The position numbers were made by a program, and so were the translations under genes. The notes beneath the pieces are model-generated. The model did not search any database. It was not told the origin of the DNA and was given only the letters and a program-made list of their open reading frames with translations. Of a stretch of 64,000 bases of DNA, positions 1 to 64,000 are shown in pieces. The DNA comes from Flavobacterium sp. CECT 9288 (GTDB taxonomy: Bacteria > Bacteroidota > Bacteroidia > Flavobacteriales > Flavobacteriaceae): assembly GCF_918731615.1 (NCBI RefSeq), contig NZ_OU957226.1:1116001-1180000 (forward strand), given 5' to 3'. Within the stretch, counting starts at the first letter, position 1. The number at the start of each line of letters is the position of its first letter.

Positions 1-1
1 T

Positions 2-1708
2 GGATTTACAGGAACACCCATTTTTGCCGAAAACGCTTCTAAGAATGATTTAGGAAAGCGAACAACCAAAGATTTGTTTGGTAACTGTTTGCACAAATAC
101 GTCATTACAGATGCGATACGGGATCAAAATGTTTTGCGTTTTGGGATTGAATATGTAGGGAAATACAAGAACAAGAGCAATGCTTTTATTGACATAGAAG
201 TAGAGGATATTGACAAGCAAGAAGTTCTGGATTCCGAAAAGAGAATCAACAAAATTGTAGATTACATCATTGCGTATCACGATCAAAAAACGTTCAATAA
301 AGACTATTCGGCACTGTTAGCAGTAAGTAGTATTGATAATGTGATTCAGTATTACGACCTTTTTCAACAAAAGAAAGAAGCTGGAGCACACGATTTGCGC
401 ATTGCTACCATTTTCACGTATGGTACCAATGAAGATTCAGAGGAAGCGCAAGATTATTTACCAAGTGACGAAGTTGACTTTGATGTTTTAGCGGAGAAAC
501 CAACAACCTATCAATCCAAACACACGCGTGACAAGCTTGAAAAATACATTGGGGATTACAACAAAATGTACAATACCAGTTTTTCGACCAAGGACAGCCA
601 ACAGTTTGAGAATTACTTTAAAAACATAAGCCAGCGATTAAAAGATCGAGAAAAAGAAAACTTCAACCACGAGAAAGACCGTTTGGATATCGTGATTGTA
701 GTTAATATGATGCTTACCGGTTTTGATGCTAAAAAAGTAAATACGCTGTATGTAGATAAAAACTTGAAGCAACACGGTTTGATTCAGGCGTATTCCAGAA
801 CCAACAGGATTTTGGGAGAACAGAAGTCGCAAGGAAACATTTTGGCTTTTAGAAACCTTAAAAAAGCAACTGATGATGCCATCACTTTGTTTTCGAATAA
901 AGAGGCAATAGAAGTAGTGACCATGCCCGATTATGAGGCCATTGCGGAGAAGTTTGATGAAGCTTTAAAGCTTTTAAGAGAAATTACACCCACATATCAA
1001 AGCGTAAATGATTTAAAAAACGAAGAAGAAGATGCTCAATTTGTGCAAGCATTCAGAAAGTTGATGCGAGCAATGAATGTATTGCAATCCTACACTGATT
1101 TTGACTGGGAGGATTTAGGTATTGATGAACAAGAATACGAAGACTACAAAGCCAAGTATCTTGACATCTACCAAAAGGTGAAGCAAGATACTGAAAAGCA
1201 AAAGACATCGATTCTGGATGACATTGATTTTGAATTAGAATTAATCCACACCGACCAAATCAACGTGGCCTACATCTTGAGATTGTTAGCGCAACTAAAA
1301 GGGGAAAAAACACCAACCGCTGCTGCAGCCCAAAAGAAAGCTATTATTGATTTATTGGGAGGAGACATTCAGCTGAGAAGCAAACGAGAATTGATTCAAA
1401 AATTCATAGATGAAAATATGCCCAACATCAAAGACGGAGATTCTATTGAAGATGAGTTTGAAAAATACTGGCAAGATCAAAAAGTCTTGGCATTAGGCAA
1501 ACTATGCGAGGAAGAACATCTTGACAAAGCACAATTCAAATCCTTAATAGATGCCTACATCTACAGCGGTCGAGAACCTATAAAAGACGAGGTTTTTCAA
1601 TGCTTAGACAATAGACCCAGCATCCTGCAAGCCCGAACTATTGGTGACCGAATTATAGCAAAAATGAAGGAGTTTGTAGAGGTTTTTGTAAAGGGGATGA
1701 TGGCGTAA
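2..1708 (+). CDS. hsdR: Type I restriction enzyme R subunit, C-terminal part (5' end outside window)
   Basis: This is the C-terminal ~568 residues of the ATP-dependent translocase/endonuclease subunit of a type I restriction-modification system. The frame is open from base 2, so the gene enters from the left and has no start here. The first residues read GFTGTPIFAEN, the helicase motif III region (TGTP) of HsdR proteins. Further on, MMLTGFDAKK followed by LIQAYSRTNRI matches helicase motifs V and VI. The rest is the alpha-helical C-terminal region that contacts the methylase core. The nuclease domain and Walker A box would lie upstream and cannot be seen. hsdM and hsdS are expected upstream, because nothing downstream belongs to the system. 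The stop is TAA at 1706-1708. The family call is firm, but intactness of the full gene is unknown. Confidence 0.9.
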   Translation, partial: GFTGTPIFAENASKNDLGKRTTKDLFGNCLHKYVITDAIRDQNVLRFGIEYVGKYKNKSNAFIDIEVEDIDKQEVLDSEKRINKIVDYIIAYHDQKTFNKDYSALLAVSSIDNVIQYYDLFQQKKEAGAHDLRIATIFTYGTNEDSEEAQDYLPSDEVDFDVLAEKPTTYQSKHTRDKLEKYIGDYNKMYNTSFSTKDSQQFENYFKNISQRLKDREKENFNHEKDRLDIVIVVNMMLTGFDAKKVNTLYVDKNLKQHGLIQAYSRTNRILGEQKSQGNILAFRNLKKATDDAITLFSNKEAIEVVTMPDYEAIAEKFDEALKLLREITPTYQSVNDLKNEEEDAQFVQAFRKLMRAMNVLQSYTDFDWEDLGIDEQEYEDYKAKYLDIYQKVKQDTEKQKTSILDDIDFELELIHTDQINVAYILRLLAQLKGEKTPTAAAAQKKAIIDLLGGDIQLRSKRELIQKFIDENMPNIKDGDSIEDEFEKYWQDQKVLALGKLCEEEHLDKAQFKSLIDAYIYSGREPIKDEVFQCLDNRPSILQARTIGDRIIAKMKEFVEVFVKGMMA

Positions 1709-2041
1709 TTGGTAAACGATAAAATTAAATTAATTACTGCATTTTTGCGGTGTATAAAATAGTTTACAAAGCCAAATCATTTTTACACAAGTGAATTCAA
1801 AAGTATATTTTGGTATTTCAACTAACGTGATACATCACATGAAGTGAGTAAATAATGAGATTCCTCTTGCGTTAAAATGAAAAAAACCGAGCTGCTGTGT
1901 TCTTAACGAAATTACATTGTCAAGGCTTTATCGACATTTTGTCATAAGTTAGAATCCTTTATTTGTTTTAATGCTGCTATCCAATTTTTTGTATAATTTT
2001 ACAAAATACCACTCTTAATTAATACTGTAATTGTATCAAAA
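1709..2041. other. Intergenic region between hsdR and the dipeptidase gene
   Basis: This 333-bp AT-rich stretch contains no convincing gene, tRNA or strong hairpin. The promoter of the downstream dipeptidase must lie in its right part. The sequence near 1990-2003 (TATAATTTTAC) is only a partial match to the Bacteroidota -7 box, so I do not call it. Confidence 0.5.
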
Positions 2042-2689
2042 ATGAAATTGTTTTTTCTCTCTGCGATGTTTCTATTTTTAAATAGTGCTTTAGCTCAATC
2101 TTCTTTGCCTAATTCAGTTACTGAAAAAAATGACAAAGTGAATGACACGACTTTTGTGAATTTAAAAAGTTATAGTAACGCGTTTGTATTCGACATGAAG
2201 TACGCCACTGATGATAATTTTTTAAAAGCGAAGGTGTATGATTGTGCAGAGTGTTTTTTACGATTAAAAACGGTTAAAGCTTTAGTTAAAGCCAATACCA
2301 AATTGGCTCAAAAAGGATATAAAATAAAAATTTATGACTGCTACAGACCTTTGGATATCCAAAAAAAAATGTGGGAAATAGTTCCTAATCCTAAGTATGT
2401 GGCAAACCCTAAAACGGGTTCTATTCACAATAGGGGTGGAGCGGTAGATATTTCCCTTGTAACCCTTCAAGGAGAAGCAGTGGATATGGGTACTGATTTT
2501 GATTTTTTTGGCGAGAAAGCAAGTCATTTATATCAAGATTTACCTAAAAATGTATTGCAAAACCGAAAACTATTAAAATCAGTAATGATTAGTGCTGGTT
2601 TTAATTCATTTGATTCAGAATGGTGGCATTACAATTTAAAAGCGGGCTTGAAAAACCCAGTTTCTAATGTAAAATGGGAATGTGAATAA
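2042..2689 (+). CDS. Secreted D-alanyl-D-alanine dipeptidase (VanX/DdpX type, peptidase M15D)
   Basis: This is a zinc peptidase predicted to hydrolyse D-Ala-D-Ala in the periplasm, giving peptidoglycan recycling or D-alanine scavenging. Residues 1-18 form a signal peptide ending ALA before Q19. The M15 signature is present: SIHNRGGAVD gives zinc ligands H129 and D136, EWWH gives catalytic E193 and zinc ligand H196, and the YRP motif at 101-103 supplies R102, which in VanX contacts the substrate. The 215-residue length fits the family. It stands alone between hsdR and a convergent minus-strand operon, with no vanHA-type partners, so a housekeeping role is more likely than vancomycin resistance. 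The family call is strong; substrate and role are inferred. Confidence 0.87.
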   Translation: MKLFFLSAMFLFLNSALAQSSLPNSVTEKNDKVNDTTFVNLKSYSNAFVFDMKYATDDNFLKAKVYDCAECFLRLKTVKALVKANTKLAQKGYKIKIYDCYRPLDIQKKMWEIVPNPKYVANPKTGSIHNRGGAVDISLVTLQGEAVDMGTDFDFFGEKASHLYQDLPKNVLQNRKLLKSVMISAGFNSFDSEWWHYNLKAGLKNPVSNVKWECE

Positions 2690-2692
2690 TAC

Positions 2693-3259
2693 CTATTCTA
2701 CACATTTTAAATAATTGATAAAATAGTTTTCTGGATTGTAGGTTTCGTTATTGAGTTCAGAAAGAAATTCTTTTTTAATAACATGATCCTCAGTATCTGT
2801 TAGGTATTTTATTCGCATTAAAGTGATAGGGATTGTTTTAAGATCTTCAAAATTTTCTTTGGCAAACATAAAAACTCCTGTATTGACTCTGTTGTCAAAT
2901 TGTTTGTCATCTCTTAAAATGGTGCCGCAATTTTCTTGATCAACATGAATTAAGGTTACAATTTTACCGTTGTTTAACTGCAGGTAAATTCTAGAATTTT
3001 TATCAAAACAATTTGCTCTTATAAAGTCTTTACTTTTTTGAATGGTTTGCACGTTTAAAGTAGGTAAGCCATCAGTCATAGCTAGGGAGAAAAAGATGTA
3101 ACTTTTATTTGTTCCAAAATTTTTCTCACTAATCATGTATTCTTTTGTTATCTTGTAAGACCCTATAGAATCTGTAATATTCTCACTGTATTCACATGGT
3201 TTTTGGCTGAATACAGCAGTATTAATTAGTACAAAAAAGAGTAATGTTACGTATTTCAT
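2693..3259 (-). CDS. Secreted protein of unknown function
   Basis: I do not recognise this 188-residue protein. I start it at the ATG at 3257-3259, which gives a clean signal peptide (MKYVTLLFFVLINTAVFS, cut before Q). A further upstream start would add seven residues and overlap the gene before it. The mature part is mixed alpha/beta with four scattered cysteines and no catalytic motif I can name. It is the last gene of a minus-strand run after the permease (4446-5537) and the THUMP-like methyltransferase (3265-4443). It converges on the dipeptidase gene with only 3 bp between the stop codons and no obvious terminator. Confidence 0.6.
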   Translation of the reverse strand: MKYVTLLFFVLINTAVFSQKPCEYSENITDSIGSYKITKEYMISEKNFGTNKSYIFFSLAMTDGLPTLNVQTIQKSKDFIRANCFDKNSRIYLQLNNGKIVTLIHVDQENCGTILRDDKQFDNRVNTGVFMFAKENFEDLKTIPITLMRIKYLTDTEDHVIKKEFLSELNNETYNPENYFINYLKCVE

Positions 3260-3264
3260 TTCAA

Positions 3265-4443
3265 TTATATTTTGTCGCAAAGTAAAACAATTTTGTCATT
3301 ATTTTCATCAATTGTAAAAAAACAATAGGTGTCTCCACCATCTTTAATTTTCCATTTTTTTCTGATTTTTTCTACTGTATCTGGAAAGTTTCGAATTGTT
3401 ATGTTGGCTTTTTTATTTTCGAGTTGTATTTTCATTTCGTTTTTTGAGTATGGAAATGACTTTCTTATGTGAAACGTTCTCCCTGGAAAAGGAATTTGTT
3501 CATTTGATGTGTATAAATGGGAATGTTTATGCAGTTTGTTCACTTTGTAATAAGCACTAACAGCATCAAATCCTCCAGATTTCATTATGGCACTATTTGC
3601 TTCGTAAAGGTATTTTTGAGGTTCACTGTAAGTTGCAATTTGGCTATTATCGTTCCAAACAAAATCAAAGTTTTCGATTTCATTTTTGTTTAAGTTGACT
3701 GATTTTATCGTGGTAGCTCCGGAGTATTCTTTATGCAATTCCCATAGGAGTTCTTTTACCTCATTTTCTAAAGCAATGATATGAATATTTTTAACGAATT
3801 TAAGTTCTGACAGTCCAGCGGTAATATCCAGTAAAGGTGCTGTTTTTATCAAAATTGAATTGGTTTTTTTAAAGTAAAAATCTAAGTTTTCAGGAACATT
3901 TGGCAAACAATCCTTTAGCATAAAAACTTTGCCTTTAGCATCATTTCTTCTGGAGGGGTCAATGTATATCCAGTCCCAATTTTTGTTTATGTTTTTAAGC
4001 GTTTCATTACTATCTCCAGAGTAGCAGGTTATGGAATTACAATTGAGTTGATTGAAATTGTGTTTTGCTATTTGAGATAATTCGGTATTAATTTCACAAT
4101 GAGCTACATCTTTAAAGGTTTTTGAGAAATAATAGTCATCAACACCAAAACCGCCTGTGAGATCAATAAGTGATGTTCCATGGATTAGCGATGCTTTGTA
4201 GGCTGCCGTTTTTTCTGAAGATGTTTGTTCTACAGAAATTTTACTTGGGTAATACATTAAAGCGGTAGAAAACCAAGTAGGTAATTTATCCTTGGCTTTA
4301 GCCTTAGCTTCGATTTGGTTAATAATTTGAATCCAATCAACTGAATCAAACGGATTTTTTTGTAAGGCAAGCTGTGCTATATTTTTATCCAAATTATTGT
4401 TTATAAACAATTGGATATCAGAATCTAGTATTTTTGAGTTCAA
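3265..4443 (-). CDS. THUMP-like domain class I SAM-dependent methyltransferase
   Basis: This is a predicted methyltransferase, probably acting on RNA, of the type found throughout Bacteroidota (PG_1098-like, with a THUMP-like C-terminal domain). The SAM-binding glycine motif is DLTGGFG at residues 94-100, followed by an acidic position in HCEIN at about 115-119. The catalytic-loop motif is DPSRR at 162-166, which resembles the DPP(Y/R) loops of base methyltransferases. The roughly 110 C-terminal residues, with HIRKSFPYS and a beta-rich tail, would be the THUMP-like part. The gene starts 2 bp after the stop of the permease gene, so the two are surely cotranscribed. The target is unknown. Confidence 0.75.
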   Translation of the reverse strand: MNSKILDSDIQLFINNNLDKNIAQLALQKNPFDSVDWIQIINQIEAKAKAKDKLPTWFSTALMYYPSKISVEQTSSEKTAAYKASLIHGTSLIDLTGGFGVDDYYFSKTFKDVAHCEINTELSQIAKHNFNQLNCNSITCYSGDSNETLKNINKNWDWIYIDPSRRNDAKGKVFMLKDCLPNVPENLDFYFKKTNSILIKTAPLLDITAGLSELKFVKNIHIIALENEVKELLWELHKEYSGATTIKSVNLNKNEIENFDFVWNDNSQIATYSEPQKYLYEANSAIMKSGGFDAVSAYYKVNKLHKHSHLYTSNEQIPFPGRTFHIRKSFPYSKNEMKIQLENKKANITIRNFPDTVEKIRKKWKIKDGGDTYCFFTIDENNDKIVLLCDKI

Positions 4444-4445
4444 CG

Positions 4446-5537
4446 TTAAATATCTTTTGTTAACAGCATGATAATTTTATTTTCTGGAAAAAACTCTTTT
4501 CCTATGACTTTGATAATCGTGTAAATGGGCACAGCGATTACCATTCCTAAAATTCCAGAAAGGAATCCGGCAATAAGGATAACTAGAAAAATTTCAAGGG
4601 GATGTGAGCTTACACTTTTTGAAAAAATTAGCGGTTGTGATACATTGTTATCTATTACTTGTACGATCCAAAAACCTATGAGTACATAAATTGTTACTGG
4701 TAGTATTTCTGTTTGAAAATTACTTCCTAAATTGCTTAGCATAGTTAAGATTGCTGCCAAAACAGATGCAATTAAAGGACCAACATACGGAATGATATTA
4801 AGCACTGCACACAAGAACGCAATAACAACGGCATTAGGAACACCAAAAATTAATAGAACAATTACGTACAATAAAAAGACAATAAATAGCTGTAATAGTA
4901 GCCCTATAAAATATCTTGATAGTAACCCATTTATTTTATCAAATGAATTTAACACTTGTTCTTCATGGCTGATAGGAATTATTTTTTTTACTCCAATGAT
5001 GAACATCAAACGATCTTTTAAGAAGAAAAAAGTGATGAATAATACCGAACCTAATCCTACTCCAAAACTACTTATGGTATTTAAAATTGAATTAAGAAAA
5101 TTAGGAATGAAGTTAAAATTTAACTTAGAAGTGATATTTGATTCCTTTAGTAATTTAGCAGAGTCGATATTATGATCGTTTAAAAAAATACTAATTTGAT
5201 CAATTAAAAGAATAATATCTTTTTCAATTTGGGCAGTATTTAATAATGAAAGGTTTGCGCCTTGAGAAACAATCAAAGGAATAAACATCATAATTAAGCC
5301 TGATAAAATTCCAATAAATAAAAGTAAAGTTAGTATTGTAGCAACAAGATGATTGAACTTTAGTTTATGTTTTAAAAAATTTAAAATAGGATTGCCAATC
5401 AGGGTTAATATCAAGGAAATAATGATATATATTATTATGGACTGAATTTGGTAAACAAAAAAGAGTAGTAAACCACAGCAGATTACAGTAAATAGGGCTC
5501 TTAAAATACCGTTTGAAATAATTTTTGAGGTAATCAT
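4446..5537 (-). CDS. AI-2E family (PerM/YdiK-like) membrane permease
   Basis: This 363-residue integral membrane protein belongs to the AI-2E transporter family. It has about seven to eight hydrophobic segments: three near the N terminus (about 12-85), a long amphipathic central region (about 90-150), and a C-terminal cluster with the family's conserved NIIPYVGPLIAS motif near residue 248. Members have been proposed to export autoinducer-2, but some act as Na+/H+ antiporters or have unknown substrates, so no substrate can be assigned. It is the first gene of the minus-strand operon leading into the THUMP-like methyltransferase. A terminator for the metalloprotease gene lies just upstream. Confidence 0.85.
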   Translation of the reverse strand: MITSKIISNGILRALFTVICCGLLLFFVYQIQSIIIYIIISLILTLIGNPILNFLKHKLKFNHLVATILTLLLFIGILSGLIMMFIPLIVSQGANLSLLNTAQIEKDIILLIDQISIFLNDHNIDSAKLLKESNITSKLNFNFIPNFLNSILNTISSFGVGLGSVLFITFFFLKDRLMFIIGVKKIIPISHEEQVLNSFDKINGLLSRYFIGLLLQLFIVFLLYVIVLLIFGVPNAVVIAFLCAVLNIIPYVGPLIASVLAAILTMLSNLGSNFQTEILPVTIYVLIGFWIVQVIDNNVSQPLIFSKSVSSHPLEIFLVILIAGFLSGILGMVIAVPIYTIIKVIGKEFFPENKIIMLLTKDI

Positions 5538-5561
5538 AATTTATATTTAAATTGTAAATAT

Positions 5562-5590
5562 AAAAAAACTCGCTAACAAGTAGCGAGTTT
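5562..5590 (-). terminator. Rho-independent terminator of the M43 protease gene
   Basis: A perfect 10-bp inverted repeat (AAACTCGCTA / TAGCGAGTTT, 5566-5575 and 5581-5590) has a 5-nt loop. On the minus strand a T run follows it directly. It lies 23 bp past the stop of the minus-strand protease gene. Confidence 0.85.
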
Positions 5591-5612
5591 TAAATATTAA
5601 TTAGGGCTGGAA

Positions 5613-6560
5613 TTATATTCCGAAGCTTCTTCTTGCTCCGCCAGAAACGAATAAAGCAGCCATTCTAGCTTTTTGTCCATTACTAAACATGAACATTCCT
5701 CTATCATCAGTGTAGTCCATGTAGTTCATGTACATTTCTAAAGGAGTACCTGTACAAGTACTTCTGTGTCCTGCTGCAGGAACACCATAATTAGGCTCAT
5801 TGTGAGTAGGTGTGTCAGAAACTAAGTCGCTTCCACATGTTGCATCTCCCCAAATGTGACGTAAGTTCAACCAGTGTCCTACTTCATGAGTAGCAGTTCT
5901 TCCTAAGTTAAAAGGAGCAGTTACTGTTCCAGTAGATCCAAATGCATTGTTATCCATAACAACACCATCAGTTGCTGAAGCACCTCCAGGAAATTGAGCA
6001 TAACCTAATACTCCACCACTTAAATTACATGACCACATGTTTAAAACAGTAGTAGGCGTTGTAGGTGCTATTCCAGTTGATGCTCTTTTCATAGCATCAT
6101 TTGTAGTAAAAGATGTTGCTGTTGTAGCTTTTCTAACTACGTTTTGTAATACAAATGAAATTCCAACATTAGCTTTAACTCCAGCAAAGGCTGTTGGAAC
6201 TTGATTAAAGTCAGAATTCAAAGCGTTGAAATCTCTGTTTAACACATCAATTTGAGATTGAATTTGCGCTAATGAAATGTTTTCTGCTGCTGTTCTATAA
6301 ACTACGTTTACAACAACTGGAATTTCTATTTTACCATTCACTAATCTTCCGTTAGTCATGGCGTTTTTAGTAAATTCTTCAATTTTGTTCATTCTTAGTG
6401 CAAGACTAGGATCTGCTTTCATTTGAGCAGCTAAAACTTCTTGAGAAGCACAACCTCTTCTAAGAGTTGCTGAAGCTTCAGGAGCGTTAGTTTCTGTGGT
6501 GTCATTTTGACAAGAAAAAAGCATCATAAATGCTAAAGCAGGTAACATAATTTTTTTCAT
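5613..6560 (-). CDS. M43-family (pappalysin/cytophagalysin) zinc metalloprotease lipoprotein
   Basis: This is a predicted exported metalloprotease of MEROPS family M43. The N terminus MKKIMLPALAFMMLFSC is a lipoprotein signal with the lipid-bearing cysteine at C17. The extended zinc motif HEVGHWLNLRH covers residues 225-235 (HExxHxxxxxH: H225, H229, H235, catalytic E226), and a downstream NYMDY at 279-283 provides the Met-turn. The segment around VVYRTAAENIS at 86-96 is the conserved first strand of the domain. At 315 residues this is a minimal catalytic unit with no C-terminal sorting domain, so it is probably membrane-anchored rather than secreted by type IX. It is monocistronic, with a terminator just downstream and a long AT-rich upstream region. 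Confidence 0.88.
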   Translation of the reverse strand: MKKIMLPALAFMMLFSCQNDTTETNAPEASATLRRGCASQEVLAAQMKADPSLALRMNKIEEFTKNAMTNGRLVNGKIEIPVVVNVVYRTAAENISLAQIQSQIDVLNRDFNALNSDFNQVPTAFAGVKANVGISFVLQNVVRKATTATSFTTNDAMKRASTGIAPTTPTTVLNMWSCNLSGGVLGYAQFPGGASATDGVVMDNNAFGSTGTVTAPFNLGRTATHEVGHWLNLRHIWGDATCGSDLVSDTPTHNEPNYGVPAAGHRSTCTGTPLEMYMNYMDYTDDRGMFMFSNGQKARMAALFVSGGARRSFGI

Positions 6561-7045
6561 AATACGTTTGTTAAATATTGATAGTTTTGGTTAATTATTT
6601 AACAATTTTATAACATTATTTTGTAAAAAAAAAAATATTTCAAAAAAATATTTCAAAAAAAATCTTAATCCTTTGTTTTACAAGGGTTCGTATATTTTAA
6701 TTTTTTTTTTAAATCATGAATTTTCTGATATAGCAGCCTTTGAAAAATGCGAAAAATCAATGTCAATCTAAGAATACCAAAGTAATTTAGGAAGTAAAAT
6801 ATCATATTGTTTGAATATTCATTAATTTAATAAGAAATATCTAATTCTGTTATTTAGAAAGTATGGAATTAGGGGAGCTTTTTTACACAAAAAAGTTCTT
6901 GTTGTCTTATAGACTGTGCAGCAAGTATATAAAGGAGTGTTTTTTATTTATAGATACACAATAGGCATCTAAATTAAGATAGATACTTAAATTAGATGCC
7001 TATTATGAATTCCATGTATTTTTACCCTAATTAATAAAAATAGGA
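6561..7045. other. Long AT-rich intergenic region upstream of the M43 protease
   Basis: This 485-bp stretch has no supported gene. It includes A-rich tracts and a short direct repeat (AATATTTCAAAAA, twice near 6633-6660) close to the protease start, and a long hairpin at 6961-7003 (listed separately). The promoter of the minus-strand protease should be in its left part, but I see no full -33/-7 pair. Confidence 0.5.
6961..7003 (-). terminator. Long hairpin downstream of the DUF4159 gene, probable terminator
   Basis: The arms ATAGGCATCTAAATTAAG and CTTAAATTAGATGCCTAT pair over about 18 bp with one mismatch and a 7-nt loop. It lies about 45 bp beyond the stop of the minus-strand DUF4159 gene. 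There is no clean T run immediately after it, so it may be a processing or stability hairpin rather than a classic terminator. Confidence 0.5.
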
Positions 7046-7684
7046 TTAATTGTTAAAAATATAATTAATGATATTTGCACCCATTTTTAGTGCTTTATCA
7101 CGTACTTCTTTAGGGTCATTGTTTACTTCTGGGTCTTCCCAACCGTCACCTAAGTCACTTTCGTAGGTGTAGAGTAAAACTAGTTTGTTTTCTATAAAAA
7201 TTCCAAAAGCTTGTGGTCTTTTGCCGTCATGCTCATGAATTTTGGGTAGTCCATTTGGGAAAGCAAATGGTTTTTGAAAAATGGGATGTGTTGCAGGTAT
7301 TTCTACCAAATTTGTATTTGGAAAAATTTTCTTTATTTCTTTTTTAATGTATTGATCCATACCGTAGTTATCATCAATATGTAAAAAACCACCTGCTACT
7401 AAATAATTTCTAAGATTAATAATTTCGGTATCATTAAAAACTACATTGCCATGCCCCGTTAAATGAATATAAGGATATGATAATAAATCAGGGCTTGATG
7501 TTTCAACAGTAGCTGGTTTTTGTTTAATGCGGGTATTGATTGTGCTGTTGCAAAATTTAATTAAGTTAGGCAATGAAGTAGGATTTGAATACCAATCTCC
7601 GCCACCACTGTATTTTACTAATGCAATTTCCTGCGCAAATAAGCTGGAGCTAAAAAGGATTATGAAATAAAAAAAATGTTTCAT
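7046..7684 (-). CDS. DUF4159 domain-containing secreted protein
   Basis: This 212-residue exported protein is close to the DUF4159 family common in Bacteroidota. I start it at the ATG at 7682-7684, which gives a signal peptide (MKHFFYFIILFSSSLFA) and leaves 10 bp to the stop of rsmE. Longer starts would overlap rsmE. The sequence contains the family's glutamine-amidotransferase-like features: HLTGHGNVVF, a GGFLHIDD segment, a HPIF motif, and a C-terminal GDGWEDPEV segment. The function of the family is not established. It is the last gene of the minus-strand operon tsaD-rsmE-DUF4159, followed by a long hairpin. Confidence 0.8.
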   Translation of the reverse strand: MKHFFYFIILFSSSLFAQEIALVKYSGGGDWYSNPTSLPNLIKFCNSTINTRIKQKPATVETSSPDLLSYPYIHLTGHGNVVFNDTEIINLRNYLVAGGFLHIDDNYGMDQYIKKEIKKIFPNTNLVEIPATHPIFQKPFAFPNGLPKIHEHDGKRPQAFGIFIENKLVLLYTYESDLGDGWEDPEVNNDPKEVRDKALKMGANIINYIFNN

Positions 7685-7694
7685 AGAATTGATT

Positions 7695-8402
7695 TTAGTT
7701 TTCATTTGTGAAAATAACACTGTGACAGGCAACAATTGCAGCAGTTTCAGTTCTTAATCGTGTTTCGCCTAGCATCACAGGAGTGTATTCATTTTCGAGT
7801 GCTAGTTGTATTTCTTTTTCTGAAAAATCTCCTTCTGGACCTATCAAAATGGTATAGTCTAGGTTTTTTTGTAAGATATTTTTCAATGATTTTTTTTCAG
7901 TTTCCTCGCAATGTGCTATGATTTTTACACCAGAAGGATTGAGTTTTATAAAATCTTTAAAAGATACAGCATCATTTATTTTGGGTAAAAAAACAGCGTT
8001 TGATTGTTTCATAGCAGTTAACACTATTTTTTCAAAACGTTCTTTATTAATGTTTTTTCGTTCTGATCGATCACAAAACACAGGTGTGATTTCATGAACT
8101 CCAATTTCGGTTGCTTTTTCAAGGAACCATTCATAACGGTCGTTCATTTTGGTAGGAGCAACTGCAAGATGAAGTTTAAAAGTTGAAGGTGCTATTTGTA
8201 TCAACGAAATAATATCAACAGTGCATTTATTGTCTGATGCTAATGTTATTTGTGTTGTAAATAATAAACCATTACCATTAGTAACATGAAGAATATCTGC
8301 ATCTTTCTTGCGTAAAACTTTTATTATGTGTTTGCTTTCTTCTTTGTCAAATGAAAAATTTTGAGTGTTTTCATCTATTGTAGGGTTGTAAAATAATTGC
8401 AT
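7695..8402 (-). CDS. rsmE: 16S rRNA (uracil-1498-N3)-methyltransferase RsmE
   Basis: This SPOUT-class enzyme methylates N3 of U1498 in 16S rRNA using SAM. The 235 residues fit the family. The knot motifs are clear: LIGPEGDFS at 186-194 and LGETRLRTETA at 211-221. The N-terminal PUA-like part carries HIIKVLRKKDAD (25-36), and the KMNDRYEWFLEKATEIGV segment (85-102) is typical. It starts 7 bp after the tsaD stop, so the two genes share a transcript, and the DUF4159 gene follows 10 bp further on. Confidence 0.94.
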   Translation of the reverse strand: MQLFYNPTIDENTQNFSFDKEESKHIIKVLRKKDADILHVTNGNGLLFTTQITLASDNKCTVDIISLIQIAPSTFKLHLAVAPTKMNDRYEWFLEKATEIGVHEITPVFCDRSERKNINKERFEKIVLTAMKQSNAVFLPKINDAVSFKDFIKLNPSGVKIIAHCEETEKKSLKNILQKNLDYTILIGPEGDFSEKEIQLALENEYTPVMLGETRLRTETAAIVACHSVIFTNEN

Positions 8403-8409
8403 AGTTTTT

Positions 8410-9432
8410 TTAAAATTGTATTCTAGCTTTTGAAACTACATTTGAGTTTTCAAATGTTTGTGATAAATATTTTTGATATCCTACAATTCCTATCATTGCA
8501 GCGTTATCGGTTGTGTATTCAAATTTTGGTATATAGGTTTTCCAACCGTATTTTTTTTCGGTTTCCTTTAAAGTAGTCCTTATGCCGGAGTTTGCAGATA
8601 CGCCGCCTCCAATTGCAATTTGTTTAATACCTGTTTCTTTTACAGCAAGCTTTATTTTATCCATTAAAATTTCTATAATAGTATGCTGTATTGATGCGCA
8701 AATATCATTTAGGTTTTCCGTTACAAAATTTGGATTTTCGGCTGTTCTCTTTTGAATAAAATAGAGAATTGCAGTCTTTAATCCTGAAAAACTAAAATCT
8801 AATCCAGCGACCTTAGGCTTAGTAAATGGAAATGCTTTTGGATTACCTAGTTGAGCATATTTGTCTATTAAAGGACCGCCAGGATAGGGAAGTCCAAGGA
8901 TTTTGGCACTTTTATCAAATGCTTCGCCTACAGCATCATCAGTGGTTTCGCCAATTATGGTCATGGTAAAATAATCTTCTACCTTTATAATTTGAGTATG
9001 GCCTCCACTTATAGTTAATGCTAAAAATGGAAAGCTTGGTTTTTCAAATCCTTCTTCATCAATAAAATGCGCTAAAACATGAGCTTGCATGTGATTTATT
9101 GCAAGAAGCGGAATGTTTAAGGCTAGAGCCAATGATTTTGCAAAAGAGCTTCCTACCAGCAAGGAGCCCATAAGGCCAGGACCTTGTGTGAATGCAATTG
9201 CAGATAGCTGTTCTTTTTGTATATTTGCTTTTTTAAGTGCAGCATCTACTACAGGAACAATGTTTTGTTGATGAGCTCTAGAGGCAAGTTCAGGAACAAC
9301 ACCCCCGTATTGATTGTGAATAAGTTGGTTTGCTACAACATTTGATAGTACTTTGTCGTTTTTTAAAACTGCAGCGGCGGTATCATCGCAAGAACTTTCT
9401 ATTGCAAGTATAAAAACCTCAGGATTTTGCAT
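8410..9432 (-). CDS. tsaD: tRNA N6-threonylcarbamoyladenosine transferase subunit TsaD
   Basis: This is the catalytic subunit that transfers threonylcarbamoyl to A37 of ANN-decoding tRNAs. I use the ATG at 9430-9432 because the protein then begins MQNPEVFILAIESSCDDT, the canonical TsaD N terminus, and is 340 residues long. A more upstream start would add 17 unsupported residues. The metal ligands HMQAH are at 114-118, and the ASKHA nucleotide-binding motifs (GPGLMGSL at 84-91, SGGHTQ, and GGVSAN near the C terminus) are present. It is the first gene of the tsaD-rsmE-DUF4159 operon and is divergent from tamB. Confidence 0.96.
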   Translation of the reverse strand: MQNPEVFILAIESSCDDTAAAVLKNDKVLSNVVANQLIHNQYGGVVPELASRAHQQNIVPVVDAALKKANIQKEQLSAIAFTQGPGLMGSLLVGSSFAKSLALALNIPLLAINHMQAHVLAHFIDEEGFEKPSFPFLALTISGGHTQIIKVEDYFTMTIIGETTDDAVGEAFDKSAKILGLPYPGGPLIDKYAQLGNPKAFPFTKPKVAGLDFSFSGLKTAILYFIQKRTAENPNFVTENLNDICASIQHTIIEILMDKIKLAVKETGIKQIAIGGGVSANSGIRTTLKETEKKYGWKTYIPKFEYTTDNAAMIGIVGYQKYLSQTFENSNVVSKARIQF

Positions 9433-9603
9433 AAATGGGTATGAATTTTGAGTTACAATTTGTACGTGTTGTACGGATAACATTTGTAATTTTCAAAATT
9501 AGAGAATTTTTAGCAAAGGAAGTTGTGTTTGCAAAAGCAAAATTAAATTTTAAATGAATAAATTCAATTAAGTATCAAAAAAGTAATTAAAATAGTTTTT
9601 CGG

Positions 9604-12600
9604 GTGTTGCTTGGGCTAGTAGTATTGCTGCTTATTGCAGGTATTGCTCTTACAATGCCTGCCGTGCAAACTCGCATTGCACGTTATTTTACAGATACTG
9701 TAAATAAAGATTTTGGTACTAATATAAATGTTGAAGGTGTTTCAATTTCTGTTTTTGGAGGCGTTAAATTTAAAAATGTCCTAATAAGAGACCATCGAAA
9801 GGATACTTTGATATATTCTGAGCGCATTGCTACCACCATTCTTGAAGGCAAAAAAATGCTAAATGGAGATCTTATTTTTGATAATCTGGATGTATACGGA
9901 CTACTTTTTAACTTAAAAACATATAAGGGAGAAAAAGAGACCAATATAGATAAATTCATTAATTCATTTGAAACTGGAAAAAGTTCCAATCGAAAATTTT
10001 TAATGAAAGCCAATACTTTACAAATTTATGATGGAAGGTTTATATTAATTGATGAAAACAGAGAAATCCCAAAAGATGTAGATTTTACAAAATTGAATGC
10101 ATCGGTTACTGATTTTTTAATTTTTGGACCAGAAGTTTCTACCAGTATTAATAAGATGTCCTTTCTAGATTTTAGAGGATTGTATGTTAAAAATTTGAAA
10201 TCGAAATTTTCATATTCCAAAAAAAATATCAAACTTGAAAAACTAGATTTGCAAACTAAGGAATCCTCACTCAAAGGAGAAGTTGTTCTTAAGTACAAAA
10301 TTGAAGATTTTTCTAATTTTAATGATAAAGTAGTGTTTGATATTCAACTTGATGCAGCATCTATTGCATCTAATGATATTCGGCATTTTTACAAAGAATT
10401 AGGTAAAAACCAGCATTTCAATTTAAAATCAAAGATCAAGGGAACGCTGAATGATTTGCAGTTTTATAAGTTGAATTTAATTGATGATCGAAAAACACAG
10501 TTAATAGGAGATATCAATTTCAAGAATTTATTTGCTAGAAAAGGACAACAATTTTCAATGTTTTCTAAGTTTGATAAATTAACTTCTACTTATGAGGATT
10601 TAGTGGTTATTTTGCCCAACATTTTAGGCAATAAACTGCCTACTTCTCTGCAAAAATTAGGACGTTTTACAACTGAAGGTACAGCATCTGTTACAACAAC
10701 AGCCGTTGAAGCTGATTTTTCTATGATGACAGCTTTAGGGAAGGTAACTTCAGATTTATACATTAATAATATCAATGAAATTGATAAAGCTTCCTACATT
10801 GGTACTGTAATCTTAGAAGATTTTGATCTAGGGAATATGATTGATCAGAAAGATTTAGGAAAAGTTTCTCTTGATATTAACGTTGATGGTCAAGGGTTTA
10901 ATCAAAAATATTTGAACACTGCGTTGAATGGTCAAGTTAGCCAAATAGAGTTTAAAGGTTATAATTATACAAATATTACTTTAAACGGTAATCTTGCGAG
11001 TCCTAATTACATTGGAGACATCCAGATTGATGATCCTAATTTGAAAATGACTTTTGATGGCGCTTTAGATTTAAGTAAAAAAGATAGTAAATATGATTTT
11101 CAAATTAATGTAATCAATGCCGATTTGAAAAAATTGAAATTGATGAATGATCCTGTTTCTGTTTTCAAAGGTGATGTTGAAGTACAAGCATCTGGGAATT
11201 CAATAGAAAATTTTGAGGGAACTGTTTTTATCAATAAAACATCTTATAAAAACGCTAAGGACACTTATGTCTTTAATGATTTTACGATCAATTCAACTTT
11301 TGACGATAATAAAGTAAGGACTATAACTGTGAATTCTCCGGATATTGTTCAAGGAGAGATTGTTGGTAGGTATGAATTCAATCAATTGCAAAATTTAGTA
11401 AAGAACTCGTTAGGAAGTTTATACACTAATTTTAAACCCTTAAAAGTAAAACAAGGACAGTTTTTGAACTTTAATTTTTCTATCTACAATAAAATTATTG
11501 AGATTTTTTATCCGGATATTGCCATAGGAGCCAATACAATTGTTAAAGGAAATATCAGTTCAGATGATCATGAATTTAAATTAGATTTCAATTCTCCACA
11601 AATAACAGCTTCAAATATCACCTTTGATAATATTAAAGTGGCTGTTGATAATAAAAACCCGCTTTATAACGCATATGTGGAGCTTGATAGTATTAAAACA
11701 AAATATTATAAAATAAGAGATTTTAGTTTGATCAATGTGACACACAAGGATACCTTATTTTTTAGATCCGAGTTCAAAGGCGGTCCCAAAGCAGAAGATT
11801 ATTATAATCTCAACTTGTATCATACTATCAACAAGGACAATAATAATGTTGTAGGTATCAGTAAATCTGAAGTCAAGTTTAAAGATTATTTGTGGTTTTT
11901 AAACGAAAATGAAACACCTGATAATCAGATTGTTTTTGATAAATCTTTGGAGAATTTTGATATAGATAGGCTGGTGCTCTCCCATGAAAATCAGTCTATA
12001 GCATTGGATGGAAATCTAAAAGGAAGTGATTTTAAGGATTTGAAATTAAGTTTTAAAGATGTCAACTTAAACCAAATCACCCCCACAAACAATAAACTAG
12101 TTGTACAAGGAAATATAAATGGTGAAATAGATTTTAAACAAAATAAAAACATTTACCAGCCAACAGCTTCAATAGTCATTGATAAATTAAACGTTAACAA
12201 AACAGATTTGGGTGTTTTGAAATTTGATGTTGAAGGTGATGAAACTTTCAAAAAATTCACCATCAACTCAAACTTAGAAAACGAAAATTTAGAAGCATTT
12301 AATGCCAACGGTAATTTTGAAATTGTCAATAAAGAAACCATTTTAGACTTAAAATTAAAATTTGATAAGTTTAATATTGCAACACTTAACTCTCTTGGTG
12401 GTGATGTTTTATCCAATATAAGAGGTTTTGTAGGTGGTAATGCAACTATTGAGGGTAACTTGCAAAATCCTACTATTAACGGAAGATTATTTTTGGACAA
12501 AGCAGGTTTGACAATTCCATATCTTAACGTGGACTATGGTTTGAGTGACAAAACGATCATAGATTTGACAAATGAAAAGTTTTTATTTAGAAACAATACC

Positions 12601-14061
12601 TTGACAGATACTAAATATGGTACCATAGGAAATTTAAATGGGTATATAGGACACAATAATTTCTCGGATTGGAAATTAGACTTGGCTATAAATTCAAAAA
12701 GATTAGTAGCATTAGATACAAAAGATAGCGAAGATGCTGCTTACTACGGAACTGCTTTTATTGATGGTAGCGCAACAATTAAAGGACCTACCAATAGTTT
12801 ATTTATAAAAGTTGATGCCAAATCAGAAAAAGGTACAGCTGTAAAAATCCCTATTAATAATGCCGAAAGTGTAAGTGATAATGTATTTATTCATTTTGTA
12901 ACAGAAAAAGAAAAATACAACATTAAAAACGGGATTGTTGAAAACACACGAAATTACAACGGTTTAGAACTTGAATTTGATTTTGACATTACGCCAGATG
13001 CTGAGGTTGAAGTGATACTGGATCGAAATACAGGTCATGGTATGAAAGGTAAAGGTTTTGGGTCTTTGCTATTTAAAATTAATACCCTTGGTAAATTTAA
13101 CATGTGGGGAGATTTCCAGGCATATGAAGGAACTTACAATTTTAAATATGGAGGACTTATTGATAAAAAGTTTGCAGTAAAAAAAGGTGGATCAATAACA
13201 TGGGAAGGGAATCCTATGAAGGCACAACTAAACCTCGAAGCTATTTACAAAACAACTGCAAATCCAGCAGTTTTATTAGATAATGCCTCTTTTAATTCTA
13301 AAGTTCCAGTAGAGGTTGTAATAGGTGTGCGTGGAGATTTAACGAGTCCTGAGCCAGATTTTAATATCGAATTCCCTACGGTAAGTAATGTTTTAAAATC
13401 TGAAATTCAGTATAAATTAAATGATAAAGATGTAAGACAAACTCAAGCTTTGTATTTGCTGTCATCAGGAGGTTTTTTAAGTCCTGAAGGAGTAAATCAA
13501 TCTGATTTTTCAGGAAGTTTGTTTGAAACGGCTTCCAGTATTTTGGGCGGAATCATTCGTTCTGATGATGAAAAGTTCAAGGTTGGTCTTAACTTTATTG
13601 GAGCCGATAGGCGATTAGGAAAAGAAACTGATGGTAGATTTGTTGCTACCATATCATCTAAAATAAATGATCGTATTACAATAAATGGCAAGTTAGGAGT
13701 TCCTTTTGGAGGAATTAATGAGTCTGCAATTGTAGGCGATGTTGAGGTGCTGTATCGTGTAAACGAAGATGGTACATTAAATTTGAGAATTTTTAATAAA
13801 GAAAATGACATCAATTTTGTAGGTCAGGGTATAGGGTATACTCAAGGTCTTGGGGTGTCTTATGAAGTAGATTTTGATACTTTCAAAGAGTTGGTAAATA
13901 AAATATTCAAGAATTTAAAGATTGAAAAAGTAGGCAATACAATGTCACCTGATCAAGATTCAGAGATGGCTCCAGATTTTATTGATTTTTCTAAATCCAA
14001 GAAAAAAACTCCAGAACCTATTAAGAAAAATCAAGAGGGTATTCTACCAGAGGAGTATTAA
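9604..14061 (+). CDS. tamB: TamB-like translocation and assembly module protein; start uncertain
   Basis: This very large (at least 1485 residues) inner-membrane-anchored protein spans the periplasm as a long beta-strand groove. It belongs to the TamB/AsmA-like family involved in outer-membrane protein assembly or lipid transport. The N terminus has one hydrophobic segment (MLLGLVVLLLIAGIAL), followed by the family-typical NVEGVSISVFGGVKFKNV. The C-terminal ~400 residues (around GKGFGSLLFKINTLGKFNMWG and the VLKSEIQYKLND region) are the conserved TamB domain. The GTG at 9604 is the first standard start in frame, but the frame stays open back to 9562 and there encodes a positively charged stretch (KKVIKIVFRV) typical of this N terminus. 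An ATG at 9554 lies one base out of frame. The true start may therefore be an ATT, or a base may be missing. It is divergent from tsaD. Confidence 0.85.
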   Translation: MLLGLVVLLLIAGIALTMPAVQTRIARYFTDTVNKDFGTNINVEGVSISVFGGVKFKNVLIRDHRKDTLIYSERIATTILEGKKMLNGDLIFDNLDVYGLLFNLKTYKGEKETNIDKFINSFETGKSSNRKFLMKANTLQIYDGRFILIDENREIPKDVDFTKLNASVTDFLIFGPEVSTSINKMSFLDFRGLYVKNLKSKFSYSKKNIKLEKLDLQTKESSLKGEVVLKYKIEDFSNFNDKVVFDIQLDAASIASNDIRHFYKELGKNQHFNLKSKIKGTLNDLQFYKLNLIDDRKTQLIGDINFKNLFARKGQQFSMFSKFDKLTSTYEDLVVILPNILGNKLPTSLQKLGRFTTEGTASVTTTAVEADFSMMTALGKVTSDLYINNINEIDKASYIGTVILEDFDLGNMIDQKDLGKVSLDINVDGQGFNQKYLNTALNGQVSQIEFKGYNYTNITLNGNLASPNYIGDIQIDDPNLKMTFDGALDLSKKDSKYDFQINVINADLKKLKLMNDPVSVFKGDVEVQASGNSIENFEGTVFINKTSYKNAKDTYVFNDFTINSTFDDNKVRTITVNSPDIVQGEIVGRYEFNQLQNLVKNSLGSLYTNFKPLKVKQGQFLNFNFSIYNKIIEIFYPDIAIGANTIVKGNISSDDHEFKLDFNSPQITASNITFDNIKVAVDNKNPLYNAYVELDSIKTKYYKIRDFSLINVTHKDTLFFRSEFKGGPKAEDYYNLNLYHTINKDNNNVVGISKSEVKFKDYLWFLNENETPDNQIVFDKSLENFDIDRLVLSHENQSIALDGNLKGSDFKDLKLSFKDVNLNQITPTNNKLVVQGNINGEIDFKQNKNIYQPTASIVIDKLNVNKTDLGVLKFDVEGDETFKKFTINSNLENENLEAFNANGNFEIVNKETILDLKLKFDKFNIATLNSLGGDVLSNIRGFVGGNATIEGNLQNPTINGRLFLDKAGLTIPYLNVDYGLSDKTIIDLTNEKFLFRNNTLTDTKYGTIGNLNGYIGHNNFSDWKLDLAINSKRLVALDTKDSEDAAYYGTAFIDGSATIKGPTNSLFIKVDAKSEKGTAVKIPINNAESVSDNVFIHFVTEKEKYNIKNGIVENTRNYNGLELEFDFDITPDAEVEVILDRNTGHGMKGKGFGSLLFKINTLGKFNMWGDFQAYEGTYNFKYGGLIDKKFAVKKGGSITWEGNPMKAQLNLEAIYKTTANPAVLLDNASFNSKVPVEVVIGVRGDLTSPEPDFNIEFPTVSNVLKSEIQYKLNDKDVRQTQALYLLSSGGFLSPEGVNQSDFSGSLFETASSILGGIIRSDDEKFKVGLNFIGADRRLGKETDGRFVATISSKINDRITINGKLGVPFGGINESAIVGDVEVLYRVNEDGTLNLRIFNKENDINFVGQGIGYTQGLGVSYEVDFDTFKELVNKIFKNLKIEKVGNTMSPDQDSEMAPDFIDFSKSKKKTPEPIKKNQEGILPEEY

Positions 14062-14364
14062 ACAAAAAATTATACTTTAAAATTATTCTTTACTGCAACT
14101 GCTTATTTTGTTCCAGCAGGAGTTTAAATTATTCGAATTTCATTAGAAATATCTGAATTACAATCCTTTATTATATTTAGTGTCAAAACGTTAATATTTT
14201 ACTAAAAGTGAATAAATTTCCACTTTTAGTAATTAATAGCGTAATTTAATTGTGTTCTAAAAAAACTTATCAACGAAAACGTTTGAATTTAAGACAGTCT
14301 TTTAATTAATAAAAAACACTGTCTTATAAGTGGTTAATGTTTGTTAGTTTTACACTTTAATATT
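14062..14364. other. Intergenic region between tamB and pfkA
   Basis: These 303 bp hold the perfect hairpin at 14199-14232 and a second short inverted repeat (AAGACAGT at 14291-14298 with ACTGTCTT at 14318-14325) just before pfkA. TAGTTTTA at 14345-14352 is a near match to a -7 box. No gene is seen. Confidence 0.45.
14199..14232. terminator. Perfect 12-bp hairpin downstream of tamB
   Basis: The arms TTACTAAAAGTG (14199-14210) and CACTTTTAGTAA (14221-14232) pair perfectly around a 10-nt loop. It lies 138 bp after the tamB stop and lacks a T run. It could be a terminator, an RNA stability element or an operator for pfkA. Confidence 0.45.
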
Positions 14365-15357
14365 ATGAAAATGCCAAAAACAATTAAAAAAGTAGGTGTT
14401 CTTACCTCTGGTGGAGACTCCCCAGGAATGAATGCAGCAATTCGATCTGTAGTTAGAACTTGCGCTTACCATAACATAGAATGTATCGGGATTTATAGAG
14501 GGTACCAAGGTATGATTGAAGGCGACTTTAAAGATATGGGACCTCGTAGTGTAAACAATATTGTAAATAAAGGAGGGACCATATTAAAATCTGCACGTTC
14601 CCTAGAATTTAAAACTCCAGAAGGTAGAAAAAAGGCACATGAAAATTTAACAAAAGCAGGTATAGATGCACTGGTTGTAATAGGAGGCGATGGAACTTTT
14701 ACGGGAGGATTACTGTTTAATTCAGAATTTAATTTTCCTGTAATGGGGATTCCAGGAACTATTGATAATGACATATTCGGTACCAGCCATACTTTAGGTT
14801 ATGATACAGCGCTTAATACAGTTGTAGATGTTATTGATAAAATAAGAGATACAGCAAGTTCACACAACCGCTTGTTTTTTGTTGAGGTGATGGGTAGAGA
14901 TGCGGGGCATATTGCTTTAAATGCTGGTATAGGTGCTGGAGCAGAAGAGATATTGATTCCTGAAGAAGATTTGGGACTAGATAGATTACTCGAATCGTTA
15001 CAAAAAAGTAAGGCTTCTGGAAAATCATCAAGTATAGTTGTTATTGCTGAAGGTGATAAAATTGGTAAAAATGTATTTGAGCTTAAGGATTACGTAGAGG
15101 CTAATTTACCAGAATATGATGTTCGTGTATCTGTTTTAGGTCATATGCAGCGTGGAGGATCCCCTTCTTGTTTTGATAGAGTTCTAGCAAGTAGGTTAGG
15201 TGTGAAAGCTGTTGAATCGTTGCTAGAAGGCAAGTCGAGTTATATGGTAGGGTTGCAAAATGATCAAGTAACATTGACGCCTTTAGAGCAAGCTATTAAA
15301 GGAGAATCCATGATTGATAGAGAATTATTAAGAGTATCAGACATTATGTCGACATAG
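14365..15357 (+). CDS. pfkA: 6-phosphofructokinase
   Basis: This is ATP-dependent phosphofructokinase, the committed step of glycolysis. I start at the ATG at 14365, giving 330 residues that begin MKMPKTIKKVGVLTSGGDSP. The family motifs are complete: GGDSPGMNA (16-24), GGDG (107-110) with glycine at the ATP-distinguishing position, PGTIDND (130-136) carrying catalytic D134, MGRDAGHIAL, and LGHMQRGGSP near the C terminus. Glycine in GGDG points to ATP rather than pyrophosphate as donor. gap follows 72 bp downstream on the same strand, so the two glycolytic genes are probably cotranscribed or coregulated. Confidence 0.96.
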   Translation: MKMPKTIKKVGVLTSGGDSPGMNAAIRSVVRTCAYHNIECIGIYRGYQGMIEGDFKDMGPRSVNNIVNKGGTILKSARSLEFKTPEGRKKAHENLTKAGIDALVVIGGDGTFTGGLLFNSEFNFPVMGIPGTIDNDIFGTSHTLGYDTALNTVVDVIDKIRDTASSHNRLFFVEVMGRDAGHIALNAGIGAGAEEILIPEEDLGLDRLLESLQKSKASGKSSSIVVIAEGDKIGKNVFELKDYVEANLPEYDVRVSVLGHMQRGGSPSCFDRVLASRLGVKAVESLLEGKSSYMVGLQNDQVTLTPLEQAIKGESMIDRELLRVSDIMST

Positions 15358-15423
15358 TTAATTAAAGTTTATTGTGAGGAAATTAGACTTTAGGTAGAAA
15401 AGAAAAATAAACAAAAAAATTAA

Positions 15424-16434
<1,011 letters not shown>

Positions 16435-16450
16435 TTCTTTATATATTTAC

Positions 16451-16487
16451 AAATCCCGTTATCATGCTGTAACGGGATTTTATTTTT
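16451..16487 (+). terminator. Rho-independent terminator of pfkA-gap
   Basis: A perfect 11-bp stem (AAATCCCGTTA / TAACGGGATTT) with an 8-nt loop is followed by a T-rich tail, 16 bp after the gap stop. Confidence 0.92.
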
Positions 16488-16563
16488 TGTTGCTTTGGTA
16501 TAGAAATTAAAAGACTATGACTTTTTATTAAACGGCAACACACACCAATAAACTAAAAAAAAA

Positions 16564-17415
16564 ATGAGACTAATAGTTGATAGCGGATCTACTAAAGCCG
16601 ATTGGATTGCGATAGATGACAATGGTAAAATTTTATTTACAACACAAACACTTGGGTTAAACCCTGAAGTGCTGGAACCAGATGAAATTATTGAAAGATT
16701 GAACGATCGTTTTGATATTTTACACAATAAAAAGAATGCTACTCATTTATTCTTTTATGGTGCAGGTTGTGGTACTGACAGGATGAAAATAGCACTTTCT
16801 CAAGTTTTTCAAAACTATTTTGTTAATGCAATCATTGATGTTAAAGAGGATACCTATGCAGCTGTATATGCTACTACTCCAAAAGGAGAAAAAGCAATAG
16901 TGTCTATACTAGGAACAGGCTCAAACTGCAGTTATTTTGATGGTAAAGAGTTGCATCAAAAAGTTCAATCTCTAGGTTATATTGCTATGGATGATTGCAG
17001 TGGAAATGTTTTTGGGAAAGAATTAATTAGAAAGTATTACTTTAACAAAATGCCAAAAGAATTGGCTGTTGAATTTGAAAAAGAGTATGACTTAGATCCA
17101 GATGCTATAAAAAGCAAGTTGTATAAGGAGCCTAATCCTAATGCGTATTTGGCTACTTTTGCAAAGTTTTTAATTCAGCATAAAGAGACGGAGTTTTGCA
17201 GGAAAATAATTTTTAAGGGAATGAAATCTTTTGTTAAAAATTATATTAAACAATTTGACAACTGTAAAGAAGTAAAAGTTCATTTTGTAGGTTCTATTGC
17301 TTTTTACTTAAAAGAAGAATTACAGGAAACTTTTGATAAATATGAACTACAATTGGGTAATGTTTTAAGAAGACCTATTGATGGCTTAATCGCTTATCAC
17401 AATTTAAATAAATAG
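16564..17415 (+). CDS. BadF/BadG-type ATPase, probable N-acetylglucosamine kinase
   Basis: This is a 283-residue ASKHA-fold sugar kinase. The N terminus MRLIVDSGSTKADW is the phosphate-1 loop and the second phosphate loop is ILGTGSNCSYFDG (near residues 118-130). The fold and length match the BadF-like GlcNAc kinases of Bacteroidota, which make GlcNAc-6-phosphate in the cytoplasm. It stands next to pfkA-gap. With the GH20, NagB and transporter genes at 42-55 kb it could complete GlcNAc catabolism. Substrate assignment is by family and context, and glucosamine or another hexose is possible. A 23-bp hairpin terminator follows. Confidence 0.75.
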   Translation: MRLIVDSGSTKADWIAIDDNGKILFTTQTLGLNPEVLEPDEIIERLNDRFDILHNKKNATHLFFYGAGCGTDRMKIALSQVFQNYFVNAIIDVKEDTYAAVYATTPKGEKAIVSILGTGSNCSYFDGKELHQKVQSLGYIAMDDCSGNVFGKELIRKYYFNKMPKELAVEFEKEYDLDPDAIKSKLYKEPNPNAYLATFAKFLIQHKETEFCRKIIFKGMKSFVKNYIKQFDNCKEVKVHFVGSIAFYLKEELQETFDKYELQLGNVLRRPIDGLIAYHNLNK

Positions 17416-17429
17416 AGATACATTAAATA

Positions 17430-17493
17430 AATAAAAGTCCTTACTAATTCTTGCAAAGCGATGCTTTTTTAAGAATTAGTAAGGACTTTTATT
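17430..17493. terminator. Bidirectional terminator with a perfect 23-bp stem
   Basis: A 23-bp perfect inverted repeat (17430-17452 with 17471-17493) ends in A/T runs on both sides and lies between the convergent kinase and ridA genes. The 18-nt loop itself contains a small hairpin (AAAGC GAT GCTTT). Confidence 0.9.
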
Positions 17494-17530
17494 ATATTCA
17501 ATTTACAGTTTTAAACACAGTAAATTGATA

Positions 17531-17911
17531 TTACAATATGGCAATCATTGAAATTTCTACATTAACATTTTTTGGTAAACAAGCTACCTGGACAGTTTCA
17601 CGAGCAGGCGCTGATTTTTCGTCAAAATAAGAACCATACACAGTATTTATTTTAGCAAAATCATTCATGTCCATAATGAAAATGGTTGTTTTTACAACAT
17701 GATCAAAGGTCATTCCAGCTGCTTCTAGAACTGCTTTCATGTTTTGCATAACTTGTTCTGTTTCGGCTTCAATAGTTGTAGTTATTAGCTCTCCCGTACT
17801 AGGATGTAAAGCAATTTGTCCAGATGTGTAAAGTGTATTTCCTTTAAGTACAGCTTGATTGTAAGGCCCTATGGGTGCGGGAGCATTTTCGGTAAAAATT
17901 ATTTTTTTCAT
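17531..17911 (-). CDS. ridA: RidA family reactive-intermediate deaminase
   Basis: This small cytosolic enzyme hydrolyses reactive enamine/imine intermediates such as 2-aminoacrylate to keto acids. The ATG at 17909-17911 gives 126 residues beginning MKKIIFTENAPAPIGPYNQA, the family N terminus. The motifs GNTLYTSGQIALHP and ARETVQVACLP carry the conserved Gly and the catalytic Arg that binds the substrate carboxylate. The next upstream same-strand gene is lptD, whose stop is 28 bp before this start, so readthrough cotranscription is likely. Confidence 0.92.
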   Translation of the reverse strand: MKKIIFTENAPAPIGPYNQAVLKGNTLYTSGQIALHPSTGELITTTIEAETEQVMQNMKAVLEAAGMTFDHVVKTTIFIMDMNDFAKINTVYGSYFDEKSAPARETVQVACLPKNVNVEISMIAIL

Positions 17912-17939
17912 ATGATTTTGTCTTGTTTTACTTTTAAAA

Positions 17940-20684
17940 TTACCTGTTGATAGCACTACGTTTATCCCATTTGATATCACTTAGAACGCCAGATTTTATA
18001 CCAATAAAGAAACCCCAGTTTGCATTAGTTCCAAAAGGAGACCAATTAAAATCCATTCGCCAGCTTAATAAATCACGTTCAAAACGCAATTGAGTAAACG
18101 TAACTCCTTTTTGAACAAAATCATATCCTGTTGAGACTCCGGCTTTCCATTTGGGTGTGATGTCAGCATTGGCAGATATCATGATGGAGTTTCCTATGAT
18201 TTTATTTTCGCGGTTGTTATTTCCATAGGTTAATGAGTAGGCAAATGTCATGTCCCAAGGTAGCTTTGAATTAAAAAATTCTGACTCTTCTTCTTCGCCT
18301 TCTTCATCGTCTTCATTAAATAAACTTCTACGGCTGTCTCCAAGATCTACATTAGTACCAAACAAATCATCATCTCGACCACCATTTCGTTGACTGAGCG
18401 AGTTTTTATCTTTCTTTGTTTTGTCTTTACCTTGACTTGAAATAGCGTAATTTAAGGTCATATTAGAACTTGTCATTCTAAAAAGGCTTCCGCCGTTATC
18501 AATATTATAAACATTGATTCGGTTACCAGAATTGTCTATAGCATAAGGGTCAAGTGTAGCACCAAAGTTAACATTCATTTTATTATCTAATAATGCTGTT
18601 CCTCCACTTACTCTCACGGGAGCAAATGCAAGGGTTGTTTTTCCATCAGCATTCATGTTGTATGAAGTAGAAAAGTTGAGGTTGTTTAAAAGCATTATTT
18701 TTTTTGCCTCCACTTTAGTACTGTCTCTGTCTGTTACTTTTGCTTCTAATGTGTTACTAAGGTCAAAGCCTATAATGTTAGAATTTGTTAATCCGGGTGA
18801 TCCATAAATTCCGTTTTCGAAACGGGTATATTGTCGCATGTTTCCTGAGCCATCTGCAGCATAGGTGTCATAATATTTTTCAAAACTAGGTGTATAGCCA
18901 TAAGATATAGAAGGCCTCATTACGTGACGTATTGATTTTATTTTTTTGTTTTCACCAAAATTAAAAGTTCCATATATTGTTGTTCCTACACTTGACGAGA
19001 GAGAATAAGTTCTAAAAGCGTCAAAACCATTAACGGTTCTATCTATTACTCGGTTTTGTTCTACATCAAAGCTTTTGTTGATGGTTTTTGTGTACCAAAC
19101 TTCTTCGTAATTTAATGATGTTGAAGCGCTAAAATATTTAAATAGTTTAAAATTGGTACTCAATGGAATACTATGTTGAAAACCTATTTTAGCATCACGA
19201 AACATCTCGGGTTTAAAAAACAAAGAGTCATTAGTAACAATACTATTTCTACCGTTTAGGTTATATTGTAGATTGATGTTCTTAAAAAATCCTTTTCTCA
19301 CACCGTCTTTACCCACAAAAGGATACATTCTGTCAACACTTAATTGTAGTGTAGGTAAAGTCATGTTGATTTCTTCTGTTTGAGTGTTTTGAGAATGTGT
19401 AGCGGTCAATGACATACGCACTTGTGGCACTGAAGTAAATGTTTTGGAATACGATATAGAAGAACTTAGTGTATTATTAAGGTTTGATCCTATATTAACT
19501 TGATTAATGGATTGCTGAAAATACCTACTACTTCCTAAATTCACAGAGGCAGAAAAAGTAGAGTTTGGACTTGATTTTGTATCCTTTGAGTGAGACCATT
19601 GGATGTTGTAAATATTCTGTTTTGAATAGTCCGGATATCCTCTTTCACTATTGATTAAATTTTCAAAACGCACATTGATGTTTCCACGGTAATTGTATCT
19701 TTTGGCGTAAGTAGATTCAAAACGCATTCCGTAACTACCATTTGTGTAATAATCTCCTAAAACGGTTAAATCATAATGATCACTCAAGGCAAAATAATAC
19801 CCTAAGTTTTGCAAAGAAAAACCTCTGTTGTTGGAGTCGTTGTAACTCGGTAATATTAACCCAGAAATACTAGTTTCTTTACTCATAGGAAAAAATGCAA
19901 ACGGAAGTGCAATGGGAGTGGGTACATTTGCAATGACCATATTAGTCAGTCCTGTAACTACTTTTTTTCCGGGAATAAATTTTACTTTATTGGTTTGGAA
20001 ATAATATTCAGGATTGTCAACATCTTTTGAGGTAGTAAAACGGGCACCTTTTAAAAAATAAACTGAATCATTTTCTTTTTTAGTTATGGCAGCTTTGATT
20101 TTGAACTCGCCTTGGTCTGATCTTGAATTCCAAATCAGCGCTTTTTTTGTCTTAAAATTAAAACGAATCGAATCGGGTTCAACTACATTGTTTCCTTGTT
20201 TAAAATTGGGGTATTGAACGTAAGCACCTGCAGAGTCTTTTAATCGTCCTGCATAGACTTCATTTTTTTCGTAATCAAGAACAATAACACCAGATTTAAG
20301 TTCTACATCTTCATAATACAACTCCGCTTGATCATGTAATGTGATTAATTTTTTCTTTTGATCAATCTTAACATACTTACTAGCTTTGTAGCGAACCTTT
20401 CCGTTCAAAAATACTTTTTTGTTTTTTATGGTGTCAATCTTAATAGTATCTACTTTTTTTGCCTCAATATTAGCATCAGTTTTAATTGTGGATGATGTTT
20501 TGGGCTTAGACTCAATTTTATTTTGAGCTTTTACATTAGGCTTTTTTTTAATGATATCTTGAGCGTAGGTTGTACCAGAACCTAAGGATAAGATAATAGA
20601 AATTAAAACGATATTAAATAAGTTTGTATGCAAAGGTTTAAATGCTATTTTTGTAAAATGATGGCCTGTTTTTTGATGAGCCAA
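17940..20684 (-). CDS. lptD: Outer-membrane LPS-assembly protein LptD (OstA family)
   Basis: This 914-residue LptD-type protein inserts lipopolysaccharide into the outer leaflet. A hydrophobic export segment (about 24-36) ends in TTYAQ. Then comes a lysine/threonine-rich linker (to about residue 85), an OstA-like beta-jellyroll (VRYKASKYVKIDQKKKLITL and the following strands), and a long C-terminal beta-barrel rich in alternating aromatic strands. An acidic patch (NEDDEEGEEEESEF) lies in one loop of the barrel. The CxC cysteines of proteobacterial LptD are absent, as expected for Bacteroidota versions. It is divergent from the amidase at 20768. Confidence 0.87.
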   Translation of the reverse strand: MAHQKTGHHFTKIAFKPLHTNLFNIVLISIILSLGSGTTYAQDIIKKKPNVKAQNKIESKPKTSSTIKTDANIEAKKVDTIKIDTIKNKKVFLNGKVRYKASKYVKIDQKKKLITLHDQAELYYEDVELKSGVIVLDYEKNEVYAGRLKDSAGAYVQYPNFKQGNNVVEPDSIRFNFKTKKALIWNSRSDQGEFKIKAAITKKENDSVYFLKGARFTTSKDVDNPEYYFQTNKVKFIPGKKVVTGLTNMVIANVPTPIALPFAFFPMSKETSISGLILPSYNDSNNRGFSLQNLGYYFALSDHYDLTVLGDYYTNGSYGMRFESTYAKRYNYRGNINVRFENLINSERGYPDYSKQNIYNIQWSHSKDTKSSPNSTFSASVNLGSSRYFQQSINQVNIGSNLNNTLSSSISYSKTFTSVPQVRMSLTATHSQNTQTEEINMTLPTLQLSVDRMYPFVGKDGVRKGFFKNINLQYNLNGRNSIVTNDSLFFKPEMFRDAKIGFQHSIPLSTNFKLFKYFSASTSLNYEEVWYTKTINKSFDVEQNRVIDRTVNGFDAFRTYSLSSSVGTTIYGTFNFGENKKIKSIRHVMRPSISYGYTPSFEKYYDTYAADGSGNMRQYTRFENGIYGSPGLTNSNIIGFDLSNTLEAKVTDRDSTKVEAKKIMLLNNLNFSTSYNMNADGKTTLAFAPVRVSGGTALLDNKMNVNFGATLDPYAIDNSGNRINVYNIDNGGSLFRMTSSNMTLNYAISSQGKDKTKKDKNSLSQRNGGRDDDLFGTNVDLGDSRRSLFNEDDEEGEEEESEFFNSKLPWDMTFAYSLTYGNNNRENKIIGNSIMISANADITPKWKAGVSTGYDFVQKGVTFTQLRFERDLLSWRMDFNWSPFGTNANWGFFIGIKSGVLSDIKWDKRSAINR

Positions 20685-20767
20685 ACTTACAGATTATTTT
20701 TGGTCAAAAATAGTCAAATAAATAAATTAATAACTGTAGTCTTTTAATTAAATTAACGTATCACAAC

Positions 20768-21961
20768 ATGTCTTTTTCAAGTAATAGTAAATTATTGGTA
20801 TCTTTTATTTTGTTGCTAAATTCTGTAATGGTTTTTAGTCAATCAAGTAATTTTAAGGTCACGCTAGATGCGGGTCATGGTGCACATGATTTTGGGGCAG
20901 TGTATGAAGGTAGGATAGAAAAAAATATAGCCTTAGCCGTTGTTTTAAAAGTAGGTAAGATATTAGAAGCTACTCCAAATATGGAGGTAAATTATACACG
21001 TAAAACAGATGTTTTTATTGATTTGATTGAAAGAGCTAATATTGCAAATAGGGTTAACGCAAATATTTTTGTTTCAATACACTGTAATGCTAATAAAAAC
21101 ACCCTTGCTGATGGAACAGAAACCTACGTAATGGGTTTAAGTAAGGTATCATCAAACCTAGAGGCTGCTAAAAAAGAGAACTCTGTAATAACCTTAGAAA
21201 AGGATTATAAACAAAAATATGAGGGTTTTGATCCTAATTCACCAGAGACCATGATAGGAATGACCCTTATGCAGGAAGAGTATCTGGATAACAGCATCTC
21301 ACTTGCAAGTAAAGTGCAAGACGCATTTGAAAGTTTAGGAAAAAAAATACGTGGAGAAGGGGTAAAGCAAGCACCTTTTATGGTGTTGCATAAAGCCTAT
21401 ATGCCTCGTGTGTTAATTGAAATGGGTTTTATATCTAATACTATCGAAGGTAATATTTTAAACTCTGAAGAGGGTCAAAACCAAATTGCAAAAGCTATTT
21501 CAGATGCAATAATTAGCTACAAAGCAGAATATTTTGGTACCAATGAAATAGAAATCATTCAAGAAGCTTTGCCTCAAGATAAAATAGAAAAGCCAGTAAA
21601 TGAAAACCTGCAAACACCTAGTGTGCCGGTTCAAGAACCAAGAGTAGACTCTCAAGCAGTGTTGCCATCTGTCAATGTAAATGCTAATTTAGTTTTTAAA
21701 GTACAATTATTAGCGAGTTTAACTAATCTAGACACCAACTCTAAAAAATTTAAAGGTCTTGATGATATTGCTGTTGTAACCGAAAACAAATATTTTAAAT
21801 ACTTGTATGGCAATACTACAGATTATGAAATTGCAAAAAGAGATCTTAAAATGGCCAAAGAAAAAGGTTTCAGCTCTGCTTTTTTAATTGCATATAAAAA
21901 TGGTGAAAAAGTAAGTATTCAAGATGCGCTTAAACAATACGCTACAGTTCATAAAAACTAA
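20768..21961 (+). CDS. N-acetylmuramoyl-L-alanine amidase with C-terminal SPOR-like domain (copy 1)
   Basis: This periplasmic amidase cleaves the amide between MurNAc and the stem peptide of peptidoglycan. A signal peptide covers residues 1-25. The Amidase_3 domain has zinc ligands H37 (DAGHG), E51 and H105 (SIHCNA), and catalytic E218 in LIEMGFISN. After a proline/glutamate-rich linker (about 260-305), the last ~80 residues starting VFKVQLLAS form a SPOR-like domain that would bind denuded septal glycan. The next gene is a paralogue with the same architecture 17 bp downstream. It is likely involved in cell separation. Confidence 0.92.
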   Translation: MSFSSNSKLLVSFILLLNSVMVFSQSSNFKVTLDAGHGAHDFGAVYEGRIEKNIALAVVLKVGKILEATPNMEVNYTRKTDVFIDLIERANIANRVNANIFVSIHCNANKNTLADGTETYVMGLSKVSSNLEAAKKENSVITLEKDYKQKYEGFDPNSPETMIGMTLMQEEYLDNSISLASKVQDAFESLGKKIRGEGVKQAPFMVLHKAYMPRVLIEMGFISNTIEGNILNSEEGQNQIAKAISDAIISYKAEYFGTNEIEIIQEALPQDKIEKPVNENLQTPSVPVQEPRVDSQAVLPSVNVNANLVFKVQLLASLTNLDTNSKKFKGLDDIAVVTENKYFKYLYGNTTDYEIAKRDLKMAKEKGFSSAFLIAYKNGEKVSIQDALKQYATVHKN

Positions 21962-21978
21962 TTTTACACCTCAATATT

Positions 21979-23133
21979 TTGCATAGTGTTTTAAAAATAA
22001 AAACAAAATGTGTCGTTTTTTTTCTAATGGCAAGCATAGCTGTTTTTTCTCAATCAAAAGATAAATTTATTGTTATCCTTGATGCTGGTCATGGAGGTAA
22101 AGATCCTGGAAATTCTTACCATGGATTTATAGAAAAAGAAATTGCACTAAAAACAACTTTGCAACTCGAAAAACATTTGAATGAAGATCCAGATATTAAG
22201 GTGATTCATACCAGGAAATCGGATGTGTTTATTGAACTTAAAGACCGACCACACAAAGCAAATAGTCTGCATGCAGATTTGTTTATTTCCATTCATTGTA
22301 ATTCAGTGAAAAATCCTGTGCCTTATGGGACAGAGACATTTGTAATGGGTTTGACCCGAAGCAAAGGAAATCTTGAAATTGCCAAACAAGAGAATTCTGT
22401 TATTTTATTAGAGAAAGATTACAAAAGAAGCTATAAAGGATTTGATCCTAAAAATCCAGAAACATTAATAGGTTTAAAAATTTTACAAGAAGATTACTTA
22501 GATCGGAGTATTCGATTGGCATCAAAAATAGAGGGTAATTTTATACACAAACTCAATCGAAAATCTCGAGGTATCAAACAAACTCCATTGTGGGTGTTAG
22601 ATGCAGCGTACATGCCAAGTGTTTTAATTGAGCTTGGTTTTTTAAGCAATAAAAGCGAAGGGGCTTATCTCAACTCTGCGGAAGGACAAAAAAACATGGC
22701 ACAAGCAATTGCATCTGCCATAATTGCTTACAAAAAAGAATACTTTGATACAAGTTCTTCAAATGACAATGATGATTTGAAAGAAGTTTCAAAAACGAAA
22801 TCATCCCCTGTAGATAAAAAATCAACGTTTAAGGGAACTTTATCAGACATAAATTCTAAACAATCTAAAACTAATGTTGTTTTTAAAGTGCAATTTGCAT
22901 CGGGTAATAAAAAGTTGGATTTAAAGCCTCAGAACTTTAAAGGTTTAAAAGACGTTTCAGTTCAATCTAGCTCTGGATCTTTGTTTACTTATTTTTATGG
23001 AGAAGCAAATACGTATGCTGCGGCCAAAGAAGATTTGAAAAAGGTTCAATTAAAAGGTTATACAACTGCTTATATTGTAGCGTTTCAGAACGGAAAAAAT
23101 ATAAGTATTAAAGAAGCACTTAAATTATTATAA
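21979..23133 (+). CDS. N-acetylmuramoyl-L-alanine amidase with C-terminal SPOR-like domain (copy 2)
   Basis: This is a tandem paralogue of the preceding amidase. The start is TTG at 21979 because no ATG precedes the signal peptide core (CVVFFLMASIAVFSQ), and the TTG gives a basic n-region. The zinc ligands H38, E52 and H106 and catalytic E218 (LIELGFLSN) are all conserved, so both copies should be active. The SPOR-like C terminus begins at VFKVQFASG. The linker is serine/lysine-rich, not proline-rich as in copy 1. The 17-bp gap implies cotranscription and an old duplication, since the two proteins are clearly related but well diverged. Confidence 0.9.
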   Translation: MHSVLKIKTKCVVFFLMASIAVFSQSKDKFIVILDAGHGGKDPGNSYHGFIEKEIALKTTLQLEKHLNEDPDIKVIHTRKSDVFIELKDRPHKANSLHADLFISIHCNSVKNPVPYGTETFVMGLTRSKGNLEIAKQENSVILLEKDYKRSYKGFDPKNPETLIGLKILQEDYLDRSIRLASKIEGNFIHKLNRKSRGIKQTPLWVLDAAYMPSVLIELGFLSNKSEGAYLNSAEGQKNMAQAIASAIIAYKKEYFDTSSSNDNDDLKEVSKTKSSPVDKKSTFKGTLSDINSKQSKTNVVFKVQFASGNKKLDLKPQNFKGLKDVSVQSSSGSLFTYFYGEANTYAAAKEDLKKVQLKGYTTAYIVAFQNGKNISIKEALKLL

Positions 23134-23152
23134 CAAGTCAAATATTTTATAT

Positions 23153-23160
23153 TAAATTTG
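23153..23160 (+). promoter_or_regulatory. Candidate -7 box upstream of the MCE gene
   Basis: TAAATTTG matches the Bacteroidota -7 consensus TAnnTTTG exactly and lies 18 bp before the TTG start. No clear -33 TTG is present, so this is tentative. Confidence 0.35.
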
Positions 23161-23177
23161 TAAAAAATACAGGAATT

Positions 23178-24137
23178 TTGAAAATATCACGAGAAATTAA
23201 AACTGCAATTTTAGTTATTGCATCCATATCACTTTTTATTTGGGGTTACAGTTTTTTAAAAGGAAAAGACTTGTTTACGGATTATAAAACTTTTTTTGTA
23301 GAGTATAATAGTGTTGAAGGTCTTACGTCATCTGCTCCGGTAACTCTTAATGGCTTGATTATAGGTAAGGTAAGCAGTATTACTATTAATGCAAATACAG
23401 GTAAACTGCTTGTAGAGTTACAATTGAAAACTGATTTTCCTATTTCAAAAAGTAGTATAGCATCACTTTATGAGCCAAGTTTTATTGGCGGTAAGCAAAT
23501 AGCGATTATGCCTAATTTCAATGATAAAGAATTAGCTATTGAAGGTCAGTTTTTTCAAAGCGGAATTAAGCTTGGTTTAACCGATAAAGTAGGAGATCAA
23601 TTAGCGCCTTTGCAAGACAAACTTGAAAAATTATTAGGTAATACGGATAAATTAATTTCAGGATTGAATAATGTTTTAGATGAAAAAGGTCAAGCTGATA
23701 TCAAATTGACTCTTGCTGAATTGAGTCAAACAGTGGCTGAGTTTCATAAACTTTCAACTAGTGTGAATGATTTATTAGCTACTAATAAAACACAAATTAA
23801 TGGTGTTGTAACTAATTTGAATAAAGTTTCAGGTAATTTTTCAAAAATTTCAGATTCACTAAATAAGGCTGATTTAGGGAAAACAGTTAAAAATTTAAAT
23901 GCTACCTTGAGTCGTGTTGATGGTATCATGCTCAATTTAGAGTCAGGCAAGGGAACTATTGGTAAATTATTAAAGGATGAATCTTTTTATCAAAATATTA
24001 AAACATCTACTAAAGAGTTAGAGCTGCTTCTCCAAGATATTAGGTTGTATCCTACTAGATACGTGAATATTTCAGTGTTTGGAAAGAAAAATAAACCATA
24101 CGTTGGGCCGGAAAATGACACCATTAAATTAAAGTAA
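23178..24137 (+). CDS. MlaD/MCE domain lipid-transport protein
   Basis: This 319-residue periplasmic protein is anchored by one N-terminal transmembrane helix (about 9-27, AILVIASISLFIWGYSFLKG), followed by an MCE domain (about 38-115, including VEGLTSSAPVTLNGLIIGKV) and a long helical coiled-coil tail. MCE proteins form hexameric rings or tubes that shuttle phospholipids between membranes. The start is TTG at 23178, preceded by AGGA. No permease (MlaE) or ATPase (MlaF) gene is adjacent, so partners must be elsewhere. Its neighbours, the amidases and lptD, are also envelope genes. Confidence 0.88.
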   Translation: MKISREIKTAILVIASISLFIWGYSFLKGKDLFTDYKTFFVEYNSVEGLTSSAPVTLNGLIIGKVSSITINANTGKLLVELQLKTDFPISKSSIASLYEPSFIGGKQIAIMPNFNDKELAIEGQFFQSGIKLGLTDKVGDQLAPLQDKLEKLLGNTDKLISGLNNVLDEKGQADIKLTLAELSQTVAEFHKLSTSVNDLLATNKTQINGVVTNLNKVSGNFSKISDSLNKADLGKTVKNLNATLSRVDGIMLNLESGKGTIGKLLKDESFYQNIKTSTKELELLLQDIRLYPTRYVNISVFGKKNKPYVGPENDTIKLK

Positions 24138-24149
24138 ATATAAATTAAA

Positions 24150-25481
24150 ATGAGCTACTTAGACAATATTTTATTTGCCATAACGCTGGCAATAGGTTTT
24201 GGATATTTTTTTATTAGTGTAAAAAAAATAAGAAGAAATATAAATTTAGGAACCGCTGTTGATCGTACAGATAATCCTAAAGCGAGATGGACTAACATGG
24301 CCATGATAGCACTTGGACAATCAAAAATGGTAAAGAGACCTGTAGCAGGTATTTTACACATTATAGTTTACATAGGTTTTGTAATCATTAACATTGAGTT
24401 GTTAGAAATTATTATTGATGGACTTTTTGGTACACATAGAGTTTTTGCTTTCTTAGGAACTACTTATAATGTATTAATTGCTTCATTCGAGATACTTGCT
24501 GTTTTAGTTTTAGTGGCTGTTTTTGCTTTTTGGAGTCGAAGAAATATTATTAAATTAAAGCGATTTGTAAGTTCAGATTTAAAAGGCTGGCCTAAAAGTG
24601 ATGCGAATTACATTTTGTATTTTGAAGTGGTATTGATGACATTATTTTTATTAATGAATGCTTCTGATTTGCATTTACAAAATGTGCCAGGAGGTTACGG
24701 ACATTTTATAAAAGCAGGATCTTTTCCTGTGAGTCAGTTTATTGAGCCTATTTTTAATGGACTTTCAAATGAATTAGTGATGTTATTATCCGAAGGTTTC
24801 TGGTGGGTGCATATCATTGGGATTTTGATTTTCATGAATTATCTTTATTTTTCAAAGCACCTTCATATTTTATTGGCTTTTCCAAATACGTATTTTGCTA
24901 ACTTGAATGCACAAGGTAAATTTGATAATTTACAGTCAGTAACTAATGAAGTAAAATTAATGATGGATCCTAACGCAGATCCTTTTGCAGCAGCCCCAGT
25001 AGACCCAAACGCGGTTCCAAGTAAATTTGGTGCTAGTGATGTGCAAGATTTAAATTGGGTTCAGTTGTTGAATGCTTATACCTGCACGGAATGCGGTAGA
25101 TGTACCTCTTCATGTCCTGCAAACAATACAGGTAAAAAATTATCTCCTAGAAAAATCATGATGGATACTAGAGATCGTCTTGAGGAAGTAGGTAAAAATA
25201 TAGATGCAAACAAAGGTGTTTTTGTACCAGACAATAAGTCATTGTTGAATGATTATATTACCGCTGAGGAATTATGGGCTTGTACATCTTGCAACGCTTG
25301 TGTTGAAGAGTGCCCAGTAAACATTAGTCCGTTATCTATTATTATGGATATGAGACGTTATTTAGTAATGGAACAGAGTGCCGCTCCAATGCCATTGAAT
25401 GCTATGATGACTAACATTGAAAACAATGGTGCACCATGGCAATATAACCAACAAGATAGATTAAATTGGAAGAATGAATAA
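24150..25481 (+). CDS. Membrane-bound protein with two 4Fe-4S clusters (heterodisulfide reductase-like)
   Basis: The N-terminal ~240 residues carry about five transmembrane helices (about 6-23, 66-90, 105-128, 153-172, 216-235). A soluble domain follows with two complete 4Fe-4S motifs: C312, C315, C318 and C322 (CTECGRCTSSC), then C378, C381, C384 and C388 (CTSCNACVEEC). This resembles the electron-transfer half of glycolate-oxidase/HdrD-type modules. The neighbouring gene at 25559 supplies the CCG-domain half, so together they look like a split membrane redox complex linked to quinones or thiols. The substrate is unknown. Confidence 0.85.
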   Translation: MSYLDNILFAITLAIGFGYFFISVKKIRRNINLGTAVDRTDNPKARWTNMAMIALGQSKMVKRPVAGILHIIVYIGFVIINIELLEIIIDGLFGTHRVFAFLGTTYNVLIASFEILAVLVLVAVFAFWSRRNIIKLKRFVSSDLKGWPKSDANYILYFEVVLMTLFLLMNASDLHLQNVPGGYGHFIKAGSFPVSQFIEPIFNGLSNELVMLLSEGFWWVHIIGILIFMNYLYFSKHLHILLAFPNTYFANLNAQGKFDNLQSVTNEVKLMMDPNADPFAAAPVDPNAVPSKFGASDVQDLNWVQLLNAYTCTECGRCTSSCPANNTGKKLSPRKIMMDTRDRLEEVGKNIDANKGVFVPDNKSLLNDYITAEELWACTSCNACVEECPVNISPLSIIMDMRRYLVMEQSAAPMPLNAMMTNIENNGAPWQYNQQDRLNWKNE

Positions 25482-25558
25482 TCCATTGTAACGGATTTCA
25501 TTATTGTATTTTTTTAATACAAACTCAAATTATCATATAACCGAATCAATAAAAAAGT

Positions 25559-26350
25559 ATGTCAGAAAATTTAATAGTGCCAACCATGGCCGAAATGTTA
25601 GCTCAAGGAAAGCAGCCAGAAGTTTTATTTTGGGTGGGCTGTGCAGGAAGTTTTGACGATAGAGCCAAAAAAATTACGAAAGCTTTTGTTCGAATTTTAA
25701 ATAGATCTAATGTTTCTTTTGCTGTATTAGGAACAGAAGAGAGTTGTACAGGAGATCCAGCAAAAAGAGCCGGAAACGAGTTTTTGTTTCAAATGCAAGC
25801 CATGATGAACATTGAAGTTTTGAATGGGTATGAAGCAAAAAAAATAGTTACTGCATGTCCTCATTGTTTTAACACGCTCAAAAATGAGTATCCAGAACTA
25901 GGAGGACAATATGAAGTAATACATCATACAGAATTTTTGAAATCGCTACTTGATGATGGTAGACTTACTATTGAAGGTGGTCAATTTAAAGGGAAGCGTA
26001 TTACTTTTCACGACCCTTGTTATTTGGGTAGAGCCAATAACGTTTACGAAGCTCCTAGAGATTTAATAACGAAACTTGATGCGGCTCTTGTTGAAATGAA
26101 GCGATCAAAAGCCAATGGACTTTGTTGTGGTGCAGGTGGAGCACAAATGTTTAAGGATGCTGAAAATGGAGATAAAGAAATTAATATTGAGAGAACAGAG
26201 GATGCATTAGAGACAGCTCCTGATATTATTGCCGCAGGGTGTCCATTTTGTAATACGATGATGACAGATGGTATCAAAAACAAAGAAAGAGAAAGTGATG
26301 TCAAGGTAATGGATATAGCTGAGCTTATTGCTAATGCTCAAGACTTGTAA
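25559..26350 (+). CDS. Cysteine-rich (CCG-domain) Fe-S protein, LutA/HdrB-like
   Basis: This 263-residue cytosolic protein has two cysteine-rich CCG repeats: C28/C63 with C100 and C103 (TACPHC), then C154, CCG at 189-191 and C228/C231 (GCPFC). In HdrB this pattern binds non-cubane clusters that act on disulfides, and in LutA and glycolate oxidase subunits it passes electrons. It lies 77 bp after the membrane Fe-S gene, presumably in one transcript, and ends 2 bp before the next gene. The physiological donor and acceptor are not shown by the sequence. Confidence 0.87.
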   Translation: MSENLIVPTMAEMLAQGKQPEVLFWVGCAGSFDDRAKKITKAFVRILNRSNVSFAVLGTEESCTGDPAKRAGNEFLFQMQAMMNIEVLNGYEAKKIVTACPHCFNTLKNEYPELGGQYEVIHHTEFLKSLLDDGRLTIEGGQFKGKRITFHDPCYLGRANNVYEAPRDLITKLDAALVEMKRSKANGLCCGAGGAQMFKDAENGDKEINIERTEDALETAPDIIAAGCPFCNTMMTDGIKNKERESDVKVMDIAELIANAQDL

Positions 26351-26352
26351 TA

Positions 26353-26979
26353 ATGAGAAAAATAATTATTGCACTTGTTTTAATTTTTAGTACTAATTCT
26401 TTTTCTCAAGACATGTATGACATTATTGGAAAAGAAACCTGTGCTTGTCTTGGAACAAAAAAATTAGATTATCAAAAACTAGATAAGAAAGAATTACAAA
26501 CTCAAGTAGGGTTGTGTATGATTCAAAGTTATACGAGTCATATAAATGAATTCAAGCAAGAGGATAAGATTCAGTTTGATGATCAAGAAGGAATGCGAAA
26601 AATGGGCGAGAAAGTAGCACTAAAAATGTTAGTCAACTGCCCCGAAATTATTCTAGAGTTAGGCAAATCAACTCAGAAAGATATTGGTGATGAAAGTGAA
26701 GATGAACTTGTAGTTGATGAACCAGCGGATGTTTTTATAGAAGGTCAAGTTACCGCTATTAAAAAAGATCAATTTGTTTCTTTATTGGTAAAAGATAAAA
26801 ACGGAAGAGCTTATAGTTTTTTATTATTGGATTACTTTGAAACAGCATCTGTATTGACTAATAATGAACTTAAAGTTAAAGATTCTGTAAAAGTTGGTTA
26901 CACTGAGATTGAGCTTTTTGATGTAGCAACAAATGAATTCAAATATTTTAAAATTTTAACAGATATACAGCGTCAATAA
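26353..26979 (+). CDS. Exported protein of unknown function
   Basis: This 208-residue protein has a signal peptide (MRKIIIALVLIFSTNSFS, cut before Q). The mature N-terminal part has three conserved-looking cysteines (TCACLG, GLCMIQ) and a helical segment, followed by an acidic linker (DESEDELVVDEPAD). A beta-rich C-terminal half then begins around FIEGQVTAIKKDQFVSL and could be an OB-like fold. I do not recognise a named family. It begins 2 bp after the CCG-domain gene and is almost certainly translated from the same mRNA, which suggests but does not prove a link to that redox pair. Confidence 0.65.
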   Translation: MRKIIIALVLIFSTNSFSQDMYDIIGKETCACLGTKKLDYQKLDKKELQTQVGLCMIQSYTSHINEFKQEDKIQFDDQEGMRKMGEKVALKMLVNCPEIILELGKSTQKDIGDESEDELVVDEPADVFIEGQVTAIKKDQFVSLLVKDKNGRAYSFLLLDYFETASVLTNNELKVKDSVKVGYTEIELFDVATNEFKYFKILTDIQRQ

Positions 26980-27013
26980 ATTCTAATTGCCCTGAAATTA
27001 CAAATACAATTAT

Positions 27014-27496
27014 ATGTACGTCCCTTTTGAAAACTTACCCGAAGATTCTAGAATTTGGATTTATCAATCCAATAGAAAATTCTCTGATGCTGAATTTGCT
27101 GAAATAGAAAATTCATTACAATCTTTCTTAGAGCAATGGGCAGCACATGGAACTAGTTTAGAATCTTCTTATCTCTTAAAGTATAATAGGTTTATAATTA
27201 TTGCTGTAAATCAAGAAGTACAAGCTGCTACGGGTTGTTCTATAGATGCATCTGTAGAGTTCATTCAAGCATTAGAACAAAAATATACGGTTGATTTATT
27301 AGATAAAATGAATGTGACTTTTAAGTTAGGAGAACACATTGCCCATAAAACGCTAATTGATTTTAAAAAAATGGTGAAAGACAAAGCGGTTACTGAAAAC
27401 ACTGTAGTTTTTAATAACCTGGTAAACACTATTGAAGAATTTAATGAATCTTGGGAAGTACCTGCAATAGATAGTTGGCACAGTCGCTTTTTTTAA
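27014..27496 (+). CDS. Conserved protein of unknown function
   Basis: This 160-residue cytosolic protein has no signal peptide. From memory, similar flavobacterial proteins carry the label 'ABC transporter ATPase', but I see no Walker A, Walker B or signature motif, so that label is not supported. The sequence is mixed alpha/beta with a conserved-looking start (MYVPFENLPEDSRIWIYQSN) and a GCSIDASVEF segment near the middle. It lies 34 bp after the exported unknown and 48 bp before a PAP2 phosphatase, all on the same strand. Confidence 0.6.
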   Translation: MYVPFENLPEDSRIWIYQSNRKFSDAEFAEIENSLQSFLEQWAAHGTSLESSYLLKYNRFIIIAVNQEVQAATGCSIDASVEFIQALEQKYTVDLLDKMNVTFKLGEHIAHKTLIDFKKMVKDKAVTENTVVFNNLVNTIEEFNESWEVPAIDSWHSRFF

Positions 27497-27544
27497 GAGT
27501 GATACCAATACATCAAAACTAAAAGTGTCATTAATTTTTTTAAA

Positions 27545-28168
27545 ATGCAGCAGTTAAAAACGCAAATTTTATTTTTTTTCTTGTTTTTAACGGCAAGTTC
27601 TACTGTTTTTTCTCAAAATGTAGACATAAAACTTTTAAGAAATCTACATATTGATCGCAATCAAAATTTGGATTCTTCATTTGAGGTTGTTACAAATAGT
27701 GCAGTTCCTGTTAGTATTACTGCTCCAGTATTGATCTATTCTATTGGGTTAATAAAGAAAGATAGTACACTAAAACATAAAGCAATTTTTATTGGCGAAG
27801 CATTTCTTGTTAATGCATTTATTACAAAAGCGCTCAAAGTAGCTGTTAATAGAGCCCGTCCTTTTGACACTTATTCTGATATTGACCCTGTTGTATCATC
27901 AACAGGAAAATCTTTTCCTTCAGGACATACTTCTATTGCTTTTTCTACTGCAACCTCATTAAGTATGGCGTATCCTGAATGGTATGTCATTGTTCCTTCT
28001 TTTTTATGGGCAAGTAGTGTAGGTTATTCTAGAATGCATTTAGGTGTTCATTATCCCAGTGATGTTGCAGCAGGTGCGCTTATTGGTGCTGGATCTGCTT
28101 TTGCTACTTTTAAGATTAATAAATGGTTGAATAAGAAAAAGTATAAAAAAATTGAAGGTGTAAAATAA
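27545..28168 (+). CDS. Exported PAP2-family phosphatase
   Basis: This 207-residue acid phosphatase of the PAP2 superfamily has the complete tripartite motif: K99...R105-P106 (motif 1, VNRARP), PSGH at 125-128 with catalytic H128, and SR at 162-163 with H169 and D173. A signal peptide covers 1-23, so the active site should be periplasmic. Hydrophobic segments near 55-70 and 145-160 suggest membrane association. Likely substrates are lipid phosphates such as undecaprenyl pyrophosphate or phosphatidylglycerol phosphate, but the sequence does not decide. Confidence 0.87.
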   Translation: MQQLKTQILFFFLFLTASSTVFSQNVDIKLLRNLHIDRNQNLDSSFEVVTNSAVPVSITAPVLIYSIGLIKKDSTLKHKAIFIGEAFLVNAFITKALKVAVNRARPFDTYSDIDPVVSSTGKSFPSGHTSIAFSTATSLSMAYPEWYVIVPSFLWASSVGYSRMHLGVHYPSDVAAGALIGAGSAFATFKINKWLNKKKYKKIEGVK

Positions 28169-28341
28169 AAAGACCTTTATACAATAGTACTTATTTATTT
28201 TTTTCTGTAGACGTTTCTTTTTCATTTTTTTAAACTTCCACTCCTTTTTTTTGAATAAGTTACTTTAATGAATGGTAATTAACATTAATTTCAGGAAACT
28301 CAATTCAAATTTACTTACTTTCGTTGTATTAAATAGTCTTC

Positions 28342-29475
28342 ATGAAAATTGCAATTGTTTGTTATCCTACCTTTGGAGGTAGTGGCGTAGTTGCCACAGA
28401 ACTTGGTCTTGAACTAGCGAGACGTGGCCACGAAATACATTTTATAACGTACAGCCAGCCAGTGCGCTTGGCGCTACTTAGTCCAAACGTACATTACCAT
28501 GAGGTTAATGTGCCTGAGTATGCCTTGTTTCATTATCAGCCTTATGAACTGGCACTTTCTAGCAAGCTAGTAGATATGGTAAAGCTGCACCAAATAGAGT
28601 TGTTGCATGTGCATTATGCTATTCCGCATGCTTATGCAGGTTATATGGCAAAACAAATGCTTAAAGATGAAGGAATCAATATCCCAATGGTAACTACACT
28701 GCATGGTACTGATATAACTCTTGTAGGTAATCATCCTTTTTATAAACCTGCTGTGACTTTCAGTATCAATAAATCTGATTTTGTAACTTCGGTTTCTCAG
28801 AGTTTAAAAGACGATACCTTAAAATTATTCAACATAAAAAATGAAATTGAGGTCATTCCTAATTTTATCGAATTGGATAAAAACAAAACGGATACTAATT
28901 ATCCGTGCCAACGTTCAGTAATGGCTAAAGAGAATGAGAAAATCATTACGCATATAAGTAATTTTAGAAAAGTAAAACGAATTCCTGATGTGATCAAAGT
29001 TTTTTATAACATTCAAAAAGAGATTCCTGCGAAGCTTATGATGGTGGGTGATGGTCCCGAAAAAGAAAAAGCGGAGCTTTTGTGCCAAGAGTTAGGAATT
29101 CAAGACAAGGTAATATTTTTTGGTAATAGTAATGAAATTGACAAAATTTTATGTCTCACTGATTTGTTTTTATTGCCTTCGCAAACAGAAAGTTTTGGAC
29201 TTGCTGCGCTTGAGGCTATGGCTTGTAAAGTACCGGTTATTTCAAGTAATTCAGGTGGATTAGCCGAGGTGAATTTTGATGGTGTTTCTGGATATTTAAG
29301 TGATGTGGGAAATACTGATGAAATGGCTGTTAATGCTTTGAAAATTTTGAAAGATGAAAAAACTTTGGAATTATTTAAAGAAAACGCCTTTGAAGTTGCT
29401 AAACAATTTGATATCAAAAACATTTTACCCTTGTACGAAGCTTTGTATCTAAAAGCTATTAACAAATACAAATAA
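28342..29475 (+). CDS. bshA: N-acetyl-alpha-D-glucosaminyl L-malate synthase BshA
   Basis: This GT-B (family 4) glycosyltransferase joins UDP-GlcNAc and L-malate in the first step of bacillithiol synthesis. The 377-residue length and the N terminus MKIAIVCYPTFGGSGVVATE are diagnostic of BshA. The nucleotide-sugar site is seen as FLLPSQTESFGLAALEAMAC near residues 275-295, with the conserved E-x7-E of GT4 enzymes. The next steps (BshB deacetylase, BshC ligase) are not adjacent. The only PIG-L domain in the window is the one fused to NagB. A weak -7-like TACTTTCG lies at 28316-28323. Confidence 0.92.
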   Translation: MKIAIVCYPTFGGSGVVATELGLELARRGHEIHFITYSQPVRLALLSPNVHYHEVNVPEYALFHYQPYELALSSKLVDMVKLHQIELLHVHYAIPHAYAGYMAKQMLKDEGINIPMVTTLHGTDITLVGNHPFYKPAVTFSINKSDFVTSVSQSLKDDTLKLFNIKNEIEVIPNFIELDKNKTDTNYPCQRSVMAKENEKIITHISNFRKVKRIPDVIKVFYNIQKEIPAKLMMVGDGPEKEKAELLCQELGIQDKVIFFGNSNEIDKILCLTDLFLLPSQTESFGLAALEAMACKVPVISSNSGGLAEVNFDGVSGYLSDVGNTDEMAVNALKILKDEKTLELFKENAFEVAKQFDIKNILPLYEALYLKAINKYK

Positions 29476-29510
29476 TCAAAGTGGTATGGAGAATCTAAAT
29501 TTTTAAAATC

Positions 29511-29939
29511 ATGAGAAAAATAGTAATGGGGCTTATGATGATAACTTTGTTTTCTTGTGCAACAGGCAAGCCAGTAGCAACTGATTCAAAAAAGTTATAT
29601 GAAGTACTAACAGAACAGACTTATGGAGGTGCTGCTATTCGTTTTTATGAAATTTTGTCAGAACCAAATGAGATCAGGATGCTTCAAAAGGATGAAAATC
29701 TTAAAAACAGTATTAAGCCTTCGGATTTACAAAGCTCAAATTTCGTAATTTTGAATATGGGTCAAAAATCAAGTGGCGGTTACAGTATAAATGTTGAGGG
29801 CGTAGTAGAAACACCTACTCAAGTTATTATTAAGGTAAAAGAAACAGGACCGGAGCCAGGCGGAATGGTTACACAAGCTATGACAAACCCTTTTTGTGTA
29901 GTAAAGATTAACTCCAAAAAAGAAATTATTTTTCAATAA
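29511..29939 (+). CDS. PrcB_C-domain lipoprotein
   Basis: This 142-residue lipoprotein has a signal MRKIVMGLMMITLFSC with lipidated C16. The C-terminal half matches the PrcB_C family: SSGGYSINVEGVVETPTQV, then KVKETGPEPGG and a threonine/proline segment before the last strand. PrcB in Treponema is an accessory subunit of the dentilisin protease complex, and in Bacteroidota these are stand-alone proteins of unknown function. It follows bshA by 35 bp but has no obvious link to it. A 17-bp hairpin terminator overlaps its stop. Confidence 0.75.
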   Translation: MRKIVMGLMMITLFSCATGKPVATDSKKLYEVLTEQTYGGAAIRFYEILSEPNEIRMLQKDENLKNSIKPSDLQSSNFVILNMGQKSSGGYSINVEGVVETPTQVIIKVKETGPEPGGMVTQAMTNPFCVVKINSKKEIIFQ

Positions 29940-29977
29940 AAAAAGGAGGCTATTTACGAATAAATAGCCTCCTTTTT
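29940..29977. terminator. Bidirectional terminator with a 17-bp perfect stem
   Basis: AAAAAGGAGGCTATTTA and its complement pair around a CGAA loop, with A and T runs at the ends, between the convergent PrcB-like and barrel genes. Confidence 0.94.
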
Positions 29978-29990
29978 ATAAATCTGCTAA

Positions 29991-30497
29991 TTAGAATCTG
30001 TATCTCACACTTAGTGCTAAATCTGGAGCAAAATTATCGTCTCTAAAGTTATCAGAGTTGAAGTAAAGTTCTGGTCTGATATCAAGACCTAATTGAATAG
30101 GAGCTTCTTTAAAGTTATATTCAAGACCTAAATTTCCAGCAACAAAGGCAAACGTACCGCTATCATCTACGTTAAAGTTGTTATTGAAGTTGTTATCATA
30201 ACTCCAACTACCTAATCCACCACCTACACCAGCGTACCAGTTGAAACCACCATCAATGTTCCAAACCCATTGGTATAAACCTGTAAGTTTAAAAGCATCA
30301 ACATTATTACTGTTTCTAAAACCTAAATCTAATTCTAAACGGTTGTTGTCACCAAGACCTCTTTGGTATGAAATTTCACCACCAAAACCGTCACTATCTC
30401 CTAAACGAAGACCTAATGCGTTTTTTGAAATATCTTGCGCTTGTGCTGTAAATGATAATGCTACTAGCATTACAGCAGATAAAATAATCTTTTTCAT
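29991..30497 (-). CDS. Small outer-membrane beta-barrel protein
   Basis: This 168-residue protein has a signal peptide (MKKIILSAVMLVALSFTAQA) followed by alternating hydrophobic/polar strands. These include an aromatic-rich run (YQWVWNIDGGFNWYAGVG) and a C terminus ending SVRYRF, with the terminal phenylalanine typical of outer-membrane barrels. An asparagine/aspartate-rich loop (about 100-112) would face outside. The strand pattern suggests an 8-stranded OmpA/OmpW-like barrel without a periplasmic domain. A candidate -7 box (TAAATTTG on the minus strand, 30521-30528) lies 24 bp upstream. The function is unknown. Confidence 0.75.
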   Translation of the reverse strand: MKKIILSAVMLVALSFTAQAQDISKNALGLRLGDSDGFGGEISYQRGLGDNNRLELDLGFRNSNNVDAFKLTGLYQWVWNIDGGFNWYAGVGGGLGSWSYDNNFNNNFNVDDSGTFAFVAGNLGLEYNFKEAPIQLGLDIRPELYFNSDNFRDDNFAPDLALSVRYRF

Positions 30498-30520
30498 TTT
30501 TGTTTGTTTTAATTATTTAG

Positions 30521-30528
30521 CAAATTTA
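30521..30528 (-). promoter_or_regulatory. Candidate -7 box of the barrel gene
   Basis: On the minus strand this reads TAAATTTG, an exact TAnnTTTG match, 24 bp upstream of the start. No good -33 TTG is seen. Confidence 0.4.
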
Positions 30529-30612
30529 TTTATTTACATGTTAATTGCGTTGTAAAATTTTAGTTAATTGTTACACAATTTCCACATTAATGGATCTAAA
30601 AGACTTAACAAG

Positions 30613-31455
30613 CTATTTAATCAAATTTTGCTTTACAAATATTTTTTTACTTGCAATAGATTGAGTTTCTATGAGATCTTCCATTTCAAAAAGATTGTCA
30701 TCTTCCTCAAAATTCATCTCACTGTAATGAAATAATTTCCACCTTTTATTATTGTATTCCAGCGATGTAAGGTTTTCTATCCAATCTCCAGAATTTAGAT
30801 AGAGCGTAGAGCCACTTTTGGTTTCTTTTTTGATGATTTTTGGTTCGTGAATATGTCCGCAAATAACGTAATCGTATTTTTTTTCTATAGCTAATTCAGT
30901 TGCAGTTTTCTCAAAATCAGAAATGTGTTTTACCGCTTTTTTTACACTAGCTTTTATTTTTTTGCTAAATGAATACGGTTCTTTTCCTAGTTTTTTTAAA
31001 CACCAATTTGCAAACCGGTTGATCAAAATTAGATAATCATAGCCTAAACCGCCTAATTTTGCAATCCATTTAGAGTGTTGCACCGAGGCATCAAATACAT
31101 CCCCATGAAAGACCCATAGTTTTTTTGAATCTAATGTTAAAATGAGTTTGTCAACCAATGCAAAATTACCCAAAGAGATGTCACTGAACTTGCGTAACAT
31201 TTCATCGTGATTTCCAGTAATATAGTACACCTTAGTTCCTTTTGAGGCAAAACTGATGATTTTTTGAATAACCTTTAAATGTGATTTCGGGAAATAGGAT
31301 TTTCTAAACTGCCAGATATCAACAATATCTCCATTTAGAATTAGTATTTTAGGTTTAATAGAGGATAAATAATTAAGGAGTTCCTTGGCATGACTACCAA
31401 AGGTGCCCAAATGCACATCGGATATGACAACCACTTCTACTTTTCTTTTTTTCAA
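30613..31455 (-). CDS. LpxH-like metallophosphoesterase (UDP-2,3-diacylglucosamine hydrolase family)
   Basis: This 280-residue calcineurin-like phosphoesterase has the five metal-binding blocks in order: SDVHLG (D13, H15), NGDIVD, GNHDE, HGD (FHGDVFD) and CGHIHEP. The order and spacing, with a helical insertion between HGD and the last block, match UDP-2,3-diacylglucosamine diphosphatases, which make lipid X in lipid A synthesis. A short C-terminal tail is acidic, then basic. It is divergent from aroC. Family membership is sure; the exact substrate is likely but not proven. Confidence 0.85.
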   Translation of the reverse strand: MKKRKVEVVVISDVHLGTFGSHAKELLNYLSSIKPKILILNGDIVDIWQFRKSYFPKSHLKVIQKIISFASKGTKVYYITGNHDEMLRKFSDISLGNFALVDKLILTLDSKKLWVFHGDVFDASVQHSKWIAKLGGLGYDYLILINRFANWCLKKLGKEPYSFSKKIKASVKKAVKHISDFEKTATELAIEKKYDYVICGHIHEPKIIKKETKSGSTLYLNSGDWIENLTSLEYNNKRWKLFHYSEMNFEEDDNLFEMEDLIETQSIASKKIFVKQNLIK

Positions 31456-31593
31456 GGTTTTTTATTTTTTGAAGTTTAACAAAACAATTAAAAATAAATT
31501 AAGTAACATTGAATTAAAAGTTAAGATTAGCGATACAATATTAATTTAATAACAATAAATCTAAGAACTTGCTTAAAACTTTAAACACTAAAC

Positions 31594-31624
31594 TTTTGAA
31601 CTTTGAAGTAAAATGGTACTTTTG
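31594..31624 (+). promoter_or_regulatory. Predicted Bacteroidota-type promoter of aroC
   Basis: A -33 element TTTTG (31594-31598) and an exact -7 box TACTTTTG (31617-31624) are 18 bp apart. The predicted start of transcription is about 7 nt later, leaving a leader of roughly 10 nt before the aroC ATG. Confidence 0.6.
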
Positions 31625-31641
31625 TTCAAAATCAAAATGAA

Positions 31642-32700
31642 ATGGCAGGAAATAGTTTTGGAACATTGTTTAAAATCACGACATTTGGAGAATCTCATGG
31701 TGATGCATTGGGTGGTATAATTGATGGTTGCCCTTCTGGGATTGCTTTAGATTTAGATGCTATTCAATTTGAAATGTCTCGAAGAAAACCGGGACAGTCG
31801 GCTATTGTTACCCAACGTAAAGAACCAGATGCTGTGCAGTTCTTATCCGGAATTTTTGAAGGTAAAACTACTGGTACTCCCATAGGTTTTGTTATTCCAA
31901 ATACCAATCAAAAATCAGACGATTACTCTCATATAAAAGATAATTACAGGCCTAGCCATGCTGATTACGTATATGAAAAGAAATATGGTGTACGCGATTA
32001 TCGTGGAGGTGGACGAAGTTCTGCTCGCGAAACGGCTTCTAGGGTTGTTGCTGGTGCTATTGCCAAGCAAATGTTACCCGAAATTAAAATTAATGCTTAC
32101 GTGTCTCAAGTAGGACCAATAGCTCTTGATAAACCATACCAAGAATTAGATTTTTCCAAAATTGAAAACAATCCGGTACGATGTCCAGATGAGCAAGCTG
32201 CTGCCATCATGGAAGATTATATTCGCGGTATCCGTAAAGAAGGAGATACAGTAGGAGGTGTGGTATCTTGTGTTATTCAAAACGTTCCTGTGGGTTTAGG
32301 CGAACCTGTTTTTGATAAATTGCATGCCGAGTTAGGTAAAGCTATGTTATCAATTAATGCAGTGAAGGGTTTTGAATTTGGTAGTGGTTTTGAAGGTGCA
32401 AAAATGAAAGGTAGCGAGCACAATGACTTGTACAATACTGATGGAACCACAAAAACCAATCTTTCAGGAGGAATTCAAGGTGGTATCAGCAATGGTATGG
32501 ACATCTATTTTAGAGTTGCTTTTAAGCCTGTTGCTACAATCATGAAAGAGCAAGAATCTTTAGATAATCAAGGAAATATAACTGCTATGACAGGAAAAGG
32601 CCGTCATGATCCTTGTGTTGTGCCGCGAGCAGTGCCCATAGTAGAAGCAATGGCTGCAATTGTTTTGGCAGACTTTTATTTGATAAATAAAACCTACTAA
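31642..32700 (+). CDS. aroC: Chorismate synthase
   Basis: This enzyme catalyses the last step of the shikimate pathway, converting EPSP to chorismate with reduced FMN. The 352 residues begin [20 protein letters not shown] (signature 1). The [12 protein letters not shown] motif lies near residue 120-130 and the C-terminal signature [10 protein letters not shown] near residue 325. All are canonical. No other aro gene is adjacent. It is divergent from the LpxH-like gene and followed at ~100 bp by a symporter. Confidence 0.97.
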
Positions 32701-32805
32701 AAACAAATTCTATAAATTGTAAATAAAGAGCATTGTATTTCATCAAATATGAATTATTATGCTAAATATAATGTAACTAAATATCAAGTAATTAAAAATA
32801 ATTTA

Positions 32806-34080
32806 ATGGATCATACTACAAAAAAGACTTCATTTTTTTCAGGATTAACCGGGCAAATATTGATAGCAATGGTTCTTGGAGCCGTACTAGGAATTATAAT
32901 ACATAATAGTATAACTCCAGAAGATGCACAAAATTTTAGTAGTAAAATTAAAATTTTGGCTACTGTTTTCATTCGTTTGGTTCAAATGATTATTTCGCCT
33001 CTAGTATTTACAACCCTTGTTGTGGGTATTGCAAAATTAGGAGATATTAAAGCGGTAGGAAGAATTGGCGGTAAAGCTATGGCTTGGTTTTTTACAGCAT
33101 CATTTGTCTCATTGTTACTTGGAATGTTATTTGTTAACGTTTTGAAGCCTGGAGTGGGTCTTAATTTATCAAATGTGGATTTAGCTGCCGTATCTGAAGT
33201 GACTGCAAAAACACAAAACATATCATTCGATAATTTTATAGAACACATTGTTCCAAAAAGTATTTTTGAAGCAATGGCAACCAATGAAATTTTACAAATT
33301 GTAATTTTCTCAATCTTTTTTGGATTAGCTGCTGCATCATTAGGGGAGTATGTTAAACCAGTGATTACAGCATTTGACAAAATATCACATATTGTTTTAA
33401 AAATGGTGAATTTCGTTATGAAGTTTGCACCTATTGGTGTATTTGGAGCCATTGCAGGGGTGTTTGCAGTACGAGATTTTCAAGAATTAGCCATTACTTA
33501 TTTCAAGTTCTTTGGTTCTTTTTTGATTGGGATTTCTTCTTTATGGGTTGTTTTAGGAGTTGTAGGGTATATTTTTCTAAAAGGGAGAATGACTGTATTG
33601 TTAAAACGTATTGTGAGTCCGTTAATTATTGCTTTTGGAACAACAAGTAGTGAAGCTGTTTTCCCAAAACTTACTGAGGAGCTAGAACGCTTTGGAGTAA
33701 AAGACAGAATTGTATCTTTTATGTTGCCGCTGGGATATTCTTTTAATCTTGACGGAAGTATGATGTACATGACATTTGCCAGTATATTTATTGCGCAAGC
33801 GTATGGTATAGATTTATCGTTAGGAACTCAAATGACGATGTTGTTAGTTTTAATGCTTACTAGTAAAGGTATTGCGGGTGTGCCAAGAGCTAGTTTAGTA
33901 GTAGTTGCAGCAACTTGCGGAATGTTTGATATTCCTATTGAAGGTATTGCTTTAATTTTACCAATTGATCACTTTTGTGACATGTTTAGGAGTGCGACTA
34001 ACGTTTTAGGAAACGCTTTAGCAACTTCTGTAGTAGGGAAATGGGAGGGAAGTGATGATGCTGATGAAGTGGTTTCTTGA
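32806..34080 (+). CDS. Dicarboxylate/amino acid:cation symporter (DAACS family)
   Basis: This Na+- or H+-coupled symporter of the GltP/DctA family has about eight helices and two re-entrant hairpins. I prefer the ATG at 32806 (424 residues, MDHTTKKT...). An ATG at 32749 in the same frame would add 19 residues not typical of the family. The transport motifs are visible: FGTTSSEAVFPK (serine-rich hairpin 1) and SFNLDGSMMYM (the unwound NMDGT-like motif, here NLDGS), then GIAGVPRAS in hairpin 2. The substrate (aspartate, glutamate or C4-dicarboxylate) cannot be decided from the sequence. Confidence 0.9.
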   Translation: MDHTTKKTSFFSGLTGQILIAMVLGAVLGIIIHNSITPEDAQNFSSKIKILATVFIRLVQMIISPLVFTTLVVGIAKLGDIKAVGRIGGKAMAWFFTASFVSLLLGMLFVNVLKPGVGLNLSNVDLAAVSEVTAKTQNISFDNFIEHIVPKSIFEAMATNEILQIVIFSIFFGLAAASLGEYVKPVITAFDKISHIVLKMVNFVMKFAPIGVFGAIAGVFAVRDFQELAITYFKFFGSFLIGISSLWVVLGVVGYIFLKGRMTVLLKRIVSPLIIAFGTTSSEAVFPKLTEELERFGVKDRIVSFMLPLGYSFNLDGSMMYMTFASIFIAQAYGIDLSLGTQMTMLLVLMLTSKGIAGVPRASLVVVAATCGMFDIPIEGIALILPIDHFCDMFRSATNVLGNALATSVVGKWEGSDDADEVVS

Positions 34081-34104
34081 TAAAGTAAGTTCACTTATTG
34101 ATAT

Positions 34105-34138
34105 AAAAAAAGCAGTAAAAATTTTTACTGCTTTTTTT
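34105..34138. terminator. Bidirectional terminator, 17-bp palindrome
   Basis: A perfect palindrome (AAAAAAAGCAGTAAAAA and complement) gives an A/T-flanked hairpin between the convergent symporter and helicase genes. Confidence 0.9.
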
Positions 34139-34186
34139 GTTTTAAGTTTGTGTCACTTTTCAGGACTAGACAGTTGTTGTAATTAC

Positions 34187-35440
34187 CTAATACCAGCGTT
34201 TTTTATTTTGTTTTGATGTAGCTGATTTTCTTGATTTATGAGCTCCACCACTTCTGTTTGAATTTTTTTGTTGTGATGCGGGTGCCGACTCGGGGCTTCC
34301 AGAGTGCCAATGAAACGAATGATCATTAACAGTTTTAACATCTACTTTTATTAGCTTTTGAATTTCTTTCCAGTACGTATGTTCGTCTTTACCGCAAAAA
34401 GAAATGGCAATTCCGCCATTACCAGCGCGACCTGTTCTTCCTATACGGTGTACGTAGGTTTCTGGAATGTTTGGTAAATCAAAATTGATTACTACTGGAA
34501 GTTGATCAATATCAATTCCTCTGGCAGCAATATCAGTAGCAACAAGAACACCAATTTCTTTATTTTTAAAAGCATCAAGAACACGTTGTCTTGCATTTTG
34601 GGACTTGTCCCCATGTATAGCTTCGGCAGGAATATTGTTTTTGCGCAACGCTTTGACTACATTATCAGCACCATGTTTTGTTCTAGAGAAAACCAAAACA
34701 TCTGTCAAGTTTTCGTTCTTGATTAAGTGATACAATAAATTTCTTTTTTCCCCTTTTTCTACAAAGTATACTCTTTGCTCCACATTTTCGGCGGTTGAGG
34801 AAACAGGTGAAACAGTTACGGTTTCAGGATCTGTTAAAAACATTTCGGCAAGTTCTCGAATGGCAATTGGCATCGTAGCAGAAAAAAACAAAGTTTGTCT
34901 GTTTTTTGGCGTAAGCTTTACTATTTTTTTGACATCATTTACAAAACCCATATCAAGCATTTGATCTGCTTCGTCAAGAACTAATGTGTGAAGGTGATCT
35001 AAGTCAATAAACCCTTGTTTGTGTAAATCCAACAATCTTCCTGGTGTAGCAATCAAAATATCGATACCGTTTTTAAGGGTATCAACCTGTGGATTTTGAG
35101 AAACACCTCCGAAAATGGTTAGCTGAGTTAGATTAGTATATTTGGCATACGTTTCAAAGCTTTGGCCTATTTGCACGGCAAGCTCGCGCGTAGGAGTCAC
35201 AACAAGAGCACGAATATGTTTGGCTTTTTTTGAAGACCCCACAATTCGATGCAGCTGGTGAATAATAGGTATTGCAAATGCAGCAGTTTTTCCAGTTCCA
35301 GTTTGTGCACACCCTATTAAGTCGCGTCCTGATAAAACAATAGGAATAGATTTTTCTTGAATGGGAGTTGGGTTTAAATAACCTTCTTCAAAAACGGCTT
35401 TTTGTATGCTTTTTGATAATGATAACTCTTCGAATAACAT
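34187..35440 (-). CDS. DEAD-box RNA helicase (RhlE-like)
   Basis: This ATP-dependent RNA helicase likely acts in ribosome assembly or mRNA turnover. The 417 residues carry all motifs: AQTGTGKT (45-52, Walker A), PTRELA (83-88), DEAD (156-159), SAT (187-189) and HRIGRTGRAG in the second RecA domain. The last ~50 residues are basic and low in complexity (serine, arginine, lysine), typical of RhlE-type C-terminal RNA-binding tails. It is monocistronic. Confidence 0.94.
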   Translation of the reverse strand: MLFEELSLSKSIQKAVFEEGYLNPTPIQEKSIPIVLSGRDLIGCAQTGTGKTAAFAIPIIHQLHRIVGSSKKAKHIRALVVTPTRELAVQIGQSFETYAKYTNLTQLTIFGGVSQNPQVDTLKNGIDILIATPGRLLDLHKQGFIDLDHLHTLVLDEADQMLDMGFVNDVKKIVKLTPKNRQTLFFSATMPIAIRELAEMFLTDPETVTVSPVSSTAENVEQRVYFVEKGEKRNLLYHLIKNENLTDVLVFSRTKHGADNVVKALRKNNIPAEAIHGDKSQNARQRVLDAFKNKEIGVLVATDIAARGIDIDQLPVVINFDLPNIPETYVHRIGRTGRAGNGGIAISFCGKDEHTYWKEIQKLIKVDVKTVNDHSFHWHSGSPESAPASQQKNSNRSGGAHKSRKSATSKQNKKRWY

Positions 35441-35542
35441 AATTTTGGGTATTAATTGGGCTGTAATTAGAAAGTAAACAGCGTGGCAAAGATAGTATTT
35501 ATATTTTTGGTTCCTTTTTTCTAAAAATTAAAGGTTACTTTA

Positions 35543-36589
35543 TTAAATGTTAGGTAGCAAGGAACCATTGGCTTTTATAAAATCAGTTACTAGATACCCA
35601 ATTAATTTACCTATCAGATGATTGTTTTTATCTTCACCCAAATCTGGTGCGCCTTCGCAAATGTGAATGTAAGCTACATTACGGCGTTTTCCATAATAAT
35701 AAATAAACTGTCGCAATTGTTCTACAGAAAAACCGCTCATTGTCATAGCACTACAAGCTATATTAGGTATGGCATCTAAGTCAATTTCGATACCAAATGG
35801 TTCGTCATTAATGAACTCTAAAGCATGCATCATTTCTTGTGTAAAATCTTTTTCTCTCCTGATGCTGATGCTGTCATAGGTGTTATACCGAACTCTATCG
35901 TCTAGTTTTTTAATAGTATCCAATACATTTTTTGAGGTGTAATTTTCATGCAATCCAAAGACGAAATATTTTTTCAAAAAACCTTCTTCAAAAGCATAAG
36001 AAAAACCGTTTCCGCTGTGTCTTCCCTCTAGGATTCTAAAATCAGAATGAGCGTCAAAGTTGATCGCATTAATAGGTTTACCTTTTGCTAGAGCAGTTCC
36101 TTTTATATTACCGTAAGAATTATTATGCCCGCCACCTATTACGATAGGGATTTTTCCTAGTTTTACAATACTAAAAATGATATGTGAAACATCTTTATCT
36201 ATTTTTGTGACTAACTGACTTAGTTTAGACCGATCATCAATATCGTTAAAATCAAGGTTTGCTACCTCTTTCATCAACTGTACTACGTCAAGTTGTCCTA
36301 AAATTACAATTTGACTTCCTTTGCAAAACCTATTGTGTTGAATATTAGCAATACTAGCTATGGCGCTGTCCCAAGCAGAAGCAGCTCCTGGTCTGCCATA
36401 ATTGGCTCGCACACCTATATCTTCAGGAATTCCAAAAAGTACATATCGGGCCTCGCAATTTTTTATAAAATCCAGATAATCAGTATCTTTTGGGATAGTG
36501 ATCATTTTTTCACCAAATTTTATCTCTCCACTTCTGTGGTTCGTAATTTTAGCAAGATCCTTTATTGTGAACGGTATTATTTTTTCCAT
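35543..36589 (-). CDS. hutG: Arginase-family hydrolase, probable formimidoylglutamase
   Basis: This is a 348-residue ureohydrolase-fold enzyme. I start at the ATG at 36587-36589, since an upstream start would add 28 unlikely residues. Manganese-binding motifs are GGGH (152-155), DAHSD (179-183) and EIDLDAI (268-274). The last is a variant of the usual SxDxDxxDP motif but keeps the D-x-D pair. The flavobacterial members of this subfamily are called formimidoylglutamase (histidine degradation: formimidoylglutamate to glutamate and formamide). The nearby hutI (37622-38860) supports that, although the two genes are not in one operon. An agmatinase-like role is the alternative. Confidence 0.78.
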   Translation of the reverse strand: MEKIIPFTIKDLAKITNHRSGEIKFGEKMITIPKDTDYLDFIKNCEARYVLFGIPEDIGVRANYGRPGAASAWDSAIASIANIQHNRFCKGSQIVILGQLDVVQLMKEVANLDFNDIDDRSKLSQLVTKIDKDVSHIIFSIVKLGKIPIVIGGGHNNSYGNIKGTALAKGKPINAINFDAHSDFRILEGRHSGNGFSYAFEEGFLKKYFVFGLHENYTSKNVLDTIKKLDDRVRYNTYDSISIRREKDFTQEMMHALEFINDEPFGIEIDLDAIPNIACSAMTMSGFSVEQLRQFIYYYGKRRNVAYIHICEGAPDLGEDKNNHLIGKLIGYLVTDFIKANGSLLPNI

Positions 36590-36658
36590 CAGAAAAATTT
36601 TTTTTCTCAAAAATAATATAATTGCATTAACATACGTTAGTACTTGAGCAGATAATGT

Positions 36659-36666
36659 TAAATTTG
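36659..36666 (+). promoter_or_regulatory. Candidate -7 box of the coiled-coil gene
   Basis: TAAATTTG is an exact -7 match, 22 bp before the ATG at 36689. The nearest TTG upstream (36644-36646) is only 12 bp away, so the -33 element is not convincing. Confidence 0.35.
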
Positions 36667-36688
36667 TAAACAAAAAATTAAATTCGAA

Positions 36689-37573
36689 ATGGAAAATCCC
36701 AAAAGCAGTTCAAGCCTTAAAGCGGTTGTAGCGATATTAGCTATTTTATTAGTAGGTAGTTTAGTATATATTTTTAAAATCACTTCTGATGCTGAAGTGG
36801 TAAAAACAGAGTTAGATACTACATTAACCGAAAAGGAGTCGGTAATGAAAGATTTACAAGAACTAAAAATGACTTACGATGCTGCCATCTCAGAGAATAC
36901 GTCTATGTCTGACGAACTTATTTTAGAGAGAGATAAAGTTGTAGCATTAATGACAGACTTAAGTAAGTCTAAAGGCGATGTAGCTTCATTATCAAAATAC
37001 AAAACTCAATTTAATGCTTTACAAGGTAAAATGAAAGTATTGATGGCGGATAATGAGTCTTTGAAAAAGGCAAATACCACTCTTACTTCTCAGCGTGATA
37101 GTACAGCGGTGGTTCTTGGTGAGTCAAAAAAGTACAACGAGGCACTTGCTGGCCAGAACGAAGAATTGACAAAAGTGGTTGAAAAAGCAGCTAAATTAAC
37201 AGTGTTAAATACAAGAGGTTCTGCATTCAAATTAAAAAGCTCTGGTAAAGAAATCTCAACAGATAAAGCAAGTAGAGCTGATGTTTTGAGAATAAGCTAT
37301 ACAATTGCTGAGAACCAAGTTGCTCAGTCAGGAACTAAAGCATATTATGTTCAAGTAATTGACAGTAAAAACAACGTTATTGGAGATAAGAAAACAGAAA
37401 ACTTTGGAGATAATTCTTTGACTTACAGTTTTATTTCAAATATTAATTACGAAAACAAAACTGTAGATGTTACTGAAAGTGTAAGAGGAAAAGATTTTCC
37501 AAAAGGAACTTATTATGTAAATATTTTTGATAAAGATCAACTGGTTTCTAAAACTAGTTTTACTTTAAAATAA
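36689..37573 (+). CDS. Membrane-anchored coiled-coil protein of unknown function
   Basis: This 294-residue protein has a short cytosolic N terminus, one transmembrane helix (about 12-30, VVAILAILLVGSLVYIF), then a long predicted coiled coil (about 35-170, rich in E, K, L and S with heptad spacing). It ends in a C-terminal beta-rich domain of ~110 residues beginning near RGSAFKLKSSGKEIS. The end domain reads like a small beta-sandwich facing the periplasm. I do not recognise a family name. It is divergent from the formimidoylglutamase gene and convergent with hutI. Confidence 0.65.
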   Translation: MENPKSSSSLKAVVAILAILLVGSLVYIFKITSDAEVVKTELDTTLTEKESVMKDLQELKMTYDAAISENTSMSDELILERDKVVALMTDLSKSKGDVASLSKYKTQFNALQGKMKVLMADNESLKKANTTLTSQRDSTAVVLGESKKYNEALAGQNEELTKVVEKAAKLTVLNTRGSAFKLKSSGKEISTDKASRADVLRISYTIAENQVAQSGTKAYYVQVIDSKNNVIGDKKTENFGDNSLTYSFISNINYENKTVDVTESVRGKDFPKGTYYVNIFDKDQLVSKTSFTLK

Positions 37574-37593
37574 AATATCAACCATATAATAGG

Positions 37594-37624
37594 AAAGAGG
37601 AACTCAAGGGTTCCTCTTTTTTTA
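37594..37624. terminator. Terminator of the coiled-coil gene
   Basis: A 10-bp perfect stem (AAAGAGGAAC / GTTCCTCTTT) with a 6-nt loop is followed by T residues on the plus strand. It abuts the hutI stop codon on the other strand. Confidence 0.85.
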
Positions 37625-38860
37625 TGAAATTATTTCTCCTGCAATTATAACAGTTTCTATAAGATTGCTGCCAAAAGCGTATGGCAATTGATAATAGGAC
37701 GAAACAGGTTTTGTAATAATTAAATTTGCGACTTTGCCTCTTGTAATGCTTCCATGCGTGGTAGCTAAATCCATGGCGTATGCACCGTTTATTGTGGCTG
37801 CGTTGATAGCTTCTTCGGGTGTCATTTTCATTTTTATACAGGCTGTAGCAACTACAAAGTTCATATTTCCCGATGGTGTAGATCCTGGATTAAAATCTGT
37901 AGCAAGAGCAAGCGGAAGTCCAGCACGCATCATTTCGCGAGCAGGTGTATACGGAATACTCAAAAAATACGAACATGAAGGCAATGCTACAGGCATAACG
38001 TCAGTATTTTTTAAAGCTTCAATATCCTCTGGTTTCATTACTTCAAGATGATCAACTGAAAGGACATTGTATTGCGTTCCCGCTTGGATTCCGCCTATAG
38101 AATTGAATTGATTGACATGTATCTTTGGCTTTAAGCCAAATTTAATTCCGGCTTCCATAATTTGTTGGGTCTCTTCAACAGTAAAATAACCTGATTCGCA
38201 AAAAACATCAATGAAATCAGCTAGTTTATTTTTTGCAATTTCAGGAAGCATTTTATTGATTATTAAATCAATATAACCTTTGTGATTTTCTTTGAATTCC
38301 AATGGAAATGCATGTGCACCTAGAAAAGTAGCTTTGATTGCAACAGGATAATTTTGTTGTAATCGCTGAATTACTCGAAGCATTTTCAACTCTCCTTCAA
38401 CGGTTAAGCCGTATCCTGATTTAATTTCAACAGCTCCGGTTCCTAATTGCATGACTTCTTCAAGGCGTCCTTTTGATTGTTGATAGAGTTCTTCTTCTGA
38501 GGTTTCATTTAGTTTTTTAGCCGAATTTAAGATTCCACCACCACGATTTGCAATTTCTTCGTATGTCATGCCATTAATTCGGTCAACAAATTCTTGTTCA
38601 CGGTTTCCTGCATACACAATATGCGTATGGCTGTCACACCAAGACGGTAAAACTATTTTTCCCGCTGCATCAATGGTTTTATTAGGTGTTGTTTGAGGCA
38701 ACTCTTCCATAGCGCCAAAATCAGATATCAGGCCGTTTTCTATAACAAGATAGGCATTTTTTATTGTGGGTAAAATAGCCATATCGGCACCAGAAACTTT
38801 CAAAACGGAAGAATCTCGAACCTGTAGCAATTCTTTAATATTAATGATTAATGTTGTCAT
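37622..38860 (-). CDS. hutI: Imidazolonepropionase
   Basis: This enzyme hydrolyses 4-imidazolone-5-propanoate to N-formimidoyl-L-glutamate in histidine breakdown. The 412 residues have the amidohydrolase metal motif HTHIVYAG (near 78-85), the HutI-specific GGGILNSAKK, the LGAHAFP segment with metal-binding histidine, and the C-terminal ATDFNPGSTPSGNM loop. It lies 11 bp after the stop of the glutaminyl cyclotransferase gene on the same strand, so the two are probably cotranscribed. hutU and hutH are not in the window; a hutG-like gene is close by. Confidence 0.95.
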   Translation of the reverse strand: MTTLIINIKELLQVRDSSVLKVSGADMAILPTIKNAYLVIENGLISDFGAMEELPQTTPNKTIDAAGKIVLPSWCDSHTHIVYAGNREQEFVDRINGMTYEEIANRGGGILNSAKKLNETSEEELYQQSKGRLEEVMQLGTGAVEIKSGYGLTVEGELKMLRVIQRLQQNYPVAIKATFLGAHAFPLEFKENHKGYIDLIINKMLPEIAKNKLADFIDVFCESGYFTVEETQQIMEAGIKFGLKPKIHVNQFNSIGGIQAGTQYNVLSVDHLEVMKPEDIEALKNTDVMPVALPSCSYFLSIPYTPAREMMRAGLPLALATDFNPGSTPSGNMNFVVATACIKMKMTPEEAINAATINGAYAMDLATTHGSITRGKVANLIITKPVSSYYQLPYAFGSNLIETVIIAGEIIS

Positions 38861-38871
38861 TGATAATGAAA

Positions 38872-39948
38872 TTATTCAGTGATTTTAATTTCGAACATTT
38901 TGTCCCAATTTTTCCCTGTAACAAAAATGGTTTTTGTTTTAGGGTTATAAGCAATTCCGTTTAGGACATCCGTGTCAGGTAATTGAGTTATTTTTTTCTT
39001 TAAGTCCGCTAGATTAATGATAGCTTCAACCGCTCCATTTTTGGGGTTTATCACTGCAATAGCGTCTTTTTGATACACATTTCCGTAGATTTTACCGTTG
39101 ATCCACTCGAGTTCGTTAACGCCTTCTACTTTAGAATTTAAAGAGTACACATGAATTTGGTCAATAGGTTTAAAAGTTTCAGGATTTAGTATGTGAATGG
39201 TTTCTGAGCTATCAGTCATGTATAAATGGGTACCGTCATTAACTAATCCCCAGCCTTCCATATTTTTATAGTATGGCATTGTTTTTTCTTTTTTGAAAGT
39301 ATCCGCATTGTACACGTATCCTTCATTGTTTTGCCATGTTAATTGGTATACTTTATTATTAAGAATTGTAATGCCTTCGCCAAAGTATTGATCAGCTAAT
39401 TCCACTTTTTTATACACTTCTCCAGTTTTATAATTTGTTTTTCTTAAGCTAGAGATTCCTTTTATTCCTGTTCCGTTTCCAGCTCCATTTCCAGTTCCTT
39501 CATACAGCGTATCTCTATAGAATTCTAAACCTTGTGTATAAGCAGCATTGTCGTGCGGGTAGGTATTTACAATGGTATATTTTAATAATTTTGGTTGAAT
39601 ATTAGAAACTAATTCAACGCTTGTAGTAGCTTCTGAATTTTGTCCTTCGAAAAACACTATGGCCTTTACGTTTTGGAATCCTAATTTTTGGTCTTTAAAA
39701 TCTAATTTAAAAGGCGTATTTCCTTTGTTTGACGCTATCTTTTTATCATTAACATAAAATACAATACTATCAATTGTTTTAGAATTGCTGTTTATAATAT
39801 TTATATCAAGAGCATCATTTGGGGTGTATTGCAGTTTAAATTTAGAATTATCAATGCTAAATACACTATTTTGAATATTTTTTGTTTCGTTACAACTGTT
39901 AAGAGCTATTCCTAATAAAATGACAGATAGGAAGTTATATTTTTTCAT
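38872..39948 (-). CDS. Glutaminyl-peptide cyclotransferase, lipoprotein
   Basis: This enzyme converts N-terminal glutamine of exported proteins to pyroglutamate. The ATG at 39946-39948 gives MKKYNFLSVILLGIALNSC, a lipoprotein signal with the cysteine at C19. A longer reading frame start would hide this. The catalytic beta-propeller (plant/bacterial type QC) shows PHDNAAYTQGLEFYRDTLYE, EGWGLVNDG, VEGVNELEW and DVLNGIAYNP, with the conserved acidic residues. In Bacteroidota many Sec-exported proteins begin with Q after signal cleavage, as several do in this window, which fits the role. It is divergent from the SRP RNA gene. Confidence 0.9.
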   Translation of the reverse strand: MKKYNFLSVILLGIALNSCNETKNIQNSVFSIDNSKFKLQYTPNDALDINIINSNSKTIDSIVFYVNDKKIASNKGNTPFKLDFKDQKLGFQNVKAIVFFEGQNSEATTSVELVSNIQPKLLKYTIVNTYPHDNAAYTQGLEFYRDTLYEGTGNGAGNGTGIKGISSLRKTNYKTGEVYKKVELADQYFGEGITILNNKVYQLTWQNNEGYVYNADTFKKEKTMPYYKNMEGWGLVNDGTHLYMTDSSETIHILNPETFKPIDQIHVYSLNSKVEGVNELEWINGKIYGNVYQKDAIAVINPKNGAVEAIINLADLKKKITQLPDTDVLNGIAYNPKTKTIFVTGKNWDKMFEIKITE

Positions 39949-40002
39949 AATCGTTTTTTTTGTTGCACTAATATACAACGTTATTTTTAATGAGTAAAGC
40001 AC

Positions 40003-40032
40003 TTGCAAAAATATAAAAAGATTGTATATTTG
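40003..40032 (+). promoter_or_regulatory. Promoter of the SRP RNA gene
   Basis: The -33 TTG (40003-40005) and the exact -7 box TATATTTG (40025-40032) are separated by exactly 19 bp, the Bacteroidota consensus spacing. Transcription would begin about 5 nt later, at the first base of the predicted RNA. Confidence 0.85.
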
Positions 40033-40036
40033 CAGC

Positions 40037-40129
40037 GGCAAGTCCTACACGACCAGCTCCTGCAGACTCCCCCAGGATGGGAACATAGCAAGGGTACGTG
40101 GTTGAGCGGTGCGATGTAGGTCGCTTGCC
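40037..40129 (+). ncRNA. ffs: Signal recognition particle RNA (small bacterial, 4.5S type)
   Basis: The RNA scaffold of the signal recognition particle binds Ffh. The apical domain shows the conserved asymmetric loop GGATGGGAACATAGCAAGGG, matching the GGnnGGAAnnnAGCA consensus, preceded by CAGCTCCTGCAG. The ends pair: GGCAAG at 40037-40042 with CTTGCC at 40124-40129, and CCTACA with TGTAGG. A run of six Ts follows directly. The ~93-nt length fits the short form lacking the Alu domain. Ends are set by the pairing and the promoter. Confidence 0.95.
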
Positions 40130-40214
40130 ATTTTTTATTTCTTTTCAGTAAATGTAGTCTTCCTTAGGGAAGATTTTTTTATTTTTGACCAATCCTAATG
40201 TAAAAATAAAGTTG

Positions 40215-41018
40215 ATGAGTAAGGTAGTTTTAATAACCGGAGGTTCTTCAGGAATAGGGAAGTCTATTGGAGAGTTTTTGCAGCAGAAAGGTTTCACTGT
40301 TTATGGAACTAGTAGAAATCCAGAACGTATTCTAGATTCTGTTTTTCCTTTAGTAGCTTTGGATGTAAGGGATGTTAATTCTATTCGTGCGGCTGTGGCC
40401 AAAGTTATTGAAACCTCAGGAAGATTGGATGTTGTGATTAATAACGCTGGTGTGGGTATTACGGGACCATTGGAAGAAATTCCGATGCAAGAAATGAAGA
40501 ATAATTTTGAGACTAATTTTTTTGGTCCTATTGAAGTCATGAAAGCTGTTTTGCCGCAGATGCGTTCTCAAAAAGCAGGTTTGATCATCAATATAACGTC
40601 AATTGCAGGATATATGGGATTACCTTATCGCGGGATTTACTCCGCTTCAAAAGGGGCACTTGAATTAATTACCGAATCCTTGCGAATGGAAGTAAAATCT
40701 TTTGGGGTACATATTACAAATGTGGCTCCGGGTGATTTTGCTACAAATATTGCTTCTGGTAGGTTTCATGCTCCAGTGATACAAGGATCTGCTTATGAGA
40801 GTGCATACGGGAATACCTTAAAAACAATGGATGAGCATGTAGATAGCGGTAGTAATCCAACTGAAATGGCCGAAGCGGTTTATAGAATAATACAAACCCC
40901 TGAACCAAAAATTCATTATAAAGTTGGGGTTTTTATGCAGAAATTCTCAATTGTATTAAAGAGAATTCTTCCTGATAAAATATATGAAAAAATATTGATG
41001 AACCATTATAAACTTTAG
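40215..41018 (+). CDS. Short-chain dehydrogenase/reductase
   Basis: This NAD(P)-dependent classical SDR has 267 residues from the ATG at 40215. Motifs are TGGSSGIG (nucleotide loop, near residue 9-16), NNAGVG (near 81-86), and the catalytic set with serine in NITSIAGYMG and YSASK (Y-x-x-x-K), followed by APGDFATNI. The arginine in TSRN after the second strand favours NADP. The substrate is unknown. It lies 85 bp after the SRP RNA and starts the run towards the small membrane protein at 41022. Confidence 0.9.
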   Translation: MSKVVLITGGSSGIGKSIGEFLQQKGFTVYGTSRNPERILDSVFPLVALDVRDVNSIRAAVAKVIETSGRLDVVINNAGVGITGPLEEIPMQEMKNNFETNFFGPIEVMKAVLPQMRSQKAGLIINITSIAGYMGLPYRGIYSASKGALELITESLRMEVKSFGVHITNVAPGDFATNIASGRFHAPVIQGSAYESAYGNTLKTMDEHVDSGSNPTEMAEAVYRIIQTPEPKIHYKVGVFMQKFSIVLKRILPDKIYEKILMNHYKL

Positions 41019-41021
41019 TCT

Positions 41022-41222
41022 ATGAGTATTATTTCCGAGTTTTTACCACTGATTTTTAGTGTATTAGTTATTGCGGGTGTCTTTTTTACGGTGTTTTATA
41101 TACTTAAATCATTAAGTGATAAAATTAATAATGCTGAGCTTTATCGAGAAGAATCACTTTCTGTTTTAGAAGAAATTAGAGATGAATTAAAAGAATTGAA
41201 TAAAAAGAATTCTCTTAAGTAG
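41022..41222 (+). CDS. Small membrane protein of unknown function
   Basis: This 66-residue protein has one transmembrane helix (about 8-30, PLIFSVLVIAGVFFTVFYIL) and a charged helical tail rich in E and K that could form a short coiled coil. It starts 3 bp after the SDR stop, so translation is coupled to that gene. No named family is recognised. Confidence 0.65.
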   Translation: MSIISEFLPLIFSVLVIAGVFFTVFYILKSLSDKINNAELYREESLSVLEEIRDELKELNKKNSLK

Positions 41223-41232
41223 TTATAAATTG

Positions 41233-41240
41233 TAATTTTG
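41233..41240 (+). promoter_or_regulatory. -7 box of the fsa leader transcript
   Basis: TAATTTTG matches the -7 consensus exactly. A transcript beginning about 7 nt later would start right at the structured element at 41247. The -33 region is weak. Confidence 0.5.
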
Positions 41241-41246
41241 CACGGG

Positions 41247-41340
41247 ATTTGCGTGAGGGATTGCAGTGGAAATCCTTTTATTTTTTTCTTTAAAAAATAA
41301 AAGATTGTAACGAAAAGCCCGACCCTTGGGTCACGCCCAA
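41247..41340 (+). ncRNA. Candidate structured RNA leader upstream of fsa
   Basis: This 94-nt element lies between a -7 box and the fsa ATG. It contains the pair GCGTGA (41251-41256) and TCACGC (41331-41336), the inner stem GGATT/AATCC (41258-41262 with 41271-41275), and a GACCC-TT-GGGTC hairpin near the 3' side that would compete with the outer pair. A motif is repeated: GATTGCAGTGGAAATCC (41259-41275) and GATTGTAACGAAAAGCCC (41303-41320). I recall similar GATTGnAnnGnAAAnCC units in other flavobacterial intergenic regions but cannot assign an Rfam family. It could be a cis-regulatory leader or a small RNA. Confidence 0.5.
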
Positions 41341-41375
41341 AGAATTAGAAACACACAATTAAATATAAAACAATT

Positions 41376-42032
41376 ATGAAATTTTTTATTGACACGGCTA
41401 ATTTAGCTCAGATTAAAGAGGCGCAAGCATTAGGCGTTTTGGATGGCGTAACTACAAATCCTTCCTTGATGGCCAAAGAGGGCATAACAGGAAAAAACAA
41501 TATTTTAAAGCATTACGTGGATATTTGTAATCTAGTTGATGGTGATGTGAGTGCCGAAGTAAATGCTTTGGATTACGAAGGAATGGTGAAAGAAGGTGAA
41601 GAATTAGCAGATTTACACGATCAAATTGTGGTAAAATTACCCATGACGAAAGAGGGTGTAATGGCTGCTAAATATTTTTCGGATAAAGGAATTAAGACTA
41701 ACGTAACTTTAGTATTCTCTGCGGGTCAAGCATTATTGGCTGCAAAAGCGGGTGCTACTTATGTTTCTCCGTTCATTGGTCGATTGGATGATGTATCTAC
41801 AGACGGTTTGGCTTTGATTGAAGAAATCAGATTAATTTATGATAACTACGGGTATGAAACCCAAATTCTAGCTGCTTCTGTACGTCATACAATGCACATT
41901 GTGAACTGTGCAAAAATTGGTGCTGATGTGATGACAGGTCCTTTATCTGCTATTTATGGTTTGTTGAAACACCCATTGACTGATATAGGATTAGCGCAAT
42001 TTGTGGCTGATTTCGAGAAAGGAAACAAATAG
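41376..42032 (+). CDS. fsa: Fructose-6-phosphate aldolase / transaldolase (type 3B)
   Basis: This 218-residue Schiff-base aldolase belongs to the short transaldolase family. It begins [13 protein letters not shown], has DGVTTNPSL (23-31), the Schiff-base lysine K87 in VVKLPMT, and SPFIGRLDD and AASVRHTMH further on. Enzymes of this length act either as transaldolase in the pentose phosphate pathway or as fructose-6-phosphate aldolase. The sequence alone does not settle which. It is preceded by a structured leader and followed by a terminator with a very long T tract. Confidence 0.9.
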
Positions 42033-42082
42033 ATTTGAGATCGTAGACTAACAATTTCTGTTTAAGATTTTATAGTAATTAA

Positions 42083-42130
42083 AACTCCCTTTATGTATTG
42101 TAATGGGAGTTTTTTTTTTTTTTTTTTTTT
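42083..42130 (+). terminator. Terminator of fsa with a 20-21-nt T tract
   Basis: The stem AACTCCC (42083-42089) and GGGAGTT (42105-42111) is followed by an uninterrupted T run to 42130, an unusually long homopolymer. Confidence 0.88.
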
Positions 42131-42211
42131 ATCTAAAACGATTGAAAATGTACTAGTTGAAACTATCAGATGAATTTTATATGGAGATTCTCAGTGATTT
42201 GAGTTTCAACA

Positions 42212-42247
42212 AAAAATCCCATTCTAATAAGATAGAATGGGATTTTT
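42212..42247. terminator. Terminator of the sugar transporter gene
   Basis: A perfect 15-bp stem (AAAAATCCCATTCTA / TAGAATGGGATTTTT) with a 6-nt loop lies 20 bp past the stop of the minus-strand transporter gene. It is A/T-flanked and probably bidirectional. Confidence 0.9.
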
Positions 42248-42266
42248 ATATTATTTGAAACATTTT

Positions 42267-43706
42267 TTAGTGTCCTCCAGAAAGTTTTTTATCAAAATCA
42301 ATACCTTGAGCTCTTAAAATTCCACTTACTTTCCAAGCATAAAAAGCTAGATAAGCAAAGCATAAAATACCAATGATATAACTTTGTTGGATTCCAATTC
42401 CTTCAGCAACTTTTCCTTGTAAAACACTGATAAAACCACCACCCATAATCATCATAATTAAGAAACTACTTCCTTGACTAGTGTTTTTTCCAAGTCCACT
42501 TACCGCTAGGGTAAAAATACAAGGCCATAATGTACTGCAAAATAATCCAACACTCGTGAATGCATATACACTTATCATTCCGCTAGTTGACATTCCTATT
42601 GCTGTGGCAATAATTCCTAAAGTTGAAAATATTAATAACATTCGGGCTGGATTTCCTTTACTAGCCATATCAGCTGCAATTAGAACCAAAATCACTAATC
42701 CGTAAACATAAAATGGAGTCAAATCATGATTTGCAATAGCATTAACTCCTAAGAACACACCGAAAGCTAAATAAGGAGCAATGAATCGTAATATTCTTTG
42801 CAAACTCATATCATTTGTAAACGCCTCTACCGCACCGGTCCAACGACCAATCATTAAACTAGCCCAATACAGTGATATATATGGAGCTACATCTTTTGTT
42901 AGGAATCCTAATTTACTTTCCATGTAAGCAGGTAAATTACTAGCAGTAGAAACTTCAACGCCAACATACAAGAAAATTGCAATCATACCCATTACTAATT
43001 GAGGGTATTGCAAAGCCGATTTTTTTGCAGGAACACCATCGTGCGCTTCTGTTTCTTCAACTAAAGCTGGTTTGTCTGGCAATGAAGAAAATTTTAAAAG
43101 GATAGCAACAAGTAAAAATGCAACACCTAAAACCAAATAAGGAATTTTGACGCTTTCTATACTTGCGCTTGTATTGGCATTAGCACTTGATCCAAAAATG
43201 GCAAAACTAACGATAAGTGGACCAATAGTAGTTCCAAAATTATTAATTCCTCCAGCTAATGTTAGGCGCTGAGAACCTGTAGATATTGGGCCTAAGGCAA
43301 TTGCAAGTGGGTTAGCAACAGTTTGCTGCAAAGAAAAGCCTAAACCTACAATGAAAAGCCCAGCAAGCATTAAAGTAAATGATCCAGTATTAGCAGCTGG
43401 ATAAAATAGAAGTGTTCCTAAAGCTGAGATTAATAGTCCCAATGAAAGACCATTTTTATAGCCAATTTTATTCACTAAATCTTCTTTAAGTACAACTGAA
43501 ACCCCCATATATATTAAAGATCCAACAGTGTATGCAATGTAAAATGCAAAAGCTACTAATTGACTTTCGCCTTGAGAAAGATTAAATGCGGTTTTAAAAA
43601 CTGGGATTAAAATGTCATTACTTGCAGCGACAAATCCCCAAAAGAAGAAGACGGTTACTAGAGGAATAAATTGCCCCCAATTGGTTTTTGAATTTTCAGA
43701 ATTCAT
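42267..43706 (-). CDS. MFS sugar transporter, FucP/NagP-like, probable GlcNAc importer
   Basis: This 479-residue major facilitator protein has about 12 transmembrane helices. The N-terminal sequence FFFWGFVAASNDILIPVFK is the FucP-type substrate-site helix, and LQQTVANPLAIALGP and GGINNFGTTIGP are typical of the FucP/NagP branch. A short hydrophilic loop sits between the two halves (about 210-225). Adjacent genes for GH20, NagB, SusCD and a two-component pair point to GlcNAc as substrate. Paired 9-bp boxes with 21-bp spacing lie upstream at 43816-43845, as at susC and nagB. Fucose or glucose remain alternatives. Confidence 0.85.
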   Translation of the reverse strand: MNSENSKTNWGQFIPLVTVFFFWGFVAASNDILIPVFKTAFNLSQGESQLVAFAFYIAYTVGSLIYMGVSVVLKEDLVNKIGYKNGLSLGLLISALGTLLFYPAANTGSFTLMLAGLFIVGLGFSLQQTVANPLAIALGPISTGSQRLTLAGGINNFGTTIGPLIVSFAIFGSSANANTSASIESVKIPYLVLGVAFLLVAILLKFSSLPDKPALVEETEAHDGVPAKKSALQYPQLVMGMIAIFLYVGVEVSTASNLPAYMESKLGFLTKDVAPYISLYWASLMIGRWTGAVEAFTNDMSLQRILRFIAPYLAFGVFLGVNAIANHDLTPFYVYGLVILVLIAADMASKGNPARMLLIFSTLGIIATAIGMSTSGMISVYAFTSVGLFCSTLWPCIFTLAVSGLGKNTSQGSSFLIMMIMGGGFISVLQGKVAEGIGIQQSYIIGILCFAYLAFYAWKVSGILRAQGIDFDKKLSGGH

Positions 43707-43815
43707 GATTTAGTTTAATTAATAGGTTAGTAAAATAATTCTTGCTGCAATAGGGTAAATGTATTTCTTAACCAACATAAAAAAAAATTATTTCTAATAA
43801 ATTTCGTTAGTTTTA

Positions 43816-43845
43816 AACCAACAACCAGTTTTATTCAACAAAAGA
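43816..43845 (-). promoter_or_regulatory. Paired 9-bp boxes upstream of the transporter gene, possible LytTR site
   Basis: On the minus strand TCTTTTGTT (43845-43837) and TTGTTGGTT (43824-43816) start exactly 21 bp apart. The second fits YYGTTNGTW fully and the first misses one position. The same arrangement occurs upstream of susC and nagB. Confidence 0.45.
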
Positions 43846-43874
43846 CTTTTTTGTAATATGGAAAGTTAAGGGAA

Positions 43875-44582
43875 TTAATCTAAAATTTTACTTTTCACTT
43901 CTTTACTATAATTTCTGCCTATAGGTATGGTATAGGAAGCTATTTGTATTCTATTTCCCTCGATTGTTTTTACTTTATCCAAAGCGATGGAGTAAGATTT
44001 ATGAATACGAATGAAGCGATCTTCTGGAAGCTCCTCGGTTAAAGAAGAAAGTGATTTATGTGTAATATAGGTTTTTTCGGCGGTAACTACTTTGATGTAT
44101 TCTTTCATTCCTTCAATGAATAGAATTTCATCTATATTAATTTTTACCATTTTTTTATCTACTTTGATAAAAATATACGGATCTACACGATGATTCTCTT
44201 GTTTTGTAGCTAATCGGTTTTGAAATTCACCAGTTATTTTTGATATACATTTTATAAATCGAGGCAGCGGGATAGGTTTAACTAGATAATCAAGAACATC
44301 TAAATCATAGCTTTCAGCAGCAAATTCTCGGAAGGCGGTTGTGATAATAATCTTGGTATTCGAATTATTTTTATACAATTGTATCAACTCAAAACCAGAC
44401 ATGAGAGGCATATTTATATCTAAAAATAGTGCATCTGTTGTGTTGTTATTCAAAAAATCTAAGGCTTCAATAGAATTATTAAAAGTTGCTATAACTTCAA
44501 ATTCTGGAAAGTTTTGGAAATAGTTGATTAATACTTTAATAGCCAATGGTTCATCATCAATCAATACACACTTAATCTTCAT
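43875..44582 (-). CDS. LytTR-family response regulator
   Basis: This 235-residue regulator has an N-terminal receiver domain (phosphoacceptor D55 in FLDINMPLMSG, acidic pair D9/D10, and lysine in LVKPIP) and a C-terminal LytTR DNA-binding domain (about 135-233, with EILFIEGMKEYIKVV and RIHKSYSIALDKV). Its start overlaps the end of the sensor kinase gene by 11 bp, so the two are translationally coupled. LytTR proteins bind pairs of ~9-bp direct repeats spaced about two helical turns apart. Such pairs occur upstream of the transporter, susC and nagB genes in this locus, making them its likely targets. Confidence 0.92.
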   Translation of the reverse strand: MKIKCVLIDDEPLAIKVLINYFQNFPEFEVIATFNNSIEALDFLNNNTTDALFLDINMPLMSGFELIQLYKNNSNTKIIITTAFREFAAESYDLDVLDYLVKPIPLPRFIKCISKITGEFQNRLATKQENHRVDPYIFIKVDKKMVKINIDEILFIEGMKEYIKVVTAEKTYITHKSLSSLTEELPEDRFIRIHKSYSIALDKVKTIEGNRIQIASYTIPIGRNYSKEVKSKILD

Positions 44583-45624
44583 TGTTTATAGGTATTTGTA
44601 AACGAATTATATAGAAATTAAATTTGATTTGATGGTTTAACTGATAATTGTCTTTAAATAGTAATTTTAATCGTTCTTTAGTATTAGTTAGACCAATCCC
44701 ATTTTTAGAGTTTTCATTTTGTGAAAGTACAAAATTATTTATTATTTCAAAATCGAGTGTTTTATTGTTGATGATTTTGCAGTTAATCTTTATGGTCAAG
44801 TCCTTGTTATTTATTCCGCCGTGTTTGAACGCATTTTCTATCAATGAGATTAATAATAAAGGAGGAACATGTATATTGTCAAAATTAGATTCTAGATTAA
44901 TAAAAACAGTAGCATTTTCAAATCGTAATTTTTCAATTTCAATGTAATTCTGTATGTAGTCAAATTCTTTTAGTAATGGAGCAAACTTGGCTCCTTCAAT
45001 ATCATAAAGAACATATTCCATCAAATGGGAAAGTTTTATAATTACATCAGGCACTTTTTTTGAGTCTTCTAAGGAAAGTGCATAAAGATTATTTAAGGTA
45101 TTAAAGAAAAAATGAGGTTGGATTTGTGTTTTTAAGTATTCAAGCTTTATCTTATATTGATTCTCTCTAAGAGTTCTATTGTTTTCTCTTTCTTTTAGCC
45201 AAGTTAATGTCAGGTAGATTGAGGACGCCATTGCTAGAACATATAATTCACCAATACAAACAGCAAGAATATGATTGATTTCAAAAGGCTGATAGTCTCT
45301 ATTGGCTTCAGGCCAAATGTTTTTTGAAATAATATAATAGGTTAATCCCGTTTTTAAAATATAAATGCATCCTAAACTAGTTAATAGAGCAAATGTATAA
45401 TGAAGGTATTTTGATCTTAAAACAAATCTTGGTACTAAAACAAATAAATTAAAATAGACTAAAGGTATGTGTAATGCAAATTCGATTAGATTTGACTTAA
45501 ATGAATATTCATAGTCATTGAAGTAGGCACCCCATCTTAAAAAATTCAATAAAAAATACAATCCCCAAAACCAAAAATGATTTTGAATTTTGATTTCAAA
45601 TTGCATATCTTTTATTTTATCCAT
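44572..45624 (-). CDS. LytS/YehU-type sensor histidine kinase
   Basis: This 350-residue membrane sensor has four transmembrane helices in the first half (about 17-33, 47-65, 75-95, 118-142), then a His_kinase domain with phosphoacceptor H171 in QIQPHFFFNTLNNL and an ATPase domain with LIENAFKHG (N box) and NGIGLTNTKERL (G box). There is no periplasmic sensory domain, so the signal is probably sensed in the membrane or through a partner. It is the first gene of the pair with the LytTR regulator and is divergent from susC. Confidence 0.92.
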   Translation of the reverse strand: MDKIKDMQFEIKIQNHFWFWGLYFLLNFLRWGAYFNDYEYSFKSNLIEFALHIPLVYFNLFVLVPRFVLRSKYLHYTFALLTSLGCIYILKTGLTYYIISKNIWPEANRDYQPFEINHILAVCIGELYVLAMASSIYLTLTWLKERENNRTLRENQYKIKLEYLKTQIQPHFFFNTLNNLYALSLEDSKKVPDVIIKLSHLMEYVLYDIEGAKFAPLLKEFDYIQNYIEIEKLRFENATVFINLESNFDNIHVPPLLLISLIENAFKHGGINNKDLTIKINCKIINNKTLDFEIINNFVLSQNENSKNGIGLTNTKERLKLLFKDNYQLNHQIKFNFYIIRLQIPINNED

Positions 45625-45764
45625 GGTTTTGGAGCCTATTAGGAAATAAGTTTACAAGTGATTCTTGTATTTGATTTTGCAACTTTAATCATTTTGTCAA
45701 TAAAAACGGGACTTTTTAAAGAAAAAAAAGTTTAATTATTAATATATAAATGTAATGAAAATTA

Positions 45765-45776
45765 GAAAACGTTTTC
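45765..45776. promoter_or_regulatory. 12-bp perfect palindrome upstream of susC
   Basis: GAAAACGTTTTC is a perfect palindrome with a central CG, the usual form of LacI/GalR-type operators. It lies in the divergent region between the sensor kinase and susC. No LacI-family gene is in the window. Confidence 0.4.
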
Positions 45777-45803
45777 GTGTAACATATTATTGAACAAAAG
45801 ATG

Positions 45804-45833
45804 TCGTTCGTTTAAAAAACGATACTGTTGGTA
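45804..45833 (+). promoter_or_regulatory. Paired 9-bp boxes upstream of susC, possible LytTR site
   Basis: TCGTTCGTT (45804-45812) and CTGTTGGTA (45825-45833) start 21 bp apart and both fit YYGTTNGTW. The first is preceded by ATG, so that ATGTCGTT is shared exactly with the nagB site. The second box ends 69 bp before the susC ATG. An inverted repeat TCGTTT-AAA-AAACGA overlaps the first box. Confidence 0.5.
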
Positions 45834-45901
45834 TAATTTATTTTTTTTAACAAAATCTTAAAGATAATTTTATATTATAACTAACTAATACATTAAAAAA
45901 A

Positions 45902-48900
45902 ATGAAACAAATTTTATTAATCGTTATGATTATTTTTGCTTCGCAACTTTCATTTGCGCAAGTAAAAACGCTCAAAGGAACGGTAACTGATGCCAGCGGT
46001 ATGCCAATTCCTTCTGCAAATGTTCAAGTACAGGGAGAATCAAAAGGAGCAACCACTGATTTTGATGGTAATTTTGCTATCCAAGTAAGTGTGGGTAAAA
46101 CTTTAGTAGTATCTTATTTAGGATACGAAACGAAATCGGTAGTAGTTGGTGATGCAGATACTATTAAAATAATATTAAACAGTGGTGCTACAACAGCATT
46201 AACCGAAGTTGTAGTAACTTCATTAGGGATTAAGAAAACAAGAAAATCTCTTACTTATGCTGCTCAAGAGTTAAAAGGTGAAGAGTTAACAAGAGTAAAA
46301 GACGCGAACATTATTAATACTATAGCAGGTAAAATTGCAGGTGTTGCTGTAACAAGAAGCTCTGGGGGTACTGGAGGATCTACTAAAGTAGTTATTCGTG
46401 GTAATTCTTCTGTAAGCAATAACCAGCCATTATATGTTATAGATGGTATTCCTTTATATAATGGATCAGCAGGACAACCAAACAATGCTTTTGGGGATAC
46501 AGCTGGTGGAAACCGTGATGGAGGAGATGTAGTTTCTTTGATTAATCCAGATGATTATGAAGGAATGACTGTTTTGAAAGGTGCAGCAGCATCGGTTTTA
46601 TATGGTTCGCAAGGGGCAAATGGCGTAGTATTATTGTCTTCTAAAAAAGCAAAACAAGGTAAAGCTCAATTAAAAGCTTCTTCTGTATCCACATTTGAAT
46701 CAGCTGCTTACTTACCAAAATTCCAAAATGATTATGTTGCGGTTGCAGGTGGTGAAGAAACTTGGGGAGCAAAGCAAAAAGTAAATGATCACGTAAAAGA
46801 TTTTTTTGAAACTGGAAGTACTCAAATTTCTTCAGTTAATTTCACAACAGCTTCTGATGTGGCATCTACTTCATTATCTTATGCAAATACAACAGGATCT
46901 GGGATTATTCCTGGAAATGGTTTGAAACAAAATAATTTTGGTTTCCGTCAATCAGGTAAATTATCGGATAAATTAACTGTTGCTGCAAATGCAAATTATA
47001 CTACACGTACTGTAAATAATAGACCAGTAAATGGTTTGTACTTTAACCCATTGACGGGTGTATATTTAATGCCAAGAGGGAATGACTTTAACGAATATAA
47101 AAAGAATTTCGAAGTTTTTAACCCTACTAGAAATATGAATGTTCAAAATTGGATGACTAATAGAGATATTATGCAAAATCCTTTTTGGGGAATCAACAGA
47201 AACAAATCTGAAGATACGAATCAATTTTTTAATGGAAACTTAGCTTTAGATTATAAAGCAACAGATTGGTTATCTATTGCCACTAGATATAGTTATAATA
47301 GAGTTGAAAGTGGATTTACAAAAGAAGTTTTTGCTACTACTCAAGGTACATTATCTCATATAAATGGTAGATATATTGACATCAATAACTTGAGTACTCA
47401 ACGTTATGCTGATTTAATCGCTACGATTAATACTAAATTTAATGATGATTTTAGTTTTAATGCTAATATCGGTTCAAGTATCACGAATACTTTGGCTAAT
47501 AAAAGAACAACATTAGATTCTGGAATTGGTGGAGGTTTACAAATTGCGAACTGGTTTACTTTGGGTAATTTTGTAAATAACGCATTAAACTTACAAACTG
47601 TTGATTCAAGAAAAGAAGTTCAATCAGTTTTTGCAGCAACAACTTTTGGATACAAAGAGATGTTATTCTTAGACTTGGCAGCAAGAAATGACTGGTCTTC
47701 TACATTGGTTAATACTGACAACACAGGATTTTTCTACCCATCTGTTGGGGTAACAGCCATTCTTAGTGAAATGGTAAAAATGCCAGAATTTGTAAATTAC
47801 GGTAAAGTGCGTGCTACTTATGCTCAAGTAGGTAATGATATTTTTCCATTCGTAACTTCTCCAACGTATGGTTTTACAATTGAAGGTAATAAGCCAGCTA
47901 CAGTTGCTCCACAACCAGGAACTTCTTTGCGTCCTGAGTTAAAATCTGAGATTGAAATCGGTACAGAATGGAGAATGTTTGACAACCGTTTAGGATTTGA
48001 ATTGTCTTACTATAATTCAAACACTAAACACCAATATTTACAAGTTTTAGCGCCACCAACAAATCCATTAGGAGTTAAATATTACGGAATTAATGCAGGA
48101 AGTATTTCTAACAAAGGTTTTGAAGCTGTAGTAACCGGTAAAATTATTAAAGGAAATAAATTCTCTTGGGATGCAACAGTAAATTATTCTAAAAATATAA
48201 ATAAAGTAGAAGAAATTCCAGCAGAATTAGGAGGAAAAGTAATCTTGACAGAAGCTGGAGTAAATAACTACAGATATGTATTACAGCAAGGTAAACCATT
48301 TGGTGTTATTGAAGGAGTAAATATTAAGAGAGATGCACAAGGTAAAGTATTATTGAATGCTGACGGAACTATTCAAAAAACAGAATTTGAAGAAGTAGGA
48401 AACTCTAATCCAGATTTTATGTTAGGTTTTTCTAACTCATTCAAAGTAGGTTCGTTTTTTGCGAATGTATTAGTTGATGCAAGATTTGGTGGAGAAGTAA
48501 TGAGCTTGACAGAAGCTACAAACGATGAGTTTGGTGTTTCGAAAGCAACTGGTGATGCAAGAAATGCAGGAGGTGTAGCTATTAATGCAGTTTATCCAAA
48601 CGGAAATGCTTATTCAGGTAAATATCCTGCAGAAAGTTATTATAAACAAGTTGGTGGTAGAGCTGGAGCAACAGGAGAATATGTATATGATGCTACAAAT
48701 GTAAGTTTAAGAGAGGTTTCTGTTGGATATACATTCAACACTAAAAAAATACCATTTTTACAATCAGCAAGCTTGTCTTTAATTGCTAGAAACTTAGGAT
48801 TTATCTACAAAGATGCTCCTTTTGACCCAAACATTTCATTAAGTACTGGTGAAGGCTTACAAGGGATAGATGTTTATGGAATGCCATCTACAAGAAGTAT

Positions 48901-48928
48901 CGGTCTTAACTTAAACGTAACTTTCTAA
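45902..48928 (+). CDS. SusC/RagA-family TonB-dependent outer-membrane receptor
   Basis: This 1008-residue oligosaccharide importer works with a SusD lipoprotein. A signal peptide (1-19) is followed by a carboxypeptidase-regulatory-like domain (about 23-95, starting [16 protein letters not shown]). Then come the SusC linker with [19 protein letters not shown], the plug (about 115-240, with [17 protein letters not shown] and [18 protein letters not shown]), and a 22-strand barrel ending in LNLNVTF with terminal phenylalanine. susD follows after 10 bp. Context (GH20, NagB, transporter) suggests uptake of GlcNAc-containing oligosaccharides such as chitin or peptidoglycan fragments. Confidence 0.95.
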
Positions 48929-48938
48929 TTAAAAAAAC

Positions 48939-50519
48939 ATGAAATTAAATACAATTAAAAAAACAGCTATTTGTGTTTCCTTACTCGCAGCAGTAAGTTG
49001 CACAAACAATTTTGAAGATATTAATACCAATCCAACGGGTATTACTGAGGCGCAATATGAACAAGATTTTAATAATATCAAAGGTGCTTTTGCTCCTATG
49101 TTTAATAACATTATTGTCTTGACTCCAGAATGGAAATACCAAGTGCAACAAGGGCTTCAAGGTGATATTTGGTCTGGTTATATGGCTACAGGTACTGCTT
49201 TTAGAGGAGGAACCAATAACACTACTTATGATTTAGTTGATGGATGGAATGGTTTTGCATGGGGAGCTGCTTATGGTGATGTAATGTATAATGCCTATTC
49301 TGTTGAACAAAAAGCCAAAGGGAAATACGATCAATTTTATGCTTTAGCTTTGATTTTGAAAGTGGAAGGAATGCATAGAGTTACAGATACCTATGGACCA
49401 ATAGTTTATTCAAAATTTGGAACTACTGATAAAACAATTGGATATGACTCACAGGAAGAAGTATACAATTTGATGTTCAAAGAATTGGATTTTGCAGTTA
49501 CTGATTTGACAAAAAGAGTAGATGCAGCAGAACCCTCAACTTTTACAACTACAGATCTATCAGGATATAAAGGTGATTACAAGAAATGGGTAAAATTTGC
49601 AAACTCTTTGCGTTTGCGTTTAGCCATGCGTATTGTAAAGAAAAATCCAACTTTAGCTAAAGCTGAAGCTGAAAAAGCCATTGCTCAAAAATTTGGAGTA
49701 ATGACTACAAATGATGATTTATTTAAAATTGTTTCTCCAAATTTCAACAACCCAATAGCTACCATTAGTGCTGCTTGGGGTGACGTCAGAATGTCAGCAG
49801 ATATGGAGTCAATTATGGGAGGATATCAAGATCCAAGACTTCCTGTGTTTTTCAAAACATCTGCGCAGTTTCCGGGGCAATACAAAGGTGTTAGAACAGG
49901 TATTGAGATAGCTGCTAAAGCTGATCACGTAGATTTTTCTGAAATTGGACCAATAGTTAATTCTAAAGAAATTGTATTAATGACAACTGCCGAAGTTTAT
50001 TTGTTAAGAGCTGAAGGAGCATTAAGAGGATGGAATATGGGTGGAACAGCTCAAAGTTTGTATGAATTAGGAATCACAAACTCTTTTGCTCAACACGGAG
50101 TTTCTGGTGTAGCTGCTTACATCGCTGATAATGCTAAAACAGCCAAAGATTATGTAGATCCAAATTTTCCAGTAAATAATGGAGCTGCACTAAATACTGT
50201 AACTGTTGCTTGGGATGCAGCCGCCACTAATGAAGTGAAATTGCAAAAAATTATAACTCAAAAATGGATTGCAGGTTTCCCAGAAGGACAAGAAGCATGG
50301 TCAGAATACAGAAGAACTGGATATCCTAAATTACTTCCAGTACTTAAAAATACTAGTGGTGGTAAAATATCTTCTGCTCTAGGTGTTCGTAGAGTGAACT
50401 TCGTTCAATCTGAAAAAGATGGGAATCCAGGTGGTGTAGCTACTGGTTTAGCTAAACTAGGTGGGCCAGATAATGGAGGAACAAGATTGTGGTGGGATAC
50501 TACTGGATCTAACTTCTAG
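48939..50519 (+). CDS. SusD/RagB-family nutrient-binding lipoprotein
   Basis: This surface lipoprotein caps the SusC barrel and binds the oligosaccharide. The 526 residues begin with a lipoprotein signal and lipidated C21 (LLAAVSCTNNFEDINTNPTG). The helical TPR-like scaffold and sequence character (LTPEWKYQVQQGLQGDIWSG, then EVYLLRAEGALRGWNMGG) point to the SusD-like_2 branch (PF12771-type) rather than the classical SusD. It is 10 bp after susC and in the same transcript. A hairpin follows at 50538. Confidence 0.93.
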   Translation: MKLNTIKKTAICVSLLAAVSCTNNFEDINTNPTGITEAQYEQDFNNIKGAFAPMFNNIIVLTPEWKYQVQQGLQGDIWSGYMATGTAFRGGTNNTTYDLVDGWNGFAWGAAYGDVMYNAYSVEQKAKGKYDQFYALALILKVEGMHRVTDTYGPIVYSKFGTTDKTIGYDSQEEVYNLMFKELDFAVTDLTKRVDAAEPSTFTTTDLSGYKGDYKKWVKFANSLRLRLAMRIVKKNPTLAKAEAEKAIAQKFGVMTTNDDLFKIVSPNFNNPIATISAAWGDVRMSADMESIMGGYQDPRLPVFFKTSAQFPGQYKGVRTGIEIAAKADHVDFSEIGPIVNSKEIVLMTTAEVYLLRAEGALRGWNMGGTAQSLYELGITNSFAQHGVSGVAAYIADNAKTAKDYVDPNFPVNNGAALNTVTVAWDAAATNEVKLQKIITQKWIAGFPEGQEAWSEYRRTGYPKLLPVLKNTSGGKISSALGVRRVNFVQSEKDGNPGGVATGLAKLGGPDNGGTRLWWDTTGSNF

Positions 50520-50537
50520 TTTCTAGTATATAGTTAA

Positions 50538-50592
50538 TAGTCCTTAGTGATTTGTTTTTGGCTTTATGCTAAGGAATAATTACTAAGGACTA
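50538..50592 (+). terminator. Hairpin downstream of susD
   Basis: TAGTCCTTAGT (50538-50548) pairs perfectly with ACTAAGGACTA (50582-50592) over 11 bp with a 33-nt loop that contains a third partial copy (CTAAGGA). There is no T run, so it may stabilise the susCD message rather than terminate it. Confidence 0.5.
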
Positions 50593-50638
50593 ATAGCTAA
50601 ATTTATTGACTAAATAACGCTTTATTGGTTAAACAATG

Positions 50639-50668
50639 TCGTTGGTATACAAACTCTGACCGTTTGTT
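50639..50668 (+). promoter_or_regulatory. Paired 9-bp boxes upstream of nagB, possible LytTR site
   Basis: TCGTTGGTA (50639-50647) and CCGTTTGTT (50660-50668) start 21 bp apart and both fit YYGTTNGTW. ATGTCGTT at 50636-50643 is identical to the susC site. A T-rich tract follows, as at susC. Confidence 0.5.
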
Positions 50669-50858
50669 TTTTTTATTTTTTTGCTCCAAGTAATACTCCT
50701 AAATTTGAAATAAAGTAAAAAAAAGATTTCATTTTTTTAATACTTTAATTGTCATTAATTATTTAAATGTAAATAATATAAAAATCAAATATTGTTTTGA
50801 AAACAAAGGAATTATAAAGTGAAAAATAAAATTAGCAAGAATATAAAATTACAATACA

Positions 50859-52796
50859 ATGAAAAATACTTTAGACATAAAACCGGATATTAGCTACAAA
50901 AGTGCTGGTAAATTTGAAGAAACTCGATTTGAAAAAATTCACAACGAAATTTTTAAAAACTCAGTAGAGGCTTCAAAAATTGTTGCTGAAGAGATTGCTA
51001 CTTTAATTCGATCCAAACAAGAAGAAAATAAGAATTGTGTTTTAGGTCTGGCTACTGGTTCTTCTCCAATAAAAGTATATGAAGAATTGGTTCGTATGCA
51101 TAAAGAAGAAGGCTTAAGCTTTAAAAATGTGATTACATTCAATTTGGATGAATATTATCCAATGAATAAAGAAAGCAAGCAGAGCTATCATTATTTTATG
51201 CATCAGCATTTATTTAATCATATAGACATTCATCCTGATAATGTTCATATTCCTGACGGAACAGTGGCTATTGAAGAATTGAATCAATATTGTATTGATT
51301 ATGAAATGAACATTAAAAATGCAGGAGGCCTTGATTTTCAATTATTAGGAATAGGTCGTACGGGACACGTAGGATTTAATGAGCCAGGTTCACACATCAA
51401 TTCAGGTACTCGAATCATTACTTTAGATCATATTACTAGAGTAGATGCTTCTTCTGATTTTAATGGAATTAATAATGTACCCAAACGCGCCATTACAATG
51501 GGAGTTTCTACCATTATGCGTTCTAAACGAATTGTTTTGATGGCTTGGGGACAAAATAAAGCTGATATCATCAAAAGAACGATTCAAGGTGAGATTAGCT
51601 CTGAAGTACCCGCTACTTTTTTGCAAAATCATCCAAACGCTACATTTGTTTTGGATCAATCAGCGGCTTCGTCTCTAACTCGTTTTGAAACACCATGGTT
51701 GGTAGGTGAGTGCATTTGGAACCAAGAATTAAAAAGCAAAGCAATAGTTTGGTTGTGTCAAAAAACAAATCAGTCTATATTAAAACTTACCGATAGAGAT
51801 TACAATAACAACGGTATGTCTGACTTGTTAGCTCAAGAAGGTTCTGCTTATGATTTGAATATTAATATGTTCAATGTGTTGCAACATACCATTACGGGTT
51901 GGCCTGGAGGAAAACCTAATGCCGATGATGCACACCGACCAGAAAGAGCTAATCCTGCTAAAAAGAGAGTGATTCTATTTAGTCCTCATCCAGATGATGA
52001 TGTGATTTCTATGGGAGGAACTTTTGCAAAATTAATCAAGCAAGGACATGAGGTTCATGTAGTGTATCAAACTTCTGGAAACATTGCTGTAACAGATGAT
52101 GAAGCTTTAAAATTTGCTGAAGTATGTAATGATTTTGTAGGAGAAGATAGTAGTAAAATTAATTTTCAAGCCGTAATTGATTTCTTAAAAAATAAGAACG
52201 ACAATCAAGTTGATTCTCTAGAAGTTAGAAAATTAAAAGGGTTAATTAGAAGAAGAGAATCTTATGCAGCAGTGCGTTACATTGGATTGAAAGATGAAAA
52301 TGTCCACTTTTTAGATTTACCTTTTTACGAAACAGGTCAGATAAAGAAAAATCCGCTTGGATCAGAAGATATTGAAATTGTGGCTGATATTATTGCTAAA
52401 ATTAAACCGCATCAAGTTTTTGCAGCGGGAGATTTAGCTGATCCACACGGTACTCACGAAGTATGTTTGAATGCCATTTTTGCAGCTTTAAAACAATTAA
52501 AAGCTAAACCTTACATGAAAGATTGTTGGTTGTGGTTATATAGAGGCGCTTGGCATGAATGGGATTTACATGAAATTGATATGGCTGTACCGTTGAGTCC
52601 AGATGAAGTATTATTGAAACGACAAGCCATTTTATTCCACCAATCTCAAAAGGATCGTGTGATGTTTCAAGGTAATGACTCGAGAGAATTTTGGGTACGT
52701 GCCGAAGATCGAAATAAAAATACTGCTAAATTATACGATGAATTAGGATTGGCAGAATATGAAGCTATTGAAGCTTTTAAAAGATTTGATTATTAA
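50859..52796 (+). CDS. nagB: Glucosamine-6-phosphate deaminase fused to a PIG-L family deacetylase domain
   Basis: This 645-residue two-domain protein converts glucosamine-6-phosphate to fructose-6-phosphate and ammonia, with an added deacetylase-like domain. NagB domain, residues ~20-290: GLATGSSP (63-70), FNLDEYYPM (94-102), GIGRTGHVGFNEPG (164-177) and the conserved AITMGVSTIM. PIG-L/LmbE domain, residues ~368-640: HPDDD at 377-381 and HGTH at 530-533 give the zinc ligands and catalytic Asp of the family. Ordinary NagB is about 260 residues. Fusions of this length are, from memory, frequent in Bacteroidota. The PIG-L domain might deacetylate GlcNAc-6-phosphate or another GlcNAc compound. 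It stands between susCD and the GH20 gene. Confidence 0.93.
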   Translation: MKNTLDIKPDISYKSAGKFEETRFEKIHNEIFKNSVEASKIVAEEIATLIRSKQEENKNCVLGLATGSSPIKVYEELVRMHKEEGLSFKNVITFNLDEYYPMNKESKQSYHYFMHQHLFNHIDIHPDNVHIPDGTVAIEELNQYCIDYEMNIKNAGGLDFQLLGIGRTGHVGFNEPGSHINSGTRIITLDHITRVDASSDFNGINNVPKRAITMGVSTIMRSKRIVLMAWGQNKADIIKRTIQGEISSEVPATFLQNHPNATFVLDQSAASSLTRFETPWLVGECIWNQELKSKAIVWLCQKTNQSILKLTDRDYNNNGMSDLLAQEGSAYDLNINMFNVLQHTITGWPGGKPNADDAHRPERANPAKKRVILFSPHPDDDVISMGGTFAKLIKQGHEVHVVYQTSGNIAVTDDEALKFAEVCNDFVGEDSSKINFQAVIDFLKNKNDNQVDSLEVRKLKGLIRRRESYAAVRYIGLKDENVHFLDLPFYETGQIKKNPLGSEDIEIVADIIAKIKPHQVFAAGDLADPHGTHEVCLNAIFAALKQLKAKPYMKDCWLWLYRGAWHEWDLHEIDMAVPLSPDEVLLKRQAILFHQSQKDRVMFQGNDSREFWVRAEDRNKNTAKLYDELGLAEYEAIEAFKRFDY

Positions 52797-52806
52797 GAAT
52801 TAAAAT

Positions 52807-52834
52807 CCATTCGGTTGATTATTCAGCCGAATGG
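52807..52834 (+). promoter_or_regulatory. Intergenic hairpin between nagB and the hexosaminidase gene
   Basis: CCATTCGGTTG (52807-52817) pairs with CAGCCGAATGG (52824-52834) with one G-U pair and a 6-nt loop. The tail has only scattered Ts. It may be a weak attenuator that sets the ratio of the two proteins. Confidence 0.5.
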
Positions 52835-52894
52835 TTCTTCTCAAAAATCAGGATTATAAACCTGACGGAAGATATTTATATACCAAAACCTCTC

Positions 52895-54964
52895 ATGAAA
52901 TACCTTTTTGTACTGTTTTTTATAACATTATCTACAACTGCTCAAGTTGCTAAAGAGTCCTTGAATTTAATGCCTTGGCCTCAAAAAGTAGAACTTAAGT
53001 CAGGAAATTTTGATTTAAAACCTACTTTTAAAGTTAATGTTACAGGGCAACCTAATGAAAGAATCTTTGGAGCGGTTTCTAATTTTTTAAGACGATTAGA
53101 TGGTAGAACGGGCTTGTTTTTTAAGCAAGGTTTTGTGACTTCAACAAATGAATTTCCAGATGCACAATTGCACATTAATTGCACAAAAGCAGGGAAAATT
53201 GGTCTATATAAAGATGAAAGTTATCAATTGACAGTTCAATCGAATGCTATTGTGATCAACGCTTCCTCAGATTTAGGTGCGATGCATGCATTGGAAACTC
53301 TTTTGCAGTTGCTTCAAAACAATGCAACTTCTTTCTATTTTCCAAATGTATCTATAACAGATATGCCCCGTTTTACTTGGCGTGGATTAATGATTGATGT
53401 TGCTAGACATTTTCAACCAGTTGATGTGATTAAAAGAAACTTAGATGCAATGGCTGCTATGAAAATGAATGTTTTTCACTGGCATTTAGTTGACGATCAA
53501 GGTTGGAGGATTGAAATGAAGAAACATAAAGTGCTCACAGATAAAGCATCTGATGGTCTTTTTTATACTCAGGAAGAAATTAAAGGTATCGTAAAATATG
53601 CTGCCGCCAGAGGAATTTTAGTTGTACCTGAAATTGACGTGCCTGGACATGCCTCAGCGATTTTGACTGCCTTTCCAGAAATTGGAAGTAAAGTAATAAC
53701 TGTAAATAAAGGGTCTGCTGAAACAACCCAGAAAGCATCAGGATTAGTAACCTATTCATTAGAAAGAAATGCAGGAATTTTTACGCCAACTTTAGACCCT
53801 TCTAATCCAAAGACGTATCAATTGTTGAGTGAAATTTTTGATGAAGTTTGTCCGTTATTTCCAGGGAAATATTTCCACATTGGAGGTGATGAAAACGAAG
53901 GTAAAGATTGGGATTCGAATCCTAAAATTCAGGAATTCATGAAGAAAAATAAGCTAACCAACAATCATGAGTTACAAACTTATTTTACGATGAAGTTAAT
54001 TCCGATGTTAAAAAAGCATCAAAAAGAATTGATGGGATGGGAAGAAATTATGACCAAAAACATGTCAAAAGAAGCCATAATTCATTCCTGGAAAGGGCCT
54101 AATGAAGGAGTAGCTGCTGGTAGTTCTCTTATTGCTGCTGCTTCTAATGGTTATAAAACAGTATTGTCTAATGGTTTTTATGTAGATTTAGTTCAAGGCG
54201 TTGAAAGTCATTATTTGAATGATCCAATGCCTAAAAACAATACACTATCGTCAGAAGAAAAAGCTAGAATTCTAGGTGGTGAAGCTACAATGTGGAGTGA
54301 ATTGGCTACACCTGAAACCATCGATTCAAGAATTTGGCCTAGAACCGCAGCTATTGCCGAAAGACTTTGGTCTGACGCCAATGTAACGGATTTGGCCAGT
54401 ATGCGAAAAAGATTGAAAAACATTTCTTTTCGATTGGAAGAATTAGGAATTACGCATATTAGAAATAAAGATGTGTTGTTGAGAAATATCAGTAACAATC
54501 AAAATACTGCTGCTTTACAAACATTTTCAGCAGTTTGCGAGCCTCTGAAAATTTATTCCCGTAATGCGGGTGGTACTGAATATCAAATGTATTCTCCCTT
54601 TACTTTGTTTGCTGATGCATGCACACCAGATGCTGAGGATGCTTTAGTTTTTAATGAATTAGTAGCAGATTATATTAAAAGTAAAGAGGTGTTATTAGAA
54701 AAAGAAATTGACTTTTTTTTGAATAAATGGATACAAAATCATAAAGAATTAGAGGGTTTAAGTCAAAATGCTCCATTGGTGCAACCTCTTTTGCCTTTGT
54801 CTAAAGCATTACATGATTTGTCAGAGCAATTACTTTTTAAGTTACAAAAGAAACCCAATTATAATACGTCTCTAGCAAAAGAGTTACTAGAAAAATGCAA
54901 CTCTAAGGCCCATGCAGATGTAGAACTTGCTGTTTTTACAGGTTTAAAGAACTTGGTAGAATAA
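52895..54964 (+). CDS. Beta-N-acetylhexosaminidase, glycoside hydrolase family 20
   Basis: This 689-residue exported enzyme removes terminal GlcNAc (or GalNAc) from oligosaccharides. A signal peptide covers residues 1-16. The small GH20b domain (about 20-155) precedes the catalytic TIM barrel from TWRGLMIDVARHF (161-173), with HWHLVDDQGWR (195-205) and the catalytic pair D332-E333 in FHIGGDENEG. E acts as acid/base and D stabilises the acetamido group in substrate-assisted catalysis. Later come HSWKG and GGEATMWSE. The ~150-residue C-terminal helical region lacks a type IX sorting signal, so the enzyme is likely periplasmic, acting on sugars imported by SusCD. Confidence 0.94.
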   Translation: MKYLFVLFFITLSTTAQVAKESLNLMPWPQKVELKSGNFDLKPTFKVNVTGQPNERIFGAVSNFLRRLDGRTGLFFKQGFVTSTNEFPDAQLHINCTKAGKIGLYKDESYQLTVQSNAIVINASSDLGAMHALETLLQLLQNNATSFYFPNVSITDMPRFTWRGLMIDVARHFQPVDVIKRNLDAMAAMKMNVFHWHLVDDQGWRIEMKKHKVLTDKASDGLFYTQEEIKGIVKYAAARGILVVPEIDVPGHASAILTAFPEIGSKVITVNKGSAETTQKASGLVTYSLERNAGIFTPTLDPSNPKTYQLLSEIFDEVCPLFPGKYFHIGGDENEGKDWDSNPKIQEFMKKNKLTNNHELQTYFTMKLIPMLKKHQKELMGWEEIMTKNMSKEAIIHSWKGPNEGVAAGSSLIAAASNGYKTVLSNGFYVDLVQGVESHYLNDPMPKNNTLSSEEKARILGGEATMWSELATPETIDSRIWPRTAAIAERLWSDANVTDLASMRKRLKNISFRLEELGITHIRNKDVLLRNISNNQNTAALQTFSAVCEPLKIYSRNAGGTEYQMYSPFTLFADACTPDAEDALVFNELVADYIKSKEVLLEKEIDFFLNKWIQNHKELEGLSQNAPLVQPLLPLSKALHDLSEQLLFKLQKKPNYNTSLAKELLEKCNSKAHADVELAVFTGLKNLVE

Positions 54965-55075
54965 TTTTTTTTGTTCAATTATTAATATGTTTAGTTTATT
55001 TAGTTTTATTGATTTTTGAATTGGTATTAATTTCTTTTTCAAATTTTTAATTTTTTTATAAGAAATTTTTATCAG

Positions 55076-55109
55076 AGAGGATATCTAAATGATGTCCTCT
55101 TTTTTTTTG
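55076..55109 (+). terminator. Terminator of the nagB/hexosaminidase transcript
   Basis: AGAGGA (55076-55081) pairs with TCCTCT (55095-55100), and the inner bases can extend the stem. A run of nine or more Ts follows. It lies about 110 bp after the hexosaminidase stop. Confidence 0.75.
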
Positions 55110-55152
55110 AGAACTTAAAATGATAAAATGAAATTAAACTAAGCGAATTTTG

Positions 55153-55160
55153 TACTTTTG
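55153..55160 (+). promoter_or_regulatory. -7 box of the ABC-F gene
   Basis: TACTTTTG matches the consensus exactly, 25 bp before the ATG. The -33 region has no clear TTG. Confidence 0.5.
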
Positions 55161-55182
55161 CAAAAAATTATTAAAATTATAA

Positions 55183-56805
<1,623 letters not shown>

Positions 56806-56806
56806 T

Positions 56807-56836
56807 AAAAAATCCCGCTATTGCGGGATTTTTTTT
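56807..56836. terminator. Bidirectional terminator, 12-bp stem
   Basis: AAAAAATCCCGC and GCGGGATTTTTT pair perfectly around TATT, with T runs on both strands, between the convergent ABC-F gene and the small minus-strand gene at 56872-57045. Confidence 0.92.
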
Positions 56837-56871
56837 GATATAAATTCTAGCTTAAGTTTTTTGCAGTGCTA

Positions 56872-57045
56872 TTATTTTCTTTTGAATATTTTTGTGATTA
56901 TAAAAAGTAAAATTGCAATAACAGCAATAACTAAAAAAATACCCACACCTACACCGGCTTTAAAAATTCCTTTTACAATGGAACAACTTGATAAAGTGAT
57001 TAAAAGGAAAGATAATAACGAGATTCTAGTAGCTATTTTTTGCAT
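56872..57045 (-). CDS. Small lipoprotein-like membrane protein (57 residues)
   Basis: This short gene is read on the minus strand from the ATG at 57043-57045 to the TAA at 56872-56874. The protein begins MQKIATRISLLSFLLITLSSC, a lipoprotein signal with a cysteine at C21. Then KGIFKAGVGVGIFLVIAVIA leads into a transmembrane helix (about 32-51) and a basic end (TKIFKRK). The coherent signal, single helix and positive tail, and the shared terminator just downstream at 56807-56836, argue for a real gene. I recall similar small proteins in other flavobacteria, sometimes mislabelled. The function is unknown. The plus-strand frame over the same bases shows no protein-like features. Confidence 0.7.
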   Translation of the reverse strand: MQKIATRISLLSFLLITLSSCSIVKGIFKAGVGVGIFLVIAVIAILLFIITKIFKRK

Positions 57046-57188
57046 GATATAAGGTTTTTAATGTTGTTATTGTATTTTGTAAATTTACATTTAAAAGTAA
57101 AAATGTTTGTTACATAATTATCGAATAAAATTATAAATTGAAGTCAACCTAATTTTTATAATATCATGCAGTATTTGTTTATATTTAA

Positions 57189-57221
57189 TTTGAAAATGCT
57201 AAATATGTATTTGTATATTTG
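57189..57221 (+). promoter_or_regulatory. Predicted promoter of pyrR-pyrB
   Basis: A -33 element TTTG (57189-57192) and an exact -7 box TATATTTG (57214-57221) are separated by 21 bp. Transcription would start about 15-18 nt before the pyrR ATG, leaving no room for a PyrR-binding attenuator in the leader. Confidence 0.65.
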
Positions 57222-57244
57222 TGTAACCAAAGAATAAATACGCT

Positions 57245-57790
57245 ATGAGCCAAAAAGTATTGCTTACTGCTAAAGAAGTTACTATCATTTTACACCGTTT
57301 GGCTTGTCAATTAATAGAAAAACACCTCAATTTTTCAGATACGATTTTGGTAGGAATTCAACCAAGAGGAGTTTTTTTAGCAGAACGTTTAAAAGAAATT
57401 TTACAAGACGAATATCAAACTCCTGAAATCCAGTTGGGGTATCTCGATATAACTTTCTTTAGAGATGACTTTAGAAGAACGGATAAACCATTAGAAGCCA
57501 ATAAAACTAAGATCAACTTTATTGTTGAAAATAAAAAAGTAATATTTATAGATGATGTGTTATTTACTGGTCGTAGTATTAGATCAGCATTGACTGCAAT
57601 CCAATCCTTTGGTAGGCCATCAGAAATTGAATTACTAGTCTTAATTGACAGACGATTCAGCCGTAATTTACCCATTCAACCTGATTATAGAGGAAGACAG
57701 GTAGATGCTATCAATAATGAAAAAGTAAAAGTAAGTTGGAAAGAAAATGATGGTGAAGATGGTGTTTATTTAATCACTAGTGAATCATAG
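57245..57790 (+). CDS. pyrR: Bifunctional pyrimidine regulatory protein PyrR / uracil phosphoribosyltransferase
   Basis: This 181-residue phosphoribosyltransferase-fold protein has the PRPP-binding loop VIFIDDVLFTGRS (99-111), the N-terminal Arg-containing GIQPRGVFLAERL (38-50), and the C-terminal KVSWKENDGEDGVY typical of PyrR. In Bacillus PyrR binds pyr mRNA and also makes UMP from uracil. Here it heads an operon with pyrB 35 bp downstream. The short leader upstream shows no terminator/antiterminator, so regulation by attenuation is not evident and the enzymatic role may dominate. Confidence 0.94.
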   Translation: MSQKVLLTAKEVTIILHRLACQLIEKHLNFSDTILVGIQPRGVFLAERLKEILQDEYQTPEIQLGYLDITFFRDDFRRTDKPLEANKTKINFIVENKKVIFIDDVLFTGRSIRSALTAIQSFGRPSEIELLVLIDRRFSRNLPIQPDYRGRQVDAINNEKVKVSWKENDGEDGVYLITSES

Positions 57791-57825
57791 TAATTGCAAA
57801 TCAGAAAATATAATCGTAAATAGAA

Positions 57826-58752
57826 ATGAAAGAATTAAGCGTAAATCATTTATTAGGTATAAAGTACATCAATAAAAATGATATTGACTTGATATTTGAA
57901 ACCGCAGATCATTTTAAAGAAGTTATTAATAGACCGATAAAGAAAGTTCCATCGTTACGAGATATTACAATAGCTAATATTTTTTTTGAAAACAGTACAC
58001 GAACAAAGCTTTCCTTTGAATTAGCTCAAAAACGTTTGAGTGCTGATGTTATTAGTTTTTCTGCAGCACAATCCTCAGTTAAAAAAGGCGAAACATTAAT
58101 AGATACCGTTAACAACATCTTATCTATGAAAGTAGATATGGTAGTAATGCGACATTCTAATCCGGGTGCCGCATATTTTTTATCAAAAAATGTCAAAGCA
58201 AGTATTGTTAACGCTGGAGATGGAGCTCATGAGCATCCTACACAGGCATTGTTAGATAGTTATTCTATAAGAGAGCGTTTAGGTGAAGTTGCGGGTAAAA
58301 AAGTTGTCATAGTTGGTGATGTTTTGCATTCAAGAGTGGCACTGTCTAATATCTATGCTTTGCAAATGCAAGGTGCCGAGGTAAAAGTATGTGGGCCAAA
58401 AACGTTAATACCAAGATACATCAATTCATTAGGAGTAGGTGTTGAACCTGATTTAAGAAAAGCATTAGAATGGTGTGATGTGGCTAATATGTTGCGCGTA
58501 CAAAATGAGCGTATGGATGTTAATTTTTTTCCATCAACACGGGAATATGCTCAGCAATACGGCTTAGATAAAACGCTTTTAGATTCCTTAAGCAAAGAAA
58601 TCGTGATTATGCACCCTGGACCTATTAATAGAGGAGTTGAGATCACAAGTGAGGTAGCAGATCATCACCAATCTGTAATTTTGAATCAGGTTGAAAATGG
58701 TGTTGCCATACGAATGGCTGTCATTTATTTATTGGCCTCAAAAATTCAATAA
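57826..58752 (+). CDS. pyrB: Aspartate carbamoyltransferase, catalytic subunit
   Basis: This enzyme joins carbamoyl phosphate and aspartate, the first committed step of pyrimidine synthesis. The 308 residues match the family. The carbamoyl phosphate loop is STRT (57-60) in FFENSTRTKLSFE. HEHPTQALLDSYSI is the second signature, and HPGPINRGVEI near the C terminus binds aspartate. No pyrI (regulatory subunit) is adjacent. It is cotranscribed with pyrR. Confidence 0.97.
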   Translation: MKELSVNHLLGIKYINKNDIDLIFETADHFKEVINRPIKKVPSLRDITIANIFFENSTRTKLSFELAQKRLSADVISFSAAQSSVKKGETLIDTVNNILSMKVDMVVMRHSNPGAAYFLSKNVKASIVNAGDGAHEHPTQALLDSYSIRERLGEVAGKKVVIVGDVLHSRVALSNIYALQMQGAEVKVCGPKTLIPRYINSLGVGVEPDLRKALEWCDVANMLRVQNERMDVNFFPSTREYAQQYGLDKTLLDSLSKEIVIMHPGPINRGVEITSEVADHHQSVILNQVENGVAIRMAVIYLLASKIQ

Positions 58753-58819
58753 CTATATTCAGTACTTTAGATAAATAATGTACCACTAGATTTTTATAAA
58801 TGTATTTAAATTTAATATC

Positions 58820-59152
58820 ATGAAAGTAGATCAAAAAGGACACACAATAGTAATTCGAGATACACAAGGTGACTTTACATCTTTTTTAATGAAAATTACA
58901 CACCAATACAAGACATTTGAAAAGCATAACATTATTATTGATTTGTTGATGTATGAAAGTATGTCTATATCAGACATAAAACTTTTTTTGCCTTTATCAA
59001 AGGATCATAAAAAAGCAAAAAAATCATTTGTAATAGTGACCTCTGATTTTGATTATAATGCAGTTCCTTCAAAATTAACTGTTGTTCCATCATTATTAGA
59101 GGCACATGACATTATTGAAATGGAAGAGATTGAAAGAGATTTAGGCTTTTAA
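58820..59152 (+). CDS. Small cytosolic protein of unknown function next to rnz
   Basis: This 110-residue protein has an alternating beta/alpha pattern (strands near 8-13 TIVIRD, 40-44 IIIDLL, 72-77 FVIVTS and helices between) and an acidic C-terminal helix ending EMEEIERDLGF. The pattern is reminiscent of a STAS-like fold, but I cannot confirm it. From memory, flavobacterial relatives sit beside ribonuclease Z and are sometimes wrongly labelled as that enzyme. This one has no metallo-beta-lactamase motif. It precedes rnz by about 70 bp. Confidence 0.6.
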   Translation: MKVDQKGHTIVIRDTQGDFTSFLMKITHQYKTFEKHNIIIDLLMYESMSISDIKLFLPLSKDHKKAKKSFVIVTSDFDYNAVPSKLTVVPSLLEAHDIIEMEEIERDLGF

Positions 59153-59222
59153 TCAATTGAATTCGGTTTTTTAAACCTTTTGATTGATTCAAGCAAGTAT
59201 AAATAATCGAATTAAACACACC

Positions 59223-60128
59223 TTGAAATTAACAATACTTGGTTGCTATGCAGCCACTCCTAGGACTTTTACAAATCCTACATCACAGGTTTTAGATATT
59301 AACAACAGGCTCTTCCTAATTGATTGTGGCGAAGGTACACAAGTTCAGCTTCGAAAAAATAAAGTGAAGTTTTCTAGAATCAATCATATTTTTATTTCGC
59401 ATTTACACGGAGACCACTTTTTTGGTTTAGTAGGTTTGATATCTACATTTTCATTATTAAATAGGACTACTGATTTACATATTTATGGTCCCAAAGGGAT
59501 TAAAGAGATTATAAAATTACAACTGAGATTATCAAACTCCTGGACAAATTATGGATTGTATTTTCATGAATTAGAATCCTTAGAAAGTGAAATAATTTTT
59601 GAGGACCATAAAGTTATTGTCAAAACAATTCCGCTTAAGCATAGAGTGTATACCAATGGTTTTTTGTTCCAAGAAAAAATAGGAGAGCGAAAATTAAATA
59701 TTGAAGCAGTACAAAACTATGCTATAGATACTTGTTATTACCAAAATATTAAAAACGGTAAAGACATTACCCTTGATAACGGTAGTGTAGTTTTAAACAA
59801 GGATCTTACCTTTGATCCTGTTCCAGCTCTTAGTTATGCATTTTGTTCTGATACAGTTTATAATGAAGATATACTTCCTATTATAAGTAATGTAGATGTG
59901 CTGTACCACGAATCGACTTTCTTACAATCAGAGGAAAGTTTAGCTAAAAAAACATTACATTCTACTGCCAAAGAAGCTGCTTTAATTGCCCTGAAAGCTA
60001 ATGCAAAACAATTAATTCTAGGACATTATTCAACACGCTATGAAAGTATTGAAATGTTCAAACAAGAAGCAGAAACTGTTTTTCCAAATATATTATTGGG
60101 TGACGACGGTAAAAGCTTTGAATTTTAA
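59223..60128 (+). CDS. rnz: Ribonuclease Z (tRNA 3'-processing endonuclease)
   Basis: This zinc endonuclease trims tRNA 3' trailers. I favour the TTG at 59223 because the protein then begins MKLTILGCYAATPRTFTNPT, as RNase Z proteins do (301 residues). A TTG at 59184 would add 13 residues. The metallo-beta-lactamase motif HLHGDH is at 60-65, GCYAATP at 7-13, and the late HSTAKEAA and LGHYSTRY supply the remaining metal ligands. It follows the small unknown protein and precedes pdxH by 40 bp, with no terminator between them. Confidence 0.94.
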   Translation: MKLTILGCYAATPRTFTNPTSQVLDINNRLFLIDCGEGTQVQLRKNKVKFSRINHIFISHLHGDHFFGLVGLISTFSLLNRTTDLHIYGPKGIKEIIKLQLRLSNSWTNYGLYFHELESLESEIIFEDHKVIVKTIPLKHRVYTNGFLFQEKIGERKLNIEAVQNYAIDTCYYQNIKNGKDITLDNGSVVLNKDLTFDPVPALSYAFCSDTVYNEDILPIISNVDVLYHESTFLQSEESLAKKTLHSTAKEAALIALKANAKQLILGHYSTRYESIEMFKQEAETVFPNILLGDDGKSFEF

Positions 60129-60168
60129 AATGCAAATAATTTAAAAACACTATTTAAACTATACGATA

Positions 60169-60813
60169 ATGAATGATTTAAGTGATTATAGAAAGTCATA
60201 TGATAAAAGTGAACTTTTAGAAAGTAACATTCCAGAAGATCCTATAAATTTATTTAATAGATGGTTTCATGAAGTTGAAGACTATGGAGGAGATAGTGAG
60301 GTAAATGCCATGACATTATCAACAATTGGTTTAGATGGTTTTCCAAGAGCAAGAGTTGTTTTATTAAAGAAATTTTCTGAAGAAGGTTTCATTTTTTATA
60401 CTAATTATAATTCAGAAAAGGGTAGGGCTATTATTGAGAATGATAAAGTTTGTTTATCATTTTTTTGGCATACTATGGAGCGACAGGTGATTATTAAAGG
60501 AGTAGCCACTAAAACTTCTGAAATGATTTCAGACAATTATTTTGACTCTAGACCAGATGGCAGTAAACTTGGGGCAATTGCATCCAACCAAAGTGAAGTG
60601 GTTGCATCTAGAGCTGAGCTGGAAAGTAACTTAAGTAAGCTTGAAGTTGAGTTTGAGAACATGCCAATTCCAAGACCTGGATATTGGGGAGGCTTCATTG
60701 TAAATCCTTCAGAAGTAGAGTTTTGGCAAGGCCGTCCTAATCGTTTACATGACAGAATACGTTATGTTTTTCAAGATGATCAAACTTGGAAAATTGAAAG
60801 ACTTGCGCCATAA
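60169..60813 (+). CDS. pdxH: Pyridoxamine 5'-phosphate oxidase
   Basis: This FMN-dependent enzyme makes pyridoxal 5'-phosphate from pyridoxine or pyridoxamine 5'-phosphate. The 214 residues begin MNDLSDYRKSYDKSELLES, the family N terminus. FMN-binding segments RARVVLLKKF, YTNYNSEKGR and FFWHTMERQVIIKG are present, and the C-terminal signature EFWQGRPNRLHDR is complete. It is likely cotranscribed with rnz. Confidence 0.97.
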   Translation: MNDLSDYRKSYDKSELLESNIPEDPINLFNRWFHEVEDYGGDSEVNAMTLSTIGLDGFPRARVVLLKKFSEEGFIFYTNYNSEKGRAIIENDKVCLSFFWHTMERQVIIKGVATKTSEMISDNYFDSRPDGSKLGAIASNQSEVVASRAELESNLSKLEVEFENMPIPRPGYWGGFIVNPSEVEFWQGRPNRLHDRIRYVFQDDQTWKIERLAP

Positions 60814-60888
60814 GATATAAATAAACTTACAATTTTGAATTTATGATGTAGTTCATCGATTTTATTTACCTTATAACGGATTTTTATC

Positions 60889-60896
60889 TATATTTG
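60889..60896 (+). promoter_or_regulatory. Candidate -7 box of the CAP-domain gene
   Basis: TATATTTG is an exact -7 match, giving a leader of about 70 nt before the ATG. The -33 element is not clear. Confidence 0.4.
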
Positions 60897-60972
60897 AATA
60901 AGAAATAAAATTAGATTACTAATTATAAAGTTTGTTGCCCCACAATCGACTTTAAGTTTAACCTACGACATT

Positions 60973-61476
60973 ATGACTACAAAAATACTTCGTACATTAT
61001 TGCTAAGTTTAGTGGTATGTATATTAGCGTCATGTTCATCTAATAGTTCAGATGAAGAAATTAATGAGCCTACTGTACAAAAAGTTTCTAATTTTTCGTA
61101 TAGTGCTTTTGAAATCGAAACGATGGATTTAATTAATTCTTATCGTGTAAGTAAAGGTCTTAATCCACTTTTGAAAATTAATCATATGTCTTTTAAGTCT
61201 GAAGAGCATGACAATTATATGATTGAAAATAATGTTGTTAATCATAATAATTTTGTTGAAAGATCAGATAATATCATAAAAACTTTAGGAGCTAAGACAG
61301 TTAGCGAAAATGTAGCTTACAACTATAATACTCCTCAATCTGTTCTTAATGCATGGCTTGCAAGTCCAGGACACAAAGCAGTAATCGAAGGTAATTTTAC
61401 TCACTTTGGTTTAGCAGTTAGAGAACATCCTACAACTGGTAGAAAATATTTCACAAATTTATTTGCTAGAATTTAA
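60973..61476 (+). CDS. CAP (SCP/PR-1) domain lipoprotein
   Basis: This 167-residue lipoprotein has the signal MTTKILRTLLLSLVVCILASC with lipidated C21, a short serine-rich spacer, then a CAP domain. The domain shows the helix ETMDLINSYRVSKGLNPL, HNNFVERSD, the signature GAKTVSENVAYNYNTPQ, and AWLASPGHKAVIEGNFTHFG. The canonical CAP tetrad (two His, two Glu) appears preserved: H and E in the HNNF and SENVAY segments and H in SPGHK. Bacterial CAP proteins are exported and of mostly unknown function. It is monocistronic with a strong terminator. Confidence 0.88.
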   Translation: MTTKILRTLLLSLVVCILASCSSNSSDEEINEPTVQKVSNFSYSAFEIETMDLINSYRVSKGLNPLLKINHMSFKSEEHDNYMIENNVVNHNNFVERSDNIIKTLGAKTVSENVAYNYNTPQSVLNAWLASPGHKAVIEGNFTHFGLAVREHPTTGRKYFTNLFARI

Positions 61477-61501
61477 GTTTTTTAAGTTTTTTTTTTTTTT
61501 G

Positions 61502-61534
61502 AAGCTATCTCATAACTATGAGGTAGCTTTTTTA
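61502..61534 (+). terminator. Terminator of the CAP-domain gene
   Basis: AAGCTATCTCAT (61502-61513) pairs with ATGAGGTAGCTT (61518-61529) with one G-U pair and a 4-nt loop, followed by Ts. A second 15-nt T tract precedes it. Confidence 0.88.
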
Positions 61535-61817
61535 TTTCTACTATCAGCTGTTTTAAGGTCTAATTTAAGTTTTATTAGACGGTATATTAATTAGCATTTA
61601 CTATTGTAAATATGAATAATTGAACCATTTATCACTCAAAATCACAGTGGTTTTTTAGAAAATGAAGAGATAAATTCTTTACAGTTGTTATCACTAAGGT
61701 AACGTTTAAGATAAAAGACAAGTAAATATTCCCTTTGATATATCTTGTTTGAGCTTTCTACCAATTCATTTGTACTCTCTATTTAGCTAATTTATTTTTT
61801 AGATAGTATCGCAAAAA
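61535..61817. other. Intergenic region between two convergent terminators
   Basis: About 280 bp of AT-rich sequence lie between the CAP-gene terminator and the terminator of the surface-protein gene. I see no gene or promoter. Confidence 0.5.
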
Positions 61818-61843
61818 AAACCTGAGGTGTTAGCCTCAGGTTT
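61818..61843 (-). terminator. Terminator of the surface-protein gene
   Basis: AAACCTGAGG (61818-61827) pairs perfectly with CCTCAGGTTT (61834-61843). On the minus strand a run of Ts follows. It lies 19 bp after the stop of the minus-strand gene. Confidence 0.92.
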
Positions 61844-61862
61844 AAAATTAAATTAAATTGAT

Positions 61863-64000
61863 TTATTGATTTATGTATAAATAGCCACTAAGTTTTTTAA
61901 CTTGAGTTTTACCATCTATAATAGCAGTGTAGTTTAAAATATAGAAATATGTTCCAGTAGGTAGACTGTTAGTATCTTTTATAGTTGTTCTACCTCTAGA
62001 GTATCCATCAAAATAATTAGTTTGGTTGTTATAGTTTTTAGTTTCAAAAACTGAAACACCCCAACGGTTAAAGATTTCGATGCTATTTTCTGGATAACAA
62101 GTGGTATTGTCAATGTTTTCAATTACTAATTTATCGTTAACACCGTCATTATTTACAGATATAGCATTAAATACTTTTACTGTTCCACATTCTAATACTA
62201 AACAATCATCATTGACTGTAATCGTTATTCTATAGGTTTGAGGACATGTTGTGTCAACTACTTTGTATTCAAATACTTTATCTCCTAAGCTTAGACCAAA
62301 AGGATTAAATTGATCTCCTTGTAAAGCACCAGTGTTATTAATATCAGTCCAAGATCCATTTGTAGATGTTCCTGTTGGTAATAAACTTCTCAAATTGATT
62401 AGAGCAGAATCACCATTACACGCAGAACTATCTATTGTTTTCAAACCATTTACATTAGTTACATTCACATTTTGTGTGAACCTAGATGTATTTCCGCATG
62501 TATCTGTTACCAACCATTCTCTAACAATTGTGTATGAATTTGAATTGTTGTTATTAATTGTTTCAGTATAGTTATTTGATGCTATACTTGAACATGCATC
62601 TGTAAAGACTAATTCAGGTTTCACTGGGATTGCATCGCAATTAACATTTACATTTTGTTGGAAAGCGGTAGCAGTAATAGGTCCTTGATTATCTTGAACA
62701 TTTATTATTTGCGAGGCTGTTGTAGTATTACCGGCAGCGTCTCTAGCAGTCCAAGTTCTTGTTACTGTATAAGATCCTGCACAATTTCCTGCTATTGTGA
62801 TATCTACAAAACTTAAGCTTGCAGCTCCACAATTATCAGTTGCTGTTGCTTGTGCAAAATTAAGTATTGTACCACATGAAACAGTTGTCATTGCTGGTAA
62901 CGCTGCAATTGTAGGTCTAACTAAGTCACTAATTACAATTGTAATTCTTGCCGTTTGACAATTTAAAGGATTTAGTTTTTCGCATACTTGGTAAATCAAT
63001 TCGTATTGTCCTGTAGGTATGTTATTTGATATACTAAGATTTCCTAAATTATCTAACAGAATGTTTGAATTTTGGCCAGTAAGTATCGTTACGTTGATAT
63101 TATCTGCAGATAATGGACTGTTGTTGAAAGTGTCATTTGTCAATACATTTCCAATTATACCTGTAGTACTGCAGCTTAAACTTGAGTAAACATCATCAGT
63201 TAATACCATAGTTGCACTTACCACAGTCACAGTAACAGTTCCAATAGAACAATTACTTGGATTAATAGTTTCACATATAGTATATTGAACTGTATATACT
63301 CCAGCTGGTGTGTTAGGAGCTACTCTGACTTTACCATCAGCGCTTACTGTTATTGGTCCGTTAGGGACAAAAGTTATAACAACATCTGAATGTGATAATA
63401 ATACTCCATTTAAGGTATCATTATCTAAAACGTTGATTCCTGTGTCACCACCAGTTATTCCATTAACCAAGCCTACATTGTCATTTACAGCTACTATCAC
63501 CGCATTGTTAGTGTCGATAATAGTACCCGTAGCACTTACGGTTCCAACAGCAATGTTGAACGTTTCATCAACTTCATCAATAGCATCTACCGTTGTAGGT
63601 ACCGAAACAGTTCCCGTAGTTGCTCCCGCAGGAACAAGTACATCAACATTTGTAGTCGTGTAATCTGCACTTCCAGCCGTACCATTAGTCAATACAAAAG
63701 TATAGGTAATAGCTTGATCAGAAGGGTTGCTTAATGTAAAGTTGAATACCACATCAGTTCCTTCAGTAGCCGAAGCCGGAGTGATGGTAGCCACAGTAGG
63801 GGCATTGTTAGTGTCGATAATAGTACCCGTAGCACTTACGGTTCCAACAGCAATGTTGAACGTTTCATCAACTTCATCAATAGCATCTACCGTTGTAGGT
63901 ACCGAAACAGTTCCCGTAGTTGCTCCCGCAGGAACAAGTACATCAACATTTGTAGTCGTGTAATCCGCACTTCCAGCCGTACCATTAGTCAATACAAAAG
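61863..64000 (-). CDS. Repeat-rich surface protein with gliding-motility C-terminal sorting domain (5' end outside window)
   Basis: This is the C-terminal ~712 residues of a large secreted protein; the frame is open through the right edge. From N to C: Calx-beta-like 100-residue repeats (motifs AITYTFVLTNGTAG, VLVPAGATTG, VDETFNIAVG), two Ig-like cadherin-type segments (about 205-360), and HYR-like repeats (GNCAGSYTVTRTW, RDAAGNTTTASQ). A final CHU_C / type IX type B sorting domain holds SVNNDGVNDKLVIENI, IEIFNRWGVSVFE and GTYFYILNY. Proteins like this are exported by the type IX system and act as adhesins or surface fibres. The adjacent repeats are almost identical at the DNA level. It ends with a terminator. 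Confidence 0.9.
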   Translation of the reverse strand, partial: FVLTNGTAGSADYTTTNVDVLVPAGATTGTVSVPTTVDAIDEVDETFNIAVGTVSATGTIIDTNNAPTVATITPASATEGTDVVFNFTLSNPSDQAITYTFVLTNGTAGSADYTTTNVDVLVPAGATTGTVSVPTTVDAIDEVDETFNIAVGTVSATGTIIDTNNAVIVAVNDNVGLVNGITGGDTGINVLDNDTLNGVLLSHSDVVITFVPNGPITVSADGKVRVAPNTPAGVYTVQYTICETINPSNCSIGTVTVTVVSATMVLTDDVYSSLSCSTTGIIGNVLTNDTFNNSPLSADNINVTILTGQNSNILLDNLGNLSISNNIPTGQYELIYQVCEKLNPLNCQTARITIVISDLVRPTIAALPAMTTVSCGTILNFAQATATDNCGAASLSFVDITIAGNCAGSYTVTRTWTARDAAGNTTTASQIINVQDNQGPITATAFQQNVNVNCDAIPVKPELVFTDACSSIASNNYTETINNNNSNSYTIVREWLVTDTCGNTSRFTQNVNVTNVNGLKTIDSSACNGDSALINLRSLLPTGTSTNGSWTDINNTGALQGDQFNPFGLSLGDKVFEYKVVDTTCPQTYRITITVNDDCLVLECGTVKVFNAISVNNDGVNDKLVIENIDNTTCYPENSIEIFNRWGVSVFETKNYNNQTNYFDGYSRGRTTIKDTNSLPTGTYFYILNYTAIIDGKTQVKKLSGYLYINQ
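63502..64000. repeat. 300-bp tandem repeat inside the surface-protein gene
   Basis: The segment from 63502 recurs from 63802 with an exact 300-bp period. Over the 199 bp visible in the second copy there is one difference (T at 63666, C at 63966), which is synonymous (Ala GCA/GCG). Each unit encodes 100 residues. The array continues beyond the right edge. Confidence 0.95.

Follow-up and report, generated by a model that had tools for sequence, protein, structure and literature searches.

We describe a set of direct repeats, spaced 21 bp apart, that very probably serve a known chitin-sugar two-component switch as its binding sites. In our main reading, to which we give a probability of about 0.86, the repeats are the operators of the CusR-type LytTR regulator encoded in the same locus, and signalling through CusS would lead to activation of the locus genes. 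The system itself is not new, since its regulator belongs to the CusSR type already described: CusS/CusR (Fjoh_4563/4564) form the LytTR/LytS pair of the F. johnsoniae chitin utilization locus, a pair known genetically (PMC5127042), and the same source reports that deletion of cusSR abolishes ChiA and growth on chitin. The predicted operator of this known regulator is well supported by sequence comparison, and a three-unit variation of it is possible. We found no published account of a CusR operator in the open-licence literature, and the words "motif" and "promoter" are absent from the main text of PMC5127042.

The window, that is, the whole 64,000-nt stretch of DNA analyzed, carries a locus of the CusSR type, with a receiver-LytTR regulator and a PF06580 membrane kinase beside susCD, nagB, a GH20 gene and an MFS transporter gene. 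As the first-pass annotation had proposed, a LytTR regulator and a LytS-type sensor lie between the transporter and susC, and they are of the CusR and CusS type. In the list below, G333 is a relative genome that we take to be F. johnsoniae UW101.

42267..43706, minus strand: MFS sugar transporter, GluP/NagP-like
43875..44582, minus strand: CusR-type response regulator (receiver and LytTR domains), 77% identical to the G333 regulator
44572..45624, minus strand: CusS-type membrane histidine kinase (PF06580)
45902..48928, plus strand: SusC/RagA TonB receptor
48939..50519, plus strand: SusD-like lipoprotein
50859..52796, plus strand: NagB-type glucosamine-6-phosphate deaminase with a fused PIG-L deacetylase-like domain
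52895..54964, plus strand: GH20 beta-N-acetylhexosaminidase

A PF00704 search of the whole genome for GH18 chitinases gave 0 matches, the same search being positive in 6 of 14 genomes as a control; judged by ChiA (GH18), the genome does not hold a complete chitin utilization locus (ChiUL). From its hydropathy, CusS would have no periplasmic domain.

Paired 9-bp boxes had been annotated upstream of susC (45804 and 45825, plus strand), nagB (50639 and 50660, plus strand) and the transporter gene (43845 and 43824, minus strand, with one mismatch), and all of them were recovered at these positions, as was the 8-mer ATGTCGTT common to the susC and nagB sites. The boxes are real, but the true unit is longer (TGYYGTTNGTWTAAA), and the transporter pair is in fact a weaker arrangement of one degenerate (D) and one strong (S) unit. 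The predicted operators and a neighboring element are as follows.

45765..45776, strand-neutral: perfect palindrome GAAAACGTTTTC upstream of the susC array, perhaps a LacI-type site
45783..45794, plus strand: predicted susC operator, degenerate unit D, 21 bp ahead of S1
45802..45816, plus strand: predicted susC operator, strong unit S1 (TGTCGTTCGTTTAAA), left-out score 49.2
45823..45838, plus strand: predicted susC operator, strong unit S2, 21 bp past S1
50618..50629, plus strand: predicted nagB operator, unit D (CGCTTTATTGGT), 21 bp ahead of S1
50637..50651, plus strand: predicted nagB operator, S1, score 7.2
50658..50672, plus strand: predicted nagB operator, S2
43834..43845, minus strand: predicted transporter operator, unit D, the mismatched box of the first-pass annotation
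43812..43826, minus strand: predicted transporter operator, lone strong unit S

The palindrome GAAAACGTTTTC is conserved in many susC promoters. Repeats of 9 nt with 12 nt between them and a spacing peak of 21, together with a cognate LytTR regulator that is present and co-occurs with the site, make the arrays candidate LytTR-type operators. The premise that LytTR proteins bind two short direct repeats about two helical turns apart agrees with PMC4847170, in which typical sites are repeats of 9–11 nt with 11–13 nt between. In most sites the third, degenerate unit D lies exactly 21 bp further upstream; among 54 susC sites that adjoin the kinase, 50 have it at that position, against a background of 0.6% per position for D with ≤2 mismatches in reversed upstream DNA, and because its consensus was derived from the same sequences that were later counted, its support is limited to the fixed 21-bp phase and its occurrence in three gene classes.

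When the 3.70-Mb genome was scanned with the exact 9 + 12 + 9 pattern, there were two matches, both of them first-pass sites, and none for the reversed pattern. With ≤2 mismatches the genome-wide count was at background (241 vs. 386 for the reversed control), and among the matches listed at least 10 one-mismatch places occur on the plus strand, none of them inside the locus. Within the window the same tolerance gave 8 matches vs. 2.9 expected from shuffles, a number reached in 1 of 100 shuffles. Because mismatch-tolerant matches are at background, the transporter pair taken alone has no significance in this genome, and its support comes from conservation. A 42-column model built from relatives (47 training sites, the window's own susC site among them) found three sites in the 64-kb window at a cut-off of −12, namely 45804 (50.6), 43845 (8.5) and 50639 (7.1); with the window's susC site left out of training, susC scores 49.2, far above the transporter site (8.6) and the nagB site (7.2).

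The expected conservation before orthologous genes held for susC, of which 71 of 73 upstream regions in 60 genus loci scored above 11 under a model that excluded the locus being tested, although genus counts are not independent, since the sequences are related, and the high scores of the 47 training sites are partly built in because these sites were chosen with the first-pass pattern. Among loci outside training, 9 of 10 susC regions exceeded 11; the susC region of L099 scored −0.9. None of 2,865,276 reversed-sequence positions exceeded 2. The expectation was borne out less generally for nagB, with its own site in only 9 of 55 upstream regions, and for the transporter, where only 19 of 58 scored above 2. 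Spacing upstream of nagB fails as a full explanation of which species have a nagB site, since gaps of roughly 300–390 bp occur without it in seven loci (L064, L065, L066, L068, L069, L084, and L098). A motif-free repeat search of susC upstream regions in the genus returned a spacing of 21 in 35 of 52 sequences (runner-up spacing, 8 of 52); at family level, under a strict setting, 15 sequences gave no spacing peak. A regulator match was present in 143 of 199 genomes, and the 16 loci of the family-wide set were selected from the stronger of these matches, so they do not form a random sample. In a scan of one genome per species, the matches listed (at least 120 stretches) included 80 loci, all from Flavobacterium or Flavobacteriaceae, and 76 of 82 listed sites lay ≤150 bp from a susC start. 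The loose 9-bp pattern was rejected as a genus-wide test, since 133 of 199 genomes match it, many via 7-bp tandem repeats (3 × 7 = 21) in other species, and a longer, tight pattern was required for this reason.

The tight pattern is present in 48 of 61 genus genomes with CusR and in 1 of 138 without it (Fisher 8e-33, relatedness ignored), leaving 13 CusR-positive genomes without the pattern. Among 50 regulator-less genomes, hand-picked from the 138, eight contained 13 nagB-homolog loci (four incomplete), and the site was found in none of them. The site before nagB persists where susCD has been lost and also where CusS has been lost. Two genomes without CusS still have CusR and the site; in one of them the phospho-acceptor Asp55 is replaced by Glu. 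By co-occurrence, CusR cannot be told apart from any other protein that was gained and lost together with the locus. It is conceivable, if improbable, that the sites serve a different regulator (a GlcNAc repressor, for instance, or a protein of the LacI type) and that cusSR is simply their neighbor. A LacI-like palindrome does lie directly upstream of many susC arrays, and for this reason another factor may bind the susC promoter. However, the palindrome is a separate element, none was seen by eye in the nagB and transporter segments, direct repeats at 21 bp suit LytTR more than LacI, and the array tracks cusR across genomes. Moreover, in each of 12 loci fetched for a paralogous LytTR pair, a 21-bp repeat lies beside that pair and differs in sequence from the one here, the search pattern having been written from those same loci. 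A comparison of LytTR residues between CusR and its paralog revealed many differences and singled out no recognition residue; a PDB search with the whole regulator returned mostly receiver-domain matches (residues 1–130) among the 60 listed of 171, which is uninformative for the DNA-binding domain.

Somewhat less probable still is that the repeats owe their conservation to some other role, as part of the promoter or of an mRNA-leader structure. Conservation does extend from the array to the start codon, over a distance that is near constant at susC, but the array stands at other distances from nagB (128–302 bp) and the transporter (127–152 bp where the score exceeds −2) and is retained when the downstream genes differ. 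We make no promoter claim, because no TAnnTTTG −7 box was found downstream of the array in 14 non-redundant sequences. Chance or simple tandem repeats are the least credible source, and hardly tenable for susC: 7-bp tandem repeats elsewhere do mimic the loose pattern, which with two mismatches is at background in this genome, but the site is conserved in 71 of 73 susC upstream regions, with no comparable control position.

The candidate LytTR regulon suggested by the first-pass annotation is thus strongly supported by the 21-bp spacing, conservation, co-occurrence with cusR, site retention and the lack of a site at the nagB homologs in the CusR-less genomes examined, with corrections to the unit, the transporter site and the generality of nagB. 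The locus matches the F. johnsoniae chitin locus, but the search found no GH18 gene in this genome; the regulator type was already known. The membrane kinase CusS probably senses GlcNAc or a chito-oligosaccharide signal and would phosphorylate CusR at Asp55. Phosphorylated CusR would then sit upstream of the promoter on the same side of the helix, at half-sites that follow each other head to tail two turns (21 bp) apart, and may activate susCD-nagB-GH20, the MFS transporter and, in this species, nagB as a separate unit. More tentatively, and with the odds somewhat against it, CusR might bind not as a simple pair but as a head-to-tail chain, on an array of three in-phase units that reads D-S-S before susC and nagB and D-S before the transporter. 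Promoter output would then depend on how many strong units are present. Such a third unit may also have gone unnoticed in other LytTR sites, E. coli yhjX among them, and kinase loss may be bypassed naturally by the Asp-to-Glu change in the regulator.

Since the repeats sit before GlcNAc-use genes in this Flavobacterium and its relatives, the gene set of the switch is now predictable and testable. Genetics has shown that F. johnsoniae needs CusSR to grow on chitin, and it is the one species in which expression of these genes is known to depend on CusSR; a precise predicted site makes the regulon predictable across Flavobacterium. The site also shows that the regulator outlives chitinase, susCD and even the kinase, and it offers a clear case of how LytTR regulators of polysaccharide loci would read DNA in Bacteroidota.

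In G333, whose regulator is the 77% identical one, strong sites (44.6 and 49.3) precede both susC genes, and the transporter upstream region scores −15. The site is also found in the record of F. johnsoniae CI04. The F. johnsoniae chitin locus (PMC5127042) agrees with that of the window in gene types and gene order, i.e., transporter, regulator, kinase, susCD, nagB and GH20. The window locus differs in that it has one susCD pair and a nagB site of its own, and in that its genome gave no GH18 match. Beyond the genus, PMC4227749 and PMC4847170 describe the LytTR operators of AgrA and YpdB as two direct repeats, like the window sites, those of AgrA lying directly upstream of promoters and those of E. 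coli YpdB 21 bp apart, as in the window. The words "third" and "half-site" are absent from the main text of the YpdB paper; the YpdB oligo has a 9-of-13 match 21 bp upstream of the repeats. The AgrA and YpdB operators differ in sequence from those described here, and the Flavobacterium sites are set apart by a conserved third, in-phase degenerate unit.

The locus comprises the following genes and box pairs, with gene products assigned by Pfam and NCBIfam matches.

43875..44582, minus strand: CusR-type receiver-LytTR response regulator
44572..45624, minus strand: CusS-type PF06580 membrane kinase
43845 and 43824, minus strand: boxes before the gene for a GluP/NagP-like MFS transporter
45804 and 45825, plus strand: boxes before susC
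50639 and 50660, plus strand: boxes before nagB, encoding a NagB-PIG-L fusion
Also matched: SusD and a GH20 enzyme

The first-pass annotation had proposed that these boxes, which fit YYGTTNGTW with starts 21 bp apart, define a candidate LytTR regulon, and we confirmed the positions of all three pairs. In a scan of the whole 3.70-Mb genome, the exact pattern YYGTTNGTW-N12-YYGTTNGTW had two matches, before susC and nagB of the locus, and its reversed control none. With up to two mismatches allowed, 241 places were found vs. 386 with the control pattern. Because mismatched pairs are so common, the transporter pair, which is correctly placed but contains one mismatch, is meaningless by itself.

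Orthologous upstream regions were compared, as the annotation had also proposed. The regulator search (E <= 1e-58) found a match in 65 of 199 genomes of the genus, Flavobacterium; four of them (G223, G249, G271, and G366) hold only a ~50-53% paralog, leaving a close ortholog in 61 genomes, the window's own included. Sixty loci were used, counting the window and excluding G244, where only a fragment is present at the end of a contig. The 42-column site model was trained on 47 kinase-adjacent susC sites chosen via the annotation's pattern, and each locus was omitted from the model when scored. Scores above 11 were obtained for 71/73 susC upstream regions, and for 9/10 susC in loci outside the training set; the two below threshold are a 33% homolog in locus L068 and the susC of L099. 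Upstream of nagB, 8/55 regions scored >11 and 9/55 >2, the window's among the latter, and for the transporter the counts were 1/58 and 19/58. No score exceeded 11 at the regulator (0/60), kinase (0/58), susD (0/70), or GH20 gene (0/52), and none of 2,865,276 reversed-sequence positions exceeded 2. Each core is preceded by a conserved TG and followed by a conserved TAA(A), columns that lie outside the search pattern, and therefore the unit is longer, approximately TGYYGTTNGTWTAAA. In 66 of 68 susC sites aligned at most 130 bp from the start, the distance from the beginning of the first core to the start is 95-98 bp; in the other two it is 99 or 101 bp. A motif-free repeat search also returned a spacing of 21 in 35/52 genus susC upstream regions, and the runner-up spacing in 8/52. 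In this genus the regulon idea is well supported for susC; for the transporter support is good in many species, and for nagB in this species it is moderate.

A third, degenerate unit (D), CNNNTTRTTGAA with up to two mismatches, lies exactly 21 bp before the first strong unit in 50/54 kinase-adjacent susC sites, 18/18 further susC sites, and 8/8 nagB sites within the script's reach. It also precedes the single strong unit of 48/54 transporter sites by 21 bp, so the mismatched transporter box is a D unit. Ten sites lack D at this distance; in nine of them no D is found at all, and in the other the best D is at 38 bp. The arrangement of the predicted operator is D-S-S or D-S (S, strong unit), with a single pitch. 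The oligonucleotide printed for YpdB, a LytTR regulator of E. coli, carries repeats at a 21-bp spacing, and a further 21 bp upstream comes a 9-of-13 match, which was the top score among 16 offsets tried (PMC4847170).

The site also co-occurs with the regulator. YYGTTNGTWTA-N10-YYGTTNGTWTA was present in 49/199 genus genomes, namely 48/61 with the regulator and 1/138 without (Fisher p = 8e-33, kinship of genomes ignored), and the match in the sole regulator-less genome (G325) is a simple repeat. Tandem 7-bp repeats (TTGTTAGTTGTTAGT and kin) that mimic 21-bp-spaced boxes occur in G213, G310, G333, and other genus genomes. The tight pattern is missing from 13 regulator-bearing genomes. Eight of these carry a site one mismatch away from the YYGTTNGTW pattern upstream of susC or nagB, one a site with two mismatches, and one no site; two (L202 and L364) score >51 in the model, and G244 was left out. 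Scanning an 84,980-species collection with a 35-bp pattern gave at least 120 stretches; the 80 loci listed are all Flavobacterium or Flavobacteriaceae, including F. johnsoniae CI04. Among the 82 sites in the matches listed, 76 are no more than 150 bp from a susC start, four are next to cusS in fetched pieces that contain no susC, one is before nagB, and one was unassigned. The nagB homologs found in 8 of 50 regulator-less genomes (13 loci) have no site (best score -22), with four of these loci (L367, L373, L376, and L378) being short, so that upstream DNA may be missing. In five regulator-bearing genomes (L183-L187), a strong site (41 to 48) occurs at position 6001, between a pnp-like gene and a ~267-aa ORF followed by a 920-aa ORF; in L187 the latter is a TonB receptor, and Pfam gave no match for the former.

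Some loci have lost components. L096 has no susCD in the fetched stretch and retains the site before nagB, while L100 and L104 have no CusS at the locus and retain the regulator and the nagB site. CusS is also missing from their whole genomes, a search giving no match in G375 and only 29% matches in G215. In L104 the phospho-acceptor Asp55 of the regulator is replaced by Glu, compared to Asp in 59/60 genus regulators; the D53E form of YpdB was used in binding work (PMC4847170). L104 would fit a regulator now independent of its kinase; L100 keeps the Asp.

Beyond close orthologs, 16 loci of other genera encode regulators ~50% identical, and several of their susC upstream regions carry, by eye, TGTTGTCTRTRTG and TGTCGTYTATATAA 21 bp apart. 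The genus model scored six susC sites above -2 and one nagB site at 14.8 (L106) there, and a strict repeat search gave no spacing peak in the 15 family-level sequences used. A paralogous regulator/kinase pair in the genus (L189-L200) is accompanied by a 21-bp repeat with its own sequence, pointing away from the kinase gene, in 12/12 loci, the search pattern having been derived from those same 12. In the one read in detail, L189, the pair sits beside an N-glycan-type cluster with GH92, GH130, SSF, asparaginase-type, and nagB genes. Equal spacing with differing letters is the expectation for related LytTR proteins.

The susC array is closely preceded by a perfect palindrome, GAAAACGTTTTC (45765-45776), which recurs in many susC promoters; dual control of the locus by CusR and a LacI-type protein would be possible. 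AAAACGTTTT occurs within 300 bp of 24/54 kinase-adjacent susC, bare AACGTT (a weak criterion) in 22 more, and neither in eight; the palindrome is also present in most of the other 18 printed susC segments, and it was not seen in nagB or transporter segments. GAAAACGTTTTC occurs four times in the genome: at susC, at 2215840, and twice (L385, 1501-1532) in the gap separating a TonB receptor gene from a divergent LacI-family gene. As a word it is no rarity, since its reversed control is commoner (10 places per strand).

The annotation's view that CusS has no periplasmic domain agrees with its hydropathy: three merged hydrophobic stretches (44-71, 76-99, and 113-142), preceded by an aromatic-rich stretch (by eye), are joined by short loops that leave little room for one. 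For F. johnsoniae, oligosaccharide sensing in the periplasm is predicted (PMC5127042).

A published report of a CusR operator was not found in the literature searched; the kind of system is already known. The genes are arranged as in the chitin utilization locus of F. johnsoniae; deleting cusS-cusR there stopped growth on chitin and abolished ChiA, and other chitin-defective mutants, including the transporter mutant and excepting the chiA mutant, had normal ChiA (PMC5127042). No GH18 match was found anywhere in the window's genome, and therefore the system here would serve oligosaccharides or GlcNAc that others set free.
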